A stretch of DNA of 64,000 nt from Natronococcus sp. AD-5 (GTDB lineage: Archaea; Halobacteriota; Halobacteria; Halobacteriales; Natrialbaceae), in contig NZ_CP132295.1 of assembly GCF_030734285.1 (NCBI RefSeq), positions 682,001 to 746,000 on the forward strand. Reading direction: 5' to 3'. The notes under the pieces were generated by a model, which was not told the DNA's origin, ran no database searches, and saw nothing but the letters and a program-made list of their open reading frames with translations. Below, one piece after another: positions 1 through 64,000 of the stretch (positions are counted from its first letter, which is position 1; the number at the start of each line of letters is the position of its first letter). The position numbers were made by a program, and so were the translations under genes.

Positions 1-333
1 GCCGCGGTGGGTTCCGACCTTCTCGCCGTTCACCCAGACCGTCGCCTCGTAGTCGACCGCGCCGAACCGGAGGCGGTGGCGCTCGCCCGGCGGGAGCTCC
101 TCGACGGTCGTCCGGTACCACGCGACGCCGGCGTACTCCCGAAGGTCGTCGAGTTCCTGCCAGGCGTGCGGGACGGTCACCGTTCGGCGCCGCTCGGACG
201 GCAGCGACGCGTCGGCGGCCGCCCAGTTCTCGTCGACGCCGACGTCGTCCGGGTCGGGAGCGAACTCCCAGGAGCCGTTCAAGCTACGCGTCGATCGATG
301 CGTCTCGTCTCGGTCGTATTTCGTGTCGATCAT
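1..333 (-). CDS. Glycoside hydrolase family 2 protein, N-terminal part (cut by window edge)
   Basis: The reverse strand reads without a stop from an ATG at 333 to the window edge, giving 111 residues of a longer protein. The visible part is the start of a GH2 sugar-binding (jelly-roll) domain: LNGSWEF near residue 18, VPHAWQ near 60, AGVAWYRTT near 70 and VWVNGEKVGTHRG at the end are the usual landmarks of beta-galactosidase/beta-glucuronidase enzymes. It begins 20 nt after the stop of the DUF624 gene and is the fifth gene of the leftward sugar ABC operon, so it probably degrades the imported oligosaccharide. There is no signal peptide, so a cytoplasmic location is inferred. The catalytic region lies outside the window, so the specificity cannot be judged. 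Confidence 0.85.
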   Translation of the reverse strand, partial: MIDTKYDRDETHRSTRSLNGSWEFAPDPDDVGVDENWAAADASLPSERRRTVTVPHAWQELDDLREYAGVAWYRTTVEELPPGERHRLRFGAVDYEATVWVNGEKVGTHRG

Positions 334-353
334 CTATATCGTACGGAGAGTGG

Positions 354-1004
354 TCATATCACTGCAGTACAGGTAGTGTCGGTCCCCGTCGCTCGAGCGC
401 GCGGCGGGGAGAACAGTTCGAGGTGGAACGAGAACGCCAACGCCGGAAAGAACAGCGCGAACGCGACCGTCAGCAGCGCCGTTCCGGCGAAGACGAGCAG
501 CGTCAGCAGACCGGCCGTCAGCGAAAGCGTCGGGTGGGCGGCGGTCCACTGCCACCCCTGCCGGAGCGCCGCACGCGGCGGATCGCCCCGGCTCATCGCG
601 ACGAACGCCGGCATCAGCACGAGGATCGCGTAGACGGTCGCGTACGCCGCGACGACCGCGAGGCCGGCGGCGAACGCGTCGCCCGTCGTGACGTACCGGA
701 CCGCATAGGCGGCTCCGACAGTCCCGAACGCGAGCGGGATCCCGCTCAACAGCACCGCGTGGACGAACCCGCTTCGGACGACGGCCCGCACCCGATCGTA
801 ATCGAGGCGACCGGAGTCGCGCAGCGAGTCGATCGCCGCGTACGCGCCCACCGTCGCCGGACCGACCGTGAGCAGCGGTATCGACGCCAGCGACCACACG
901 ATGCTCACGCCGACGAGCGCGGCGATGTGATCGTAGATGAACGTGGCGGTCCGCCGCAGCGCGTCCCGAAGCGTCTCGACGTCCGAGGAGCGTGCGTCGC
1001 TCAT
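354..1004 (-). CDS. DUF624 (YesL-like) membrane protein
   Basis: Encodes 216 residues starting MSDARSSDVETLRD. An N-terminal amphipathic stretch containing TATFIYDHIAALVGVSI is followed by several hydrophobic segments and a conserved middle around GPATVGAYAAI, as in the DUF624/YesL family. These small integral membrane proteins are commonly encoded with carbohydrate ABC importers and glycoside hydrolases; their biochemical role is not known. The ATG overlaps the stop of the upstream permease by 4 nt (ATGA at 1001-1004), which fixes the start and argues for translational coupling. An accessory role in oligosaccharide uptake is inferred from context only. Confidence 0.75.
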   Translation of the reverse strand: MSDARSSDVETLRDALRRTATFIYDHIAALVGVSIVWSLASIPLLTVGPATVGAYAAIDSLRDSGRLDYDRVRAVVRSGFVHAVLLSGIPLAFGTVGAAYAVRYVTTGDAFAAGLAVVAAYATVYAILVLMPAFVAMSRGDPPRAALRQGWQWTAAHPTLSLTAGLLTLLVFAGTALLTVAFALFFPALAFSFHLELFSPPRARATGTDTTCTAVI

Positions 1005-1870
1005 CCGGTGGTCCCCTGGATTTTCACCGCGTTGATCAGGTGATCCTGGAGTATCAGGAACACGACGAACAGGGGGAGCGACGCGACGACCGTCGCGGCC
1101 ATCATCAGCCCCGGCTGGAACACCTGATTGCTCGACAGCGTTACGAGCCCGATGGGAAGCGTGTACGCCACCTCCTCCTGGAGCACGATCAGCGGCCACA
1201 GGTACTGGTTCCAGCTCGTGACGAACGTGAACAGCGCCAGCGCCGTCAGCGGCGACTTCATCAGCGGCAGCGTGAGCCGCGAGTAGATCTGGAACGTCGA
1301 GAAGCCGTCCAACCGCGCCGCCTCCTCGATCTCCTCGGGGAAGTCCTGGAAGAACTGCACCAGCAGGAACACGCCGAGCGGTCCCGCCGTCAGCGGCAAG
1401 ATGACGCCGGAGAAGTTGCTGATGAGCCCCAGATCGGCGACGAGCGTGTACAGCGGAACGATGTTCACGTACGCGGGCACCATGAAGCTCGCGATGATGA
1501 TCGCGAGGACCGCGTTCTGACCCGGCCAGTCGAGTCGCGTCAGCGAAAACGCGATGAGCGAGTCGACGACCAGCACCAGGAACGTGGTGACCCCGGCGAT
1601 GATGAGCGTGTTGACGGTCCACCGGAGGACGAGTGACTCCGAGAGGACGATCTCGTACCACTCGAGGGTGATCTCCGACGGGATCCAGTGCGGTTCCTGG
1701 GCGAACAGTTCCGCCTCCGTCTTGAACGACATCGACAGCATCCACAAGTACGGAAGCAGGAACAGCAGCGCAGCGCCGTAGAGCGCGACGTAGAGTCCCG
1801 TCGTGCGGACCGTTCCCTCGTCGACGGGAAGGGCGTCCAGGAGCCCATCGTTCTCGGCGGTCTCACTCAT
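1001..1870 (-). CDS. Carbohydrate ABC transporter permease, MalG type
   Basis: 289 residues starting MSETAENDGLLDALP. It is an integral membrane subunit of a CUT1-type sugar importer with about six membrane segments and the EAA loop (EEAARLDGFSTFQIY) that docks onto the ATPase. The ATG at 1870 is preceded by GGTGAT and is preferred to an in-frame GTG at 1879; it overlaps the end of the MalF-like gene by 8 nt. Its partners are the MalF-like permease just upstream, the lipoprotein at 2794-4092 and the divergently encoded ATPase at 4246-5361. Substrate is unknown; the adjoining GH43 and GH2 enzymes suggest plant-type arabino- or galacto-oligosaccharides. Confidence 0.9.
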   Translation of the reverse strand: MSETAENDGLLDALPVDEGTVRTTGLYVALYGAALLFLLPYLWMLSMSFKTEAELFAQEPHWIPSEITLEWYEIVLSESLVLRWTVNTLIIAGVTTFLVLVVDSLIAFSLTRLDWPGQNAVLAIIIASFMVPAYVNIVPLYTLVADLGLISNFSGVILPLTAGPLGVFLLVQFFQDFPEEIEEAARLDGFSTFQIYSRLTLPLMKSPLTALALFTFVTSWNQYLWPLIVLQEEVAYTLPIGLVTLSSNQVFQPGLMMAATVVASLPLFVVFLILQDHLINAVKIQGTTG

Positions 1871-2792
1871 CGCTATCACCCATGAAGTAGTAGTTCGCGA
1901 GCGACACGACGATCAACACGGCGAACAGGAAGTAGCCGATCGCGGCGGCGTACCCGAAGTCGTGTTGCTGGAACGCGGCCCGGTACAGGTAGACGACCAG
2001 CGTCTCGGTCGACCGCCCCGGACCGCCGCTGGTCATGATGTGTACCTGTCCGAAGATCTGGAACGAGGCGATGAACTGGACCACGGTCACGAACAGCAAC
2101 GCCGGCTTCATCTGAGGCAGCGTGATGTCCTTGAACGCGTTCCAGCTGCTCGCGCCGTCGAGGCGCGCCGCCTCGTAGAGCCGTTCCGGAACGCTCTGGC
2201 GCGCCGAGAACAGGATCACGAAGTTGAACCCGAGCGTCCACCACACCGTCGCCAGCGCGATGGCCGGCATGGCGAACGCGTGCGAGTTCAGCCAGTTCGG
2301 CGCGCCGTCGACGACGAACTCGAGGTAGTAGTTGAGCACGCCGTACTGCGGCGCGTACATCTCGATCCAGATGAGCGCCACGACGGAGACGGTCAAGATG
2401 TACGGGCTGAAGAACACGGCCCGCAGGAACTTCTGACCCTTGACGTGGCGGTTGACGCCGAGCGCCAGCATCAACCCGAGCGTCACCAGCGTCGGCACCG
2501 TCAGCACCACGAAGTACAGCGTGTTCTTCACGGCGTTCCAGAAGCGGCCGTCGTTCATCATCCGAACGTAGTTGTCGAACAGGATGAACTCCGACTCCTC
2601 CGGGTAGATGGCGTTCCAGTCGAACAGGCTCATGTACAGCCCCTTCAGCAGGGGGTACAGGAGGAACACGCTGAAGACGGCGAGGTACGGAAGCGCGAAA
2701 AGGATTCCTTCGACCGTCTCCCGGTCGCTCAACGCGGTCGCGCCCTCCTTTAGCCGTCCGACCCGGTTGACCAGGTGATTCCCGAACTCCAT
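1863..2792 (-). CDS. Carbohydrate ABC transporter permease, MalF type
   Basis: 309 residues with about six transmembrane segments. The early hydrophobic segment contains FALPYLAVFSVFLLYPL, typical of MalF/UgpA permeases, and the EAA-type loop is YEAARLDGASSWNAF. The ATG begins only one nucleotide after the stop of the substrate-binding protein and the 3' end overlaps the MalG-like gene, so the three are one operon. It forms a heterodimeric channel with the MalG-like protein. There is no sign of disruption. Confidence 0.9.
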   Translation of the reverse strand: MEFGNHLVNRVGRLKEGATALSDRETVEGILFALPYLAVFSVFLLYPLLKGLYMSLFDWNAIYPEESEFILFDNYVRMMNDGRFWNAVKNTLYFVVLTVPTLVTLGLMLALGVNRHVKGQKFLRAVFFSPYILTVSVVALIWIEMYAPQYGVLNYYLEFVVDGAPNWLNSHAFAMPAIALATVWWTLGFNFVILFSARQSVPERLYEAARLDGASSWNAFKDITLPQMKPALLFVTVVQFIASFQIFGQVHIMTSGGPGRSTETLVVYLYRAAFQQHDFGYAAAIGYFLFAVLIVVSLANYYFMGDSDE

Positions 2793-2793
2793 C

Positions 2794-4092
2794 TTACTCG
2801 AGCGTGGAATTGATCTCCTCGGCGGCGTTGCTGATGCCTTCCTCCGGGGAGAGGTTCTGCGAGTAGATTTCGGCGAGGTTCTCCCACAGCGGGTCCTGGT
2901 AGTCGGTCATCGACTCGATGCGGGGCTGGTAGGCGAGCTGGTCGTTCTGCGCCATCTCGTAGTAGGTACTGAGCGTCTTCTTCCAGACGTCGGTGTCGCG
3001 CAGCTCGTCGGACTCGAGGATCGACTCGCTGGCCGGGAGGTGGCCCGCCTCGGTCCCCCAGGTGTCGGGCTCCTGCGTGAGCCAGATCGCGGCCTCGAGG
3101 GCCCCCTGGGTCTCCTCCTCGCTCCGGTCGGGATCGCGCGGAATCGCGATGGTGTGGCTGTCGGCCCACGTGTACTCCTCGTCGCCGTCCGGGTAGACGA
3201 ACGGCTCGAACATCCCGAACTCGAAGTCCGCGTCCGCGGCGACGCCGTAGAACCAGGTCCCGTTCTGGATGATGCCGAGCTGGCCGGAGCGGAACTCCTT
3301 CTCCCAGCGGTTGTCGGAGATTTCCGGGCTGTCCCAGCCCCACTCGCCGCTGACGTTCGCCAGGTACTCCGCGACCTCGACGCCGGTGTCGGTGTCGAAC
3401 GCCGCCTGGGTGTTGTCGTCGTTCAGCAGCTGACCGCCGGTCTGGCGCAGGAACATGAAGTACGTTCGGATCAGCTCGAACCCGCCGTACGGCGTCGGAC
3501 CGAACGCGTTGTAATCCGTGTTTTCGGCGATGGCGTCGCACGCCTCCGAGAACTCCTCGTGCGTCTCCGGGGGCGACTCGGGGTCCAGCCCCGCCTCCTC
3601 GAAGATGTCCTTGTTGTAATAGAACCCGGCCGGATGGGTATCGAGCGGCAGGGCGAGTCGGTCGTCGCCCGTCTCGGTCATCGACCAGATGGAGTCGACG
3701 TAATCGTCGGCGGTCGAGTCGTCGATGAGGTCCCCGAGCGGCTGGAGGTGATCCCTGTACGCCGCGAGCTGGGACGTGTGGATGATGGCGAGATCCGGTG
3801 CGCTCCCCCCGGACAGCGCGGTGTACAGTTTGTCGTAGTACTCGTCCCAGGGCTGCCGCTGGCGGTTGATCTGGGTGTCGTGTTCCTCGTTGTACTGGTC
3901 GACCATCGACTCCATGGCGTCGCCGTCGCCGCCGCCGAACAGCGTCCAGTACTCGATCCCGTCCTCGCCGTCACCGTCTCCGCCGGGCAGGCTGTTGAGG
4001 CAGCCAGCGAAGCCGGCGACGCCGGCCGCGCCGACCGCGCCGATGAACTTCCTCCTGTCGACTGCACAGTCGCGTCTACTTGGGTTAGGCAT
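2794..4092 (-). CDS. Sugar ABC transporter substrate-binding lipoprotein (Tat-exported)
   Basis: 432 residues. The N-terminus carries a twin-arginine signal (RRKFIGAVGAAG, residues 13-24) ending in a lipobox with Cys31 (GFAGC), so the protein is expected to be exported folded by Tat and lipid-anchored. The mature part is a family-1 extracellular solute-binding protein: acidic, with the usual opening IEYWTLFGG and a lobe pattern ending in a helical C-terminus. It is the first gene of the leftward operon. A TATA-like AT-rich block at about 4117-4135 lies 25-40 nt upstream of the ATG, giving a very short or absent leader. Ligand identity cannot be read from the sequence. Confidence 0.9.
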   Translation of the reverse strand: MPNPSRRDCAVDRRKFIGAVGAAGVAGFAGCLNSLPGGDGDGEDGIEYWTLFGGGDGDAMESMVDQYNEEHDTQINRQRQPWDEYYDKLYTALSGGSAPDLAIIHTSQLAAYRDHLQPLGDLIDDSTADDYVDSIWSMTETGDDRLALPLDTHPAGFYYNKDIFEEAGLDPESPPETHEEFSEACDAIAENTDYNAFGPTPYGGFELIRTYFMFLRQTGGQLLNDDNTQAAFDTDTGVEVAEYLANVSGEWGWDSPEISDNRWEKEFRSGQLGIIQNGTWFYGVAADADFEFGMFEPFVYPDGDEEYTWADSHTIAIPRDPDRSEEETQGALEAAIWLTQEPDTWGTEAGHLPASESILESDELRDTDVWKKTLSTYYEMAQNDQLAYQPRIESMTDYQDPLWENLAEIYSQNLSPEEGISNAAEEINSTLE

Positions 4093-4245
4093 ACGCTATC
4101 ACAGAGACGGCTTCTCGTATATATAATTTTATTTTGTGCGTATTGGGACCGGAGACTCAGCGCGCTTCCGACCGACCGCCGCTTTCGGAGGCCCAGGGAA
4201 AACTATTTATCCGGAGGTCCGAAATGCTCCGGCGGATGACCGCTC
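4093..4245. promoter_or_regulatory. Divergent promoter region of the sugar-uptake locus
   Basis: The 153-bp gap separates the leftward binding-protein operon from the rightward ATPase/GH43 operon. Leftward: an AT-rich TATA-like block at 4117-4135. Rightward: CTATTTAT at about 4203-4210, roughly 36-43 nt before the ATPase ATG, followed at once by the inverted repeat CCGGAG (4211-4216), 10-nt spacer, CTCCGG (4227-4232). The repeat sits between the TATA element and the expected start site, where a repressor would act. Which regulator binds is not shown. Confidence 0.55.
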
Positions 4246-5361
4246 ATGAGTGGTGTTAGCTTCACAAACGTCAAGAAAACATACAACAATGGATCGATAG
4301 TCGCCGTCGACGACTTTTCGCTGGAAATCGAGGACGGAGAGTTCGTCTCTATCGTCGGTCCGTCGGGTTCCGGCAAGTCCACCCTCCTCCGGATGATCGC
4401 GGGGCTCGAGGACATCACCGGCGGCGAGATCCGCATCGGTGATCGCGTGGTCAACGACGTCGCGCCCCAGAAGCGGGGCGTCGCGATGGTGTTTCAGAAC
4501 TACGCGCTGTATCCCCACATGTCGGTTCGAAAGAACATGTCCTACGGCCTCAAGCTGACGACGGACCTCTCGTCGGCGGAGATCGACGAGCGCGTCGAGG
4601 AGGCCGCCGGGATGATGGGGATCAGCGACCTGCTCGACAAGCGGCCGGGTAACCTCTCCGGCGGGCAGCAACAGCGCGTGGCGACCGGACGCGCCATCGT
4701 GCGCGAACCCGAGGTGTTCCTGATGGACGAACCCCTGAGCAACCTCGACGCGAAGCTGCGCCTGCACATGCGAACGGAACTCCAGCGCATTCAGGAGGAA
4801 CTCGACACGACGACGATTTACGTCACCCACGACCAGGAGGAGGCGATGACGATGAGCGACCGGGTGGTCGTGGTCTCCGAGGCCGAGCTCCAGCAGGTCG
4901 CCACGCCCGAGGAGATCTACGAGGAGCCGGCGAACCGCTTCGTCGCCAAGTTCGTCGGCAGTCCCACGATGAACTTCTTCGACGTTCGGCTCGAGGGATC
5001 GACGCTGATCGGCCCCGGATTCGAGTACGAGCTCCCGGCCGAGCACGCGGAACGCGCCCGTTCGCGAGCGACGAGCGACGCGATGACGCTGGGCGTTCGC
5101 CCCGAGAACATCCACCTCGCCGACGAGGGCTGGGAGGCGATGGTCGACGTCGTCGAACCGATCGGGAGCGACAACTACCTCTACGTGCGCCTCGAGGACG
5201 AGGAGTGTACGGTTCGGGTCCCCGCCGACGTAAAACCGACCGAAGGTGAACCGATCCGGATCACCTTCGACGGCTCGCGCATGCACCTCTTCGACGCGAC
5301 CGCCGAGGAGAATCTGCTCGCCGACCGCGACAAACGAGTGGCCCCACAGACCGCGGAGTAG
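4246..5361 (+). CDS. Carbohydrate ABC transporter ATP-binding protein, MalK/UgpC type
   Basis: 371 residues. Walker A GPSGSGKST at 38-46, Q-loop Gln84, signature LSGGQ at 137-141, Walker B VFLMDE at 157-162 and a switch-region THDQEEAM. After about residue 235 comes the C-terminal TOBE/regulatory region typical of MalK-type ATPases (LGVRPENIHL, then RMHLFDATAEEN). It energises the two permeases encoded divergently at 1001-2792. The GH43 gene follows in the same direction after about 60 nt. Complete and of normal family length. Confidence 0.93.
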   Translation: MSGVSFTNVKKTYNNGSIVAVDDFSLEIEDGEFVSIVGPSGSGKSTLLRMIAGLEDITGGEIRIGDRVVNDVAPQKRGVAMVFQNYALYPHMSVRKNMSYGLKLTTDLSSAEIDERVEEAAGMMGISDLLDKRPGNLSGGQQQRVATGRAIVREPEVFLMDEPLSNLDAKLRLHMRTELQRIQEELDTTTIYVTHDQEEAMTMSDRVVVVSEAELQQVATPEEIYEEPANRFVAKFVGSPTMNFFDVRLEGSTLIGPGFEYELPAEHAERARSRATSDAMTLGVRPENIHLADEGWEAMVDVVEPIGSDNYLYVRLEDEECTVRVPADVKPTEGEPIRITFDGSRMHLFDATAEENLLADRDKRVAPQTAE

Positions 5362-5421
5362 CGTCCGTTCTCGTCGTGACACCACGATAAGGTTTATTGC
5401 GCGGTGTCCGAATGTGATCCC

Positions 5422-6453
5422 ATGGATCGCAGAGCCTTCCTGAGACGGGCGTCCGTCGCGGCGCTCGGTGCGGCGGCCGGCTGTCTGGGCAGCGACGACG
5501 ACCCGGCGTTCAGCAATCCCGTATTCGAACCGACGTTGGCCGACCCGTCCATCGTCCGGGCCGACGACGGCTCGTTCTACGCGTACGGAACGGAAGACGA
5601 CTGGTACAGCGACGACGAACACCCCGCGGACGGCGTCCAGTTCGTCCCGGTCGCCCGCTCCGAGGACCTCGTCGAGTGGGAGTACGTCGGCGAAGCCTTC
5701 GAGACGAAACCGGACTGGAAGGACAGCGGCGGCCTCTGGGCGCCACACGTCGACGCCTACGACGATCGGTACTACCTCTACTACGCGTACTCGGTGTGGG
5801 GCGACGACAACCCGGGTATCGGCGTCGCGACCGCCGACCACCCGGCGGGCCCGTTCGAGGACCGCGGCAAACTGTTCGACAGCGAGGAAATCGGCGTCGA
5901 GAACTCCATCGACCCGTTCTTCTTCGTCGAGGAGGGGACGCCGTACCTGTTCTGGGGAAGCTGGCACGGCATCTGGGGCGTCGAACTCGAGGACGACGGG
6001 TTCGCGGTCGCCGGCGAACCGTTCCGCATCGCCGCCGACGATCACTTCGAGGCGCCGTACATCGTCGAACGCGACGGTCGCTACTACTTCTTCGGCTCGA
6101 ACGGACGCTGCTGTGACGGCGCGGACAGCGACTATCACGCGGTCGTCGGTCGGTCCGACTCCTTCGACGGGCCGTACGTGAACAGAGACGGCGACCCGCT
6201 CGAGGAGAACCCGGGAACGACGATTCTCGAGGGGAGCGACGCGTTTATCGGACCGGGACACAACGCGGTAATTCGGGACGACGCCGGGACCGACTGGCTC
6301 GTCTATCACGCCTACGACGCCGACGACCCGTGGATCAACAGCACACCGCGTCGAGCGCTGATGATCGATCGCATCCGCTGGGAGGACGGCTGGCCGGCTA
6401 TCGACGGCGGCGTTCCGAGCGAGGAAGCCCGCACACCGGTCATCGAAGACTGA
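5422..6453 (+). CDS. Glycoside hydrolase family 43 lipoprotein (arabinanase/arabinofuranosidase type)
   Basis: 343 residues from the ATG at 5422 (an in-frame GTG at 5404 is possible). TTTATT at 5393-5398 lies about 25 nt before this ATG, fitting a leaderless transcript. A Tat signal (DRRAFLRRASVAALG) ends in a lipobox with Cys21, so the enzyme is probably secreted and lipid-anchored. The five-bladed propeller fold of GH43 is indicated by the three acidic positions: Asp41 in LADPSIVRADDG (base), Asp in ENSIDPFFFVEEG (pKa modulator) and Glu in HFEAPYIVERDG (acid). GH43 members act on alpha-L-arabinans, arabinosides or beta-xylosides; endo- versus exo-action is not decided. It likely supplies oligosaccharides to the neighbouring ABC importer. 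Confidence 0.85.
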   Translation: MDRRAFLRRASVAALGAAAGCLGSDDDPAFSNPVFEPTLADPSIVRADDGSFYAYGTEDDWYSDDEHPADGVQFVPVARSEDLVEWEYVGEAFETKPDWKDSGGLWAPHVDAYDDRYYLYYAYSVWGDDNPGIGVATADHPAGPFEDRGKLFDSEEIGVENSIDPFFFVEEGTPYLFWGSWHGIWGVELEDDGFAVAGEPFRIAADDHFEAPYIVERDGRYYFFGSNGRCCDGADSDYHAVVGRSDSFDGPYVNRDGDPLEENPGTTILEGSDAFIGPGHNAVIRDDAGTDWLVYHAYDADDPWINSTPRRALMIDRIRWEDGWPAIDGGVPSEEARTPVIED

Positions 6454-6627
6454 CGGGGTTGATCGTCGGCTATTGCATTCTCACGGGTGGCCGAATCAAC
6501 GCCGAGGGCTACGGTCACCGAGTACGTCGTTCGGTTGCGGGCCGAATACAGGGTTCCGCGGCGAGCGCTAGCGTGGAAACTCGGAGTTTCGTAGGTAGCG
6601 ATACCGGTACGACCCGCTGCAAACTCC

Positions 6628-6644
6628 GTTTCGAATCGAGAAAC
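6628..6644. repeat. Palindrome GTTTC-N7-GAAAC, copy 1
   Basis: GTTTC, spacer GAATCGA, GAAAC. Same arm sequence and spacer length as the copies at 7047 and 7349. Confidence 0.6.
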
Positions 6645-7046
6645 CGACCGCGAGAGTGCGTCCTCACAGTGGCCAGTGCCGTCACTGTCGACGATTTCCG
6701 AATTGGTGACGCCGATCGCTCCCGAACGCCATCGGTCGGTTCGTGGTGTTCTCCCTCGAGCGAGGGAACGATCACCGGTATGCGTTTCGCGAGTGGGGGG
6801 GAATGAGATCGGCTGTTGTCGTCGTCAGCGGGACGACGCTCTCGAGGTCGAACGACTAGCTCGTCCGCTCCGTTTCTCCTCGGTTTCGACCGATCGCCGG
6901 GCGGTTCACACGCCGCTCTTCCCGCTCGTATCTCGTATCTTATTACGGAATCCCCGAGACCGGAGCCTCGACGCCAGTTCCCGGAACTCAGCGCGGGTGC
7001 GCGAATCTGTCGCACTCCCTCGGCACCGTCCCTCGTCGCTAGATTC

Positions 7047-7063
7047 GTTTCTGATTAAGAAAC
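7047..7063. repeat. Palindrome GTTTC-N7-GAAAC, copy 2
   Basis: Arms extend to TCGTTTC/GAAACGA (7045-7065) around the spacer TGATTAA. Possible regulator site or hairpin. Confidence 0.6.
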
Positions 7064-7348
7064 GAGGGTGCGCCGAGCGCAAAGACGGCGAGTACTCTCG
7101 AGCGAACGGAAAGCGTCGTAGCGACGGACCGCCGATACGACGGCGCCGGTGGTAAAGCGCGAATCGTCTCCCGTGGAGTTTACGAATGTACTTATGTAAT
7201 GCAAATCTGTAAATGCGTGCCGGTTTTGCTCCTCGGAGTAGTCGACCGACGTCCGACCAGGAGCAATCAGCGGGTCACCGCGAAGCGTGACCGGCTCTCA
7301 GCAGCGTACGGGTGACTGTAACCGTCCGCTAACGGGGGACCACACGTT

Positions 7349-7365
7349 GTTTCCTATTATGAAAC
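7349..7365. repeat. Palindrome GTTTC-N7-GAAAC, copy 3
   Basis: Arms extend to TTGTTTC/GAAACAA (7347-7367) around the spacer CTATTAT. Same design as copies 1 and 2. Confidence 0.6.
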
Positions 7366-7609
7366 AATCTTTTTCGCGGAGGAGAACGGCAGGACGATCG
7401 TCGAGGGGCAAAACGAACGGTCGTGACGGTAATTGTCGTTTGAGGCCGCGGGTTAACTCGCCGAAAACGCGGCTCTACGACGCCGTGGTTTCCTGGTGGT
7501 AACCGAGAACCATCGCGACTCGTAGAAACGGCAGTCCGTCGTCGTCGTCGAAGCGTGTCTCGAAAAACGACACGGTTAACGCGAGCGAACTCGAGCGGGA
7601 CGAGCACGG

Positions 7610-8000
7610 CGAAAGCAACGGGAGTGGCGGCCGGAGGCGACGAACTCGGGCACCCGTTAGTCGAGATTCCTCTCGAGGAGGAATCCGGTCCGTTCCATCA
7701 GCATCACGGGAACGAAGAGACGATGTACGTTCTTCGCGCGTGCGACACGCTTCGTACGGCAAACGGTGATCCGATCGGGAACCGAAGCGGTTCGCCGCGC
7801 GTGGTGTGCATGCGATGTGCGCCGGCCTCACCGGAAGGAAGAGCCACGTAGCTCTTCGGAGACGTCGGATCGGCGATGCAGCATCCGTACCCGAACGTCA
7901 TCGGCCCGGTCGCGGGCGGGCCTGGCAGCCCTGACGGGTTCACGGTCCGGCACGCGCTCCGGGCCGACGCCGAAGCCGAGCTCGGCGAGCGCGGCCGATC
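7610..8000 (+). pseudogene. Decayed cupin-domain protein
   Basis: The forward strand carries a recognisable cupin core, IPLEEESGPFHQHHGNEET followed by MYVLRACDTLRTANGD, in which the HxHH...E metal-binding motif is intact. Downstream the match breaks and changes frame (pieces such as VVCMRCAP, then MQHPYPNVIGPVAGGPG and GFTVRHALRADAEAEL), with an in-frame stop near 7849. No single frame spans the domain, so the gene is dead. It converges on another decayed gene (8027-8685) and forms part of a run of broken genes. Confidence 0.55.
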
Positions 8001-8026
8001 GATCGAGTACGCGACGCGTGCGATCG

Positions 8027-8685
8027 TCAGCCCACCTCCGCTCGCTCCCCGACGCGGTATCGAAGGTGCGTTACGGCAGCTGACGCTACCGCCCTCGTTC
8101 GTTCCAGTTCTATCGGCGCACCGTCCGACCGCGCGAACGAACGAATTCCGTCTCCGAGCAGGAGGGGAACGAGGTGAATCCGCAACTCGTCGAGCAGTCC
8201 CGCCTCGAGACACTGCTGAACGGCGTTCGCGCCGCCCGCGATCGAAACGTCCCCGTCGCCCGCGGCTTCCTTCGCCCGCTCTACGGCGCTCTCGGTACCG
8301 TCGGTCACGAAGGTGAACGTCGTGCCGCCGTCCGTCACGAGCGGCTCCCGGGGGTGGTGCGTGAGGACGAATTCCGGCACGCCGAAGGGGGGGTTCTCAC
8401 CCCAATGGCCTTCGACGGGTCGTCTCTCCACGGGCCGTCGTCGCTGTCGAACATTCGCCGGCCCATCACGACCGCGCCCACGTTCTCGATGGAATCCTTA
8501 AGGATCGCGTCGTCCCCGTCCGTCTCTCCGTCCTTGAGGCCGCGGGCCTCGCGCCAGCTCGCGAGATCGTATATCCACTCGTGGAGGCGTTCCCCGCCGT
8601 CACCAAGGGGATACTCGGGGCTATCGTTCGGTCCGGCGACGAACCCGTCCAGCGACGTCGACACGTTTGCAGCGACTTTTGTCAC
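8027..8685 (-). pseudogene. Dihydrofolate reductase-like (RibD C-terminal domain) protein, frameshifted
   Basis: The N-terminal half (VTKVAANVSTSLDGFVAGPND and later VVMGRRMFD) and the C-terminal half (WGENPPFGVPEFVLTH, then GGANAVQQCLEAGLLDEL and HLVPLLLGDGIR) together make a complete RibD/DHFR-like reductase of about 220 residues, a family of NADPH-dependent reductases. They lie in different frames; comparison of the join near 8410-8420 suggests a small deletion of about 4 nt. The GTG start at 8685 has a good GGAGGT about 9 nt upstream. The gene follows a broken SRPBCC gene in the ArsR-SRPBCC operon, so it was probably the operon's last member. Confidence 0.7.
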
Positions 8686-8689
8686 GCCA

Positions 8690-9135
8690 GGTTTCACCTC
8701 CGTTCCGTCGGGCTGCAAGGTGTGCGTCGAGCCGATCGAGCGTCTGCTTCGCGCCTTCGACCGCGCCGAACCCCGCGGCTTCGTCGCGTTCCGCTTCCGA
8801 CGCGAAGCGCATCCGCATGGTGAGCGCGGTCTTGCCGCCTTCCCGTTCGTCGAACGTCAGCCACTCGAAACGGATCGGGATCGTCGTCGGACCCGGGAGA
8901 GTAGGCCAGGTACTCGTTCCCGTCGGGATCGGTCATCACGTACCGCCGGACGCCGCCCGGCCGCAGGTTGATCTCGGCGGTCGCGGTCGTGAAACCGTCC
9001 GGTCCCCACCACCGCGTCACCTGCTCCGGGTCGGTCCAGGCGCCCCAGACGCGTTCGCGCGGGGCGTCGAACGTTCGCCGGACGGTCAGACTCGTCTCGG
9101 CCGTTTCGACCTCGTCGCCCGTCCGAGCCCGTCAC
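8690..9135 (-). pseudogene. Decayed SRPBCC (AHSA1-like) protein
   Basis: Three pieces in different frames reconstruct an AHSA1/SRPBCC domain: FDAPRERVWGAWTDPEQ, then WWGPDGFTTATAEINLRPGG, then ALTMRMRFASEAERDEAAG and GAVEGAKQTLDRLDAHLA. Compared with the intact paralogue immediately upstream (9132-9635), the segment around PGVYREVVEPERL is missing near 8880, so there is a real internal deletion as well as frameshifts. Proteins of this family bind hydrophobic ligands; no function remains likely here. The gene is an apparent tandem duplicate. Confidence 0.7.
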
Positions 9136-9635
9136 GCTGATCCCGCAGCAGACCGGTCGACGGACTCGGCGAGCTCGTCGAGGCTCTGGCTCCAGCCCTG
9201 TTCCATCCCTTCGAGAGGGCCAGCCATGTCCTCGGTCGCTTTCAGAACCTCCGCCTCCAGCGTGAGCTCCGTCGTGTCGCCGCGGTCCGCGAACGTAACC
9301 GCGTTGCGCACCTCGAGTCGGTAGCTACCATCGTCGTCCTCGAAGGCTCGACTGGTGATCACGAGTCGTTCGGGCTCGTCCACCTCGTGAAAGTCGCCCT
9401 CGTCCGGGTAGACGGTTCCGTCGGGTGCTTCCATGTCGATGCGGAAGGTGCCGCCGGGTCGTACGTCCATCTCGTGGACCGTACTCGTAAAGCCCTCCGG
9501 GCCCCACCACTGTTCGACTCGCGCGGGCTCGGTCCAGGCTTCCCAGACGCGCTCTCGCGGTGCGTCGAACGTTCGCGTGATGGTCAGGTCGTACTCGCTC
9601 GGATCGAACTCGGTTTCGGTCGTATCGGGTGTCAT
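9132..9635 (-). CDS. SRPBCC/AHSA1-family protein
   Basis: 167 residues. Typical landmarks are TITRTFDAPRERVWEAWTEP (residues 14-33), WWGPEGFTSTVHEMDVRPGG, and a C-terminal helix with GMEQGWSQSLDELAESV. The fold is a START-like helix-grip with a hydrophobic cavity; substrates of these small proteins are usually unknown. The start codon overlaps the stop of the ArsR regulator by 4 nt (ATGA at 9632-9635), so both are made from one message, a very common pairing in bacteria and archaea. A decayed duplicate follows downstream. Confidence 0.88.
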   Translation of the reverse strand: MTPDTTETEFDPSEYDLTITRTFDAPRERVWEAWTEPARVEQWWGPEGFTSTVHEMDVRPGGTFRIDMEAPDGTVYPDEGDFHEVDEPERLVITSRAFEDDDGSYRLEVRNAVTFADRGDTTELTLEAEVLKATEDMAGPLEGMEQGWSQSLDELAESVDRSAAGSA

Positions 9636-9970
9636 CTGTCATCTGCCTCCAGATGGTCTGCGAGCGCGTCGAATCGATCCTCCCAGAACACGCGGTACCG
9701 GGTCAACCAGCCGAAGGCGTCGCTCAGCGGTGCGGCCTCCAGGTGACACCGACGGAAACGCCCGTCCTTCTCGACTTCGATGAGGCCAGCGTCCTCCAGC
9801 ACTTGCAGATGCTTCGAAACCGCGGCCAGCGACGTATCGTGTGGCTCCGCCAGATCGCCGACGCTCTTTGGGCCGCCGGCCAGTTGCTCGATGAGGTCCC
9901 GTCGAGTCGGGTGTGCCAGCGCCCCGAAGATCGCGTCGAGGTCCGGATCGTTCGACTGTCGTTCAACCAT
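9632..9970 (-). CDS. ArsR/SmtB-family winged-helix transcriptional regulator
   Basis: 112 residues from the ATG at 9970 (a TTG at 9994 would add eight residues and is less likely). The winged helix is clear: IFGALAHPTRRDLIEQL, then SVGDLAEPHDTSLAAVSKHL as recognition helix and the wing VEKDGRFRRCHLEAAPL. No metal-binding cysteines are present, so it belongs to the non-metal group usually paired with SRPBCC proteins. The perfect palindrome at 9996-10015, 26 nt upstream of the ATG, is the likely autoregulatory operator. Confidence 0.9.
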   Translation of the reverse strand: MVERQSNDPDLDAIFGALAHPTRRDLIEQLAGGPKSVGDLAEPHDTSLAAVSKHLQVLEDAGLIEVEKDGRFRRCHLEAAPLSDAFGWLTRYRVFWEDRFDALADHLEADDR

Positions 9971-9995
9971 CCGATTGAATACACGTCGTGCCAAT

Positions 9996-10015
9996 ATTTA
10001 ACTCTTTAGTTAAAT
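9996..10015. promoter_or_regulatory. Perfect operator palindrome before the ArsR gene
   Basis: ATTTAACT-CTTT-AGTTAAAT, two perfect 8-bp arms, ends 26 nt upstream of the regulator's ATG, where the archaeal TATA box should be. ArsR-type autorepressors of SRPBCC operons are known to use TTTAACT/AGTTAAA-like sites; here the operator would overlap the TATA element. Confidence 0.7.
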
Positions 10016-10885
10016 GACCGCGAATGATCGTACAACGGGCATATAGCGCGCTCACCGCGGCGCTATCTTACTATCTCGATGCGTCCGCGATGCCGCCAGC
10101 GTACACGAGTGGAAGCAATATCGAACGTCCAATGAACGTGAAAGTCCCACCGCGAATTGTCTCGAATTTTGTCTGTTTCGAGAGCTATGGAGACGCAAAT
10201 TGTATCGAGAACCGTGAGTTCGAGCCGTCCACGGAGTCGGTCCGCGATTCGGATGCGTCTCAGGTAGTACGAGCAGCTAACCCGACCTGCTCGCGAAAAA
10301 CGGAATCGAACTGCGTCGAGGTGAACACGTCTCGCGTACGACGAGTACCGTCTTTAGTGATAGCGAACGGCGAATCGGCGAGTGAGAGTCGACTATCTGC
10401 GGTCGCGAAGGTAGCGGGAAGATCGCCGGTGAACGTGGAATCGTCCGGGTAGCGTGATACGCCGCCATCTCATCGAACTCGTCCGCGGTGTGTGGCGTCG
10501 TGCTGAACCGGTACGCGTCTCGCCAGCCTTCGTCTATTTATCTCTGATCGGTATATTCGTCGTCGTATTCGGAGACTCGATATGTTTCGGGAACGTCAGT
10601 TCGGCGCTCACCGCCAAGCGAGACGCCTCCGTACGGAGACTAGCTTTTTACCACCTGTTATTCAGCTCTGTTGAAACCGCTCGACGACGATATCGCTCGT
10701 CGTCACCCGCCTCGCTGGGATTTCGCGGTGCCCTCGTCGATCTATGCGCTCATCTACTACACAACTACTTGACGGTAAATAGCGACTTTTCCCTCTGAAT
10801 TTCGTCGATATATTTTATTCATCAATGGGTGCCAGTGGCTAGATTTAAACTATGAATCGGCGTTGCGGAAATGTGGGGAGAGACG
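10016..10885. other. Intergenic stretch without a recognisable gene
   Basis: About 870 bp between the ArsR operator and the protease. Open frames are serine/arginine-rich and do not resemble haloarchaeal proteins. The only notable element is GCTCTGTTGAAA at 10665-10676, identical to 12 nt of the terminal repeat of the mobile element at 34180-36317. Confidence 0.5.
10665..10676 (+). repeat. Possible solitary insertion-sequence end
   Basis: GCTCTGTTGAAA matches positions 2-13 of the 17-bp terminal inverted repeat of the element at 34180. No transposase or partner end is seen nearby, so this may be a relic or chance. Confidence 0.25.
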
Positions 10886-12450
10886 ATGGTTAAAGAGCTA
10901 ACAAAAGAAATACCGGAAGCGGTAGAGGAGGAACTACTCGAGCGGGAGAACGTCGTCGGCGTAGGCCGAGGGAGGAGGCGCGTGCGCGGCCAATTTACCG
11001 ACGAAGAAGTCATCGTCACGTTCGTCGAACGGAAGGTCGAGGAAGAGGAACTCGACGAAGATCAACTGGTTCCCCAATCGGTCGACATCGAAGATCAGGA
11101 CGTAGATACCGACGTCCAGGAAGCACCCGGCGGGTTTTACGCGCTACAACAACAGCGGACGGCTTCCCAGCCGATGCGACAGCAGACAGTTCCCCAGCCG
11201 ACGGTCGAAGAGCAAGCGGTAACAGCCCCGGCAACGACCCGGCGGACCCGCCACGACCGATGGCGGCAAGCTCCCGCTGGGGTGTCCATCAGTCACCCGG
11301 AGATCACGTTCGGAACGCTCGGCTCCCCGCCGCTCGTCACGCAGGAAGGTGAGCACGTGTTTCTCACGAACGCTCACGTTGCCGCACCGATGGACGAGGC
11401 GGAACGTGGCGATAGTATCCTTCAACCCGGGAGATACCACGGCGGGAACAATCCGGAAGACAAGATCGGCGAACTTCTGGAGTGGGGGGACCTCTCGGCG
11501 GACAAGGACAATACCTCCGATAGCGCGCTCGTCAAAATCACCGGTAACGCGGTCAGAAACGACATCCTCGGCCTCGGACCGCTCGTCGGCTGGACGGAAG
11601 CGAACTACGAGGAGGAACACATGAAAAGCGGGGCGCGGACCAACGTGACCAGCGGGCACCTCATCGCTCGTGACGTAACAGCGGTGATCGACTACAGGCC
11701 GCAACAACTGCGGTTCACCGGGCTGGACGTGTTCGAACCGATCAGTGCCGGTGGCGACAGTGGGAGCCTCATCGGCATCACGCGCCAGGATAAATCCTTC
11801 TACGCCACCAGCCTCCTGTTCGCCGGCAGCGTCCGGCAGACGCTCGCTATCCGATGGACGCCGTCCAGGAAGAACACGGGCAACTCGGAGTGGAACAACG
11901 GCAACAGCCAGGCGATCAGCAAGAGCAGTCAGGACTGTACCAAGGAGGACAAGAGCAACAGCCCCTACAGAGCCGGTCGGAGCTCACCCCGGGCCTCCAA
12001 CAGGGGCAAACATCCCCGTCACAGGGCGGTGAAATGCAACAACCGCCGATGGCTGGACAGGGTGTCGGGACTTCGCCGGCCGCGGAGGGACCACCGGAAG
12101 CCCGAACTCAGGGGATGACGGCTCTCGAGGCACCGCCCGACGTCCAGGCTCAGCAGGCCGCGGCCACGCAGACTGGAGTCGCCGAAGCCGAGTTTGCACC
12201 GCAGTACTTCTACGCTGGCGGACTCAGAACGATCGGCGCCAGTACGGAGAGTTGGTTCCACATCGGCGATTTCAATTGGGAGTACAATTTACACTTCACC
12301 GTCGTCCCGCTCGACCAATACCGATCGTTGACGTTTAGATGGATCAACTCGTACCGGTTGAACAACGGTCAAGTCCGGTACTGGGCCAGAGTCCAGAATC
12401 ACACCAACCAATCGGCCAGGTTCTATATCAGAGCGTTCCAGGAACGGTAA
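10886..12450 (+). pseudogene. Chymotrypsin-like serine protease with C-terminal domain, interrupted by a frameshift
   Basis: From the ATG at 10886 (GGGGAG 5 nt upstream). Residues 20-80 form the N-terminal module seen in bacterial and archaeal Nal1-like proteases (ENVVGVG, VIVTFVERK, VPQSVD, TDVQEAP). The protease domain has His164 (TNAHVA), Asp212 (TSDSALVKI) and Ser292 (SAGGDSGSLIG), so the catalytic triad is intact. Near 11848 the frame shifts by one: the original frame runs on as arginine-rich nonsense to 12118, while the next frame continues the protein from MDAVQEEHGQLGVEQ through a Gln/Pro/Gly-rich linker to a beta-rich C-terminal domain of unknown type (TESWFHIGDFNWEYNLHF to YIRAFQER) ending at 12450. 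There is no signal peptide. It is either a recent single-base mutation, a sequencing error or a programmed shift. Confidence 0.7.
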
Positions 12451-12685
12451 TCGAGACGAAATTTCTATTTCTGCCGTTCGAACGGCGAGTTGCGAAAATC
12501 ATTTGGATCGAGGAAGAGTAATCGATCTCGTCGAATCGGTAGATAACGTCGGATCAGAGATGGGTGCCGGTTCGTACGCGACGCCTATCGACGACGCCGA
12601 TCACCGAGTGAATACTCCAAACCTGGTTTCGAAACGAGACGGCGCCACGACCGAAATACGGCGACGGAACGAAAACGGGCGTGCG

Positions 12686-12913
12686 TTACGACTGGGAGTC
12701 CGTGTCGACGTCGCCGGCGGATTCGCGTTTGATGTCTTCGAGTTCCCGTTCGACTTTCGTCCGTCCTTTCTTGAATTCGCCGGCCGATTCACCGATGGAT
12801 CGTGCGAGTTTCGGGATCTTCTGCGCGCCGAACAGCAGGATGGCAATCCCGACGATGATCAGCAGTTCGGGCCCGCCGGGGACGGGAACGAACAGCGGTG
12901 CGATTGATGTCAC
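12686..12913 (-). CDS. tatA: Twin-arginine translocase subunit TatA
   Basis: 75 residues if translation starts at the GTG (12913): VTSIAPLFVPVPGGPELL and onward. One N-terminal membrane helix (residues about 14-29) is followed by the family hinge FGAQKIP (28-34) and an amphipathic helix KLARSIGESAGEFKKG, then an acidic tail, the TatA/B architecture. TatA forms the protein-conducting assembly for folded Tat substrates, with the TatC fusion at 51629-53323 as the receptor type. Tat substrates in this window include the binding lipoprotein, the GH43 enzyme, the blue copper protein and the large GH2 enzyme. The gene stands alone. Confidence 0.85.
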   Translation of the reverse strand: MTSIAPLFVPVPGGPELLIIVGIAILLFGAQKIPKLARSIGESAGEFKKGRTKVERELEDIKRESAGDVDTDSQS

Positions 12914-13205
12914 AAATAGACTGCCGCGGGAGACACTTGTAGGCTTTTTCCCTCGCACGTCCGACGCCTCCCGACTGTAGTCACCGAGGTGCGGTCGGTG
13001 ACTCCGGAGACACGTCACTCACTGCCAAGGAATTCGGTAGCACCCAGAGCATTCGATCTCACCCACCGGATCCGATCAGTCGACCGAATTTGCGAACTCG
13101 AGAGGGGGAGACGCACGCGTAGAATGCTGTATGTATTGCTCCTGCGATCACCAGCAGGAACTACCCCTCCCGAAACCTTCCACGAGGGCTCCTTTCAACG
13201 CCTCG
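12914..13205. other. Intergenic stretch, nothing recognised
   Basis: About 290 bp between the TatA start and the end of the next leftward gene. It should hold the TatA promoter, but no clear TATA box was identified. Confidence 0.4.
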
Positions 13206-13502
13206 TTAGTCGGCGTTGGGCGGGGCCGGCCGGGGCGCGGACGGGTCGGCCGTGGCGGAGGTAAGCGGGTTCGGTGATCGAAGCATCGCGATCGCGCTCC
13301 ACATGAGACCCGTCGCCATCGCACCGGCGCCGGAGAACGTCATTCCGAGCGAAAGGAACGTCGTGCCGTAGACGAATCCGATCGTCGCCGACGGAAGCGA
13401 CGTGCCGAGGGGGATGTGAGCCATCGAGTCGCGAAGCGTCGGGACGAGGAAGAACAGCGAGAGAACGCTCCCCGCGAGGAAGACGAGGTCTTGCCACATC
13501 AT
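13206..13502 (-). CDS. Small haloarchaeal membrane protein of unknown function
   Basis: 98 residues with three probable membrane segments (around DLVFLAGSVLSLFFLVP, TIGFVYGTTFLSLGMTF and GAMATGLMWSAIAML) and a proline-rich tail. The conserved-looking features are TLRDSMAHIPLGTSLPSA before the second helix and a glycine-rich third helix. Two adjacent ATG codons (13502, 13499) could serve as start. I do not recognise a named family. It has no obvious operon partner. Confidence 0.65.
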   Translation of the reverse strand: MMWQDLVFLAGSVLSLFFLVPTLRDSMAHIPLGTSLPSATIGFVYGTTFLSLGMTFSGAGAMATGLMWSAIAMLRSPNPLTSATADPSAPRPAPPNAD

Positions 13503-14041
13503 CGTCGCGTTCCCTCCCTCCCCGGCACGCAGACGGTCGATGTGCTGTGTTCAGGCGAATGAGACAGTATTGTGTGATTTGCCGTTCCTTTCATAACTAG
13601 ATAAGGTGACGAGGGTATAAAAGAATTACTCACTTCCGAGTTAGTTCTATTACAGAGGGGCTACCCGGTTCGATGTTACGGGGGTTCGAGAAATCGTCCC
13701 GACTATCTCGAGGCACGGTTCAAACCGGTGTAGTTCAGGAGATCGACCGTGACACGGAATAGTCAGCGCTACTCGAGCGCCCTAAGACGGGCGGAGCGAC
13801 GATCACATCAAACGGACGATGGTAGGGAGTTAGGTGCTAGTTGGAAGTCGGTCTGCTGTCGGCGGTGGAGTGCGTCGTAGACTGTCGCTTCCTCCCCGAT
13901 GTTAAGCCTCGAGGCATCTGCCCCGCACTTCTATGAATCGCTGTCATAAATACATCTCACGATGAGTATCGGTTCCGTCCGACATATGTGGCGAGTTGAC
14001 CTGTAACGATTTTATACCGGGGGCCGAAACCACGTAGCTAC
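13503..14041. other. Intergenic stretch with promoter of the GH4 gene
   Basis: No gene recognised. TTTTATAC at about 14009-14016 lies some 26-33 nt before the GH4 ATG and is a good TATA box for a leaderless message. Several short stretches around 13830-13940 may be relics of older coding DNA, but no family could be assigned. Confidence 0.5.
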
Positions 14042-15349
14042 ATGCCCGCGATCACGTTTATCGGAGCCGGGAGTATGGTGTTCGCGAAGAACCTCGTCGG
14101 CGACATCCTCTCGTTCGAGGCGCTTTCGGGTAGTACGATCACGCTGATGGACGTCGACGAACACCGACTCGCACAGACGACCGAAGTGGCGACGGCGATG
14201 GTCGAGAACGGCGACGTCGAGGCGACCGTCGAGGCGACGACCGATCGGCGAGAAGCGCTCGAGGGCTCGGATTACGTGCTGAACATGATCAACGTGGGCG
14301 GTACCGAGCCGTTCGAAAACGAGATTCGCATCCCGCAGGAGTACGGCGTCAACCAATCGATCGGCGACACGCTCGGCCCCGGCGGCATCTTCCGCGGGTT
14401 GCGAACGATCCCGACGATGCTCGAGATCGCCGAAGACATGGAAGAACTCTGCCCCGATGCGTTACTGCTGAACTACACTAACCCGATGGCGATCGTCTGC
14501 TGGGCGGTGGACGAAGCCACCGACATCGATACCGTCGGACTCTGCCACAGCGTTCCCCACACCGTCGAAGCGATCGCCGACTACGTCGACCTCCCGCAGG
14601 ACGAACTCGAGTACTGGGTCGCCGGAATCAATCACGTGGCCTGGTTCCTCGAACTCGAACACGAGGGACGAGACGTCTACCCAATGCTCGAGGAGGTCAT
14701 GACCGATCCGGACGTCTACGAGCGGGACACGGTCCGGTTCGAGATGCTGAAACACTTCGGCGCGTTCGTCACCGAATCCAGTCACCACATGTCGGAGTAC
14801 GTGCCGTACTTCCGGACTGACGACGCCGTTATCGACGAGATGACCGGAACCGGGTACGCCGAACGGATGCCGACCGCTACCTACCTCGAGGGGTGGAAAG
14901 AGCGCTCTGAGGAACGGGACAGCGCGCTCGAGGACGCTGAACCCGAAGCCGTCGAGATCGAACGATCCGAGGAGTACGCGTCCCGCCTCATCCACTCGAT
15001 AGGGACGGACACGCCGCGACGATTGAACCTGAACGTCTCTAACGACGGAGGTCACATCACGAATCTCCCGGCCGAGGCCTGCGTCGAAGTTCCGTGCCTC
15101 GTCGACGGCACCGGCGTTCGCCCCTGCTCAGTCGGCGACCTACCGCCGGAACTCGTCGGTCTCGTTCGCTCGAACGTCGACGTTCAGAAGCTCGCCGTCG
15201 AGGGAGCGCTCGAGGGAGACCGCGACGCAGTTCACCGAGCCGTCAAACTCGATCCGCTGACCGCCGCCGAACTCTCGCTCGGCGAGATCCACGAGATGAC
15301 CGAACGGCTCATCGAAGCGAACGAAGCGCATCTGCCGGAGCTGACGTAG
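14042..15349 (+). CDS. Glycoside hydrolase family 4 enzyme (alpha-galactosidase/alpha-glucosidase type)
   Basis: 435 residues, close to the family norm. GH4 enzymes hydrolyse glycosidic bonds by an NAD+- and divalent-metal-dependent redox-elimination mechanism. Seen here: the N-terminal Rossmann motif FIGAGSMVFAKNL (6-18), NYTNPMA at 144-150, the metal ligand Cys168 in GLCHS, and His198 in GINHVAWF. No signal peptide, so cytoplasmic. A relic of a MalK-type ATPase lies just downstream on the opposite strand, which suggests that the gene once sat in a larger sugar-uptake cluster. Anomer and sugar preference cannot be fixed from sequence alone. Confidence 0.92.
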   Translation: MPAITFIGAGSMVFAKNLVGDILSFEALSGSTITLMDVDEHRLAQTTEVATAMVENGDVEATVEATTDRREALEGSDYVLNMINVGGTEPFENEIRIPQEYGVNQSIGDTLGPGGIFRGLRTIPTMLEIAEDMEELCPDALLLNYTNPMAIVCWAVDEATDIDTVGLCHSVPHTVEAIADYVDLPQDELEYWVAGINHVAWFLELEHEGRDVYPMLEEVMTDPDVYERDTVRFEMLKHFGAFVTESSHHMSEYVPYFRTDDAVIDEMTGTGYAERMPTATYLEGWKERSEERDSALEDAEPEAVEIERSEEYASRLIHSIGTDTPRRLNLNVSNDGGHITNLPAEACVEVPCLVDGTGVRPCSVGDLPPELVGLVRSNVDVQKLAVEGALEGDRDAVHRAVKLDPLTAAELSLGEIHEMTERLIEANEAHLPELT

Positions 15350-15469
15350 CCAGTCTCCGGACGGCAGCGTGATTCGGCACCGGCCGTAACGACCGAAAAG
15401 CAGGAGATACTCGTCCGGAATCGGTCTCCGTTCGACGCGTCTTCTCTCGCAATGGTGTCCGACGGGTTC

Positions 15470-15650
15470 CGTGCGTTGGCGGTCCGGCGCGTTCGACTCC
15501 GCCGGCGATGCATTCGTCTCCGAATCCGCGTTCGTGACTGCCCCGCCAGTCTGTGCATCAAAGACGTGGATCCGCTCTTCGGGAAACCGAACCTGGAGCG
15601 TGTCCCGGGTGAGTACCGGCTACCGGAGTGTGCTGCCGGAACTCGGCGTA
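15470..15650 (-). pseudogene. C-terminal relic of a MalK-type ABC ATPase
   Basis: The reverse strand encodes TLQVRFPEERIHVFDAQTG followed by GAVTNADSE at about 15500-15610, the signature end of the TOBE region of haloarchaeal sugar ABC ATPases. Upstream of it (higher coordinates) the sequence changes frame and no ATPase domain remains. It marks the decay of a transporter next to the GH4 gene. Confidence 0.5.
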
Positions 15651-16995
15651 TACGTCCCCCGACCGGACGGCGCGGCGGCAGCGCCGAAAAGTCGAGCGTC
15701 GACGCCGTCGAACGTTACCTCTACGATCTTCGCCGTGATCCTCACGAACAGGTCGATCTCGTTGCTCGTTCGGTCGTTCGGACCGTCGCCGATGATCTCC
15801 GCGGTCGACTCCCGGCGTACGTTCGGGTGGTCGGGGGAGAAGCCCCGGTATTAAACCGTACGAGAACGGCTACAGTACGTTTTGAACCCTCGAACGGGGA
15901 CGGTTCGCTGCAAGCGACTTCACTCAGTTACTCGTGGAACCTCGGCACAACTGGTCAGGTTCGATCCACAGCGCGCCTACGGTACGCAGCCGCCCAAACT
16001 GCAACGATCCGTTACGAATTACGGCGATCGGAAGTGGGAGCGACCCCCTATGAAAGATTTTGCGAATGTATTATTCAGTAGTGTGGGTATAACCCTCTAC
16101 GAACGGTTTCGTTTCGATTAGACCGCGCCGAGAGGCAATTTAATATCGCACATAGTGGTAAATTATATACCACAATATTTCGTATTAAGTAATATAACAT
16201 ATAGTATATAATATAGGATATTTTATAGACGGGATGAAAGAATGTAGATGAGTTACTTCTAATTGCTTGGTGTTAAGTCCTGTAGTGCCAATCAAGAAAG
16301 TTTCAGAATGGTAAAAAATAGATGTATACGTAGATCGTAATAGCTCATTTTGTCTATAATAGTTCAATTTCTTTATCTTTATTAGACTATTTTGGGTGGA
16401 TATAGAGTATAGTCATGGACTCAGCCTTATAATGATATTCGAGTGGGAAAGCACCAGAGATGACCGTTCTCGCTAATTAAGTAAAACAAAGTTAAATCAC
16501 GATCTCTAATTGTTAAGTTGAATTCTAATGATTGATAGAATATTAGTACTAATAGTGGTATAATGGAGAAAGTATCATTTTCCCAATATTTTAAGCAGTT
16601 ATTGACAGGAAGGCGCAGTCCCGGAATGGTAATATCAGTAGAATACGGTGTCGACCCTTACGGAGGGTAACTCTTCTCTCAATACCGTAGAGAGCATAAA
16701 AATTAAACTCTGTGGATCCGGGCACAGTTACGAAGAAATCGGCGAATCTGCTCCGAAAAACCCAGAGACGATGATATCATGGGCTGTCGCGATCTTGATC
16801 AGCACAACCAACTGCAGATATCGAGGGTACGATTTGACGAACAGCCAGATGAATTGCGTGCGAGGCAGTGGGGTTCACGCATTCGTAACCTGTACGGCTC
16901 GAAAGGGAGGTGCTGTTTCATCGAGAGGATTGACTTACATAATACATATTTGATTAGGGCCCATCGTTAAGTGAATATAACGTAATAAATAATAT
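15651..16995. other. Degenerate DNA leading into an AT-rich island
   Basis: From 15650 to about 16100 there is decayed high-GC sequence. From about 16120 to 16650 the composition drops sharply to long A/T runs, quite unlike the rest of the window, with no plausible haloarchaeal reading frame. From 16650 the GC recovers partly; short frames there (for example around 16780-16930) are not convincing. The island is a likely remnant of foreign or mobile DNA. Confidence 0.6.
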
Positions 16996-17199
16996 GTGTG
17001 TTGGAACCAACCAACATACACGCTCGAGTCACGGGTTAACAGAGCAGCACAATCAGAGGTGACAAATCTGCCTCCCGAAGTGAGAGCGGCGCTCGCGACC
17101 GGTGGAGTGACCCTGATCGTACAGGGGCACGCACTTGGATGGGTGCTCATCGCGGTCGCGGTCGCCGTTTCGGCGGACGAATCGTCAAGCGAACACTAA
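16996..17199 (+). CDS. Possible small single-helix membrane protein
   Basis: A GTG-started frame of 67 residues at the edge of the AT-rich island. The second half looks coding: TNLPPEVRAALATGGVTLIV, then a hydrophobic segment HALGWVLIAVAVAVSA and an acidic tail. AT-rich TATA-like sequence precedes it closely (16973-16992) and a hairpin follows its stop directly (17202-17221). A shorter product from an internal GTG near 17059 is possible. No family is recognised and the call is tentative. Confidence 0.35.
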   Translation: MCWNQPTYTLESRVNRAAQSEVTNLPPEVRAALATGGVTLIVQGHALGWVLIAVAVAVSADESSSEH

Positions 17200-17201
17200 A
17201 C

Positions 17202-17226
17202 CTGGCCGATACCTAGGCCAGTATCG
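17202..17226. terminator. Interlocking inverted repeats, terminator-like
   Basis: CTGGCC (17202-17207) pairs with GGCCAG (17216-17221), and CGATAC (17207-17212) pairs with GTATCG (17221-17226). A T-rich run follows. It begins three nt after the stop of the small reading frame. Confidence 0.35.
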
Positions 17227-17474
17227 CTTGTTTTGTGATTCGCTGGTGGTGGAAACAGGTCCAGTCACCGGGTAGGATTATTGGAGCAGGGGATAAAAAG
17301 GATACTATTCAGTTCGTGATAGCACGTCGGTTCCATCACGTCCGAGAATCGCGGGACCGCGTTCGGCATCTGAATCTTCTCCCGTGCGGTAAGTAATACG
17401 CCCCAGTTCATCGTGTTAACGGTTATATACCCATATAAATACAGTTCGTGCTCATTCGAAGAAATAATAAGACG

Positions 17475-17593
17475 GATTCTCGAGCGAGAACGATCCCGTC
17501 CTCGCCGACGGCGAACGCGTCACGGTCGCGCTGGGCGTCCTCCTGCTCGGCGCCGCCGGGTTCGCGCTCCCGTTCGGCGCGCCCGCCGCGTAG
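17475..17593 (+). pseudogene. C-terminal fragment of an unidentified membrane protein
   Basis: A short frame without a start codon reads ENDPVLADGERVTVALGVLL then a hydrophobic end to a stop at 17591-17593. Its acidic-then-hydrophobic composition is haloarchaeal, but it is preceded by a stop and has no recognisable N-terminus. Confidence 0.25.
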
Positions 17594-17614
17594 TCCGCTC
17601 CGCGGAGAGGCGTC

Positions 17615-19225
17615 TCAGTCGTCGAGGCGGAGCTCGATCAGCGTCAACTCGTCCGACCGAACCGCTTCCGAGAAGGCTCGTTCGATTTCGGTCCACGTTC
17701 CGGGTCGATAGGCGTCGATTCCGAAGCTCTCGGCGAACGCCACGAGATCCGGATTCGCGAGTTCCGTCCCGGTGTGCTCGCCGCGGTGTGAAACCTGTTG
17801 TTCGGAGATGAGGCCGTAGTCCTCGTCGTTGAACACGACGATCGTGAACTCGCAATCGAGTCGGGTCGCGGTTTCGATCTCCGCCGCGTTCATCAGGAAG
17901 CCGCCGTCGCCGGTTCCCGCGACGACGTGTGCGTCGACCGCGAGATCTGCCGCGAGCGCGCCCGGAACGGCGATCCCCATACTCGCCAGACCGTTCGAGA
18001 TGATGCAGGTGTTCGGCTCGTACGTCGGAAACGACTGCGCGATCGCCATCTTGTGACTGCCGACGTCCGAGACGAGAACGTCCTCCTCGGCCATGGCCTC
18101 GCGCAACAGCGGAAGCGCGTTTCTGACGGTGATCGGATCGCTCTCCTCGGGCCGCTTCGTCACCGTTTCGAGCAACCGGTCGTGTAGTTCGCGACACCAC
18201 AGTGCACACGCGTCCGACGGGAGCCGCTCGTCGATCGCCCTGAGCGCCGCGCCGACGTCCGCGACGATCTCGACGTCCGGGTTGTAGTGGCGGTAGACCT
18301 CCGCGGGATCGTGGTCGACGTGAACGATCGTCTTTTCGAGGGTCGGATTCCACCCCTCCGGGTCGTGCTCGGCGATATCGTACCCCACCGCGACGACGCA
18401 GTCGGCCCGCTCGATCGCGCGAGCCGCCTCGCCGTCCGGACCCGAATCGAGCGTCATCAGCGAGGTCGGCTCGCGGTCGGAGATGGCCCCCTTGCCCATG
18501 TACGTCGCGACGACCGGGATATCGAGTCGATCGACGAGCGCGCGAATGCTGTCGGACGCGCGGGTCCGCACCGCGCCGTTGCCCGCGAGGAGGATCGGTC
18601 GCTCGGCCGACTCGAGCAGCGTCGCGGCTCGCTCGACCGACGCGGGATCCGGGTCCGGCCGGCGCACCTGATCGCGGACGGGGATCGGGTCGGCGTCGGT
18701 CTCCTCGCGAGCGACGTCCTCGGGGAACTCGAGGTGGGTCGCGCCCGGCTTCTCGTACTCCGCGAGTTTGAACGCCTTGCGGACCGACTCGGGGACGATA
18801 TCGGGGTCCGTGATCTGGGCGTTCCACTCGACGATCGGCTCGAACACGTCGATCACGTCGAGCGCCTGGTGGCTCTCCTTGTGCAGGCGCTCGCGGCCGC
18901 CCTGGCCGGTGATCGCGACGAGCGGACTCTTGTCGAGGTGCGCGTCGGCGACGCCGGTGATGAGGTTCGTCGCGCCGGGCCCCAACGTCGAGAGGCAGAC
19001 GCCCGCGCTGCCGGTCAGTCGGCCGTACACGTCGGCCATGAACGCGGCTCCCTGTTCGTGGCGGGTCGGAACGAACGGAATCGAGGAGTCCCGGAGCGAG
19101 AACAGCAGGTCCTCGATCTCTTCGCCCGGCAGCCCGAAGACGTACTCGACGTCCTCGGCCTCGAGACAGTCGACGAGTAGATCGGATGCTGGTGGCACGT
19201 TGGTCTCGACTACGCTGCCGTACAT
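17615..19225 (-). CDS. Acetolactate synthase-like thiamine-diphosphate enzyme
   Basis: 536 residues from the ATG at 19225 (in-frame upstream starts give an unlikely extension). Three domains of the ALS/pyruvate-oxidase family are seen: the PYR domain with VFGLPGEEI and the catalytic glutamate in TRHEQGAAFMAD (about residue 55), the central domain with LAGNGAVRT, and the PP domain with the TPP/Mg motif GDGGFLMN followed by FNDEDYGLI. Such enzymes condense pyruvate to acetolactate or decarboxylate 2-oxoacids. No small regulatory subunit or other branched-chain amino acid genes are nearby, so a catabolic (AlsS-like) or other oxoacid role is as likely as biosynthesis. Confidence 0.85.
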   Translation of the reverse strand: MYGSVVETNVPPASDLLVDCLEAEDVEYVFGLPGEEIEDLLFSLRDSSIPFVPTRHEQGAAFMADVYGRLTGSAGVCLSTLGPGATNLITGVADAHLDKSPLVAITGQGGRERLHKESHQALDVIDVFEPIVEWNAQITDPDIVPESVRKAFKLAEYEKPGATHLEFPEDVAREETDADPIPVRDQVRRPDPDPASVERAATLLESAERPILLAGNGAVRTRASDSIRALVDRLDIPVVATYMGKGAISDREPTSLMTLDSGPDGEAARAIERADCVVAVGYDIAEHDPEGWNPTLEKTIVHVDHDPAEVYRHYNPDVEIVADVGAALRAIDERLPSDACALWCRELHDRLLETVTKRPEESDPITVRNALPLLREAMAEEDVLVSDVGSHKMAIAQSFPTYEPNTCIISNGLASMGIAVPGALAADLAVDAHVVAGTGDGGFLMNAAEIETATRLDCEFTIVVFNDEDYGLISEQQVSHRGEHTGTELANPDLVAFAESFGIDAYRPGTWTEIERAFSEAVRSDELTLIELRLDD

Positions 19226-19629
19226 GAGTGTAACACCCTTCTCGAAAGTTGAAAGGACGGGAATCGCCGCGCCGTTTCGCGGATCGGCCAACCTTCCGGG
19301 CGCCCGTCAGCGAAATCGGCTACCGACGGAGCGCGGCGGGCGGAACGGACTCGATCGGCGTTCCGGCCTGCCTCCGGAAAGCGGGGCCGAACCGATCGAG
19401 ACGCGTCACTCGGTCGAAGAGACGACTCGCTCGAGGCCGACGGCGAAAGCGATCGTCGATGGTGGAATCAAAACTCGCGTGCTCGGTACCCGCGATAACT
19501 GAGATCGGCGAGAGGCTGGAACGGCATCGTGGTTCGCCTTCAGGGGGACCCCTCGCGTAACGCGGGGATTCGAGACGCGATCGTCTCGAGAAGTGCCGGG
19601 AGACGATCTAGAGTCGGCCGCGCGCTCGT
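19226..19629. other. Intergenic stretch, nothing recognised
   Basis: About 400 bp between the ALS-like start and the end of the leftward regulator gene. High GC, no convincing frame in either direction and no clear hairpin terminator. Confidence 0.4.
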
Positions 19630-20034
19630 TTATCCTTCGACCGGCGTCGTGGTGTCGACGGTATGCTCGTACTTGTCCTCGAACTCGTGGATGAGCTGGC
19701 CCATCTTCGCGTACCAGTCGTTGAGCATCCGCTGCATGTCGTTCGCGATCTGAGTCGGATCCGTCGGGTAGTAGACGTGGTAGTAGCCGCCCTGATCGTA
19801 GTTGATCTGTTCTTTCTGGATGAAACCGCTCTGGAGCAGCCGCTGAATCGATCGGTACGCGGTCGAGCGCTCGCGGTCGACCCGCTCGGCGACCTCGTCG
19901 ATCGTCAGCGGTTCCTCGCTCTCGACCATCGCCCGAAAGCACTCCTTGTCGAGCTGTTTGAGCCCGTGAATGCACTCCAGCAGCCCTTCACACTCCATAT
20001 CCTGCTGCAGTTGTTCTGCCATCGAGTTTGCCAT
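19630..20034 (-). CDS. TrmB/MarR-like helix-turn-helix regulator linked to a TauE exporter
   Basis: 134 residues from the ATG at 20034. An N-terminal helix containing MECEGLLECIHGLKQLDKEC leads to a winged helix: PLTIDEVAERVDRERSTAYR, then SIQRLLQSGFIQKEQ and a wing with GGYYHVYYPT. A C-terminal helix (MQRMLNDWYAKMGQLIHEFE) may dimerise. Such regulators are repeatedly found beside sulfite-exporter-like and sulfur-transfer genes in haloarchaea. The cysteine pair Cys19/Cys25 (approximate) could sense thiols or persulfides, which is inference. A 13-bp motif upstream is shared with the exporter operon at 21310, so control of both is likely. Confidence 0.8.
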   Translation of the reverse strand: MANSMAEQLQQDMECEGLLECIHGLKQLDKECFRAMVESEEPLTIDEVAERVDRERSTAYRSIQRLLQSGFIQKEQINYDQGGYYHVYYPTDPTQIANDMQRMLNDWYAKMGQLIHEFEDKYEHTVDTTTPVEG

Positions 20035-20079
20035 GTTCCTGACTCGACGTAGGAAGCGCGACGGTATAAGGGTTGTGCG

Positions 20080-20092
20080 AATATTGTACAAT
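20080..20092. promoter_or_regulatory. Putative operator, regulator side
   Basis: AATATTGTACAAT lies about 11 bp upstream of the TATA-like CTTATACC (reverse strand, about 20061-20069) of the regulator gene. The same motif with two differences occurs before the TauE operon. Confidence 0.5.
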
Positions 20093-20136
20093 CTCGATGA
20101 ACAGCGACGTCCGACGGCGAACGATCTTCGACGCGG

Positions 20137-21159
20137 CTAGTCCGCGGTCGTCGCGACCGCGTCGGCTTCCTCGCGCATCGTTCGGACCGTGCTGTAGATC
20201 ACGGCCCCGCTGACCAGCAGCGCCGAGAGCACGATCAGCTTCGCGCTGATCGTGTTGAGTACGTCCATTGCGAGGTGATCGCCGACCTGACGGAACGCGA
20301 CGGCGACCGAGCCGCCCAGGAGCATCAGTCCGAAGTGGATCTTGATCTCGCCTTCGTCGACGATGCCGGTGGCGGCCGAGCCGATGCGGGCGCCCAGCGC
20401 GCTCCCCGCGAGCAGCGGCGCGACGATCGAGAGGTCGACGCCGCCTTCCATCCCGTAGAGGTACGAACCGATCCCGCCCGAGAACACGATTTCGAACAGG
20501 TCGGTCCCGACCGCGACGGGCACCGGGACGCCGATGAGGTAGAACATCGCGGGCATGCGAATGAACCCGCCGCCGACGCCGAGGAAGCCCGACAGCAGCC
20601 CCGTCGCGAACGCGACGCCCAGGACCACCCACAGCGAGACCTGGATCCCGCCCGCGATCGTCATCATCGGCGGCACGTGGTACGACTGGATCTTCTTCGC
20701 GACGTCGGGGATATCGTTCGGATCGATCTCCGCGTCCGGATCGTGGTGGCCGCCGTCGTCGGCGCCGTTGAGTGCGTTATCGGTGACGAACAGACCGATC
20801 GCGCCCAGCAGGACGACGTACGTGACGCCGATGACCCCGCTGGCGAGCCCGAGTTCCTCGAGGGAGAAGACGCCGATCCGACCGACCTCGATGCCGGCCG
20901 TCGTCCCGACGATCATCAGCCCGCCGAGTTTGTAATCGACCTGTCCCAGGTCGTGGTGTTTGAGCGTCGCGATGACGGCCGTCCCGAAGACGAACGCCAT
21001 CCCGCTTCCGACGGCGATCCGGCCGGGATACCCCATCACGAGAAGCGCGGGCGTGACGAGGAACGACCCGCCCATCCCGAAGAAGGCGAACAGCACGCCG
21101 ATCATGAAGCCGAAGCTCACGAACAGCGCGAGTACCGGTAGTCCGATTCCAAATTCCAT
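20137..21159 (-). CDS. TauE/SafE-family (sulfite exporter-like) membrane protein
   Basis: 340 residues with about eight membrane helices in two homologous halves. Each half has the glycine-rich family signature: GMGGSFLVTPALLVMGYP near residue 28 and SGFLGVGGGFIRMPAMFYL near residue 190. A charged, histidine-containing central loop (around DDGGHHDPDAEIDPN) separates the halves. The family exports sulfite, sulfonates or related organosulfur anions. It follows the 49-residue DUF7512-like gene after one nt and precedes the HTH regulator on the same strand. The gene is complete. Confidence 0.88.
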   Translation of the reverse strand: MEFGIGLPVLALFVSFGFMIGVLFAFFGMGGSFLVTPALLVMGYPGRIAVGSGMAFVFGTAVIATLKHHDLGQVDYKLGGLMIVGTTAGIEVGRIGVFSLEELGLASGVIGVTYVVLLGAIGLFVTDNALNGADDGGHHDPDAEIDPNDIPDVAKKIQSYHVPPMMTIAGGIQVSLWVVLGVAFATGLLSGFLGVGGGFIRMPAMFYLIGVPVPVAVGTDLFEIVFSGGIGSYLYGMEGGVDLSIVAPLLAGSALGARIGSAATGIVDEGEIKIHFGLMLLGGSVAVAFRQVGDHLAMDVLNTISAKLIVLSALLVSGAVIYSTVRTMREEADAVATTAD

Positions 21160-21160
21160 C

Positions 21161-21310
21161 TCATGCGCGCTCGATACTCTCGATGATGGGTTCCGCTGCG
21201 ACTCGCTCGAGCGCGCCGTACCCCACGTAGAGGCCGACCGCCTCGAGGAGGACGGCGCCGACGAGCGCGCCTGCCTGTACCGCCGGTGAAAGCGTCGCGA
21301 GGTCGATCAT
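21161..21310 (-). CDS. DUF7512-like small membrane protein
   Basis: 49 residues from the ATG at 21310, too short for most gene callers. The sequence opens MIDLATLSPAVQAGALVGAV, has a single membrane helix through VLLEAVGLYVGYGAL and ends in an amphipathic tail. Very similar small proteins precede TauE/SafE genes in other haloarchaea (recalled, not searched). The stop lies one nt before the exporter's ATG, so the two are co-translated and the small protein is probably an exporter accessory subunit. Confidence 0.75.
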   Translation of the reverse strand: MIDLATLSPAVQAGALVGAVLLEAVGLYVGYGALERVAAEPIIESIERA

Positions 21311-21405
21311 CGGTATCGACCCCGATCCGAAGTCGATCGTGTGCGGATCATGGGTTTCCGTTCAATACATCCTATCCGCGGAGCGCGTATAATTATTTTG
21401 GGAAC

Positions 21406-21418
21406 ATAGCACAATATT
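21406..21418. promoter_or_regulatory. Putative operator, exporter side
   Basis: On the reverse strand AATATTGTGCTAT, 11 of 13 positions identical to the motif at 20080, again about 11 bp upstream of a TATA-like AATTATAC (21387-21394). Confidence 0.5.
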
Positions 21419-21693
21419 ACCCTGGCCTATCACACGGCTATCCAACGCGAATATTCTCGTACGTTTTCCGAATACGGGGCGGGTGCGGCGAACGTCTCCG
21501 AGGCAGGGCGCGCTCGGATCAGTCGCGTGACGTAATCACACCTACCTCGCGGTCGAATTGTTTCCGAATGTGAACGATCGACGCGCAAGACAGTCGGCGA
21601 GCTATCGAGTAGTTTCCGATCCGCTACGTTCGAAATGTCGGGACGGTATTGAATAATACGAACAATAGTATACCGTCGCCCCGCACGCGGGGT

Positions 21694-22418
21694 ATGAAAG
21701 TGGTCTGTGCAACCGACCTGTCGGCAGCCAGCGAGGTCACGATCGAGAGCGAAACCTGCCTCGAGTGCCTCGGGCGAATCGGTATCGAGGAGATCCGCCT
21801 GGTGACGGTAATCCCGTCGAACGTCCACGCGGGAATGCCCGGGATGGATTTCGAGGGGCGGCGGAAGGAAGCGCTCGGACGGTATCGACGCGTCGTCGAG
21901 AACGCCGGCTTCGAGGTCGAGACTCACGTCGTTCGCGGAACGCCCCATCGGCGGATCAGGGGCGTCGCCGAAACGATCGGTGCGAGTCTGACGATCGTCG
22001 GCTCGCGAGGCGAGAGCCCGCTCGAGAACCGCGTCGTCGGATCGACCGCGCGCAACCTCGCTCGAACGACGGAGACGCCGCTGCTCGTCAACCGGATCAA
22101 CGCGGAACCGACGACGCTGGTCCACGTCGAGACGCCGAAAGATCCGGCCTCCCGGACGGAGAAGAGCCCGAAGCGCGGCTCGCGGAACTGGCGGCCCGGC
22201 TCGAGGAGTGGGACATCGAGACGCGAACCGAGATTCGGCGGGGCGATCCCGCCGACGAGATCCTCGCGACTGAGGCCGAGTACGATCCAGCGACGATCCT
22301 CGTCGGCTCGCGAGGTCACAGCAGGCTCCGTCGGCTGTTGCTCGGCAGCGTCTCCGAAGCGATCGTCACGCAGGCGAACGGGAACGTGCTGCTCGTCCCG
22401 CCGTCGCGTACGACGTGA
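21694..22418 (+). pseudogene. Tandem universal stress protein (UspA) gene, frameshifted
   Basis: The first UspA domain reads from MKVVCATDLSAASEV to GSTARNLARTTETPLLVNRI with the nucleotide-binding pattern IVGSRGESPLENRVVGSTA. The second domain continues in another frame (PEARLAELAARLEEWDIE, then ILVGSRGHSRLRRLLLGSVS) to a stop at 22416-22418. The shift lies between about 22140 and 22160. UspA proteins bind ATP and act in stress tolerance. The total length is not a multiple of three. The next gene is an intact paralogue. Confidence 0.75.
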
Positions 22419-22508
22419 GTCACGATATCGAGTCGATCGCAATCGGTGCGGACGGGAGCGGTTGTCAGCGGGCTTACGTTCAAGGGGGTCGCGGCCGTAG
22501 AACCCCCG

Positions 22509-23357
22509 ATGTATCAGGATATCCTCGTTGCCACCGACGGAAGCGACATCGCAACGACGGCCGCCGAGCAGGGGCTGGCGGTCGCGCAGACGCTCGGCGC
22601 GACCGTCCACGCCGTCTCGGTCGTCGAGCACGGCGAGCACGGCGGCCCTGACGACGCGGAGCGAGCGCGTCACCGGCAATTCGTCGAGACAGTCGAAGCC
22701 GACGCGGTCGATCGCGGGGTATCCGTCGTGACGAGCGTCCGGACTGGGCAGCCGAGTCGAGAGCTGCTCGGGTACGTCGACGAGCAGGGGATCGATCTGC
22801 TCGTCCTCGGCACCCACGGTCGAACGGGAATTCGACGGTGGCTCATGGGGAGCGTCGCGACGGCGGTCGTTCGCGAGGCGCGGTGTCCGGTGCTCACCGT
22901 GAACGCCTCCGTAACGGGTGTGCCCCGCGACTTCGACGACGTCCTCATCGCGACGGACGGACGACCGGGGGTGGCAGCGGCCGTCGAGAACGGACTCGAC
23001 CTCGCCGAGGCGTACGGGTCGCGCGTTCACGCGGTGTACGTCGTCAACGACGTCCACTCGCACATGAGCATGGTCCTCGAGGCGTTCGAAGAGATCGGCG
23101 AGCGATCGACGAGCGAGATCGCCGACCGCGCCGAAAAACGCGGGCTGGAGGTCGAGCGGTCGATCGAACGGGGAGTGCCCCACGAGGAAATCGTCACACG
23201 CGCGGATGCCCACGACATCGACCTCGTGGTCGTGGGAACCGAGGGTCGAACCGGGCTCGATCGACTGATCGCCGGCAGCGTCTCGCAGCGCGTCATCGGC
23301 GACGCGTCGGTCCCCGTGCTGTCCGTTCGAACGCGCGAGGAACGGACCGAAACGTGA
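22509..23357 (+). CDS. Universal stress protein with two UspA domains
   Basis: 282 residues from the ATG at 22509. Domain 1 (about 1-135) opens MYQDILVATDGSDIATTAAE and has LGTHGRTGIRRWLMGSVA; domain 2 (about 145-282) opens DDVLIATDGRPGVAAAVE and has VGTEGRTGLDRLIAGSVS. Both carry the G-x2-G-x9-G(S/T) ATP-binding signature, so nucleotide binding is likely. Cytoplasmic. It lies downstream of a broken tandem UspA gene and upstream of a ZIP transporter in the same direction with gaps of about 90-100 nt. Confidence 0.9.
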   Translation: MYQDILVATDGSDIATTAAEQGLAVAQTLGATVHAVSVVEHGEHGGPDDAERARHRQFVETVEADAVDRGVSVVTSVRTGQPSRELLGYVDEQGIDLLVLGTHGRTGIRRWLMGSVATAVVREARCPVLTVNASVTGVPRDFDDVLIATDGRPGVAAAVENGLDLAEAYGSRVHAVYVVNDVHSHMSMVLEAFEEIGERSTSEIADRAEKRGLEVERSIERGVPHEEIVTRADAHDIDLVVVGTEGRTGLDRLIAGSVSQRVIGDASVPVLSVRTREERTET

Positions 23358-23458
23358 ACGGCGACCGCGAAGGCGGCGGTCCGGATCCGGACACAACGGC
23401 GGGGTCAGCCGTTCAGTTCGCGACAAATAGCGCGCGTGCATTCGATCCGGCCGCCTAG

Positions 23459-24256
23459 ATGACGCTCCTCGAGAACTTCACGCTGGTGTTCGTCGCCGGG
23501 TTCATCACCGCGCTGGCGACCGGGATCGGTGCGCTGCCGTTTTTCGTCTTCGACGAGATCAGCGACCGCCGTAACGTCGTTCTCTGGGGGCTCGCCTCCG
23601 GGATCATGATTTCGGCGTCGGTATTCGGCCTCATCGAAGAGGGGTTAGCCGAAGGCACGCCGCTCGAGATCGTCGCGGGAATAGCCGCCGGCGTCTTGCT
23701 GGTCGTCCTCGCCCACAATGTTCTCTTGGACGTCAATATCGATCCGCACGAGTACGAGGAGGCGGACTTCAAGAAACTCGTCCTCATCCTCGGGATCTTG
23801 ACCGTCCACAGCTTCCCCGAGGGGGTCGCCATCGGCGTCTCGTTCGCCGACCTCGGTTTCGAGAGCGGCCTCCAGCTTCTGGGGTTTTCGGTGCCGCTGC
23901 TGGCAGTTTTCATGACCGTCGCGATCTCGATCCACAATGTCCCGGAAGGAACTGCGATCTCGATCCCGCTGAAGTCGATGGGCGTGCCGAACTGGAAGCT
24001 GGTCTGGTGGGCGGTCTTCTCGAGCCTGCCACAGCCGATCGGCGCCGTCCTCGCGTTCGGTTTCGTCCAGGTCGCTCGAGAGCTCCTCCCGTTCGGCTTC
24101 GGGTTCGCCGCGGGGGCGATGATCTATCTCGTCCTGACGGAGTTCATCCCGGAAGCGCTGGATATCGGCGCGACGTTACCGAACGGTGGGAAGCCCGAAC
24201 TCGCGGGAGGCATCGTCGTCGGCGTCCTGATAATGGTCCCGCTCACATTTATCTGA
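23459..24256 (+). CDS. ZIP-family divalent metal transporter
   Basis: 265 residues and about eight membrane helices. The two metal-site helices are explicit: HSFPEGVAIG near residue 121 and HNVPEGTAIS near residue 160, the conserved histidine/glutamate pairs that coordinate Zn2+ or related ions. The acidic loop HEYEEADFKK replaces the His-rich loop of many eukaryotic members. It would import Zn, Fe or Mn down a gradient; the metal is not predictable. Complete, with a start at ATG 23459. Confidence 0.9.
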   Translation: MTLLENFTLVFVAGFITALATGIGALPFFVFDEISDRRNVVLWGLASGIMISASVFGLIEEGLAEGTPLEIVAGIAAGVLLVVLAHNVLLDVNIDPHEYEEADFKKLVLILGILTVHSFPEGVAIGVSFADLGFESGLQLLGFSVPLLAVFMTVAISIHNVPEGTAISIPLKSMGVPNWKLVWWAVFSSLPQPIGAVLAFGFVQVARELLPFGFGFAAGAMIYLVLTEFIPEALDIGATLPNGGKPELAGGIVVGVLIMVPLTFI

Positions 24257-24351
24257 GCCCGACGACGCGGGCGGACTCGATCGGAGTTTTACACAACCGC
24301 CCCCAAAGGATCGGTTTTAACGGGTCGAAAACGAAACGTTGGAGCAACAGA

Positions 24352-25125
24352 ATGCCGCCTCTCCCGGTCGAACTCGTGCTGGTGCTCGTCGGTATTTCGC
24401 TCGTGGCCGGAGTCGGGTGTACGACGACCGGAGCGGGCGGCGTATTCGTCACGATCGCCCTCTACGCGTTCACACCGCTGTCTTCCGCGGAGATCGCCGG
24501 GACCGCACACGTCGTGTTCGTCGCCGTCGGCGTGGTCGGAGCGGTCGGCTTCGCGCGCTCGGGTGAACTGCTCGAGACCGACGGACGAACGCTAGCGGCG
24601 ATTCTCAGCGGAACGAGCGTTCTCGGGGCGGTGGCCGGTGCGTATCTGAACGCGTACGTCTCGCGACGACTGTTTAGCATCCTCCTCGGCGTCCTCACCG
24701 TTATCACCGGCGGCGTCCTGCTGTACGGCCAGATCCGCGACCTCCGGTCGATAGTCGCCGTCGATTCGAGCGCGACGAGCGGCCGTCTCGTATTCGGTTC
24801 CGTCGGATTGTTTCTCGGTATCACCGCAGGGCTCGTGGGCATCGGAGGACCGATACTCGCGGTGCCGGCGCTGGTGACGCTCGGCGTTCCGATGCTCCTG
24901 GCGCTCGGTATCGCGCAGGTGCAGGCGATCTTCATCTCGGGATTTGCAGCGAGCGGGTACTTCGTTCAGGAGGCGATTTCACCGTTCTTTGCGACGATTA
25001 CGACGGTCCCGACCGTCATCGGTGCTATCGGCGGGTGGCTGCTCGCTCATCACGTCGATCCCGACCACCTGGAATTGGTACTCAGCGGTATACTGATCCC
25101 CGTCGGGCTGTATTTGATACTGTGA
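24352..25125 (+). CDS. Second TauE/SafE-family membrane protein
   Basis: 257 residues from the ATG at 24352, preceded by GGAG eight nt upstream. About eight helices in two halves with the family glycine motifs (TTTGAGGVFVTIALYAF and GITAGLVGIGGPILAVPALV). It differs clearly from the exporter at 20137-21159 and lacks its long central loop. The substrate is unknown; sulfur anions are the family norm. It stands alone, between the ZIP gene and a convergent methyltransferase. Confidence 0.85.
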   Translation: MPPLPVELVLVLVGISLVAGVGCTTTGAGGVFVTIALYAFTPLSSAEIAGTAHVVFVAVGVVGAVGFARSGELLETDGRTLAAILSGTSVLGAVAGAYLNAYVSRRLFSILLGVLTVITGGVLLYGQIRDLRSIVAVDSSATSGRLVFGSVGLFLGITAGLVGIGGPILAVPALVTLGVPMLLALGIAQVQAIFISGFAASGYFVQEAISPFFATITTVPTVIGAIGGWLLAHHVDPDHLELVLSGILIPVGLYLIL

Positions 25126-25153
25126 CGTGGAAGTTCTGTACATTCGCGCTTTG

Positions 25154-25876
25154 TCACGCGGAGCGGACGAAGCGAAGGCAGAGAAAGTTCGGACGAGTCG
25201 CTTCGTACTCGTATCGTTCCGGATCCGCCCGACGATACGCTTCCGTCGGCGTCGATTCGACGAGACGGTCGAGCCGGAATCCCGCGTCGAGTGCGGGGGT
25301 TACCATCTCCGAAAGGGGACGGCGGTACGCCGGGACCGCCACTTCCGCTCCGAACGAATCCCACACCGCGGAGACGCGTTCTATCTCGTGGTAGTTCCGC
25401 GTTCCATCGTACTCCTCGAAGTCGGCGTGTGGATGTTGAACCGAACAGACTACCCACCCTCCGGGCTCGAGAACGCGACGAAGAGTTCGGAACAATCGTT
25501 CCCACTCCCGGACGTAGTGGAACGCCAGCGAACTGGCGACCCCGTCGAACGTGTCCGCGTCGAACGGAAGGTCGCTGCCGAGATCGGCCTGGAGAAAGTC
25601 AGCGTCGGGGACCCGATCTCGTGCGTACGTGAGCATCTCGTGACTCACGTCGACGCCGACGACGGCTGCGCCGCGATCGGAGAGTTCGCGAGCCAGATGC
25701 CCCGCCCCACACCCGGCGTCGAGAACCTGAGCCCTCGTTACGTCGGGAAGCAACGAGAGGGTTGCCGGCCGTTCGAGATAGGCGTTCGCGGGTTTCGTGT
25801 CTCCTTCACGATCGTAGCCGGATGCGAGCCTATCGTACGCCTGCTGGACGTTCGGACGATCCTGAGCGTCGGGCAT
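25154..25876 (-). CDS. Class I SAM-dependent methyltransferase
   Basis: 240 residues. The SAM-binding motif I is VLDAGCGAGHLARELS (about 51-66), followed by VVGVDVSHEMLTYAR (motif II acidic residue) and a motif with FDGVASSLAFHYVREW; PGGWVVCSVQHP is the post-IV strand. The layout matches small UbiE/Methyltransf_11 enzymes with a C-terminal substrate region. The substrate is unknown. It converges with the TauE gene and has its own promoter region near 25880-25920. Confidence 0.88.
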   Translation of the reverse strand: MPDAQDRPNVQQAYDRLASGYDREGDTKPANAYLERPATLSLLPDVTRAQVLDAGCGAGHLARELSDRGAAVVGVDVSHEMLTYARDRVPDADFLQADLGSDLPFDADTFDGVASSLAFHYVREWERLFRTLRRVLEPGGWVVCSVQHPHADFEEYDGTRNYHEIERVSAVWDSFGAEVAVPAYRRPLSEMVTPALDAGFRLDRLVESTPTEAYRRADPERYEYEATRPNFLCLRFVRSA

Positions 25877-26015
25877 CGAGTTGTCCGAGTGAGCACGGAC
25901 GTATAATTGTATCTCTCGACGTCTCGCTCGTTACGGAGACCCGTTATGTTCGGTATCTCGTTTTCGATCCGTACGTACCGAGACCGGCGAAACGAGCGCC
26001 GCGAGCGATCGGCCG

Positions 26016-26609
26016 CTACGAGGTCTGGGAGTACTTCTCGACCCACTCCTGGAGCGTGATCCCCATGCTGGCCTGGGTGATGGCGTTCGAGGAGGCGGAG
26101 TTCGCACTCTTGACGAGTTCCGCCTCGAGCGTCCGCGTGGGAACCTCGCCGAGGAAGTGCGGGATCGCCCGCTGGACGGCGAGCGGACACCCGACCTCGT
26201 GGGCGAGCGCGTAGCCCGAGATCGAGTGGGGAATCTCCTCGCTCGCGTACCGCGGATCCGGCTCGTCGAGGAGGTCGTCGTCGACGTGATCCGGGTACTC
26301 GTAGCACTTCCCGACGTCGTGGAGGAGACACGCCGCGACGATCGTGTCCTCGTCCGGGTCGGCTCCGTGGAACTCCCGCTGTTCGCCCGCGGCCTCGAGC
26401 GCGATGCGGGCGACGCCCCGGACGTGTTCGACGTTCGTGACCTCGTGGATGTTCCAGGCGTAGGGGATGTCCTCGATGGATCGCCACCCCCCGCGCTCCA
26501 GGCCGAGGACCCACGCCTCGACGACGCGCTCCCGGAGGTCGTCGCTGCCGATGCGCTCGAGTTCGGGAAACGCCTCGCGGACCTGACGGTCGAAATCGGC
26601 GTCGGACAT
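26016..26609 (-). CDS. HD-domain protein (predicted metal-dependent phosphohydrolase)
   Basis: 197 residues. The HD signature is present: the first His in TNVEHVRGVARIAL, the HD pair in ACLLHDVGKCYEYPDH and later histidines in IPHSISGYALAHEVG. This is the arrangement of small hydrolases acting on nucleotides or phosphate esters. It follows the EthD-domain gene after five nt and is probably translated from the same message. Haloarchaeal EthD/HD pairs could act in a catabolic route, but the substrate cannot be inferred. Confidence 0.85.
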   Translation of the reverse strand: MSDADFDRQVREAFPELERIGSDDLRERVVEAWVLGLERGGWRSIEDIPYAWNIHEVTNVEHVRGVARIALEAAGEQREFHGADPDEDTIVAACLLHDVGKCYEYPDHVDDDLLDEPDPRYASEEIPHSISGYALAHEVGCPLAVQRAIPHFLGEVPTRTLEAELVKSANSASSNAITQASMGITLQEWVEKYSQTS

Positions 26610-26614
26610 CTCGA

Positions 26615-27337
26615 TCAGCGCTCGCCCTCGCGTTTGACGAGTCGCTCCCGTCCGATGAACCGGGGGCGTTCGTCGATCGCGAGGAAGTTGTCCACGTCCT
26701 CCCGCGCTTCTTTCGCCTTCCCCTTCTCGGGATCGTAATCTCGCGAGCCCTCGCTCCCCAGCGCGTCGTACAGTTTCTCGAGGTCCTCGAAGTAGAGTTC
26801 GGCGACGCCGTCGAACTCGGCGTTGTCGGGATCGGTCGGGACGACCGTGTTGTACTTCACGACGCCCTCGATCTCGCGGGCGATCGGCGTGTGATTGGTC
26901 TGCCAGTAGTCGACGAACTCCTCGTGGGTCATCCCCTCCTGACGGACCAGAAACGCCGAGTGCTTGTACAGTCCGTCGGTGTCGCCGTCGACCGTATCCT
27001 TCTGGACGATCTCCTCGCCGATGAACCGGGGGCGTTCGTCGATCGCGAGGAAGTTATCGACGTCCTCGCGGGCCTCCTTCGCTTTTCCCTTCTCGGGATC
27101 GTAATCTCGCGAGCCTTCGCTGCCGAGCGCGTCGTGGAGGGCCCCGAGATCTTCGAAGTAGAGTTCCGCGAGCCCGTCGAACTCCGCGTGCTCGGGTTCG
27201 GTCGGCAACACCTGTTGGTACCGGACGACGCCCTCGATCTCGCGGGCGATCGGCGTGTGATTGGTCTGCCAGTAGTCGACGAACTCCTCGTGAGTCATCC
27301 CCTCCTGACGGACCAGGAGGGCGACGTGCTTGTACAT
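26615..27337 (-). CDS. Protein with two near-identical EthD (dimeric alpha-beta barrel) domains
   Basis: 240 residues from the ATG at 27337. It consists of two almost identical copies, residues 1-107 and 123-229, sharing LVRQEGMTHEEFVDYWQTNH and ALGSEGSRDYDPEKGKAKEA. Each copy is a ferredoxin-like EthD domain, which usually dimerises to form an active site; here one chain may make its own dimer. EthD proteins act in ether or dehalogenation catabolism and as small decarboxylases or dehydratases; this one's reaction is unknown. TATA-like TTTATTAT at about 27358-27366 lies 20-30 nt upstream. The HD gene follows in the operon. Confidence 0.85.
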   Translation of the reverse strand: MYKHVALLVRQEGMTHEEFVDYWQTNHTPIAREIEGVVRYQQVLPTEPEHAEFDGLAELYFEDLGALHDALGSEGSRDYDPEKGKAKEAREDVDNFLAIDERPRFIGEEIVQKDTVDGDTDGLYKHSAFLVRQEGMTHEEFVDYWQTNHTPIAREIEGVVKYNTVVPTDPDNAEFDGVAELYFEDLEKLYDALGSEGSRDYDPEKGKAKEAREDVDNFLAIDERPRFIGRERLVKREGER

Positions 27338-27518
27338 CACACGCAATTTTTGCATGCGATATAATAAATCATGAGGACGAGCCGTTCGACGTCGATCGGT
27401 CATTCGGAGCCGTTCCCGATCCGTTTCACCTCGTCTCGCGGGAACGCGACCGGCTCGCCGGGACCGAATGCTCCACGAGCGAGTCAGTGGCGAGTCCGTC
27501 CTCGGCATCGCGTCATTG

Positions 27519-27551
27519 CCTTCCGAAGCGGAGACCGTGGGTTCGACTCCC
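27519..27551 (+). tRNA. Truncated 3'-half-like fragment of tRNA-Arg(CCG)
   Basis: TTCCGAAGCGGAGACCG then TGGGTTCGACTCCC reads as an anticodon loop (CCG), anticodon-stem 3' strand, a four-nt variable loop and the T-arm up to the third base of its closing strand. The 5' half does not pair with it, so it is not a working tRNA. It may be an attachment-site scar or a chance match. Confidence 0.3.
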
Positions 27552-28568
27552 TTAGAATTCGACGGTCTCGAGGATCCCGTCCTGAATGCGAACCGCCTGC
27601 GGGAGGTAGTAGTCCTCGAGCGCGTGGAGCGGCACCGGCGCGTCGAAACCGGCGATGCGCTTGATCGGCGCCTCCTGATAGCAGACCGCGCGCTCCTGAA
27701 TCGTCGCGGCGACTTCCGCGCCCAGCCCGGCCGTCTTCGGCGCCTCGTGGACGATCGCGGCCCGGCCGGTCTTCGCGAACGAGTCGACGATCGTCTCGAC
27801 GTCCAGCGGAGATAACGTCCGCAGGTCGACGACCTCGGCCTCGACGCCGTGCTCCTCGGCGACGTTCTCCGCGGCGATGAGGGTCGGCCGGGTCATCGCC
27901 CCCCACGTGTACACCGTGATATCCGCTCCGTCCCGTCTGACCGCGGCATCGGCCAGCGGTACCTCGTAGCTTCCCGTCGGGACGTCCTCGCGGAACGCGC
28001 GGTACAGCAGCTTCGGCTCGAGGAAGACGACGGGATCCGGATCCCGAACGGACGCGATGAGGAGTCCCTTCGCGTCGTACGGGGTACTCGGGGAGACGAC
28101 CTTGAGCCCGGGCTCGTGGACGAAGAAGGCCTCCTTGGACTCCGAGTGGTGTTCCGGGGCGCGGATGCCGCCGCCGTAGGGAGCCCGAATCACGATCGGC
28201 GCCGAGTACTGGCCGTGACTTCGACTCCGCAACCGGGAGGCGTGGCTGACGATCTGATCGAACGCGGGGTACGCAAATCCCATGAACTGGATCTCCGCGA
28301 CCGGCCGCATTCCGGACAGCGCCAACCCGATCGCCGTCCCGACGATACCGGACTCCGCGAGCGGCGTGTCGACGACGCGATCGTCGCCGAACTCCTCGTA
28401 GAGCGCCTCGGTCGCGCGGAAGACGCCGCCGTTCTCGCCGACGTCCTCGCCCAGCACGACGACGTTTTCGTCCGCCGACATCTCGGTGTAGAGCGCGTCC
28501 CGGACCGCCTCGACGAGGGTCAAACTGTCTGTTCCGGACTCGGTTTCGGACGCCGCCGTCGAACTCAT
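27552..28568 (-). CDS. 2-oxoacid dehydrogenase E1 component, beta subunit
   Basis: 338 residues from the ATG at 28568. It has the transketolase-like PYR domain (VVVLGEDVGENGGVFRATE, near 37-55; the Glu of LGEDVG helps bind TPP), LAESGIVGTAIGLALSGMRP, and a C-terminal transketolase domain (ITVYTWGAMTRPTL, then VDLRTLSPLDVETI). It pairs with the alpha subunit encoded just upstream (ATGA overlap). The enzyme decarboxylates pyruvate, a branched-chain 2-oxoacid or acetoin and passes the acyl unit to E2 lipoamide. No E2 or E3 gene follows; the operon ends here. Confidence 0.92.
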   Translation of the reverse strand: MSSTAASETESGTDSLTLVEAVRDALYTEMSADENVVVLGEDVGENGGVFRATEALYEEFGDDRVVDTPLAESGIVGTAIGLALSGMRPVAEIQFMGFAYPAFDQIVSHASRLRSRSHGQYSAPIVIRAPYGGGIRAPEHHSESKEAFFVHEPGLKVVSPSTPYDAKGLLIASVRDPDPVVFLEPKLLYRAFREDVPTGSYEVPLADAAVRRDGADITVYTWGAMTRPTLIAAENVAEEHGVEAEVVDLRTLSPLDVETIVDSFAKTGRAAIVHEAPKTAGLGAEVAATIQERAVCYQEAPIKRIAGFDAPVPLHALEDYYLPQAVRIQDGILETVEF

Positions 28569-29713
28569 TCTAACACCTCGGAGAACGCCCCGTCGCCGTA
28601 CTTTTCGCGGAGCGCGTTCAGTTCGTCCCGCTGTTCGCGGAGCCGATCCGGCATCTCTTCGTACACGTGTTCGAAGATGTACGCCGGATCGGTCTCCGCC
28701 GCTTCGACGGTCGCGACCGCTTCGCTGATCTGTGACTCGACGCGGTCGTCGATCTCGGCCTCGAGTTCCTCGTCGAGGAGCCCCTCCGCGCGGAGGAAGT
28801 TCCGGAGTCGGTCGACCGGATCCTTCCGCCGCCAGGCCTCCGCTTCGTCTTCCTCGCGATACGCGGACGGATCGTCCGCGGTCGTGTGGGCGCCGTAGCG
28901 GTACTGGACCGACTCGACGAGGGTCGGACGACGCTCGTCGTCGGTCGGATTTTTCGCCTTGCTGAGGGCCCAGCGCGTGACCTCGTAGACCGCGAGCGGA
29001 TCGAGCCCGTCGACGCGAACGCCCTCGATTCCGTACGCGGCGGCCTTCTGTGCGATCGTCTCGCTCGCAGTTTGCCGGTCTCGAGGGACGGAGATCGCCC
29101 ACTGGTTGTTGTTGCAGACGAACACCGCGGGAACGTCGAAGACGCCGGCGAAGTTCAGCCCCTCGTGGAAGTCGCCCTCGGACGTCGCTCCGTCGCCGAA
29201 GTGACATAGGACGGCCGTATCGGTCTCCCCCTGCAGATCGTGTCCCCAGGCCGTGCCCATCGCCTGGGGAACCTGCGTCGCGATCGGAATGTACTCCGGC
29301 AGGACGTTGACGTCGTCCGGAATCGCGTACCCGTCCCGGAATCCACAGAGCGGTTTCAGAAGCGATACGAGACTCATGCCGTGGACGTACTTGGCCGCGT
29401 GCTCCCGATAGGTCGGGAACAGCCAGTCCCGATCGTCGAGCGCGTAACTCGTCGCGACTTGCGACCCCTCCTGTCCCGTCATCGGCGCGTAGGTCGCGAT
29501 TCGTCCCTGCCGCTGGAGGCTGATCGCGCGCTGGTCGAACCGGCGTGCGAGCTTCAGATCCTCGTACATCGAGCGCAGTTCCTCGTCCGAGAGGGGAGGA
29601 ACCTCCGCGTTCGGCAGGACGTTGCCGTCGTCGTCCAAGATTCGGATCGGTTCGTCGTCGGGTCGCGTATACTCGCCGTTCGCTCGTGGGTCTGCTTCGT
29701 TTTGGGTGCTCAT
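28565..29713 (-). CDS. 2-oxoacid dehydrogenase E1 component, alpha subunit
   Basis: 382 residues. The TPP-binding motif begins GDGATSEGDFHEGLNFAG and ends VFVCNNNQ; the E1-alpha signature GIEGVRVDGLDPLAVYEVT follows, and a phosphorylation-loop-like region YRYGAHTTADDPSAYR is present. It forms an alpha2beta2 E1 with the beta subunit at 27552. Haloarchaea use ferredoxin oxidoreductases for pyruvate oxidation, and such E1 pairs are often linked to branched-chain or other oxoacids, so the substrate remains open. The start ATG at 29713 is preceded by no strong Shine-Dalgarno and no clear TATA nearby. Confidence 0.92.
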   Translation of the reverse strand: MSTQNEADPRANGEYTRPDDEPIRILDDDGNVLPNAEVPPLSDEELRSMYEDLKLARRFDQRAISLQRQGRIATYAPMTGQEGSQVATSYALDDRDWLFPTYREHAAKYVHGMSLVSLLKPLCGFRDGYAIPDDVNVLPEYIPIATQVPQAMGTAWGHDLQGETDTAVLCHFGDGATSEGDFHEGLNFAGVFDVPAVFVCNNNQWAISVPRDRQTASETIAQKAAAYGIEGVRVDGLDPLAVYEVTRWALSKAKNPTDDERRPTLVESVQYRYGAHTTADDPSAYREEDEAEAWRRKDPVDRLRNFLRAEGLLDEELEAEIDDRVESQISEAVATVEAAETDPAYIFEHVYEEMPDRLREQRDELNALREKYGDGAFSEVLE

Positions 29714-30205
29714 TGGTGGGTGGTGGACCTGTGGCTACTCTCGGGGACTGTACCACAGTCGGTCTGGGGAACCCCGGGATTCGCTGGAAACGACTCCCGC
29801 GAGCTCTCACCAGAGAACGTGCCCGGCGCGAATGCGTTTTTTGCCCCGCACCGGAGCGAGTTCCGCCAGTGTAAACGAAAGGAGACCGATCGCGCTACGG
29901 GTGGCATCGAAGTGCCGGGATAGCTCGGTCACGGCGCGAACGTCCGGTGTACTGGCGGTCGCCATATGAGGTGCAATTGTCATTATAGTACTTAATAGTT
30001 CTGTGCGAAGTACTCACAACCAGCCGCGAGAAACGACGGTCGACGATCTGCTCGTACTTCGTACGCTCGAGGCGACGTGAACGAACACGGTTTCGTACCG
30101 TCGTTGGCGCAACGTGAACGCGACCGATTCGACGAACGGAACGCTCGAGAAGGGCTGGTTTCCGAACCGAGAGCCGGCCGAGCCGAGAGACGATCGCGAA
30201 TGCGT
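29714..30205. other. Intergenic stretch
   Basis: About 490 bp between E1-alpha and the end of the transporter gene. It holds an AT-rich block at 29970-30000 (CATTATAGTACTTAATAG) that may be a promoter relic. No gene or RNA is recognised. Confidence 0.4.
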
Positions 30206-31633
30206 TCAGTCGGCGGCTTCGGCGGACGTCGTCCGGACGTCGCGCTCCGACCAGCGGACGAAGAGCACGAACGGCACGGCCGTCGCGAGCGTGAGAAGCA
30301 CCATCGTCGACGTCCGCGGCGAGAGCCCGGCCAGACTCAGGACGTCCGAGTAGAGCGTAAAGAGGAGGAACGCCGGAAACACCGTTCCGATCGCGTACCG
30401 CCACGGCGCGGCCAGCGGTCGCGAGAGCGGACCGGCGCCGTTTCGGTACTCTGCAACGGCGTCCGGACCGAGTACCCAGGCCGTGTAGAACATGAACCCG
30501 GTCAGCCCGAGTATCAGAAGCAGGTCCACGAGATGATCCGCGAACAGGGTGAACACGTCCACGCTAAAGGCGTTCAGAGCGCCGGTGAAGACGGTCAGTA
30601 CGAGGAGCCCCCGAGTCGCCGTCGAGCGCTCGAGACCGAACTCGTCGACGAGGAAGGAGACGGGGATTTCCAGCATGCTGATCAGACTGGTGACGGCCGC
30701 GAGCAGGACGACCAGGAAAAAGGTCGCGCCGAGGAGCCGTCCGGCGGGGAGGTTCGCGAACGCCCCGGCGATGCCGACGAAGAGGGCGCCGGGACCGCCG
30801 GCCGTCGGTCCGGCGGTAAACGAGAAGAGCAGCGGGAACAGGACGAGTCCCGCCAGAATACCGATACCGAGGTTGAGCACGGCGATCGCCGACGCGTCGA
30901 GCGGCAGCGACCTGTCGTCGTCGATGTACGAGGCGTACGTGATCATCGTTCCGCCCCCGATCGAGAGCGTGAACAGCGCCTGTCCGGCGGCCGAACCGAG
31001 CACGGCGAAGAAGTTATCCGCGAGATACGCTCCGTCGAACCCGAGATAGAACTCGTATCCCTGCACCGCGTTCGGCTGTTGTGCCGCCCAGACGGCCAAC
31101 GCGACGAGCAGGACGAGGATACCGGGCATCATGACCTTCGTCGACGCCTCGATCCCTCGACGCACGCCCGCCGTGACGATTATCGCGCTCGCTCCGAGAA
31201 CGACGAATTGGTATGCGAACGCGTCCGCCCCGTAGCTGATCGCCTCGAAGTGAGCGCCGGGATCCGCGAAGTACGCCCCCGTAAAGCTCTCGACGAAGTA
31301 CCGGAGGATCCAGCCGCCGACGACGCTGTAGAACGACATCAGGACGACCGACGTCACGACGCACAGAACCCCGAGTACCGTCCACCCGCGTGATCCTTTG
31401 AGGGATTTGAACGCGCCGACCGGATTTCGATTCGAGCGGCGCCCGATGATAAACGCGGCCAGAAGGCCCGGAACGCCGACACCGAGGACGATGAGAAGGT
31501 ACACTACCAGAAACGCACTTCCGCCGTTCTCCGCGGTCATCCAGGGGAACCGCCAGATGTTCCCCAATCCGACGGCGCTCCCGACCGCCGCCAGTATGAA
31601 CCCGACGCGGCTGGCCCAGGTCTCACGTGTCAT
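30206..31633 (-). CDS. Sodium-dependent transporter, SNF/NSS family
   Basis: 475 residues with about 11-12 membrane helices and the LeuT fold. The unwound helix 1 is explicit, GFILAAVGSAVGLGNIWRFP (11-30), and carries the Na+ and substrate backbone sites; helix 6 reads GQALFTLSIGGGTMITYASY. It imports an amino acid or similar solute with Na+. Unlike many prokaryotic members the helix-1 motif is complete. TATA-like ATATATAG lies about 30-37 nt upstream of the ATG. It stands alone. Confidence 0.9.
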   Translation of the reverse strand: MTRETWASRVGFILAAVGSAVGLGNIWRFPWMTAENGGSAFLVVYLLIVLGVGVPGLLAAFIIGRRSNRNPVGAFKSLKGSRGWTVLGVLCVVTSVVLMSFYSVVGGWILRYFVESFTGAYFADPGAHFEAISYGADAFAYQFVVLGASAIIVTAGVRRGIEASTKVMMPGILVLLVALAVWAAQQPNAVQGYEFYLGFDGAYLADNFFAVLGSAAGQALFTLSIGGGTMITYASYIDDDRSLPLDASAIAVLNLGIGILAGLVLFPLLFSFTAGPTAGGPGALFVGIAGAFANLPAGRLLGATFFLVVLLAAVTSLISMLEIPVSFLVDEFGLERSTATRGLLVLTVFTGALNAFSVDVFTLFADHLVDLLLILGLTGFMFYTAWVLGPDAVAEYRNGAGPLSRPLAAPWRYAIGTVFPAFLLFTLYSDVLSLAGLSPRTSTMVLLTLATAVPFVLFVRWSERDVRTTSAEAAD

Positions 31634-32780
31634 GTTATATCACGCATCACATTCTGCAGCTATATATTTTATCATCCATTCGAGATGATCGATAAGGCAC
31701 GATAATCGAAAATCAGGCATTCCGGCGGTGTAAAGCCGTTAAAACGAGGATTGAGTGACACATCCCGTTACTTATGTGATTATATCGGTATTTAAACATC
31801 TGTGGTGCCCGAGAGACGAACGTCTTCATCGTTCGTCCGACGGGTCGAATAGAAAACGGTATGTGTCCTACCGTGCGTACGAGCGGCGATCACGTCCCGC
31901 AGAGATCCGAATAACTTGGATAAAGAGACCGATAAACCGGTAGAAATTACAGGTGTATGTCTGTATAACTCGCTAACTGCACTGTCTGTTATTGGTGCGT
32001 GTTACGCGTTCCTTCACGCTCGGCCGCTCGAGTACGATTGTGTCCGCTGGATCGTACGCTTTCAGCGCTTCGTGCGGCGGTCGGGCCGCACGTCAGTGAA
32101 CGTCGATCTCGATGTCGGCCCCTGCCCGATACGTGCCGCTTGCTGCACCCGGATCCAAGATACTTGGACGGCGAACGAGACGACTCAGCTTCATCGAAAA
32201 TGGCCCGAGTCGCTGATCGCGGCGACGAGTCGCATTTCTGTACTACCGGCCGACGGTTTTCGGGAGTGGACGGATAGTTCTCGACCGGTATATGATCCGA
32301 GTTTCTTGAACAATATTGACTTTCTGAGAAATAGGGGATTTTCCAACGAGCGTGCGAGCCAGCCGCACAGAACCTACGTTTGGCCGAGAATCATAGGCGT
32401 GTCCACACCGTTCCGTATCGTTGTCTCACAGACAGTCGTTCCATTCTCCGGAGCGGTAGTAACACGTTTGAGAAACAGCTTGCGAACGGATCCACAGAGC
32501 CGACGATAGTCGCTTTGAAAAACGTTCGTTCTCCAGAGGTTCCTCGAGGGTCACAGTTCGGATGCGATCTCTTAGTCCCGGAATCTTCGGTTGGTAACTG
32601 CTCGCTTACCGGTACGGTATCGGCACCGGTAACCGTTACTTCGCATCCGGCGGAGGAAACGCACCCGTCCAGTTAGCGTCCTCGTCGGCTGCGTCAGGTG
32701 AGGCCTCGAGGGGGCGGGTCGTGGCCGTTTACCGCTCGTGTCGGAGACGTATTCGAGCGGAGTCGACGGTACGATCTTCG
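31634..32780. other. Long intergenic stretch without a recognisable gene
   Basis: About 1.15 kb. Composition is mixed, with lower GC than the genes. A short reverse-strand tail (SILDPGAASGTYRAGADIEI at about 32100-32170) looks like the end of a lost haloarchaeal protein; nothing else could be assigned. No hairpin terminator was identified. Confidence 0.45.
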
Positions 32781-33551
32781 CTACCCGTATCTGAGGTTGA
32801 TGTGGATTTCGTCGATCGCCGCGAGGAGTTTGTCCGGCAATTCGTTTCGCAGGTACTCGCCTTTCACCCGGTTCGCGGGTCCGGAGATACTGATTCCACC
32901 GATCGGTGCGCCGTCTTCGTCCCGGATCGGGGCGCCGACGGCGTTCAGCCCTTCGATCGACTCGCCGACGTTGAACGCGTATCCCCGCTCTCGAGTCGCT
33001 TCGAGTTCCTCGAGCAGTTCGTCCTCGTCGGTGATCGTGTGCTCGGTCATCTCCACCAGTCCCTGGCGTTCGACGATCCCCTCGAGTTCGTCCGCCTCGA
33101 GACGGGCCAGTATTGCCTTCCCGACGGCGAGCTGGTGGAGGTACCGTCGCTGCCCGACGCGGGCGGACGTTCGCAGCGGGCTGTCGCCGAACGCCTTGTA
33201 GAGGTGGACGCTGAAGTCGCCCTCCTTCGCGACGAGCCAGACCTTCTCGCCGGTCCCCTCGGCCAGTCGGTCGACCTGGCTTCGCCCGACGTCGAAGAAC
33301 GGGACGCGAGTGCGGGCGCTGATCCCGAAGTCGAGGAGCCGAAGGCTGAGGTAGAACGTTCCGTTCTCTCGAAAGAGGAGGTCGTTGTCCTCGAGCGTGA
33401 GCAGGTGGCGGTGAACGGTACTCCGGGCGAGATCCGACGCCTCGGCGAGCTCGTCGAGCGTCTGCCCGGGGCGGGCTTTCAAACGCTCGAGGATTCGGAT
33501 AGACGATTCCGTCGTCGTCACCGGACGATTCGATCGAAGGGTATCGTCCAT
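32781..33551 (-). CDS. IclR-family transcriptional regulator
   Basis: 256 residues. An N-terminal winged helix (SIRILERLKARPGQTLDELA, then ASDLARSTVHRHLLTLE) is followed by the IclR effector domain with RVGQRRYLHQLAVGKAILA, RERGYAFNVGESIEGLNAVG and PIGGISISGPANRVKG. Haloarchaeal IclR proteins commonly control sugar catabolism (XacR is an example). It is monocistronic; possible targets could be any sugar gene in the genome, and the palindromes at 6.6-7.4 kb are one untested candidate. Normal family length. Confidence 0.92.
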   Translation of the reverse strand: MDDTLRSNRPVTTTESSIRILERLKARPGQTLDELAEASDLARSTVHRHLLTLEDNDLLFRENGTFYLSLRLLDFGISARTRVPFFDVGRSQVDRLAEGTGEKVWLVAKEGDFSVHLYKAFGDSPLRTSARVGQRRYLHQLAVGKAILARLEADELEGIVERQGLVEMTEHTITDEDELLEELEATRERGYAFNVGESIEGLNAVGAPIRDEDGAPIGGISISGPANRVKGEYLRNELPDKLLAAIDEIHINLRYG

Positions 33552-34171
33552 ACTCTCCTATCCAGCAACCTGTGATTTAGGTTTTGTTTTCTCGACGGGA
33601 ACGCCCGGTAGCTGCCGCCCGCTCGCCGTGCCGGCCCGAAAGATCGAGGACGGAACTCGCACGATCGTATCTGAACGGACCGACTCGCGCCGGGGTGATT
33701 CGCAATTCGGAGACACCGCATCGGGAATCTCCGATTCTGAGGACGGTGAACCCGTTAGGGCCCACTACTGACAGATTACTATCTGAATTGTAACCGAATA
33801 GTATTGAACATTTAGAGCAATAAAGCGGGCCCGAAACCCGCTCCCGGTGTCGAGTTTTTAGACGATGACGCGGCGCTCCAACGCTGCGTTTCCGTAGCTA
33901 TCGACCGAAAAACGCGGTCGCGGAGAGATATAATTTTTCGAAAAGATCGAGCGGCCTACTCGTCGAGTTCGGTCGAAACCGGATCGAAAAACGATCAGCA
34001 CCCTCGAATGCGGGTCGACCGCTTCTCTAGTTCGTGGATCACCGATCGGACGAGCGTCAGCGGTTATCTTGATCATATACCACATTACTGTAATACACAC
34101 CCTACGTACTAATCACGTAATTTATAGATTTCCAACGGAGGTTCCCGAAGTAACAACAGGTAACTAAACGG
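33552..34171. other. Intergenic stretch before the mobile element
   Basis: About 620 bp, moderately AT-rich near 34080-34140, no gene recognised. The mobile element inserted at 34172-34179 within it. Confidence 0.5.
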
Positions 34172-34196
34172 TAACGTTTGGCTCTGTTGAAATCCT
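34172..34196 (+). repeat. Left end of the mobile element: target duplication and terminal repeat
   Basis: TAACGTTT (34172-34179) is the target duplication; GGCTCTGTTGAAATCCT (34180-34196) is the terminal inverted repeat, perfectly complementary to the right end. Confidence 0.9.
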
Positions 34197-34231
34197 CAAA
34201 GAGTTACAGATACGCCCGGTAGTCTGACCGG

Positions 34232-35053
34232 ATGCAAGCCCTCCCAAAATCGCAGTTGCTCCGGTTCGTTGAGCAGGCATTTCACTTGGCCCGGCGTACC
34301 GTCGCCCGCTACTCTTCAAAATTCTCGAAACGACGGTACACACTCCACCAGCACATCGTCCTCCTCTGTCTCAAAGTACGGAAGAATACAACGTACCGGA
34401 CGCTTCTGGACGAACTCATCGAAATGCCTCGGATTCGGAGCGCTATCGAGCTTGAGGAACTCCCCTCTCCCTCGACGCTGTGTAAAGCGTTCAACCGGCT
34501 CAACATGGCTGTCTGGCGTGTCCTTCTCAACCTCTCGGTCACGCTTCTCCCGACCAACGGTGTCGTCGGAATCGACGCCTCCGGTTTTGACCGGAGTCAC
34601 GCCTCGAAACACTACACGAAGCGAGCGAAGTTGACGATTCAGCAGTTGAAAGTCACGCTTCTCGTAGACACAAGGTCGAACGCGATTCTCGACTTACACG
34701 TAACGACGACACGAAAACACGACTCACAGATTGCGCCGTCGCTCATCAAGCGGAATACCGGGAAAGTAGCAGTTCTCCTCGGCGACAAGGGATACGACGA
34801 CCAGAAGGTTCGCGCGTTAGCCCGTGAAATTGGTGTTCGTCCGCTCATCAAACACCGCGAGTTCTCGTCACTCCACAAAGCGTGGAATGCTCGACTGGAC
34901 GCCGATCTCTACGGTCAGCGCAGTCAAAACGAGACGGTAAACTCTCGCCTCAAACGCAAATACGGTGCATTCGTCCGCTCACGGCACTGGTGGAAGCAGT
35001 TCCGTGAACTTGTTGTCGGCTGTCTCACTCACAACATCGACAAGGCACTCTGA
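34232..35053 (+). CDS. IS5-family DDE transposase
   Basis: 273 residues. The catalytic triad is visible: Asp115 in VVGIDASGFDRSHAS, Asp185 in VLLGDKGYDD and Glu234 in QNETVNSRLKRKYGAF, the YREK-like C-terminal signature of IS4/IS5-superfamily enzymes. The N-terminal region (KRRYTLHQHIVLLCLKVRK and later STLCKAFNRLN) is the usual helical DNA-binding part. It begins 35 nt after the left terminal repeat, has no frameshift or stop, and is likely active. Confidence 0.93.
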   Translation: MQALPKSQLLRFVEQAFHLARRTVARYSSKFSKRRYTLHQHIVLLCLKVRKNTTYRTLLDELIEMPRIRSAIELEELPSPSTLCKAFNRLNMAVWRVLLNLSVTLLPTNGVVGIDASGFDRSHASKHYTKRAKLTIQQLKVTLLVDTRSNAILDLHVTTTRKHDSQIAPSLIKRNTGKVAVLLGDKGYDDQKVRALAREIGVRPLIKHREFSSLHKAWNARLDADLYGQRSQNETVNSRLKRKYGAFVRSRHWWKQFRELVVGCLTHNIDKAL

Positions 35054-35132
35054 ACGTTAGATATAGGGAACTTAGCGACCGTCGCGCAGTAATAGCTGCG
35101 TTGCTACACACCGAAAAGTTTCTCCGTGATAC

Positions 35133-36227
35133 ATGACTAAGAGATCCATGGATACTCCCGAACTTGTTTGTTCTTCGTGTGGGCGGACGTACACCGATCA
35201 GTGGCGGTGTGAGTGTGGCGGCGTCCTTGACTTCACTCACCAACCGCTTCCGGCATCCGACCGGCCAGACCCCGATCAGTTCGATACCCGAGACGGACTC
35301 TGGTCGTTCGACATGTTCATTCCGGTTGAGAAAGGCGTCTCTCTCGGCGAAGGAATGACGCCGCTGGTTTCATCATCGACATGGGATGCTCAGTTTAAAC
35401 TCGAATACGTCTCGCCAACGGGCAGTTTCAAAGATCGGGGTGCGACCACGACAATCAGCCACGCAATTGCGTGTGGCGCAGATCGAGTCGTCGAAGATTC
35501 ATCAGGGAACGGAGGGGCTGCCATCGCAACCTATGCGGCTCGCGCTGGACTCGACGCAGAGATTTACGTTCCGGCCTCTGTAAGAAAGGGGAAGCTACGA
35601 GGAATCGAACGGGTCGGTGCCACACCTATTCGAATCGAAGGTGGACGCCAAGCCGCGACCGATGCATGCATCGAAGCTGTCGAATCGGGCGATGCATGGT
35701 ACGCAAGTCACTCGTGGAGTCCAGCGTTCTCTGCTGGGACGGCGACGTTCGCGTATGAAGTCACACTCCAACGTGACTGGAACGTCCCTGACGCGATCGT
35801 GATGCCACTCGGCCATGGAACGCTGTTCCTGGGCGCGTACCGTGGATTCAAGGCGTTGTCCGAAGCAGGGTGGATTGATACGGTGCCACGTCTGCTCGGC
35901 GCGCAAGCCGCAGGATATGCCCCGATTGCGAGCGAACTCAACGCAGTCCCCGAGAGCGAGAACGATGTCGCAGATGGCGTCCATATACGGGAGCCAACAC
36001 GAAAACAACAACTCCTGAATGCGATTGCTGAGACCGACGGTGATGCGATTGCGATCACGGAAGATGATGTGCAAACGGAGTTAGACCGGCTCCACTCACA
36101 CGGGTTCTACGTGGAACCGACCTCAGCGATCGCTCCTGCGGCACTTGCGGCGTATCGAGAACGCGGAACGCTTGGGCCAGATGCAGACGTGGTGATGCCA
36201 CTCACAGGGCATGGATTAAAGATGTAA
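35133..36227 (+). CDS. Threonine-synthase-like PLP enzyme (transposon passenger)
   Basis: 364 residues. An N-terminal zinc ribbon (Cys13, Cys16, Cys26, Cys28) precedes a fold-type II PLP domain. The PLP lysine is Lys100 in SPTGSFKDRGATTT, the phosphate/carboxylate loop is SSGNGGAA (123-130), and VMPLGHGTLFLGAYR is the C-terminal cofactor-binding segment. This is the layout of archaeal threonine synthase, which turns O-phosphohomoserine into threonine; other beta-replacement reactions (for example cysteate synthase) are possible. It lies between the transposase (79 nt away) and the right terminal repeat and is intact. The ATG at 35133 is used; a second ATG at 35148 is possible. Confidence 0.85.
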   Translation: MTKRSMDTPELVCSSCGRTYTDQWRCECGGVLDFTHQPLPASDRPDPDQFDTRDGLWSFDMFIPVEKGVSLGEGMTPLVSSSTWDAQFKLEYVSPTGSFKDRGATTTISHAIACGADRVVEDSSGNGGAAIATYAARAGLDAEIYVPASVRKGKLRGIERVGATPIRIEGGRQAATDACIEAVESGDAWYASHSWSPAFSAGTATFAYEVTLQRDWNVPDAIVMPLGHGTLFLGAYRGFKALSEAGWIDTVPRLLGAQAAGYAPIASELNAVPESENDVADGVHIREPTRKQQLLNAIAETDGDAIAITEDDVQTELDRLHSHGFYVEPTSAIAPAALAAYRERGTLGPDADVVMPLTGHGLKM

Positions 36228-36300
36228 CCAGACGGTACGCTCATCGATACGTTCGCACACCTACCGAACGGCTATTCCAGCGAGACAATGTTGGAACGAT

Positions 36301-36325
36301 AGGATTTCAACAGAGCCTAACGTTT
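36301..36325 (-). repeat. Right end of the mobile element: terminal repeat and target duplication
   Basis: AGGATTTCAACAGAGCC (36301-36317) is the exact complement of the left repeat; TAACGTTT (36318-36325) repeats the target sequence of the left flank. Confidence 0.9.
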
Positions 36326-36846
36326 CCGTTGCCACCGGGATGTCGATCAGGGAGACTGCCCGTGGAACGAATGTCAGTGAGGGATACGATCGAGTGCGGC
36401 CGGGTGGCGGCGTAAGATGTGGAGTATCGGCTACGCGGGCGATGACGGCTCGACGCTCGAGGTCAGGTTCGCCGGGCGAGAAGTCCTCGAGCATCGGAAT
36501 ACGATCCGGCTGGTGTCGCACTCGCCGAGTCCTCGCGTGCGATCGATCTGCGCGAGGGTGCGATAGACCCGCCCGAAGCAGCGCTCGAGGCGGGCGCCGT
36601 TACGCTCGCGACCGCCGTGCTCGGGACGATCACCGTCGCGGGGTTGCTCTCGTTTTCCGACGGTTTCGATCGAGTGTCACCGCTACTCGGCGACGATCGT
36701 CAACGTGGCTTTTTCGGCGTTTTCTGTCGTGTCCGTGAAACTAAGTGCTATTCCGCTGGAAAAGTAAAAGGTACAACTAACTCGATCCAGAGCGAAGCTC
36801 AAGTGATTCCAGATATGAAGGTCCGATGCTCGAGGGTGATCGTACC
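36326..36846. other. Degenerate stretch downstream of the mobile element
   Basis: Forward-strand pieces such as GDDGSTLEVRFAGREVLEH (about 36440-36500) and then, in another frame, EGAIDPPEAALEAGAVTLAT (about 36555-36615) look like haloarchaeal protein remnants, but no single frame is open. No family assigned. Confidence 0.4.
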
Positions 36847-38286
36847 GTGACCGATCGTCCCGCTTCACCACTCACGCGCGCAGGGTCCTTTTTCACACGC
36901 GCCCGGTCGTTTCTCTCGCGGAATAGACTCCGGGTCACGTTCATAGCGATACTCCTGCTCTCCGCCGCGCTCGTCGCCAGCGCGGCGTCGAACGACGAGC
37001 TCTCGACCGCATCCGAAGCCGAGGTACCGAACGCGCCGGAGACCGACGGGCACACGGTCGTCACCGAGTCCGGACGCGCGGGAACGATCACCGCCTACAC
37101 GCCCGACGGTGAGGTGATGTACTACAACAACACGCGGACGAAGTACTTCGACGCCGATCCCCTCGAGGACGATCCGATGACCGTCGAGTACGCGGCGACG
37201 GACACGATCCACACGGAGGGCCCGACCTGCAGCGATCCGCCGTGTGCGAAAAACGTCATCGAGCGGGTCGATCTCGAAACCGGCGAAGTCGAGGTCGTTT
37301 ACAAGCGCTACGATTACAAAGAGACCGCCGGCGAGTGGCACGATTCGACGCGGATCAACGAAACGCACGTCGCTATCGCCGACATCGTCGACGATCAAGT
37401 GTTCGTCGTGAACACCGAGACGGAGGTCATCGAGTGGCTCTGGGACGCCCAGAGCGACTTCCCGGTCGAGGAGGGCGGACATTATCCGGAAGACTGGGCC
37501 CACATCAACGACGTCGAGTACATCGATGAGGGCCAACACGAGGGGCGGATCATGGCCAGCCTCCGGAACCAGGATCAAGTCGTCTTCCTCGATCCCGACG
37601 AGGGATTAGTCGAGGACTGGACGCTCGGGAGCGAGGACGACTACGAGATCCAGTACGAGCAGCACAACCCCGACTACATCCCCGAGTCGCAGGGCGGTCC
37701 GGCGATCGTCGTCGCCGATTCGGAGAACGGGCGGGTCCAGGAGTTCCAGCGCGAGGACGGTGAGTGGAACCGGACCTGGCAGTGGGAGGACGATCGGATC
37801 CAGTGGCCTCGAGATGCTGACCGACTCCCCAACGGAAACACGCTCATCGCCGACAGCCACGGCAACCGCGTGATAGAGGTCGACGAGTCGGGCGAGATCG
37901 TGTGGGAGGTCGAGTCGACGCTGCCCTACGAAGCGGAACGCCTGGAGACCGGAGCGGAGAGCGAAGACGGCCAAAGCGCGGCCGAACTCGGGCTCGAGTC
38001 GCGCACGAACGACGGCGGCAGCGGCGGCAGTACCGGTGGGAGCGGTAACAGCGGGCTCGTATTCAACCCGTTCGAGTTCCTCGGCGACCTCCTCGCGGAG
38101 CACCTTCCCCACCGGGTGTACAACGCGATGCTCTTCGTGTCGCCGATCTGGATGGGATCGACCGAGTTCGCCGCCATCGGCACCGCACTCCTGACCGGAA
38201 TGACGTGGGCCGGCCTCGAGCTCAGGTGGCTGCTTCACGACGCCGGCGTTCGATTCCGGCTGCCCGTCTACCGGAGGAACGAGTGA
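36847..38286 (+). CDS. Arylsulfotransferase (ASST)-like membrane-anchored protein
   Basis: 479 residues if the GTG at 36847 (GGTGAT six nt upstream) is used; an ATG at 36826 adds seven. An N-terminal membrane segment (VTFIAILLLSAALVASAAS) is followed by a six-bladed-propeller-type region with ASST features: DTIHTEGPTC, HINDVEYIDEG, LRNQDQVVFLDP, ADRLPNGNTLIADSHGNRV and IVWEVESTLPYEAE. A glycine/serine-rich linker and two C-terminal membrane segments follow. ASST enzymes transfer sulfate between phenolic compounds; in haloarchaea these proteins occur in surface-glycan regions and their reaction is uncertain. The extracytoplasmic face is the likely location of the propeller. Confidence 0.75.
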   Translation: MTDRPASPLTRAGSFFTRARSFLSRNRLRVTFIAILLLSAALVASAASNDELSTASEAEVPNAPETDGHTVVTESGRAGTITAYTPDGEVMYYNNTRTKYFDADPLEDDPMTVEYAATDTIHTEGPTCSDPPCAKNVIERVDLETGEVEVVYKRYDYKETAGEWHDSTRINETHVAIADIVDDQVFVVNTETEVIEWLWDAQSDFPVEEGGHYPEDWAHINDVEYIDEGQHEGRIMASLRNQDQVVFLDPDEGLVEDWTLGSEDDYEIQYEQHNPDYIPESQGGPAIVVADSENGRVQEFQREDGEWNRTWQWEDDRIQWPRDADRLPNGNTLIADSHGNRVIEVDESGEIVWEVESTLPYEAERLETGAESEDGQSAAELGLESRTNDGGSGGSTGGSGNSGLVFNPFEFLGDLLAEHLPHRVYNAMLFVSPIWMGSTEFAAIGTALLTGMTWAGLELRWLLHDAGVRFRLPVYRRNE

Positions 38287-38297
38287 TGGAGGCGGGC

Positions 38298-38828
38298 CTA
38301 CCCGCCTATGACGACGAGGTGGCCGCCGAGGAGGTACAGACAGGCGAGGATCGACTGGAAGGACAGCGAACCGAGCGCTGACAGGACGACGAACGACCGG
38401 CCGTCCATCTCCGACAGGCCGGCGGGGACGGTGAGCAGTCCCCGAACGAATAACATCGTATTGCTCCCCGCGACCGCGACGCTGCCCCAGCGATCGAACC
38501 AGCCGTCGAATCGGTCGAGTCGCGATTCCGTGATCGGGAACCACCGTTTCTGGATGACGTACTCGCGCCCGGCGCGGCGGACGAGACAGAACAGTAGGAA
38601 CTGCCCGACCGTCGTTCCGACGACCGCGACGGTGACGATACCAACGGTTTCGGGGATCGACGCGCCGATCAGCGCCAGCGCGCTCGGAACGACGAGTTCG
38701 CTCGGCATGAACCGCAACAGCATCGCGCCCTCGAGGACGCAGAGACCGAACAGTATCGCGAACGCGAGCTCCGATGCGAACAGCGCCTCGACCCAGGACG
38801 GAACCCCCTCGAGTTGCAGTGGGCCCAT
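38298..38828 (-). CDS. DedA-family (VTT-domain) membrane protein
   Basis: 176 residues with four to five helices. Family features are FMPSELVVPSALALIGA (the re-entrant loop with the conserved acidic residue) and the C-terminal half with GSNTMLFVRGLLTVPAGLSEMD. DedA/VTT proteins act in lipid scrambling or undecaprenyl-phosphate recycling in bacteria; in this glycan-rich region, recycling or flipping of polyprenyl carriers is a reasonable inference. It converges with the ASST-like gene with an 11-nt gap. Confidence 0.85.
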   Translation of the reverse strand: MGPLQLEGVPSWVEALFASELAFAILFGLCVLEGAMLLRFMPSELVVPSALALIGASIPETVGIVTVAVVGTTVGQFLLFCLVRRAGREYVIQKRWFPITESRLDRFDGWFDRWGSVAVAGSNTMLFVRGLLTVPAGLSEMDGRSFVVLSALGSLSFQSILACLYLLGGHLVVIGG

Positions 38829-39120
38829 TGTCAGGTAATACTACGCCCCAAATGTAAGCGTTGGCGATTCGTCGGAAGGGGTCGATCGCGACATCGGTAC
38901 GTAACGGAAACGGCCGCGATCCGGAGCCGCGTAACGCCGTTGCCGAAGGATCACCGGCGACAGTGGAACGAGTCTCGCTTCTCTACTGGCGTTCGTCACC
39001 CGCGGATCCGTCGGAACGGTCGGTCGCGCTCGCCGTCGGACTGGCGATCGGCTCGCTCTCGACTCGATTTCGGTCACCTCGAGCCGCCGCGTCGAGAGCT
39101 GCGTCACGAGAGCAGCGGCA

Positions 39121-39618
39121 CTACCCGAACCGAACGAGCGCCGCGGACAGTCCGATCGTCAGAACCAGCGACGCGACCAACGCGGTCGAACCGAGTAGCA
39201 GGAAGACCCGGTTAATCCGGCTGTTCTTGGACTTGAACCAGTTGAGCGTGACGTGGACTCTCGAGAGGGGAGCGAAGGGGCTGATCCCCATCGGCGTCAC
39301 GACGTCTCCCGCGAGGTGGGCGATAATGCTGCCGGTCCCGACGGCGAAGCCGAAGTGAAACGCGAACGGGGCCGAGCGGGCGACGAGCGCCGTACAGAGG
39401 CCGGCGAGCAATCCGACGAACGCGGCGAACCAAACCGTGTGCGTCGGTCCGCGGTGGTGGATCCGCGGTACCGGCTCGTCGATGTCGGGGAGGTTCGCCA
39501 GTCCGACGGCAAGCGCCGCTCCCAGCACCGCCAGTTCGAGCGACCAGTAGTGAGTCACTAGCGGTACGAACGGGGCGTACAGCAAGGCGTTGAATCCGGC
39601 GTGACCTCCGCGATACAT
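39121..39618 (-). CDS. YdjM-like inner-membrane predicted metal-dependent hydrolase
   Basis: 165 residues. It has the family landmarks: N-terminal GGHAGFNALLYAP, the metal site NLPDIDEPVPRIHHRGPTHT, and a later HLAGDVVTPMGISPFAPLS. Four membrane segments alternate with these motifs. The YdjM family (DUF457) is poorly characterised but conserves His/Asp ligands typical of metal-dependent hydrolases. All the expected residues are present. It precedes the AglD-like gene's 3' end on the same strand with a gap of about 70 nt. Confidence 0.85.
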   Translation of the reverse strand: MYRGGHAGFNALLYAPFVPLVTHYWSLELAVLGAALAVGLANLPDIDEPVPRIHHRGPTHTVWFAAFVGLLAGLCTALVARSAPFAFHFGFAVGTGSIIAHLAGDVVTPMGISPFAPLSRVHVTLNWFKSKNSRINRVFLLLGSTALVASLVLTIGLSAALVRFG

Positions 39619-39687
39619 GACGGGTCGACGATCGACCGTTCGCGCCGGACGGAAATGAACCGCTCGATCGACGCGGCGGTCGGACGA

Positions 39688-40707
39688 TCAGCGGAGCGCT
39701 CGGACGCCGAACGCCGACACCGACGCACCGCCGATCAAGACCGGCATCCAGTAGATCGCGCCGCGGAAGATGAGCACGGCCGCGGTGACGGCCGACGCCT
39801 CGATGCCGGTCGTCGGGACGAGCAGCGTAACGAACGCGGCCTCGATTCCGCCGAGCCCGCCCGGGAGCGGGGCCGCGCCGGCGAGATTGGCGAGGGGAAT
39901 CACGAACAGCAGGACGTACGGCGGGACGCTGTACCCGAGAGCGGCGAACGCCGCCGTGAGCGCGGCCGTCTGGAAGAGCCAGCCGCACAACGACAGTCCG
40001 ATCACAGCGGTTAGCCGCGATCGGTCCGTTGCGACGCGCTCGATGTTCTCGAAGAACCGTCCGAGCCGATCCGTGAGGTCCGCCTCGAGCGTCTCGGCGT
40101 CGAAACGTGTGACGCCGAGCCGGCCGATTCGGGGTGCGACGATGGCGGGAAGCCGGTCGATGAGCCCGTCCCGGCGGCGCCAGACGAGTAGCATGGCGAG
40201 CACGATCGCGACGATCAGCGCGACCGCCGAGGCGACGGCCGTCTCGAGTCGATCATCGATGGCGGCGTCGGTCGCGTAGTAGCCGACGCCGACGAGGACG
40301 AGCGAGATGGACGGAATCACGTTGAGAACGTCGACGCTCGCGATGCCGACGAGGCCGGTTTCGTACTCGGAGTCGGAGACTTTCGAGATGAGCAACGCGG
40401 CGACGGGTTCGCCGCCGGCCTGGCCGAACGGCGTGACGTTGTTGGCGAAAACCGCGCCGGCGTAGACGAAAAACGCCTTGCCGATCGGAACGTCGACGCC
40501 GAGCGTGGCGAGGACGGTCCGGAGCATCAAACTCCAGGCGGCCAGCCAGCAGAGCGCGAGACCGATCGTCGCGGCGACCAGGGCGAGATCCGCTGCGAGC
40601 AACGACTCGACGGTGCGACGCGCCCCGACGAGGAAGAATAGGATGGCAAAGATCGCCACCGTCCCGAAAACGCCGACGAGAAACGCCCGCCGGTTACGCT
40701 CGTTCAT
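39688..40707 (-). CDS. AglD/UPF0104-type polytopic membrane protein (lysylphosphatidylglycerol synthase TM region)
   Basis: 339 residues with about eight helices. Family landmarks: NNVTPFGQAGGEPVAALLIS near residue 90 and PLANLAGAAPLPGGLGGIEA near residue 265. This membrane domain occurs in bacterial MprF, where it flips lipids, and in haloarchaeal AglD-type proteins of the N-glycosylation pathway. Here there is no fused glycosyltransferase. A role in moving lipid-linked sugars across the membrane is inferred from family and neighbours. A second homologue sits at 50401-51366. Confidence 0.85.
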   Translation of the reverse strand: MNERNRRAFLVGVFGTVAIFAILFFLVGARRTVESLLAADLALVAATIGLALCWLAAWSLMLRTVLATLGVDVPIGKAFFVYAGAVFANNVTPFGQAGGEPVAALLISKVSDSEYETGLVGIASVDVLNVIPSISLVLVGVGYYATDAAIDDRLETAVASAVALIVAIVLAMLLVWRRRDGLIDRLPAIVAPRIGRLGVTRFDAETLEADLTDRLGRFFENIERVATDRSRLTAVIGLSLCGWLFQTAALTAAFAALGYSVPPYVLLFVIPLANLAGAAPLPGGLGGIEAAFVTLLVPTTGIEASAVTAAVLIFRGAIYWMPVLIGGASVSAFGVRALR

Positions 40708-40812
40708 AGTTGATATGGATCGCTACTGAACTTGAAACGTCTGTTTGCTGTCGCCCGGAGAGCGGCCGGAATTCGACTCGTTTTATTGGGATGGACCCGT
40801 TTATCTCTGGTA

Positions 40813-42390
40813 ATGGAAAGGACTCGTCAGTCGAACGTCCTCTTCGTCGTTCTAGATACGGTCCGAAAGGACCGGCTCGGTCCGTACGGGTACGAGCGAG
40901 GGACGACGCCCGAACTCACGGCGTTCGCCGAGGAGGCGACCGTTTTCGAGTCGGCGGTCGCGCCGGCCCCGTGGACGCTGCCGGTCCACGCCTCGCTGTT
41001 TACCGGTCTGTACCCGAGCCAGCACGGGGCCGACCAGGGGAGTCCGTACCTCGACGACGCCACGACCCTCGCGTCGGTCCTGTCGGCGGCCGACTACGAC
41101 ACCGCGTGTTACTCCTCGAACGCCTGGATCACGCCCTACACCGGCCTCACCGACGGCTTCGACGCCCAGGACTCCTTCTTCGAGGTCCTCCCCGGCGACG
41201 TCCTCTCGGGGCCGCTAGCCGGCGCGTGGCAGGCCATCAACGACAACGACTACCTCCGCAACGCGGCCTCGAAGCTCGTCAGGATCGGCGCGATGGCCCA
41301 CGCCAAACTCGCCAGCGACGAGAGCGCCGATTCGAAGACGCCGTCGGTCGTCGACCGGACGAAGTCGTTCATCGACGACAGCGAGAGCGAGCGGGGCTGG
41401 TTCGCCTTCGTGAACCTGATGGACGCGCATCTTCCCTACTACCCCCCCGAGGAGTACCGCGAAGCGTTCGCCCCAGGCGTCGACCCCGACGACGTGTGTC
41501 AAAATTCCAAGGAGTACAACTCGGGCGCCCGGGCGATCGACGACGAGGAGTGGGACGCGATTCGCGGCCTCTACGACGCCGAAATCGCCCACATGGACGC
41601 CGAGCTCGGCCGCCTGTTCGACTGGCTTCGCGAGACCGACCGGTGGGAGGAGACGACCGTCGTCGTCTGCGCCGACCACGGCGAACTCCACGGCGAACAC
41701 GACCTCTACGGCCACGAGTTCGCCCTCTACGACGAACTGATCAACGTCCCGCTGCTGATAAAACACCCCGACCTCGAGGCCGACCGGCGCGACGATCTGG
41801 TCGAGTTACTCGACTGCTATCACACGATCCTGGAGACGCTGGACGTCGATCCCGACGCGGTAGCCGGGACGGACGGGGAGGGAAGCGCCGTCGCTCGCGA
41901 CTCCACGCGGTCGCTGCTCTCCGACGAGTATCGCGCCTTCGACGAGGCGGCGGAGACGGACCCCGGCCATCGCGCGGTGCTCGAGGCCGAGGACGAAGAC
42001 GACTACGCGTTCGTCGAGTACGCCCAGCCGGTCATCGAACTCCACCACCTCGAGCAGAAAGCGAGCGAGGCCGGTATCGACCTCCCCGAGGGCCACCGGG
42101 CCTACTCGCGGCTGCGCGCCGCCCGCAGTACAGACGCGAAGTACGTCCGCGCCGACCGCATTCCCGACGAGGGCTACCGCCTCGACGAGGATCCCGACGA
42201 GGAATCGCCGATCGACGCGGCGGACGACGAGGCCGTTGCCGCGACCGAACGGGCGCTCGCCCGGTTCGAGGACGCCGTCGGCGGCGCGTGGGACGACCCG
42301 GCCGAGACGGCCGGCGACGGGGCCGATGCTCTGGCGGAGGCCGACGAGGAAACCCGCGACCGGCTGCGCGAACTCGGCTACCTCGAGTGA
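40813..42390 (+). CDS. Sulfatase-like alkaline-phosphatase-superfamily protein without formylglycine site
   Basis: 525 residues from the ATG at 40813, with a TATA-like TTTTATTG about 30-35 nt upstream. The sulfatase fold is clear: NVLFVVLDTVRKDRLGPYGY (metal Asp), CADHGELHGEHDLYGHEFAL (second metal site) and later metal-site residues. At the nucleophile position the usual CxPSR motif is replaced by WTLPVHASLFTG, where Thr aligns with the modified Cys/Ser. It is therefore more likely a phosphotransferase or phosphodiesterase, or a sulfatase-like protein with Thr nucleophile. No signal peptide. It belongs to the glycan region. Confidence 0.8.
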   Translation: MERTRQSNVLFVVLDTVRKDRLGPYGYERGTTPELTAFAEEATVFESAVAPAPWTLPVHASLFTGLYPSQHGADQGSPYLDDATTLASVLSAADYDTACYSSNAWITPYTGLTDGFDAQDSFFEVLPGDVLSGPLAGAWQAINDNDYLRNAASKLVRIGAMAHAKLASDESADSKTPSVVDRTKSFIDDSESERGWFAFVNLMDAHLPYYPPEEYREAFAPGVDPDDVCQNSKEYNSGARAIDDEEWDAIRGLYDAEIAHMDAELGRLFDWLRETDRWEETTVVVCADHGELHGEHDLYGHEFALYDELINVPLLIKHPDLEADRRDDLVELLDCYHTILETLDVDPDAVAGTDGEGSAVARDSTRSLLSDEYRAFDEAAETDPGHRAVLEAEDEDDYAFVEYAQPVIELHHLEQKASEAGIDLPEGHRAYSRLRAARSTDAKYVRADRIPDEGYRLDEDPDEESPIDAADDEAVAATERALARFEDAVGGAWDDPAETAGDGADALAEADEETRDRLRELGYLE

Positions 42391-42499
42391 CGCACCGGAT
42401 CGGACGATACATCACCGCGACGATAGGCTAAGACAGCTAGAGTGAATGTCCAGGCATCGATAAGAATACATAGGTTGACTCAAAATCTCCCTCGTATCG

Positions 42500-43351
42500 A
42501 TGGAAGACCAGCGTTTTCTCGAGTCGGAGTGGGACTACTGTCTGGTCCTGGACGCGTGTCGGTACGACGTGTTCGACGAGGTCTACGACGACTACCTGGA
42601 CGGAACGGTAGAAAAGCGCTGGAGCGCCGGCTCGTCGACGCCGGAGTGGGCTTACCGGACGTTCACCGGCGATCACGACATCGCGTACTTTTCGGGAAAC
42701 CCCTTCATCAACGACCTGGGAATTCCGCTGAACGAACTCAAGTGGGGGGCGAGTTGCGACTACGAGTGGACGGCCACGGCACACATCAGCGACGTCTTCG
42801 ACGTCTGGAAATCGGGTTGGAACGACGAACTCGGAACGGTGCCGCCGGAGGCGCTGGCGAAATCGTTTCGAACCCATCGGGACGCCGCCAGGCGGGCCGA
42901 CCGGACGGTGCTTCACTACATGCAGCCGCACGCACCCTACCTCTCGAGGGGGAAAGGCCAGAAGCTCAAGCAGATCCAGAAGGGCATCAGACGGCAGGAA
43001 GAAGCTCAGGACGACGAAGACGGCGCGTTCACGGCGCTCGGCGACACGATCCGCCCGAAGATCGAACACCGACTCGAGGGGAGCGAACTCGCGCAGAAAG
43101 CCGGTCTCTGGCTCGAACTCGACCCCGCCGACCTCGTCAAGAACGGCACGCGCGAGGCGGCCTTAGAGCTGTACGAGGAGAACCTGCGAATCGCGCTCGA
43201 GGCCGTCGCCGACCTGATCCCGGAACTGGACGGCCGGGTCGTCGTGACCGCCGACCACGGGGAGGCCTTCGGCGAGGAGGGCGTCTGGGAGCACCACATC
43301 GAGACGCACATTCCGTCGCTCATGGAAGTGCCGTGGCTCGAAGTCGAGTGA
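42500..43351 (+). CDS. Short alkaline-phosphatase-superfamily (sulfatase-like) protein
   Basis: 283 residues. It opens with WDYCLVLDACRYDVFDEVYD (metal Asp), has SAGSSTPEWAYRTF at the nucleophile position and ends with VVTADHGEAFGEEGVWEHH, the second metal site. Between them is a charged helical stretch. It is much shorter than typical sulfatases (about 450-550 residues). Homologues of this length are known beside archaeal glycosyltransferases. It may transfer phosphate-linked groups to glycans or lipids; no direct evidence. It precedes two glycosyltransferases in the same direction. Confidence 0.75.
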   Translation: MEDQRFLESEWDYCLVLDACRYDVFDEVYDDYLDGTVEKRWSAGSSTPEWAYRTFTGDHDIAYFSGNPFINDLGIPLNELKWGASCDYEWTATAHISDVFDVWKSGWNDELGTVPPEALAKSFRTHRDAARRADRTVLHYMQPHAPYLSRGKGQKLKQIQKGIRRQEEAQDDEDGAFTALGDTIRPKIEHRLEGSELAQKAGLWLELDPADLVKNGTREAALELYEENLRIALEAVADLIPELDGRVVVTADHGEAFGEEGVWEHHIETHIPSLMEVPWLEVE

Positions 43352-43436
43352 CCGACGGTCGGACTCGTCGGAGCACCGCGGTCGCCGGCTCGCCCCGGCG
43401 ATTTCGATCGACCGAGGGGAACGCAACACGTCCGAG

Positions 43437-44423
43437 ATGAAGATCAGCCACTACTTCGAATTCGAGGCTCACGTCACCGGCGGCATCCGGGAGTCGGTCG
43501 CCCACCAGCGGAAGATTCTGGACCGGCTGGATCTCGAGTACACGACCGAGCCGACTCCCGATGCCGACGTCTTCCACTGCAACCTGCTGGGTCCCCGGTC
43601 GGCGTGGTACGCGAAGCGGGCCCGGTCGCGGGGCGTCCCGGTCGTCGCCCACACGCACGTCACGGCCGAGGACTTCGGAGACAGCTTCCGCTTTACGAAC
43701 GCCCTCGCCAAGCCGCTGAAACCGTACCTCGAGTGGGCGTACGGGCTGGCCGACGCGCTGGTCTGTCCCTCGTCGTACAACCGACGGCTGATCGAGACGT
43801 ACGCGGACGCGCCGACGACCGTCATCTCGAACGGCGTCGACCGCGAGAAGCTCGCGGGCTTCGAGTCCCTCGAGTCGGAGTATCGCGAGCGATACGACCT
43901 CGAGTCGCCCGTGGTCTTTCTGGTCGGCCACGTCATCAAGCGCAAGGGCCTCGAGACGTTCGTCGAACTGGCTCGCCGGCTGCCCGAGTTCGACTTCGCG
44001 TGGTTCGGTCCCCTCGATCTCCCGCTGAAGGGACGGGAGACGACGGCGCTGATCGAGGGTTCACCCGAGAACTGCACGTTCACCGGGTACGTCGACGACA
44101 TCCGCGGTGCGTATGCAGCGGGCGATATCTTCTGTTTCCCGACCCACGAGGAGAACGAGGGGATCGCACTGCTCGAAGCGATGACCGCGGGCAAACCGAT
44201 TCTTGTCCGCGACATCGAACCGTTCTCGTGGCTCGAGGACGGCGAGGACTGCCTGAAGGCCCCGGCGAGAGCGGGGGTCGACGCGTTCGAGGATGCCCTG
44301 GAGCGGCTCGCGAATCCCGAACTCCGGCGTCGACTGGGAACGAACGCGGCCGACCGAAGCGAACGGTTCTCGCTCGAGGCGGTCGCGAACCGGTACCGGA
44401 CCCTGTACGAGGAGGTGATCTGA
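43437..44423 (+). CDS. Glycosyltransferase family 4/GT-B type protein
   Basis: 328 residues. The GT-B fold is seen in an N-terminal half with VFHCNLLGPRSAWYAKRARS and the C-terminal nucleotide-sugar domain (VFLVGHVIKRKGLETFVELA, then HEENEGIALLEAMTAGKPIL, the EX7E motif). It would transfer a hexose from an NDP-sugar to a lipid-linked or surface glycan. The stop is immediately followed by the ATG of a second glycosyltransferase (TGAATG), so the two are co-translated. Cytoplasmic face of the membrane. Confidence 0.88.
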   Translation: MKISHYFEFEAHVTGGIRESVAHQRKILDRLDLEYTTEPTPDADVFHCNLLGPRSAWYAKRARSRGVPVVAHTHVTAEDFGDSFRFTNALAKPLKPYLEWAYGLADALVCPSSYNRRLIETYADAPTTVISNGVDREKLAGFESLESEYRERYDLESPVVFLVGHVIKRKGLETFVELARRLPEFDFAWFGPLDLPLKGRETTALIEGSPENCTFTGYVDDIRGAYAAGDIFCFPTHEENEGIALLEAMTAGKPILVRDIEPFSWLEDGEDCLKAPARAGVDAFEDALERLANPELRRRLGTNAADRSERFSLEAVANRYRTLYEEVI

Positions 44424-45521
44424 ATGAAAATCGGCTTCTTTACGGACAGCTACTTCCCCGAGATCGACGGCGTGACGTACACGATCAAACTCTGGCGAGA
44501 GGAGTTAGAACGGAAGGGCCACGAGGTGTACGTCGTCTACCCGGACGGCGACTACGAACCCGGCGAGCGCGAACTTCCGGTCAAATCGCTTCCGAACCCC
44601 TTCTACGCCGGCTACCGGATTCCGCTGTTCAGGCGGCCCTCGACGCTCCCGGAACTCGACGTCGTCCACTGTCACGGTCCCGCACCGGTCGGCATCCTCG
44701 GACGCTATTACGCCCGGAAACACGACGTACCGACGGTCTACACCCACCACACGCCCCTCGAGGAGTACTTCCACCAGAGCGTCAAACTCGAGTCGATCGC
44801 CGACGCCATGGGGAAGCTGTACGTTCCCCTGGAGAACGCGCTCCTCGAAAGCTTCGATATCGTGACCGCCTCGACCGGGCGAATCGAACGCGACGTCACG
44901 CACGTTCCGCTCCCGGTCGGCATCGATATGGAGTTCTTCCAGCCCGCCGAAACGGACTGGTACCCGGACCGGACGGTGATCGGCTACAGCGGCCGACTCA
45001 GCATGGAGAAAAACGTCAGCGACATCCTTCGGGTCGCGGCTGAGTTACCGGAGTACGAGTTCGTCGTCGTCGGCGAGGGGCCCTACCGCGATTCCCTCGA
45101 GCGGAACGCGCCGGACAACGTCGAGCTTCGGACGTTCCTCCCTCGAGCGGAGTTGCCGATATTTTACTCCTCGATCGACGCGTTCGTAACGGCCTCGACG
45201 GCCGATACGCTCGGCCTGTCCACGCTCGAGGCCAACGCCTGCGGCACGCCCGTCGCCGCGGCCGACGTCGCACCGTTCGACCAGACGATCGGTTCCGACA
45301 ACGGCGAACGGTTCGAGTACGGGGACCTCGAGGCGATGGCCGACGCCATCGAAACGTGCCTCCGAACGGATCGAGACACCAGGGCGGCCGTCGACCGGTA
45401 CGACGTCGATCACACGCTGGAACACCTCGAGGACCTGTATCGCAACGTGCAGACGTCGGGTGAGACGCCGGTGACGGCCGACTGGGGAGTCTCCGAAGAG
45501 TCACAGGAATCGCTCGATTGA
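44424..45521 (+). CDS. Glycosyltransferase family 4 (GT-B) protein
   Basis: 365 residues. N-terminal Rossmann domain: FFTDSYFPEIDGVTYTIKLW (residues 5-24) and DVVHCHGPAPVGILGRYYA; the C-terminal domain begins VIGYSGRLSMEKNVSDILR and has the EX7E-type loop TADTLGLSTLEANACGTPVA. This matches PimB/diacylglycerol-glucosyltransferase-like enzymes that glycosylate lipids. It starts at the nucleotide after the preceding glycosyltransferase stop, so an operon is certain. The acceptor may be a lipid carrier or glycolipid. Confidence 0.9.
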   Translation: MKIGFFTDSYFPEIDGVTYTIKLWREELERKGHEVYVVYPDGDYEPGERELPVKSLPNPFYAGYRIPLFRRPSTLPELDVVHCHGPAPVGILGRYYARKHDVPTVYTHHTPLEEYFHQSVKLESIADAMGKLYVPLENALLESFDIVTASTGRIERDVTHVPLPVGIDMEFFQPAETDWYPDRTVIGYSGRLSMEKNVSDILRVAAELPEYEFVVVGEGPYRDSLERNAPDNVELRTFLPRAELPIFYSSIDAFVTASTADTLGLSTLEANACGTPVAAADVAPFDQTIGSDNGERFEYGDLEAMADAIETCLRTDRDTRAAVDRYDVDHTLEHLEDLYRNVQTSGETPVTADWGVSEESQESLD

Positions 45522-45676
45522 TCGCCCGATCGGGAGCCGTCGGCCGGGCTCGGGTCGATGCAGTACCCGGTCGGATGCCCGTCGCGCCGGTCTGCGATCG
45601 AGTCGGCAGACGGAGCTAGTGACGGTCCGACTCGAGCCCGTCGGAAAAGGTTCGGGTCGCTCGAGACGTCGAACCG

Positions 45677-47056
45677 CTACCCGCGGTCGATTCGCTCCGG
45701 CCACGTGTCGCACCGCTGTCTGTCCAGCCGATCGTCGGTCATCGCGACCCACCGCACTTCGTTCCAACTCACCCGGTAGTGGCAGGTCTCCGGTTGCCGT
45801 TTCTCCCAGTAGATGGTCTGCATCGACGGGACGTCCGCATCGGCCGGCGTGATCGGCAGCGGCTCATCCGGCTTGGCCTCCTCTTCCATCGTCTGGAGCG
45901 TCGACTGCGGGGGCGGCGAACCGTAGGTCCAGGCCACCCCCGAAAGGACGAACAGTCCGATGACGACGACGACGGCGGCGATTACCCACCGACGGCGGTC
46001 CGTCCGGGCCGCACCGTCACTGCGGTGGTCCGTCCGCGATGGCTCGTCACTGCGGTCCGTCGCCGACCACCGCGCGGCCGCGCGCTCGACGGCGATGGCC
46101 ACGCCGAGCGCGACGAACGCGAGCCACTGGAGCGCGTCCGTCGAGCCGTCCATGTCGATGTACAGTACTTGAAAGCCGAACAGCAAGCCCCCCGCCAGCA
46201 CCCACCACCGCTCCCGCGGGTTGCGGACGGCCGCGTGCGCCCAGCCGTAAAACGCCACCGGGAGGAGCAGCGATCCGTAGCCGAACACGAGCAGTATCGA
46301 GTAGACGTGCTCGGTCAGGGAGTGCGGTGATCCGGCGATCAGCGGCGCGAGCACCGTCTGTACGACCATCGGCACCAGCGCACCCGCGGCCGCGAACGCG
46401 AGGACCACGACGCCGGTCACGACGCCGCCGCCTGCGACCGCCGAGAGCGCACCCCGCTTCCCGGTTCGCTGGTACGCCATCCCGACGACCAACAGCGCGA
46501 AGACGGCCCCCGATTGCCACGAGCCGGCGCTTAGCGCCGCGAGGGCTCCGGCGAGAAACGGCCGGTCGCGGAGAGCGAGCGCGAGCGCGAAGGCGCCGAA
46601 AAACAGCGCGTAGAACTGCGCTCTGACCCCCTGTTGGGGAAGGAGGAAGAGCTGAGAGACGACGAGCATCGTCAGCCCCGCGGCGACCGCCGCCGCGTCC
46701 TCTCCGGTCACGAGGTACGCCACCCACCCGACGAGCAAGACGCTCGCGGCGGCGACGAGCGTCGTGAGCGCCACGGCGAGACCGTGTAGGACGAGCATGT
46801 TCCCGCCGGAGAGGGCGGCGAGAACGGCCGTGATTGCGAACGGTACGGGCGGGTTCACGTCCCAGACGTCGACGTACGGTACGCCGCCCTGGAGAACGTA
46901 CCAGCCCGTGTGCTGGAAGAACGCCGGATCGGTCGAGATCGCCGGCCACCCGGCCCGAAGATACTCGACTGATCCGAAGGCGAACGCGATGGCGACGATC
47001 GGAGCGAGGATCGCGATCCAAGCGGATCGAATCGTGGGAAGTGAACGCGTTGACAT
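45677..47056 (-). CDS. Polytopic GT-C-like membrane protein (dolichyl-phosphate-sugar glycosyltransferase type)
   Basis: 459 residues from the ATG at 47056 with about ten to eleven helices and one extracytoplasmic C-terminal tail. The first external loop carries STDPAFFQHTGWYVLQGGVP followed by VDVWDVNPP, a GT-C/GT39-like acidic motif (Asp near a WDxNPP stretch). These enzymes use polyprenyl-phosphate-linked sugars as donors outside the membrane. The C-terminal tail contains CHYRVSWNEVRWVAM, with two cysteines that might form a disulfide. It is a candidate for the acceptor of the lipid-linked sugar predicted from the neighbouring UbiA gene. Confidence 0.75.
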   Translation of the reverse strand: MSTRSLPTIRSAWIAILAPIVAIAFAFGSVEYLRAGWPAISTDPAFFQHTGWYVLQGGVPYVDVWDVNPPVPFAITAVLAALSGGNMLVLHGLAVALTTLVAAASVLLVGWVAYLVTGEDAAAVAAGLTMLVVSQLFLLPQQGVRAQFYALFFGAFALALALRDRPFLAGALAALSAGSWQSGAVFALLVVGMAYQRTGKRGALSAVAGGGVVTGVVVLAFAAAGALVPMVVQTVLAPLIAGSPHSLTEHVYSILLVFGYGSLLLPVAFYGWAHAAVRNPRERWWVLAGGLLFGFQVLYIDMDGSTDALQWLAFVALGVAIAVERAAARWSATDRSDEPSRTDHRSDGAARTDRRRWVIAAVVVVIGLFVLSGVAWTYGSPPPQSTLQTMEEEAKPDEPLPITPADADVPSMQTIYWEKRQPETCHYRVSWNEVRWVAMTDDRLDRQRCDTWPERIDRG

Positions 47057-47241
47057 GGGAGAGAGTCTCACCAGCCGTACGATTACGCACATCGAAGAGC
47101 CACCTGAGTGTATCGATTATCTCTCACGAGACTGAGCCGAACCGCCGCAGGATCGAACTCCCATCGTTCGGGACGCCGTTTCCGAGACGTTCGGTGGCGA
47201 AAGTGCCCGGTCACCGAGCGAGCGCCGGTTGCCGGTGCCGT

Positions 47242-48333
47242 TCAAATGCGCTGCGAGACCTTCTTCGCGACGGCGAGGGCACCCTGGTCCCACGCGACGC
47301 GGTGATCGAGACCGCTCTCGTCGGTCCCTTCGTCGGCCTCGTAGTTCTCCAGGTACCACTCGTACGTCTCCACGAGCGCCTCCCGGTTGGAGTACTCCGG
47401 CTCCCACCCGAGACGCTTCAGTTTCTCGACGGAAACGTAGGAGTCCTCGTAGGCCGTCTCGTAGACCCACGGGTACAGCGGGGAGAGGTTCAGCCTCTCC
47501 AGCACGCGGAGGACGGCGACCGTGAGGAACGCGGGCGTCCCGATGGTGCGCTTGCCCGTCCCCGCGCGGTCTATGGGCGCCTGGAAGTCCTCCTTCATCG
47601 TGCCGAACTCGTCGGCGCCGACGTTGAACGTATCGTTCACCGCCTTCTCGTCCCCGGTGAGCAGCAGTTCGATGGCGGTGACGAGGTCGTGAACGTGCAG
47701 TAGCTGATAGTGGTTGTCACCCCACCCGACGAGCGGGACGTTCGCCCCGTCCTCGATCCAGTCGAACAGCACCTGGAACACGCCGAGTCGCTGCGGACCG
47801 ATGAACGTCTTGGGGCGGAGGATGGGGACGCACATCCCCCTGCGACGGAAGTCCTGACAGAGTTTTTCGGCCCGTATCTTGGCCTCGCCGTAGGGGCCAA
47901 CCCCGTCTAAGGGCGACTCCTCGGTGATGGGGTGTTCGTCGTGAGTCCCGTACACCGCGGTCGAGGAGATGTAACAGACTCGTTCGACGCCGTGGTCGTT
48001 CGCCGCCCAGAGAACGTTCCGCGTCCCGTCGATGGTCGTCTCCCGAATGCGGTCGGCGTCCCACAGCGGGAGCGCGGCCGCCGCGTGGACGACGGCGGTG
48101 GCGCCGCTCTCCTCGAGCGCGTCGGCCACGTCGCCCTCGCTCCGGACGTCGCCCGTGACGAACTCGATTCCTTCCGTGTCGTCCTCCTCCTCGAAGGGTT
48201 TGAGGTCGAACGCGGTGACGTCCCATCCCTGGTCGCGGAAGTGCTGGCACGTGTGGAGACCGAGGAATCCGGTCCCTCCCGTGACGAGAACCGAACCGGT
48301 CGAATCGTCGCTGGCGCGCTCACTTTCGCTCAT
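47242..48333 (-). CDS. NAD-dependent epimerase/dehydratase (extended SDR)
   Basis: 363 residues from the ATG at 48333 (longer frames upstream are not acidic). The NAD motif is VLVTGGTGFLGLHTCQHF (residues 15-32); the acidic residue binding the ribose is in FDLKPFEE; VVHAAAALPL and the catalytic Ser/Tyr-Lys segment ISSTAVYGTHDEH with GPYGEAKIRAEKLC complete the site. It modifies an NDP-sugar or lipid-linked sugar. It is divergent to the UbiA-family gene at 48778. A lipid-linked-pentose epimerase role is possible but unproven; UDP-hexose epimerase is the default alternative. Confidence 0.88.
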   Translation of the reverse strand: MSESERASDDSTGSVLVTGGTGFLGLHTCQHFRDQGWDVTAFDLKPFEEEDDTEGIEFVTGDVRSEGDVADALEESGATAVVHAAAALPLWDADRIRETTIDGTRNVLWAANDHGVERVCYISSTAVYGTHDEHPITEESPLDGVGPYGEAKIRAEKLCQDFRRRGMCVPILRPKTFIGPQRLGVFQVLFDWIEDGANVPLVGWGDNHYQLLHVHDLVTAIELLLTGDEKAVNDTFNVGADEFGTMKEDFQAPIDRAGTGKRTIGTPAFLTVAVLRVLERLNLSPLYPWVYETAYEDSYVSVEKLKRLGWEPEYSNREALVETYEWYLENYEADEGTDESGLDHRVAWDQGALAVAKKVSQRI

Positions 48334-48777
48334 CGTGACATCAGGCCGGACGTCGACGCGACGCTTCAATAGTGTATCGGCAGTTAGCCGACAGTAAAAC
48401 GGCAGAGATGACTCGTGATCGCTCGGGAACACGTGCTCGAAGCGGGATAGCGGATCAAATCGAATACGGCGTGCGAAGTCGTTATTACGGTGCGATCCGC
48501 GAAAGCCGCCGGACGTCGAAACAGTGGCTCGAACCGCAACGGCCGACTCGTCGACCGGTAGTTCCGAGCTCTCGTTTTCGCTCGAGCGAACGTTTCCGAT
48601 AGCTCCGCTCGGGATATTTCGATGATATCGGCCGAACGTCGATACTGCGACGGATCGCTGGAAGTGAAACAAGTCCAATATCAAGACTCCCTATATTTAG
48701 CACAGTCAAACACTCGTAAAGAGGGTTAATATGAGCGCGAGCCTTTTTTGTTCATTCTGAGGGTTGAGTGATAGACG
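48334..48777. other. Divergent intergenic region between epimerase and UbiA genes
   Basis: About 440 bp with no gene. A nine-codon frame starting at the ATG at 48731 ends just before the UbiA start; I do not claim that it is translated. AT-rich stretch CCCTATATTTAGC near 48690 may be the UbiA promoter. Confidence 0.4.
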
Positions 48778-49692
48778 ATGGCTCGCGTCTACGCCGACCA
48801 GAGTCGGCTCATGGGAACCGTTTCCGGCCTCGTAAAGGAGATACGTCCCTGGCAGTGGTACAAACAGAGCATCCTCCTGCTGGGACTCGTCTTCTCCAAG
48901 AGTTTGTTCGATCCGGTCGCCGTTACGAACGTCGTCCTCGGAATCGTCGCCTTCTGTGCTATCGCGGGCGCGACGTACATCGGCAACGACATCGCCGACG
49001 TCGAAGAGGACCGCAACCACCCGCGAAAGAAACACCGGCCCATCGCCAGCGGGCAGGTGTCGATCCCCGTCGCGGCGGCGTTCGGCGCCCTGCTCTTCGT
49101 CGGCGGACTCACTCTCTCCTGGCGTCTCGGTCCGCTGTTTTTCATCGTCATCCTCGCGTATCTCGCACAGAACAGTCTTTACACCGCCTACCTGAAGGAG
49201 ATCGTCATCGTCGACGTGATGGTCATCGCCATCGGATTCGTCCTGCGGGCCATCGCGGGCGTCGTCGCCATCGACGTCTACCTGAGCCCCTGGCTCGTCG
49301 TCTGTACGTTCCTCACGGCGCTGATGCTCGCGCTCGGCAAGCGCCGCCACGAGATGACCATTAGCGACGATCCGGCCGCGTCGCGCGCCATCCTCGCCGA
49401 GTACACCGAGGAGACGCTCGACCACCTGCTCATCGTCGTTCTCTCGGCGCTGGTCGTCTCCTACTCGCTCTACACGTTCTTCCGCGGCGGAGAGTGGATG
49501 ATGGTCACGCTCCCGTTCGCCTTTTTCGCGGTCTTCCGCTACCACCATCTCGTGTATACGAAGGATCTGGGCGGCAACCCGAAGTTCCTCCTCGGCGATC
49601 GCCCGTTTCTCGTCAACCTCGTCGCCTGGGGCCTCGTCGTTATCGCGATCCTTTACCAGGACCCGTCCCAACTACTCGAAACGATCACGTGA
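48778..49692 (+). CDS. UbiA-family prenyltransferase, decaprenyl-phosphate phosphoribosyltransferase-like
   Basis: 304 residues with about nine helices. After the N-terminal IRPWQWYKQSILLL comes the catalytic NDIADVEEDRNHPRKKHRPI (N70, D71, D74, D78, R79), then FVLRAIAGVVAI, LALGKRRHEM and FRYHHLVYTKDLGG. This combination (RPxQWxKN-like start, GKRxxE and RY) is that of the DPPR synthase branch (Rv3806c/UbiA), which joins phosphoribosyl diphosphate to polyprenyl phosphate, rather than quinone or GGGP prenyltransferases. It is followed by a PHP phosphoesterase gene (31-nt gap) that could remove the 5' phosphate. Confidence 0.85.
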   Translation: MARVYADQSRLMGTVSGLVKEIRPWQWYKQSILLLGLVFSKSLFDPVAVTNVVLGIVAFCAIAGATYIGNDIADVEEDRNHPRKKHRPIASGQVSIPVAAAFGALLFVGGLTLSWRLGPLFFIVILAYLAQNSLYTAYLKEIVIVDVMVIAIGFVLRAIAGVVAIDVYLSPWLVVCTFLTALMLALGKRRHEMTISDDPAASRAILAEYTEETLDHLLIVVLSALVVSYSLYTFFRGGEWMMVTLPFAFFAVFRYHHLVYTKDLGGNPKFLLGDRPFLVNLVAWGLVVIAILYQDPSQLLETIT

Positions 49693-49723
49693 CCAGTTCG
49701 TTCCACTTCGCACCGAGACCACC

Positions 49724-50404
49724 ATGACACGCCGATACGATCTCCAGGTACACACGGACGCCTCGCCCTGCTCGAGGACGCCTCCCGAGCGCGTCGCTGC
49801 AGCGGCGGTCGACGCCGGACTCGACGGCATCGCCGTCACCGATCACGACACGGTCGCCAACGTCGAATCCGTCCGGGACGCCGCGCCGGACGACCTCGAC
49901 GTGATTTCCGCAGTCGAGGTGACGACGACCGAGGGCCACCTCCTGGCGCTCGACGTGACGGAAGCGCCGCCGCAGGCGGACCCGCTGACGGTGATCGATC
50001 ACGTTCACGATCAGGGCGGCGTCGCCGTCCTCTCGCACCCGTTCGACGCGCTGCGACAGTACTACGAGACCGACCTCGAGGCCCTCGCCGAGGCCGTCGA
50101 CGGGATCGAGGCGGTGAACTCCCGCTGCGTCAGCCGACGGTTCAACGAGCGCGCAGCGGCGTTCGCGGCCGCCCACGACCTACCGGCGACCGGCGGGAGC
50201 GACGCTCACTTCCCGATGGAGGTCGGCCGCGCGTACACCAGCGTCGAGGGCGACGGGTCGCTCGCGGACGCCGTGCGCGAAGGGCGCGTGCGGCCGGGCG
50301 GTCGCGGACGGTACCTCTCGGGACACGTCGCGACGAAACTCCACCAGTTTCGCACCGTTTCCGGTCGCACCATTACGGATCTCACGTCGGGACGATTCCC
50401 ATGA
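49724..50404 (+). CDS. PHP-domain phosphoesterase
   Basis: 226 residues. PHP metal motifs are present: DLQVHTDASPCSRTP (HxD-like first motif), VTDHDT (TDHD motif), SAVEVTTTEGHLLALD (glutamate and histidine), AVLSHPFDAL (His) and ATGGSDAHFPMEVGRAY (SDAH). Such proteins hydrolyse phosphate esters or phosphodiesters with a trinuclear metal centre. Position between the UbiA gene and an AglD-like membrane protein, with ATGA overlap to the latter, suggests a role in the same lipid-linked sugar pathway, for example dephosphorylation of polyprenyl-phosphoribose 5-phosphate (inference). Confidence 0.88.
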   Translation: MTRRYDLQVHTDASPCSRTPPERVAAAAVDAGLDGIAVTDHDTVANVESVRDAAPDDLDVISAVEVTTTEGHLLALDVTEAPPQADPLTVIDHVHDQGGVAVLSHPFDALRQYYETDLEALAEAVDGIEAVNSRCVSRRFNERAAAFAAAHDLPATGGSDAHFPMEVGRAYTSVEGDGSLADAVREGRVRPGGRGRYLSGHVATKLHQFRTVSGRTITDLTSGRFP

Positions 50405-51366
50405 CGACGAGCGACAAAGCCGTCGTCGACCGAAGCCGGGCGGTCATCCGTAGTCACGGCGTCTGGCTGACGGCGCTGCTCTCGGTCGTCGTCTTCCTCG
50501 GCCTCGCCGTCTACGCGGACGTCGGTAACGTGATGACCGCTCTCGCCACGGTGGAGTGGGAGACGTTCGGAATCGTCGTCGGCCTAACGACCGCCGGCTA
50601 CGGCTTCCGGTTCGCCAAGTGGCATTACTACCTCCGCTGTCTCGAGATCGACGTTCCGTTCGATGCGAGCGCCGTCACCTTCTTCAGCGGCCTGATGATG
50701 GTCGTCACGCCGGGGAAGGCCGGCGAGGTCTGGAAGGCGTGGTTCCTCCGCGACAAGCGCGGCGTCCCCGCGAGCAAGACCACCTCCGTCGTCGGCGCCG
50801 AGCGCATCACGGATCTCATCGCGCTCAGCGCGATGGCCGCGCTCGGATTGGTGGTCTACAGCCGCTCGTCGCTCCCTATCGTCGGTATCCTCACCCTCCT
50901 CGCGGTCAGTATCGGGTTCCTTCAGTGGCGGCGGGCCTGTCTGGTGGTCCTCGGACGACTCGAATCGGTCCCGGTCGTCGGCGAGTACGCGACCGAACTC
51001 GAGCAGTTTTACGAGAGTACGTACCGTCTGTTCCAGTTCCGCCCGCTGGTCGTCTCGACGCTGTTTAGCCTCGGGGCGTGGGGATTAGAGGGGATCGCAC
51101 TCTGGGTGGTACTCGACGGGTTCGGCGTCGAAGCCAGCGTCGTGATCGGCCTGTTCGTCTTCGGGCTCGGATCGGTCGTCGGTGCGGTATCGATGCTCCC
51201 CGGTGGACTCGCGGCGGCGGAGGCGTCGATGGTCGGCGTGCTGGTCACGTTCGGCTACCCCGAAGCCGTCGCGGCCGCCGCCACGATGGTCATTCGCGTG
51301 GGGACGCTCTGGTACGCCGCGGCGCTCGGCACCGCGGTGTTTCTAACGTACAAGGGGACTCGGTGA
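50401..51366 (+). CDS. Second AglD/UPF0104-type membrane protein
   Basis: 321 residues with about eight helices. Landmarks: DASAVTFFSGLMMVVTPGKAG near residue 81, SKTTSVVGAERITDLIAL, and GSVVGAVSMLPGGLAAAEAS near residue 262. The two PxGxxG-type loops are the conserved part of the lysylphosphatidylglycerol-synthase membrane region. The ATG overlaps the PHP stop by 4 nt, so it is co-translated. Together with UbiA and PHP it could flip the finished lipid-linked sugar. It is a distant homologue of 39688-40707. Confidence 0.87.
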   Translation: MTTSDKAVVDRSRAVIRSHGVWLTALLSVVVFLGLAVYADVGNVMTALATVEWETFGIVVGLTTAGYGFRFAKWHYYLRCLEIDVPFDASAVTFFSGLMMVVTPGKAGEVWKAWFLRDKRGVPASKTTSVVGAERITDLIALSAMAALGLVVYSRSSLPIVGILTLLAVSIGFLQWRRACLVVLGRLESVPVVGEYATELEQFYESTYRLFQFRPLVVSTLFSLGAWGLEGIALWVVLDGFGVEASVVIGLFVFGLGSVVGAVSMLPGGLAAAEASMVGVLVTFGYPEAVAAAATMVIRVGTLWYAAALGTAVFLTYKGTR

Positions 51367-51628
51367 GACCACCTCGCTTCGTTCGGTCTTCGTCCGCCCG
51401 TAGACGTATCAGGAGGAGATTGGAAGCGCACCAATTCCGAGGTCCCGGTCGTGAATACGGACGTTTGCGAGCTCTACCTTTTCCAGACGCGGCTGTAAAT
51501 CGGCCCTGGACTGACCCGCGATCAGCTGAAGGCAAGGCGACTCGTCCACTGGGAGGGGTATTAGCACGCCACGTTACGAATGGGCTCGTAGGACACACTG
51601 AATACCCACCCCGTTGTTTTGAGCAGGC

Positions 51629-53323
51629 TCAGGCCGCGTGAACCGGCTCAAGTCGACCGCCGAAACTCACCAGCCAGAGGATCGTCAGTCCCAGCCAGTA
51701 GACGACCATCACGGGAACGACGATCACGAGCATCGCGATGACGCCCTGCGGAAGGAGCGCGCCGAGACAGCAGAGCGCGATCGTCACCTCGCGCCACCGC
51801 TTGCGCATCGTCCGGTAGGAGGCGATCCCCGTGACGTGGAATACCACCATCGTGATCACGACGTCTACGAGGAAGCCGACCCCGACCGACGCGAGGAAGA
51901 CGAGCCAGAAGAAACTCGGCGCGCGGTAGCTGACGACCATTCCTGCGTGGGTCGCGTCGGTCACCAGGTACGCCATCATCGGCGGGGCGACGAATAGGTA
52001 CCCGCCGACGCTTCCCGCGAATAGTCCGACGACGAGCGCGAGCGCCCACCACTCGAAGACGACGCGCGAACCCGTGGCGAGGCCGCGCTCGAGTACCGCC
52101 GGCCACGCGTAGTAGCAGAGCAGCGGCACGACGGCGGCCAGCGCCAGGATCGCGGCGACTTTCATCTCGAACGCCAGGATTTCGACGGGGTGGATGAGGA
52201 CGATGTCCACGTCGACCGGGCGGACGCGCTCCGGCAGGCGGGAGGTGAAATCGTTCACGAGGAGTCCCATTCCTCCCTGATAGAGGACCACGAAGACGCC
52301 GAAGAACACTAGCATGAAGACCGAACCGATAATTAGCAGTTTCTCGTGCAACGTGGAGATGATACACCGAATATCGTCGTAGTAGCCCTCGATCTCGTCG
52401 TCCGTGTTCCGTTCGACGAAGGCGCTCGAGACGCCCAACGCGGTGGACTCGATCGTATCGGCGATCTGTCGTGATCCACTGGTAATATCCGTGTCCGAAT
52501 CGACCGACTCACTCGTTTCATCCACGTCAACCGACGATTCGGCGTCCTTTGACAGGGAAGCGTCCGAGATCCGTTTTGGTGCTCGCACGGCTACGAGGAG
52601 TTTTATACAGAGAAGGCCGGCGCCGTACAGCACGACCAGCGGCGCGGCGACGAGTAGCATCGAGAACGGATCAGGAGAGCCGTTGACGACCGAACTGGCG
52701 ATCACAACGCCGAAGATGGCGACTCGCCAGTGGCCCCTGAACGTCTCGTACGAAACGATCTCGGCGTACGCTAAACTCGTCATGACGAGCGGTAACTCGG
52801 CGGCTGCCCCCATGACCAACATGAGCGTAAGGATAAACTGCGTCCAGTAGACGATCGAATACGTCGGCGTGAACCCGCTGGCGATCGCGTTCGCCGTGAG
52901 GAACTCGAAGAGGAACGGGAAGATCACCGCGTATGCGTAGGCGACACCTCCGACGAAGAGACAGACGGCGAGACCACTCACGCCGATCGTGACGTACCAC
53001 CGCTGTCGGAACCAGGACCACACCCCGCGCTCGCCGAGCGACGTGCGCAGTGTGACGATCACCATCGGAAGCGTGAACACAATGCCACCGATCGTGGCGA
53101 GCTTCGCCTGCAGTAATATCACGTCGAACGGCGTCAACGCGACGATCTCCGCACCCCGCATGAGCAGGTCACGTTCGAGAAGGGGCCAGAGCCACAGTCG
53201 AACGGAGTAAAAGACCCCGAGAAAGCTGGCGAGAAAGATCACCAAGAGGACGCGCAAGCGTTCCCGAACCGTTGCCAAGAACCGCCCGAACGGCGTGTCA
53301 CGTAGTTTCGGTCCGTAATCCAT
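51629..53323 (-). CDS. tatC: TatC-TatC fusion, twin-arginine translocase subunit (TatCt type)
   Basis: 564 residues from the ATG at 53323; a TTG at 53467 would add 48 residues of low coding quality. Two TatC domains lie in series. The first (residues about 15-240) has ELPLVMTSLAYAEIVSYE and SSVVNGSPDPFSMLLVA; the second (about 300-560) has LHEKLLIIGSVFMLVFFGVF, IHPVEILAFEMKVAAI and LLCYYAWPAVLERG. A long acidic linker rich in Ser/Asp separates them. The fold gives about 12-14 helices, as in haloarchaeal TatCt. It recognises Tat signal peptides; a Tat-exported copper protein is encoded divergently. The N-terminus is uncertain. Confidence 0.85.
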   Translation of the reverse strand: MDYGPKLRDTPFGRFLATVRERLRVLLVIFLASFLGVFYSVRLWLWPLLERDLLMRGAEIVALTPFDVILLQAKLATIGGIVFTLPMVIVTLRTSLGERGVWSWFRQRWYVTIGVSGLAVCLFVGGVAYAYAVIFPFLFEFLTANAIASGFTPTYSIVYWTQFILTLMLVMGAAAELPLVMTSLAYAEIVSYETFRGHWRVAIFGVVIASSVVNGSPDPFSMLLVAAPLVVLYGAGLLCIKLLVAVRAPKRISDASLSKDAESSVDVDETSESVDSDTDITSGSRQIADTIESTALGVSSAFVERNTDDEIEGYYDDIRCIISTLHEKLLIIGSVFMLVFFGVFVVLYQGGMGLLVNDFTSRLPERVRPVDVDIVLIHPVEILAFEMKVAAILALAAVVPLLCYYAWPAVLERGLATGSRVVFEWWALALVVGLFAGSVGGYLFVAPPMMAYLVTDATHAGMVVSYRAPSFFWLVFLASVGVGFLVDVVITMVVFHVTGIASYRTMRKRWREVTIALCCLGALLPQGVIAMLVIVVPVMVVYWLGLTILWLVSFGGRLEPVHAA

Positions 53324-53463
53324 CCCCGGTTGGCGAACTCGCGGCTCTCTCGGCGGCAACTTGCCCCCCGTACGCGCTGCACGGCTATCAAGCCCTCGCA
53401 CATATGATAGTTCGCGAGACGATCGATTCCCTACATCTACGTTTTCACTAGAGTTCCGATCAC

Positions 53464-53512
53464 TCAAGTAATCTTGATGAAGGGTTTAAGCGTCTCGTCG
53501 TGACCAGACGAG
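53464..53512. promoter_or_regulatory. Promoter region of the blue copper protein with two palindromes
   Basis: TCAAG-TAAT-CTTGA (53464-53477) is a perfect palindrome just upstream of the TATA-like GGGTTTAAG (53482-53490); CTCGTC-N7-GACGAG (53494-53512) lies between TATA and the ATG at 53517. Candidate regulator sites. Confidence 0.4.
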
Positions 53513-53516
53513 TCTA

Positions 53517-53948
53517 ATGGTACGGGAAACTACGCGGCGGCGAGTTCTCCAGATGTCCGGCGGAGCGCTTCTACTCGGGCTTGGAGGCGCGTCTGCGAGC
53601 GCACAGGAAGACGGTGAACCTCTCGAGCCCGATACGCGGATCGTACTCGAGGCCCTGACAGAGGGCTGGCGCGGCGTCGAGCCCCAAGAGATCGCAGACC
53701 AAGACAATCCGACGCTCACGCTTCAGGAAGGTGAATCGTACGAGATCGGCTGGGAAGAAGGCGACGGCGCGGCTCACAATATCGAACTCGTCGACGATAA
53801 CGACGAAGTAGTCGACGACTATCAGACCGAAGAAGCGACCGAGGGCGGCGAGGATCAGTTCATCCGGTTCGACGCGGCCCCCGAAATCGCCGAGTACGTC
53901 TGTCGGGTGCATCCACAAACGATGCGCGGCGAAATCGCCGTCCAGTAG
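53517..53948 (+). CDS. Tat-exported plastocyanin/halocyanin-like blue copper protein
   Basis: 143 residues. A twin-arginine signal (TTRRRVLQMSGGALLLGLGG, residues 5-24) precedes a cleavage-like ASA-Q site, giving a small mature protein. The mature part has the cupredoxin copper quartet His87 (AAHNIEL), Cys129, His132 and Met136 (YVCRVHPQTMRGE). No lipobox is seen. It would carry electrons outside the membrane or bind copper. It is divergent from the TatC fusion, its probable exporter. Confidence 0.85.
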   Translation: MVRETTRRRVLQMSGGALLLGLGGASASAQEDGEPLEPDTRIVLEALTEGWRGVEPQEIADQDNPTLTLQEGESYEIGWEEGDGAAHNIELVDDNDEVVDDYQTEEATEGGEDQFIRFDAAPEIAEYVCRVHPQTMRGEIAVQ

Positions 53949-54139
53949 CCGTCGCGTACGACGTGGAAACGCCGAATCGTTTGCTGCGGGTGTAGCGAAG
54001 TCTTATCGGCCAATTGGGAGTAAGTGGCCGACTCGAGAGTCGAAGTTGGACGTGCGGGCTCCTTATGAGACTATGCGAACAGAAACCAAAACTGCTCGAA
54101 ACGAATTTTTCTTCGGTTCGCCGCTACGGTTCTTTCGCT

Positions 54140-58960
<4,821 letters not shown>

Positions 58961-59118
58961 CTAAGCAGATCATATTTACGTGATTAAATAAAATTATAGT
59001 TTAATGTAAAAAGAATAATGTCTGAGTGGTTATTGTAGTAGCTCGCAACGACGAATAACTTACGGTGAGCAGTTGCTCGTTCTGTTGATGCAGTATGAGG
59101 ATAAACCGGTTCGACCAG

Positions 59119-60084
59119 CTACGCGTGCGACAGCGATCGAATCCAGCCCGGTACGTGACCGAGGGTCGACCACGTTTCGGTCTCCCGACTGATCACTCGT
59201 CCCGCTGTCGTCCCTGCGTATACGCGTCTGTCGGATTCCGTCCATGCGTAGACGAACTCGTCGGGCGCACCGGGATACGGCTTCCTCTCGAACGTCTCTC
59301 CGCCGTCTGTGGATTCGAACAACGACGCGTTCACAGTCCGTTTGTCATACGTGATTCCCGTCGGGAGGGTCGGTGGAAGCGTTTGGGCGGCGGCATATAG
59401 CGTTCCTCCGGAGGAAAACGCCTCTTGGAAGTACGGTCCGGGCACGTCAGCGTCGAGTCGCGCCCACGAACGTCCGGCATCATCGGTGCGATAGAGCCCA
59501 CCGCCGCACGAGACGACGTACTCTTCGGCGGTTACCGCCAACACGTGGTGAACGTCGTACTGGAGATCGTCCTCACGTTCGGCCTCGAGACCCGCACGCC
59601 GTTCGGTCCACGTCTCACCACCGTCATCACTCGCGTGAACCCCGCCGACTTCGACGCCGGCAACGACCCGGTCGGGTGCATCCGGGGAGACGCTCAGACT
59701 TCGGACGTGTGACGCACCCCGATGCCGAGGGGTGTGCCACCGGTCTCGAGAGGGAAGTTCCTGAAATCCCTTCAGTTCCGTCCACGTCTTCCCCCCGTCC
59801 GTCGAGACGTACACGTGAGCCGGATGCGTGCCCGCGTACAGACGATTGCCGTCGGGGCTGACCGCAACGGCGTACACCTCGTCTCGCGGCACGCCGAGCC
59901 GGTCCCACGTCTTCCCCCGATCTACCGAGCGGTACAGACCCGTTTTCGACGCGGCGAACGACCCGTGCTCCTGATAGGTATGGACGCCGAGTGTCACTCC
60001 CGAGTCGAGCACCCGTTCGGCGTCGTCGAGATCACCGCGTTGCGAGCGGTAGACGCCGTCATGCGTGGCGATGAGTAACGTCAT
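59119..60084 (-). CDS. BNR/Asp-box beta-propeller protein (sialidase/VPS10-like fold)
   Basis: 321 residues without signal peptide. Several Asp-box repeats are seen: YRSVDRGKTWDRLG, YVSTDGGKTWTEL, HASDDGGETWTERR, YRTDDAGRSWARLD and FESTDGGETFERK, each of SxDxGxTW type. These mark a six- or seven-bladed propeller as in sialidases and photosystem stability factors. The catalytic residues of true sialidases cannot be recognised, so a binding or scaffold role is as likely as hydrolysis. Third gene of an operon with an FMN reductase (9-nt gap) and DUF6069-like gene. Confidence 0.8.
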   Translation of the reverse strand: MTLLIATHDGVYRSQRGDLDDAERVLDSGVTLGVHTYQEHGSFAASKTGLYRSVDRGKTWDRLGVPRDEVYAVAVSPDGNRLYAGTHPAHVYVSTDGGKTWTELKGFQELPSRDRWHTPRHRGASHVRSLSVSPDAPDRVVAGVEVGGVHASDDGGETWTERRAGLEAEREDDLQYDVHHVLAVTAEEYVVSCGGGLYRTDDAGRSWARLDADVPGPYFQEAFSSGGTLYAAAQTLPPTLPTGITYDKRTVNASLFESTDGGETFERKPYPGAPDEFVYAWTESDRRVYAGTTAGRVISRETETWSTLGHVPGWIRSLSHA

Positions 60085-60093
60085 GAGCCTCGA

Positions 60094-60696
60094 TCACACC
60101 TCCTGAAACTGGAGCGCCCGGGCGCCTACTGGTTCGATGGATGCGTACTCGACAGTGCGGACGCCGAGTGTCCGAGCGCGCTCTCGAAGGTCTTCGTCGA
60201 CGAATCCGGCATCGTTGAACGCGGTACGCGCCCGAGGGATCGCCGCCTGATACGGGAGGACCCAAGCGCGCAGCGAGCGGCAGACGGCGCGGAGGTGATC
60301 GAGCGCCGGCGCGGGAAACGGACCGCCGGAGACCGCGAGGAGCCCGATGGTGGTGTTTTCGAACTCGTCAAACCCGCAGTAATCGAGCGCGTTCTTCACC
60401 ACGCCCGAATACGATCCGTGGTACGTAGGCGTCCCGAGGATGACCGCATCGGCCTCGCGTATCGTCCGTCTCACCGTATCGCCGCCTTTCGCCGCATCGA
60501 CGTCGGGGTCGAGCGTCGGGAGATCTACGTCCGAGAGGTCGAGTACCTCGGCCGTTCCGCCAACTGCTTCGACACCGGATAGCGCCTCTTTGAGCGCTAG
60601 TCGGGTGTAACTCCCCTCGCGCCGACTCCCGGACACTGCGACGACGCGTGGCCGTTCCTCCCCCGATGATCGACCGGCTCGTTCGAAAGCGTTCAT
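60094..60696 (-). CDS. NADPH-dependent FMN reductase family protein
   Basis: 200 residues. Flavodoxin-like fold with the phosphate-binding loop AVSGSRREGSYTRLALKEAL (19-38), the LGTPTYHGSYSGVVKNALDY loop that holds the isoalloxazine ring, and LLAVSGGPFPAPALDHLRAV. Such enzymes reduce FMN, quinones or azo compounds with NAD(P)H. It overlaps the DUF6069-like gene by 4 nt (ATGA) and is followed by the BNR protein. It is likely under HxlR control, as is common for oxidoreductase operons. Confidence 0.9.
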   Translation of the reverse strand: MNAFERAGRSSGEERPRVVAVSGSRREGSYTRLALKEALSGVEAVGGTAEVLDLSDVDLPTLDPDVDAAKGGDTVRRTIREADAVILGTPTYHGSYSGVVKNALDYCGFDEFENTTIGLLAVSGGPFPAPALDHLRAVCRSLRAWVLPYQAAIPRARTAFNDAGFVDEDLRERARTLGVRTVEYASIEPVGARALQFQEV

Positions 60697-61157
60697 CGGA
60701 ACTCGACCTCCTGGTTCGTTACCCGGGTCAAGACGCCGACGATGGTGACCGCCGCAGTCGCGTGCATCACCACGAGTACGGCGAACACTCTCGGTGGAGC
60801 GCCGGACACGTCGGGCGCGAGGAACATTGCGAAGGAGAGCACCAGCACCGCTCCTGCGACGATGACGAACGTTCGGTTCGGTCGTGCCGAGTATCGGGCG
60901 ATCACTCCGTACACGAAGGTAGCTCCGATGGCAGCGACGGCTGAATTACCGATAACCGGTCCGACCGCGAGCGGCCCGAACGGACCTCCAACGAATTCGG
61001 ACGGGAATTCAACCATCGTTAGCCCGGTGAACAGGACGAGCACGTTCACGATGCTCGCTGCGATCGCCGTGAGTAGCCCGTATTTTATCAGTCGAAACGC
61101 GCCGACGGTGCCGTTCGTTTCTGATTTGGTCGTGGTATTCGTGGCTACCATGTTCAT
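60693..61157 (-). CDS. DUF6069-like four-helix membrane protein
   Basis: 154 residues from the ATG at 61157. The TATA-like GTATATTAC at about 61172-61182 lies 15-25 nt upstream, so the message is probably leaderless. Four helices follow (LIKYGLLTAIAASIVNVLVL, AVGPVIGNSAVAAIGATFVY, FVIVAGAVLVLSFAMFLAP and VLVVMHATAAVTIVGVLTRV). It resembles the DUF6069 family, whose function is unknown. It heads the operon of FMN reductase and BNR protein. Confidence 0.7.
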   Translation of the reverse strand: MNMVATNTTTKSETNGTVGAFRLIKYGLLTAIAASIVNVLVLFTGLTMVEFPSEFVGGPFGPLAVGPVIGNSAVAAIGATFVYGVIARYSARPNRTFVIVAGAVLVLSFAMFLAPDVSGAPPRVFAVLVVMHATAAVTIVGVLTRVTNQEVEFR

Positions 61158-61279
61158 CAATACATCTTCTGTAGTAATATACTATCAAGTTAGAAGTCAC
61201 GGAGCAACTCACCTGATGCGTAGCTACTTACAACCTTTGAAGAAACAAGTTATATGACTTCAGGTGGGATAGTTACGCT
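61158..61279. promoter_or_regulatory. Divergent promoter of the HxlR regulator and the FMN reductase operon
   Basis: Contains TATA-like TTATATG (61250-61256) for the HxlR gene, 24 nt from its ATG, and TATATTAC on the other strand for the operon. CACCTGA (61210-61216) and TCAGGTG (61260-61266) form an inverted repeat, and CAAGTTA occurs twice (61186 and 61246). Possible HxlR sites. Confidence 0.45.
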
Positions 61280-61693
61280 ATGGTCGAACCACCGCGAGCC
61301 GAGGAATTCCTGGAGACGATTCTCGCCAACGAGACGGCTAGACCACCCGGCTCCGAACGAGCAGCGCAGGACAATCAAACGATGTCTTCGCTCCTCAACC
61401 TGCTGGGAAAGAAACACACCATCGTGATCCTTCACCAGTTTGCGACCGGCGACGGGCCGTTGCGGTTCAGCGATCTGGAAGCAGCGGTCGATATCGCACC
61501 GAATACGCTCTCGAATCGGCTCGAGGAGCTCACGGAGGTCGGGTTACTGACGCGGACGGCGTACAACGAGATTCCACCGCGCGTCGAGTATGATGCCACG
61601 GAGAAGGCGAGAGACCTCGCACCGGTCTTCTGGTATCTCGGCGTTTGGACTGAACGTCACGACCTCGAGCCGATAGGCGCCGATGACGAATGA
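61280..61693 (+). CDS. HxlR-family winged-helix transcriptional regulator
   Basis: 137 residues. The domain reads SSLLNLLGKKHTIVILHQFA, GPLRFSDLEAAVDIAPNTLS, then NRLEELTEVGLLTRTAYNEI and the wing with PPRVEYDATEKARDLAP, the standard HxlR pattern. The N-terminal 35 residues are an extension. Members sense oxidants, aldehydes or quinones and often sit beside reductases, as here (divergent FMN reductase operon with a shared promoter region of 122 bp). Only one cysteine-free core is seen, so redox sensing through Cys is unlikely. Confidence 0.9.
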   Translation: MVEPPRAEEFLETILANETARPPGSERAAQDNQTMSSLLNLLGKKHTIVILHQFATGDGPLRFSDLEAAVDIAPNTLSNRLEELTEVGLLTRTAYNEIPPRVEYDATEKARDLAPVFWYLGVWTERHDLEPIGADDE

Positions 61694-61754
61694 GATGAGC
61701 TAATTTCCAGTATGAAGAGACCAATTGTACTTCGATCCGTGATATGCGCTTTCG

Positions 61755-62160
61755 ATACGGGTTCCGGATGACCTCGAAGAATACCTCGAGGAAGAACGTC
61801 TGGACCGGTGCACAGCAGTTCGAAAGCCCCGCTCGGAAGGGGTCGAGGAGCGTCGCCGTGAGCGAGCGCTCGAGCGGCTCGCTGCCGGTGAGATTACGTT
61901 CACGAAGCCCGCCCAGCGCAGGGAGGTCCACGTGAGAATGTGCACAACTCACGAAGAAGTTCGACATCACGTGGATGTCAGGTGAGAGTCTCGAAACCGA
62001 CCTTGAGGAACTGTGACCGTGGGGTTTCGACGCGACGCCGCTCATCTACTTCGCGAAAGCCGATCAACTCCACTGGTCTCGAGTCCCGATGGCCCGTGTT
62101 CTTCCGCACCACTGTGAATCCGGCTCGACTCTTGCGATCGAGAAATTTTGGCGTCGTTAA
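61755..62160 (+). pseudogene. Decayed UPF0175-type antitoxin and PIN-domain toxin pair
   Basis: The forward strand holds the tail of an antitoxin, PDDLEEYLEEERLDRCTAVR, then ERALERLAAGEITFTKPAQ and, in another frame, LTKKFDITWMSGESLETDLE to a TGA at 62014. The next frame opens as a PIN domain from a GTG overlapping that stop (GTGACCGTGGGG); one extra T near 62025 shifts it before FDATPLIYFAKADQLHW, and the rest is lost. UPF0175 antitoxin and PIN RNase toxin pairs are common in haloarchaea. The Asp of FDAT is preserved, but no complete toxin remains. Confidence 0.55.
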
Positions 62161-62462
62161 TTGCTATCGTTCCGGCCGGACGCCCCGTAATCGACGTGAA
62201 CGTCCGGTGTACTTGCCGATTCTGGTGCGGGAATCCCGTTCCAATCGACGAGGTGTACATTCGCCATCTGGCCGGAGAAGCGGAACCGCCGTATCCCGGT
62301 CTCGATCGCCCCCTCTACCGAACGCCCTGAGACGATCGTTGCTTTCTCGAGCGGATCGGCGCCGACCATCTCGATGGCGCCGTTGACGCTAATTTCGTAG
62401 TTCGCGGGAACTCCCCTGCCGATGATTGTTACGAGATTTGTCAATCGGTTCTCAGTTCGCAT
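62157..62462 (-). CDS. Conserved haloarchaeal small protein of unknown function
   Basis: 101 residues from the ATG at 62462. The middle is well formed and acidic: YEISVNGAIEMVGADPLEKA, VSGRSVEGAIETGIRRFRFS and NVHLVDWNGIPAPESASTPD. I recognise the pattern as a small haloarchaeal family but no domain name is certain. The gene is on the reverse strand and partly overlaps the decayed toxin region at its end by a few bases. No partner gene is evident. Confidence 0.6.
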   Translation of the reverse strand: MRTENRLTNLVTIIGRGVPANYEISVNGAIEMVGADPLEKATIVSGRSVEGAIETGIRRFRFSGQMANVHLVDWNGIPAPESASTPDVHVDYGASGRNDSN

Positions 62463-62558
62463 GCTATGATGACGCAAGCCCGCCAATATAAGCCTTCCTG
62501 TCGGGTAAATAGTAGGAACTAGTGAACATATCGAAGGGGCGAATGAACGCGATTCCCT

Positions 62559-62831
62559 TCACTCCACGTAATTGCTCTCCCAATCCCGTCGGTCCTCGAT
62601 TGCTTGTTCTCCAGTATCGGTGATGGTGTAGTAGTTCGTCCGCCGGTCGAGTTCGCCCTTCTCGACGAGTTCCTTGTTGACGAGGCTGTCGAGGTTGGGG
62701 TACAGTCGGCCGTGATTGATCTCGGCGCTGTAGTACTGTTCGATCTCCTCCTTGACGTCTTGGCCGGACGGCTGGTCGGCGCCTGCGATGACGTACAGGA
62801 GGTCTCGTTGGAAGCCGGTGAGGTCGTCCAT
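62559..62831 (-). CDS. PadR-family transcriptional regulator
   Basis: 90 residues. The short winged helix is typical of haloarchaeal PadR proteins: LTGFQRDLLYVIAGADQPSG, QDVKEEIEQYYSAEINHGRL, YPNLDSLVNKELVEKGELDR and RTNYYTITDTGEQAIEDR. PadR proteins repress small-molecule-response genes. It is monocistronic with an AT-rich promoter at about 62855-62900. The C-terminal helix is short, as in PadR-s1 type proteins. Confidence 0.88.
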   Translation of the reverse strand: MDDLTGFQRDLLYVIAGADQPSGQDVKEEIEQYYSAEINHGRLYPNLDSLVNKELVEKGELDRRTNYYTITDTGEQAIEDRRDWESNYVE

Positions 62832-63059
62832 CTCACGAGAGAATTCAACGAAGATGTATTTGGTATCTTTCCCGCATCGAACTGTATGTTTGTGTACTAT
62901 GAACGTATAGAATAGCAGATTTCTAGAGTAGTATTGTCTCGGGATCCGACCGAAACCGTTCCCAGATTCGGCGTCGGTCGGCCCTGCTCGAGCCGGACGC
63001 CGCCTGCATACATTTAAATAGGACTATCTTGAGGAATACATATACAGGTGAGTTAATAT

Positions 63060-63338
63060 ATGGCTCTGGCTGACGATTCGCGTCCTCCGCTTCCCGAGTG
63101 GATTACAGACGCATACACCGTGATTTTGGCTCACATCACGGATTCAGAGACCATTGACACCCACGGCCGGATTCCGGCGATAAGCCGCGAGCAGGCGGTA
63201 GACGTACTATCCACGTCCGACGAACTGGCGCTTGAACCAGCAGACGCCGAACACGCGATCACGCGTCTGATCAAACGCGGATATCTCTACGAAGTCGATG
63301 CTGAGCTTCGCGTGACCGTTCCCTCCGAGGACTGGTAA
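63060..63338 (+). CDS. Small haloarchaeal protein with winged-helix-like C-terminus
   Basis: 92 residues from ATG 63060, with TATA-like TTTAAATA at 63013-63020 and GGTGA 8 nt upstream. Sequence: PLPEWITDAYTVILAHITDS, IPAISREQAVDVLSTSDELA and PADAEHAITRLIKRGYLYEV, ending RVTVPSEDW. The predicted helix pattern and RLIKRGYLYEV wing-like end suggest a small DNA-binding protein, but I cannot assign a family. Intact and typical in composition. Confidence 0.65.
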   Translation: MALADDSRPPLPEWITDAYTVILAHITDSETIDTHGRIPAISREQAVDVLSTSDELALEPADAEHAITRLIKRGYLYEVDAELRVTVPSEDW

Positions 63339-64000
63339 CAGTACACCCCTCTATTCGTTGTTGTGACGCGTCTGTACTGCGTCGTCTACCACGAGTAAAC
63401 AGACCATCGGTACCGACTCATCGCGAACGAAACGGATCGCCTCGATTGCCCACTGCTCGATACAATGGATAACAGGCGGCGGTAGCGTAGCGTCCTGTTG
63501 CTGTCACCCATGGACTGACCCAGTTCTGTGAACCGAGAACCGCTATCGTAGACGGACCGGTGCCTCGTGACCACGAGAGAGTTCTGTTCCGACCATTCTC
63601 TCCAGTAAACGAAATCGTCACGGGTCACGCCCTCGAGCGCGGTCGACGACACGGTAGGTGGAAACGTTTCGGCGATCGAGTTCTCTGTATCTCGTTCGAG
63701 GGGAGCGATCGAGTACGGATCCTCTGTACCAATGTAATGAGGCGCGGTGATCATTCACGTAATACTATAAGAGATTGGTACGCGCCTTAAAAATGCGAAA
63801 GACAAATTCGAAGTCCGTTGCTCGCCTCGAGTTGAGCCCGTAGAGTTTATGGGTGTTCCTTGTCGTACCCCATCCGAAATTGATCGATTGTGGGGATTCA
63901 TTACGCTCTCCTGCATACTTTTCTAACTAACGGGGTTGGCCGTTCGTACTAAGTAGCAGGTGATAGATGGAGGAAGTGTATATTTCGACCACAATTCCGT
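63339..64000. other. 3' end of the window, no recognisable gene
   Basis: About 660 bp. A reverse-strand tail CIEQWAIEAIRFVRDESVPM followed by VCLLVVDDAVQTRHNNE (about 63350-63460) looks like the C-terminal end of a lost protein; upstream of it the frame is broken. AT-rich sequence near 63750-63790 may be a promoter. Confidence 0.4.

Follow-up and report, generated by a model that had tools for sequence, protein, structure and literature searches.

A gene locus of Natronococcus sp. AD-5 probably encodes an archaeal pathway that makes a polyprenyl (dolichyl)-phosphate-linked pentofuranose donor for use outside the membrane; judging from the sequences, we put the probability of this reading at about 0.76. 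In the proposed scheme, a UbiA-type enzyme would produce polyprenyl-P-ribose-5-P, a PHP protein would take off the 5-phosphate, an NAD-dependent SDR would invert the configuration at C2 or C3 of the lipid-linked ribose to yield arabinose or xylose, a UPF0104 protein would flip the lipid-linked pentose to the other side of the membrane, and a neighbouring GT-C enzyme, which varies between lineages, would move the pentose onto a surface glycan, a glycoprotein or a wall polymer. The first step is, as a prediction, well supported. The PHP and UPF0104 steps we infer from protein family and near-perfect linkage, and the SDR and GT-C steps are suggested by linkage, motifs and one AftA-family neighbour. 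The features lie as follows in the window, i.e. the whole stretch of 64,000 nucleotides that was analysed:

45677-47092, minus strand: membrane protein resembling GT-C glycosyltransferases (PF15971), proposed to use the lipid-linked pentose (PF15971 match, cluster, conserved motifs)
47242-48333, minus strand: extended SDR with GalE-type epimerase motifs, proposed lipid-linked ribose epimerase (Epimerase family, motifs, co-occurrence)
48334-48777, no strand: divergent intergenic region between the SDR and UbiA genes (sequence)
48778-49692, plus strand: predicted UbiA-fold polyprenyl-phosphate phosphoribosyltransferase, DPPR synthase / PPPRS type (family scores, PRPP residues)
49724-50404, plus strand: PHP metallohydrolase, proposed polyprenyl-P-ribose-5-phosphate 5-phosphatase (PF02811/PF13263, NF038032, AlphaFold model, Q8/C16 signature)
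50401-51366, plus strand: UPF0104 / TIGR00374 / LPG_synthase_TM membrane protein, proposed lipid-linked pentose flippase (PF03706, TIGR00374, adjacency)

An ORF check of the window found the UbiA, PHP, UPF0104 and SDR genes all open, at coordinates that agree with the initial annotation; the order described there (UbiA, then PHP, then an overlapping UPF0104 gene, with a divergent SDR and a GT-C-like protein nearby) was borne out by the ORFs and the family matches. UbiA and PHP are separated by 31 bp, and PHP and UPF0104 overlap by 4 bp. The SDR gene starts with the ATG at 48333 and encodes 363 aa, the same length as its orthologues, and a TTG-started ORF of 480 aa was therefore rejected as over-long. 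For the GT-C-like protein, a start near 47056 is likelier, judged from its relatives.

The UbiA protein (304 aa, PF01040 being its only domain) scores 256.4 bits against NCBIfam PRK12324.1-2, above the curated equivalog cut-off of 234, and matches Rv3806c (PDB 8j8j) at E 1.5e-35; other archaeal members score 198-251, and 16 of the 31 matches fall under the cut-off. The Rv3806c residues contacting PRPP, Mg and pyrophosphate were taken from the available text of PMC10994848, and nine of them (R22, K28, Y70, N73, D77, K87, R90, Y138, K143) are identical in 40/40 archaeal UbiA sequences. Q135 is replaced by N and Y157 by F in the same 40/40, and 65 bacterial relatives carry N at the former position in 46 cases and F at the latter in 64; K208 is not conserved in the archaeal alignment. 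K28 is absent from all five other UbiA proteins of the same genome that were compared. This own-genome comparison, of residues as well as in the tree, covered five of 8 own UbiA loci, L007 and L008 being left out and L004 being the window protein itself; a ninth match, below cut-off and without a locus, stood outside it. In a tree of 80 rows, built by a quick method with very long paralogue branches and with 32 of the 65 bacterial rows left out, the window UbiA groups with DPPR synthases, and the own-genome paralogues and the Methanocaldococcus DGGGP synthase fall outside. By these comparisons the window UbiA is a predicted phosphoribosyltransferase of the Rv3806c/DPPR-synthase family and no quinone or ether-lipid prenyltransferase. 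The DPPR-synthase motifs noted in the initial annotation agree with family score, PRPP-contact residues and tree, and the phylogeny, which might have joined the protein to the prenyltransferases, did not do so.

The second line of evidence is gene linkage. A survey of 292 sampled haloarchaeal genomes gave 31 UbiA matches in 29 genomes, and the same PHP and UPF0104 genes follow UbiA in all 31; leaving the window locus aside, both are found on the UbiA strand, downstream of it, at 30/30 other loci. This UbiA-PHP-UPF0104 linkage is far beyond chance. Both genes are also present in 14 of 15 named loci (six of which coincide with records already counted in that survey), the fifteenth ending at a contig end. 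Beyond the haloarchaea the expected conservation was found in part: among ten other archaea with UbiA, five have UbiA-PHP-UPF0104 at 30-44% identity, and a sixth locus, on a short contig, has UbiA-UPF0104. A prophage table in PMC4866403 lists UbiA-PHP-epimerase in Halanaeroarchaeum, with no comment beside it. No PHP/UPF0104 pair was found within 6 kb of UbiA at 65 bacterial loci, several of them shortened by contig ends. The nearest bacterial UbiA homologues (Chloroflexota) adjoin isoprenoid-type kinases and no glycan genes, which counts against the pathway reading. Still, neither the UbiA phylogeny nor the linkage survey refuted that reading, and the lipid-linked pentose pathway first suggested for this DNA is supported.

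A divergent SDR gene stands at 28 of the 31 UbiA loci, one of the 28 being broken. Its product carries TGGTGFLG, SSTAVY and Y145xxxK149, and so has the TGxxGxxG and YxxxK motifs of the SDR family. It is plausible to ask whether this protein acts in the pathway at all, as UbiA, PHP and UPF0104 may make and flip polyprenyl-P-ribose that is used as ribose, with the SDR working on another (nucleotide-sugar) substrate for the same surface glycan. On one hand, in the PDB the SDR is most closely related to nucleotide-sugar enzymes, and named loci L075, L079 and L080 have UbiA-PHP-UPF0104 without an SDR, L067 and L068 having only weak SDR relatives nearby. On the other hand, the 27 genomes with the close SDR (E <= 1e-100), out of 292, are all among the 29 UbiA-positive ones, and the SDR gene is usually divergent from UbiA; moreover, a single SDR epimerase in a pentofuranose pathway has genetic support in Citrobacter, according to the available text of PMC11127046. 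We thus consider a ribose-only product rather unlikely, and epimerisation of the lipid-linked ribose the better reading.

The PHP protein matches the PHP and PHP_C families (PF02811/PF13263, NF038032). Its AlphaFold model (pLDDT 87) aligns with PHP structures at Z 17.9-22.3, which predicts a PHP fold, and related phosphatase structures among the matches count for the pathway reading. The full set of PHP metal ligands is HxH, D, H, E, H, D, H. This set is incomplete here: Q8 and C16 take the places of His and Asp in 39/39 linked haloarchaeal PHPs, and phosphatase activity is therefore not to be assumed. Unlinked PHP paralogues whose alignment spans both sites have His and Asp there in all 28 loci (27 genes), and among linked non-haloarchaeal PHPs H8 is kept in 5/5 and C16 is found in 4/5. 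The phosphatase step, like the SDR substrate and the flippase role of UPF0104, is suggested by families, conservation and context.

The UPF0104 protein belongs to its family by PF03706 (E 3e-40) and TIGR00374 (E 8e-31), and PDB sequence searches with it and with the window GT-C protein gave nothing at E <= 1. Lipid flipping has been proposed for the UPF0104 / arCOG00899 family, as stated in the available text of PMC5898192. A different acceptor may be imagined: if it were a phospholipid (archaetidic acid or similar), the module would make and flip a ribosylated membrane lipid in the manner of MprF and lysyl-phosphatidylglycerol. UPF0104 does share its family with the MprF and glucosaminyl-PG flippases, and the UbiA acceptor in archaea is itself a prediction. 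However, UbiA belongs to the Rv3806c family and keeps its PRPP residues, and the presence of GT-C-like proteins next to the module, one of them an AftA homologue, points to a sugar donor on a lipid carrier; this alternative appears improbable. That UbiA is an ordinary quinone, haem or ether-lipid prenyltransferase with unrelated neighbours, as the shared fold and the PF01040 match would permit, was rejected as highly improbable in view of its weak scores against the quinone, haem and GGGP families, the PRPP-contact residues, the tree position of the genome's other UbiA proteins and the conserved linkage.

For the last step of the lipid-linked pentose pathway, a GT-C family match or cluster lies beside the module at 19 of 31 loci. 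The window protein matches PF15971 (DolP-mannose mannosyltransferase) at E 5.9e-30, and its cluster, with conserved TDPAFFQHTGW and VWDVNPPVPF, occurs at 12/31. In the remaining 12 the neighbour slot holds no clear GT-C (nine cluster 5 proteins and three without a significant match), which counts against the pathway reading. PMT_2 matches just 2/9 cluster 5 proteins, below threshold (E 0.0005-0.0013), and the structure model, built from two sequences, reached pLDDT 38 and is unusable, so that a GT-C nature of cluster 5 depends on this match and a THPPGA motif. When the three GT-C clusters were compared profile against profile, from shallow alignments, no match was significant. AftA_N, the mark of an AftA-family arabinofuranosyltransferase homologue, was found in one of the 292 genomes (G169), directly adjoining a UbiA module, and in none of the other 291, the window's genome included. 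A stop and a frameshift disrupt the SDR gene next to this AftA homologue, which counts against the pathway reading although an intact copy lies elsewhere in the same genome.

Mycobacteria and certain other bacteria are known to have lipid-linked pentofuranose donors. If our reading is true, such donors occur in Archaea too, made by enzymes that are in part not homologous to the bacterial ones. A PHP subfamily that is so far an orphan would gain a substrate, as would one branch of UPF0104, a large family, and pentose would be predicted on the surface glycans of species in which it was overlooked or never sought. Halococcus, with UbiA in 9/10 sampled genomes, would be a direct test case, yet the available text of PMC13321033 lists no pentose among the Halococcus wall sugars, which counts against the pathway reading. 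We lean slightly towards a broader view, in which a PRPP-fed pathway to polyprenyl-phosphate pentofuranose exists as archaea's own. In it, the phosphatases and flippases of bacteria would give way to a specialised PHP phosphatase, whose metal site in haloarchaea is of Cys/Gln type, and to a UPF0104 flippase; a single SDR would set the sugar, and the pathway would feed a still undetected pentose of archaeal surface glycans, probably general in Halococcus. Our literature search, whose scope was open-access PMC papers, found no description of this pathway in archaea.

The initial annotation took the mycobacterial pathway as its comparison, which holds for the first enzyme (same family, PDB 8j8j), but the closest match is with the bacterial three-component pentofuranose systems of Citrobacter youngae O1/O2, which use a single SDR epimerase (Kelly et al. 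2024, PMC11127046, available text). Common to both is a UbiA-type phosphoribosyltransferase acting on polyprenyl phosphate and, reading the archaeal side from genes alone, the logic of dephosphorylation, an optional single SDR epimerase, a flippase and GT-C transfer outside the cytoplasm. The Citrobacter phosphatase is a fused HAD domain, whereas the archaeal locus has a separate PHP protein and no HAD-family PRP phosphatase domain on the window UbiA; the flippase there is MATE, whereas the window cluster has no MATE-family protein and UPF0104/TIGR00374 in that position; and the GT-C there belongs to GT136, the archaeal neighbours being GT-C-like by their PF15971 or PMT_2 matches, with an AftA-like one in one genome. 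Citrobacter O2 and O1 differ in whether they have the epimerase gene, to which the missing SDR at three named archaeal loci may be likened. With the mycobacterial decaprenyl-phosphoryl-arabinose pathway (Rv3806c, Rv3807c, DprE1/E2, AftA, Emb) the locus shares the family of the first enzyme and, in one archaeal module, an AftA-family neighbour, but it has a putative phosphatase of another family in place of PAP2 and one extended SDR as putative epimerase in place of DprE1/E2. The ALO domain (PF04030), which we take to be a marker for DprE1, an FAD oxidase, was absent from the window's genome and found in 1/29 module-bearing genomes, outside the module (Corynebacterium glutamicum, the positive control, matched), and DprE1-type epimerisation was rejected. 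AglD, AglR and AglS form the haloarchaeal dolichol-phosphate-mannose branch of N-glycosylation. The archaeal locus resembles this branch in its DolP-mannose mannosyltransferase-type GT-C (PF15971) and in the UPF0104 domain, which forms the AglD C-terminus (PMC5898192, available text); unlike it, the locus would draw its donor from PRPP via UbiA, rather than from GDP-mannose via a cytoplasmic glycosyltransferase.

The genes that the initial annotation had read as a possible lipid-linked pentose module were found where it had put them, including the SDR divergent from UbiA, the nearby GT-C-like protein and the overlap of PHP with UPF0104. Within the window they are arranged as follows:

48778-49692, + strand, UbiA protein of the DPPR-synthase family
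49724-50404, + strand, PHP protein, 31 bp after UbiA
50401-51366, + strand, UPF0104 protein, overlapping PHP by 4 bp
ATG at 48333 (the real start), divergent from UbiA, SDR protein
after the SDR and on the same strand, GT-C-like protein (PF15971)

The genome consists of two contigs, the window lying on contig C2, and the same UbiA is plasmid-borne in Haloterrigena sp. KLK7, Halostagnicola larsenii and Natronococcus sp. CG52. The upstream stretch 39688-45521 encodes another UPF0104 protein together with two GT4 glycosyltransferases (one IagA/BgsA-like), one sulfatase and one protein resembling a sulfatase; this is possibly a glycolipid or wall-polymer cluster. An arylsulfotransferase-like protein is encoded at 36826-38286, and an arylsulfotransferase-like family (cluster 7) directly adjoins the module in eight relatives (Pfam run on one). 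A beta-galactosidase of 1590 aa with inserted laminin-G-like domains occupies 54140-58912.

UbiA is a decaprenyl-phosphate phosphoribosyltransferase by NCBIfam (256 bits against a cut-off of 234), and its nearest solved structure is that of Rv3806c (PDB 8j8j, E 1.5e-35). The residues which the accessible text on PRPP-bound Rv3806c (PMC10994848) reports as contacting PRPP correspond to R23, K29, Y67, N70, D74, K84, R87, Y135 and K140, and none of these varies among 40 distinct archaeal UbiA sequences; all three results agree with the DPPR-synthase character first proposed. Rv3806c Q135 is replaced by Asn and Y157 by Phe in 40/40 archaeal sequences, both changes being common in bacterial relatives too. 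Of the genome's remaining UbiA proteins, five entered the comparison; none of them has K28 or H84, and Y70 is missing from four. In a tree of 80 rows, built by a quick method and with very long paralogue branches, these five and a Methanocaldococcus DGGGP synthase fell apart from the DPPR-synthase set, which includes Rv3806c and the window's UbiA; support for the archaeal proteins as a single clade was just 37. Quinone, haem and GGGP families scored far under their respective NCBIfam cut-offs.

A search of 292 genomes of the haloarchaeal class gave 31 UbiA matches from 12 of 77 genera, a patchy distribution (29/292 genomes). We inspected all 31, that is, the window and 30 fetched stretches, and found PHP and UPF0104 downstream on the same strand in 30/30 of the latter, or 31/31 each with the window, so that the linkage sought in relatives is indeed kept. 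The SDR is divergent from UbiA in 27/30 fetched stretches (28/31 with the window), one copy (at L059) being broken; at locus L062 it lies 5 kb off (88% identical), and at L067 and L068 nearby SDRs are just 36-38% identical. At E <= 1e-100 this SDR occurs in 27/292 genomes, all UbiA-positive. A scan of named genomes found UbiA at 65 bacterial and 15 haloarchaeal loci, six of the latter being the same records as class loci; PHP and UPF0104 were present in 14 of these 15 (the remaining one ends at a contig edge) and the SDR in 12. UbiA is present in 9/10 sampled Halococcus genomes. As the published sugars of the thick, sulfated heteropolysaccharide wall of Halococcus include no pentose in the accessible part of PMC13321033, a role of the module in that wall is a tentative lead.

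The AlphaFold model of the PHP protein (pLDDT 87) has a PHP fold, with Z of 22.3 to 3e38, 20.4 to PsfC (7rty) and 17.9 to 2yb1, in which a PHP enzyme holds AMP and phosphate. Its site is unusual: in linked haloarchaeal PHPs residue 8 is Gln and residue 16 is Cys (39/39 distinct sequences), whereas unlinked haloarchaeal paralogues carry His and Asp (28 loci, 27 genes with both sites aligned; two more fell outside the alignment there). Linked non-haloarchaeal PHPs have His at 8 in 5/5 and Cys at 16 in 4/5. A specialised site therefore goes with linkage, which does not in itself establish activity, and we regard the linked PHP as a putative phosphatase.

The SDR retains TGGTGFLG, SSTAVY and YxxxK, the motif set of GalE-type epimerases, and lacks the DE pair that marks 4,6-dehydratases. 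At six loci a VTT-domain (DedA-like) membrane protein is convergent just past UPF0104 (L053:6861-7508, L056:11857-12666, L057:6895-7587, L059:11809-12501, L061:6790-7440 and L065:11936-12688; Pfam on one of six); DedA proteins are described as polyprenyl-phosphate recyclers. UPF0104 proteins themselves have been proposed to be flippases, homologous to an MprF domain, in PMC5898192, the accessible text of which mentions neither UbiA nor PHP.

A GT-C cluster or family adjoins the module at 19/31 loci (12 with cluster 4, another three with cluster 6, and L053, L056, L059 and L068), Pfam assignments resting on cluster representatives. Cluster 5, with a weak PMT_2 resemblance, is the neighbour at 9/31, and the neighbours at L057, L058 and L065 (3/31) had no significant hit. 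The neighbour that tells us most is the 591-aa AftA-family protein of L059, with AftA_N (E 1.5e-24) and AftA_C domains and a match to galactan 5-O-arabinofuranosyltransferase (PDB 8if8, E 2.1e-18); it is the sole AftA_N match in all 292 genomes. The SDR at L059:7850-8901, beside this intact gene, has a stop codon and a frameshift, and the other module of the same genome (L056) has an intact SDR.

Beyond haloarchaea, a phylum search (294 genomes) found the enzyme in ten archaea. UbiA, PHP and UPF0104 occur together in five (30-44% identity; at least one intervening gene in two); one, on a 3.6-kb contig, has UbiA then UPF0104; one has an SDR (53% identical); and in three, including one whose contig spans 5.5 kb, PHP, UPF0104 and SDR are all absent. 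The window's PHP or UPF0104 was found within 6 kb of the UbiA relative at 0/65 bacterial loci. A DUF362 (PF04015) protein adjoins the DPPR synthase or module in four non-haloarchaeal archaea (L197:10111-11172, L199:8095-9261, L202:11607-12731, L203:11648-12784), and a cluster with a DUF362 representative follows the DPPR synthase at five bacterial loci (L087, L094, L117, L123, L135); it may be a further pathway step. In Chloroflexota the DPPR-synthase relative is often beside FtsJ, GHMP-kinase and amino-acid-kinase family genes, an isoprenoid-like context.

No account of an archaeal pathway of this kind turned up in the open-access literature, the sole published listing of the UbiA-PHP-epimerase trio found being a prophage table in PMC4866403, uninterpreted in the accessible text. 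We infer each reaction of the proposed archaeal pathway, as well as which way the product is flipped, which pentose it carries and to which acceptor it goes. The mycobacterial likeness first suggested holds for UbiA, which is of the Rv3806c family. Mycobacterial DprE1 has no counterpart in the module (an ALO domain, used as the marker for DprE1, occurs in 1/29 module-bearing genomes, outside the module). The bacterial systems of Kelly et al. 2024 (PMC11127046), as described in the accessible text, pair a polyprenyl phosphoribose synthase with a phosphatase domain of the HAD type and use a flippase of the MATE family and a GT136 GT-C; an SDR epimerase turning ribofuranose into xylofuranose is optional. 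Because the archaeal phosphatase and flippase are of other families (PHP and UPF0104), the module is not a member of those systems by these features, although the pathway logic is alike.
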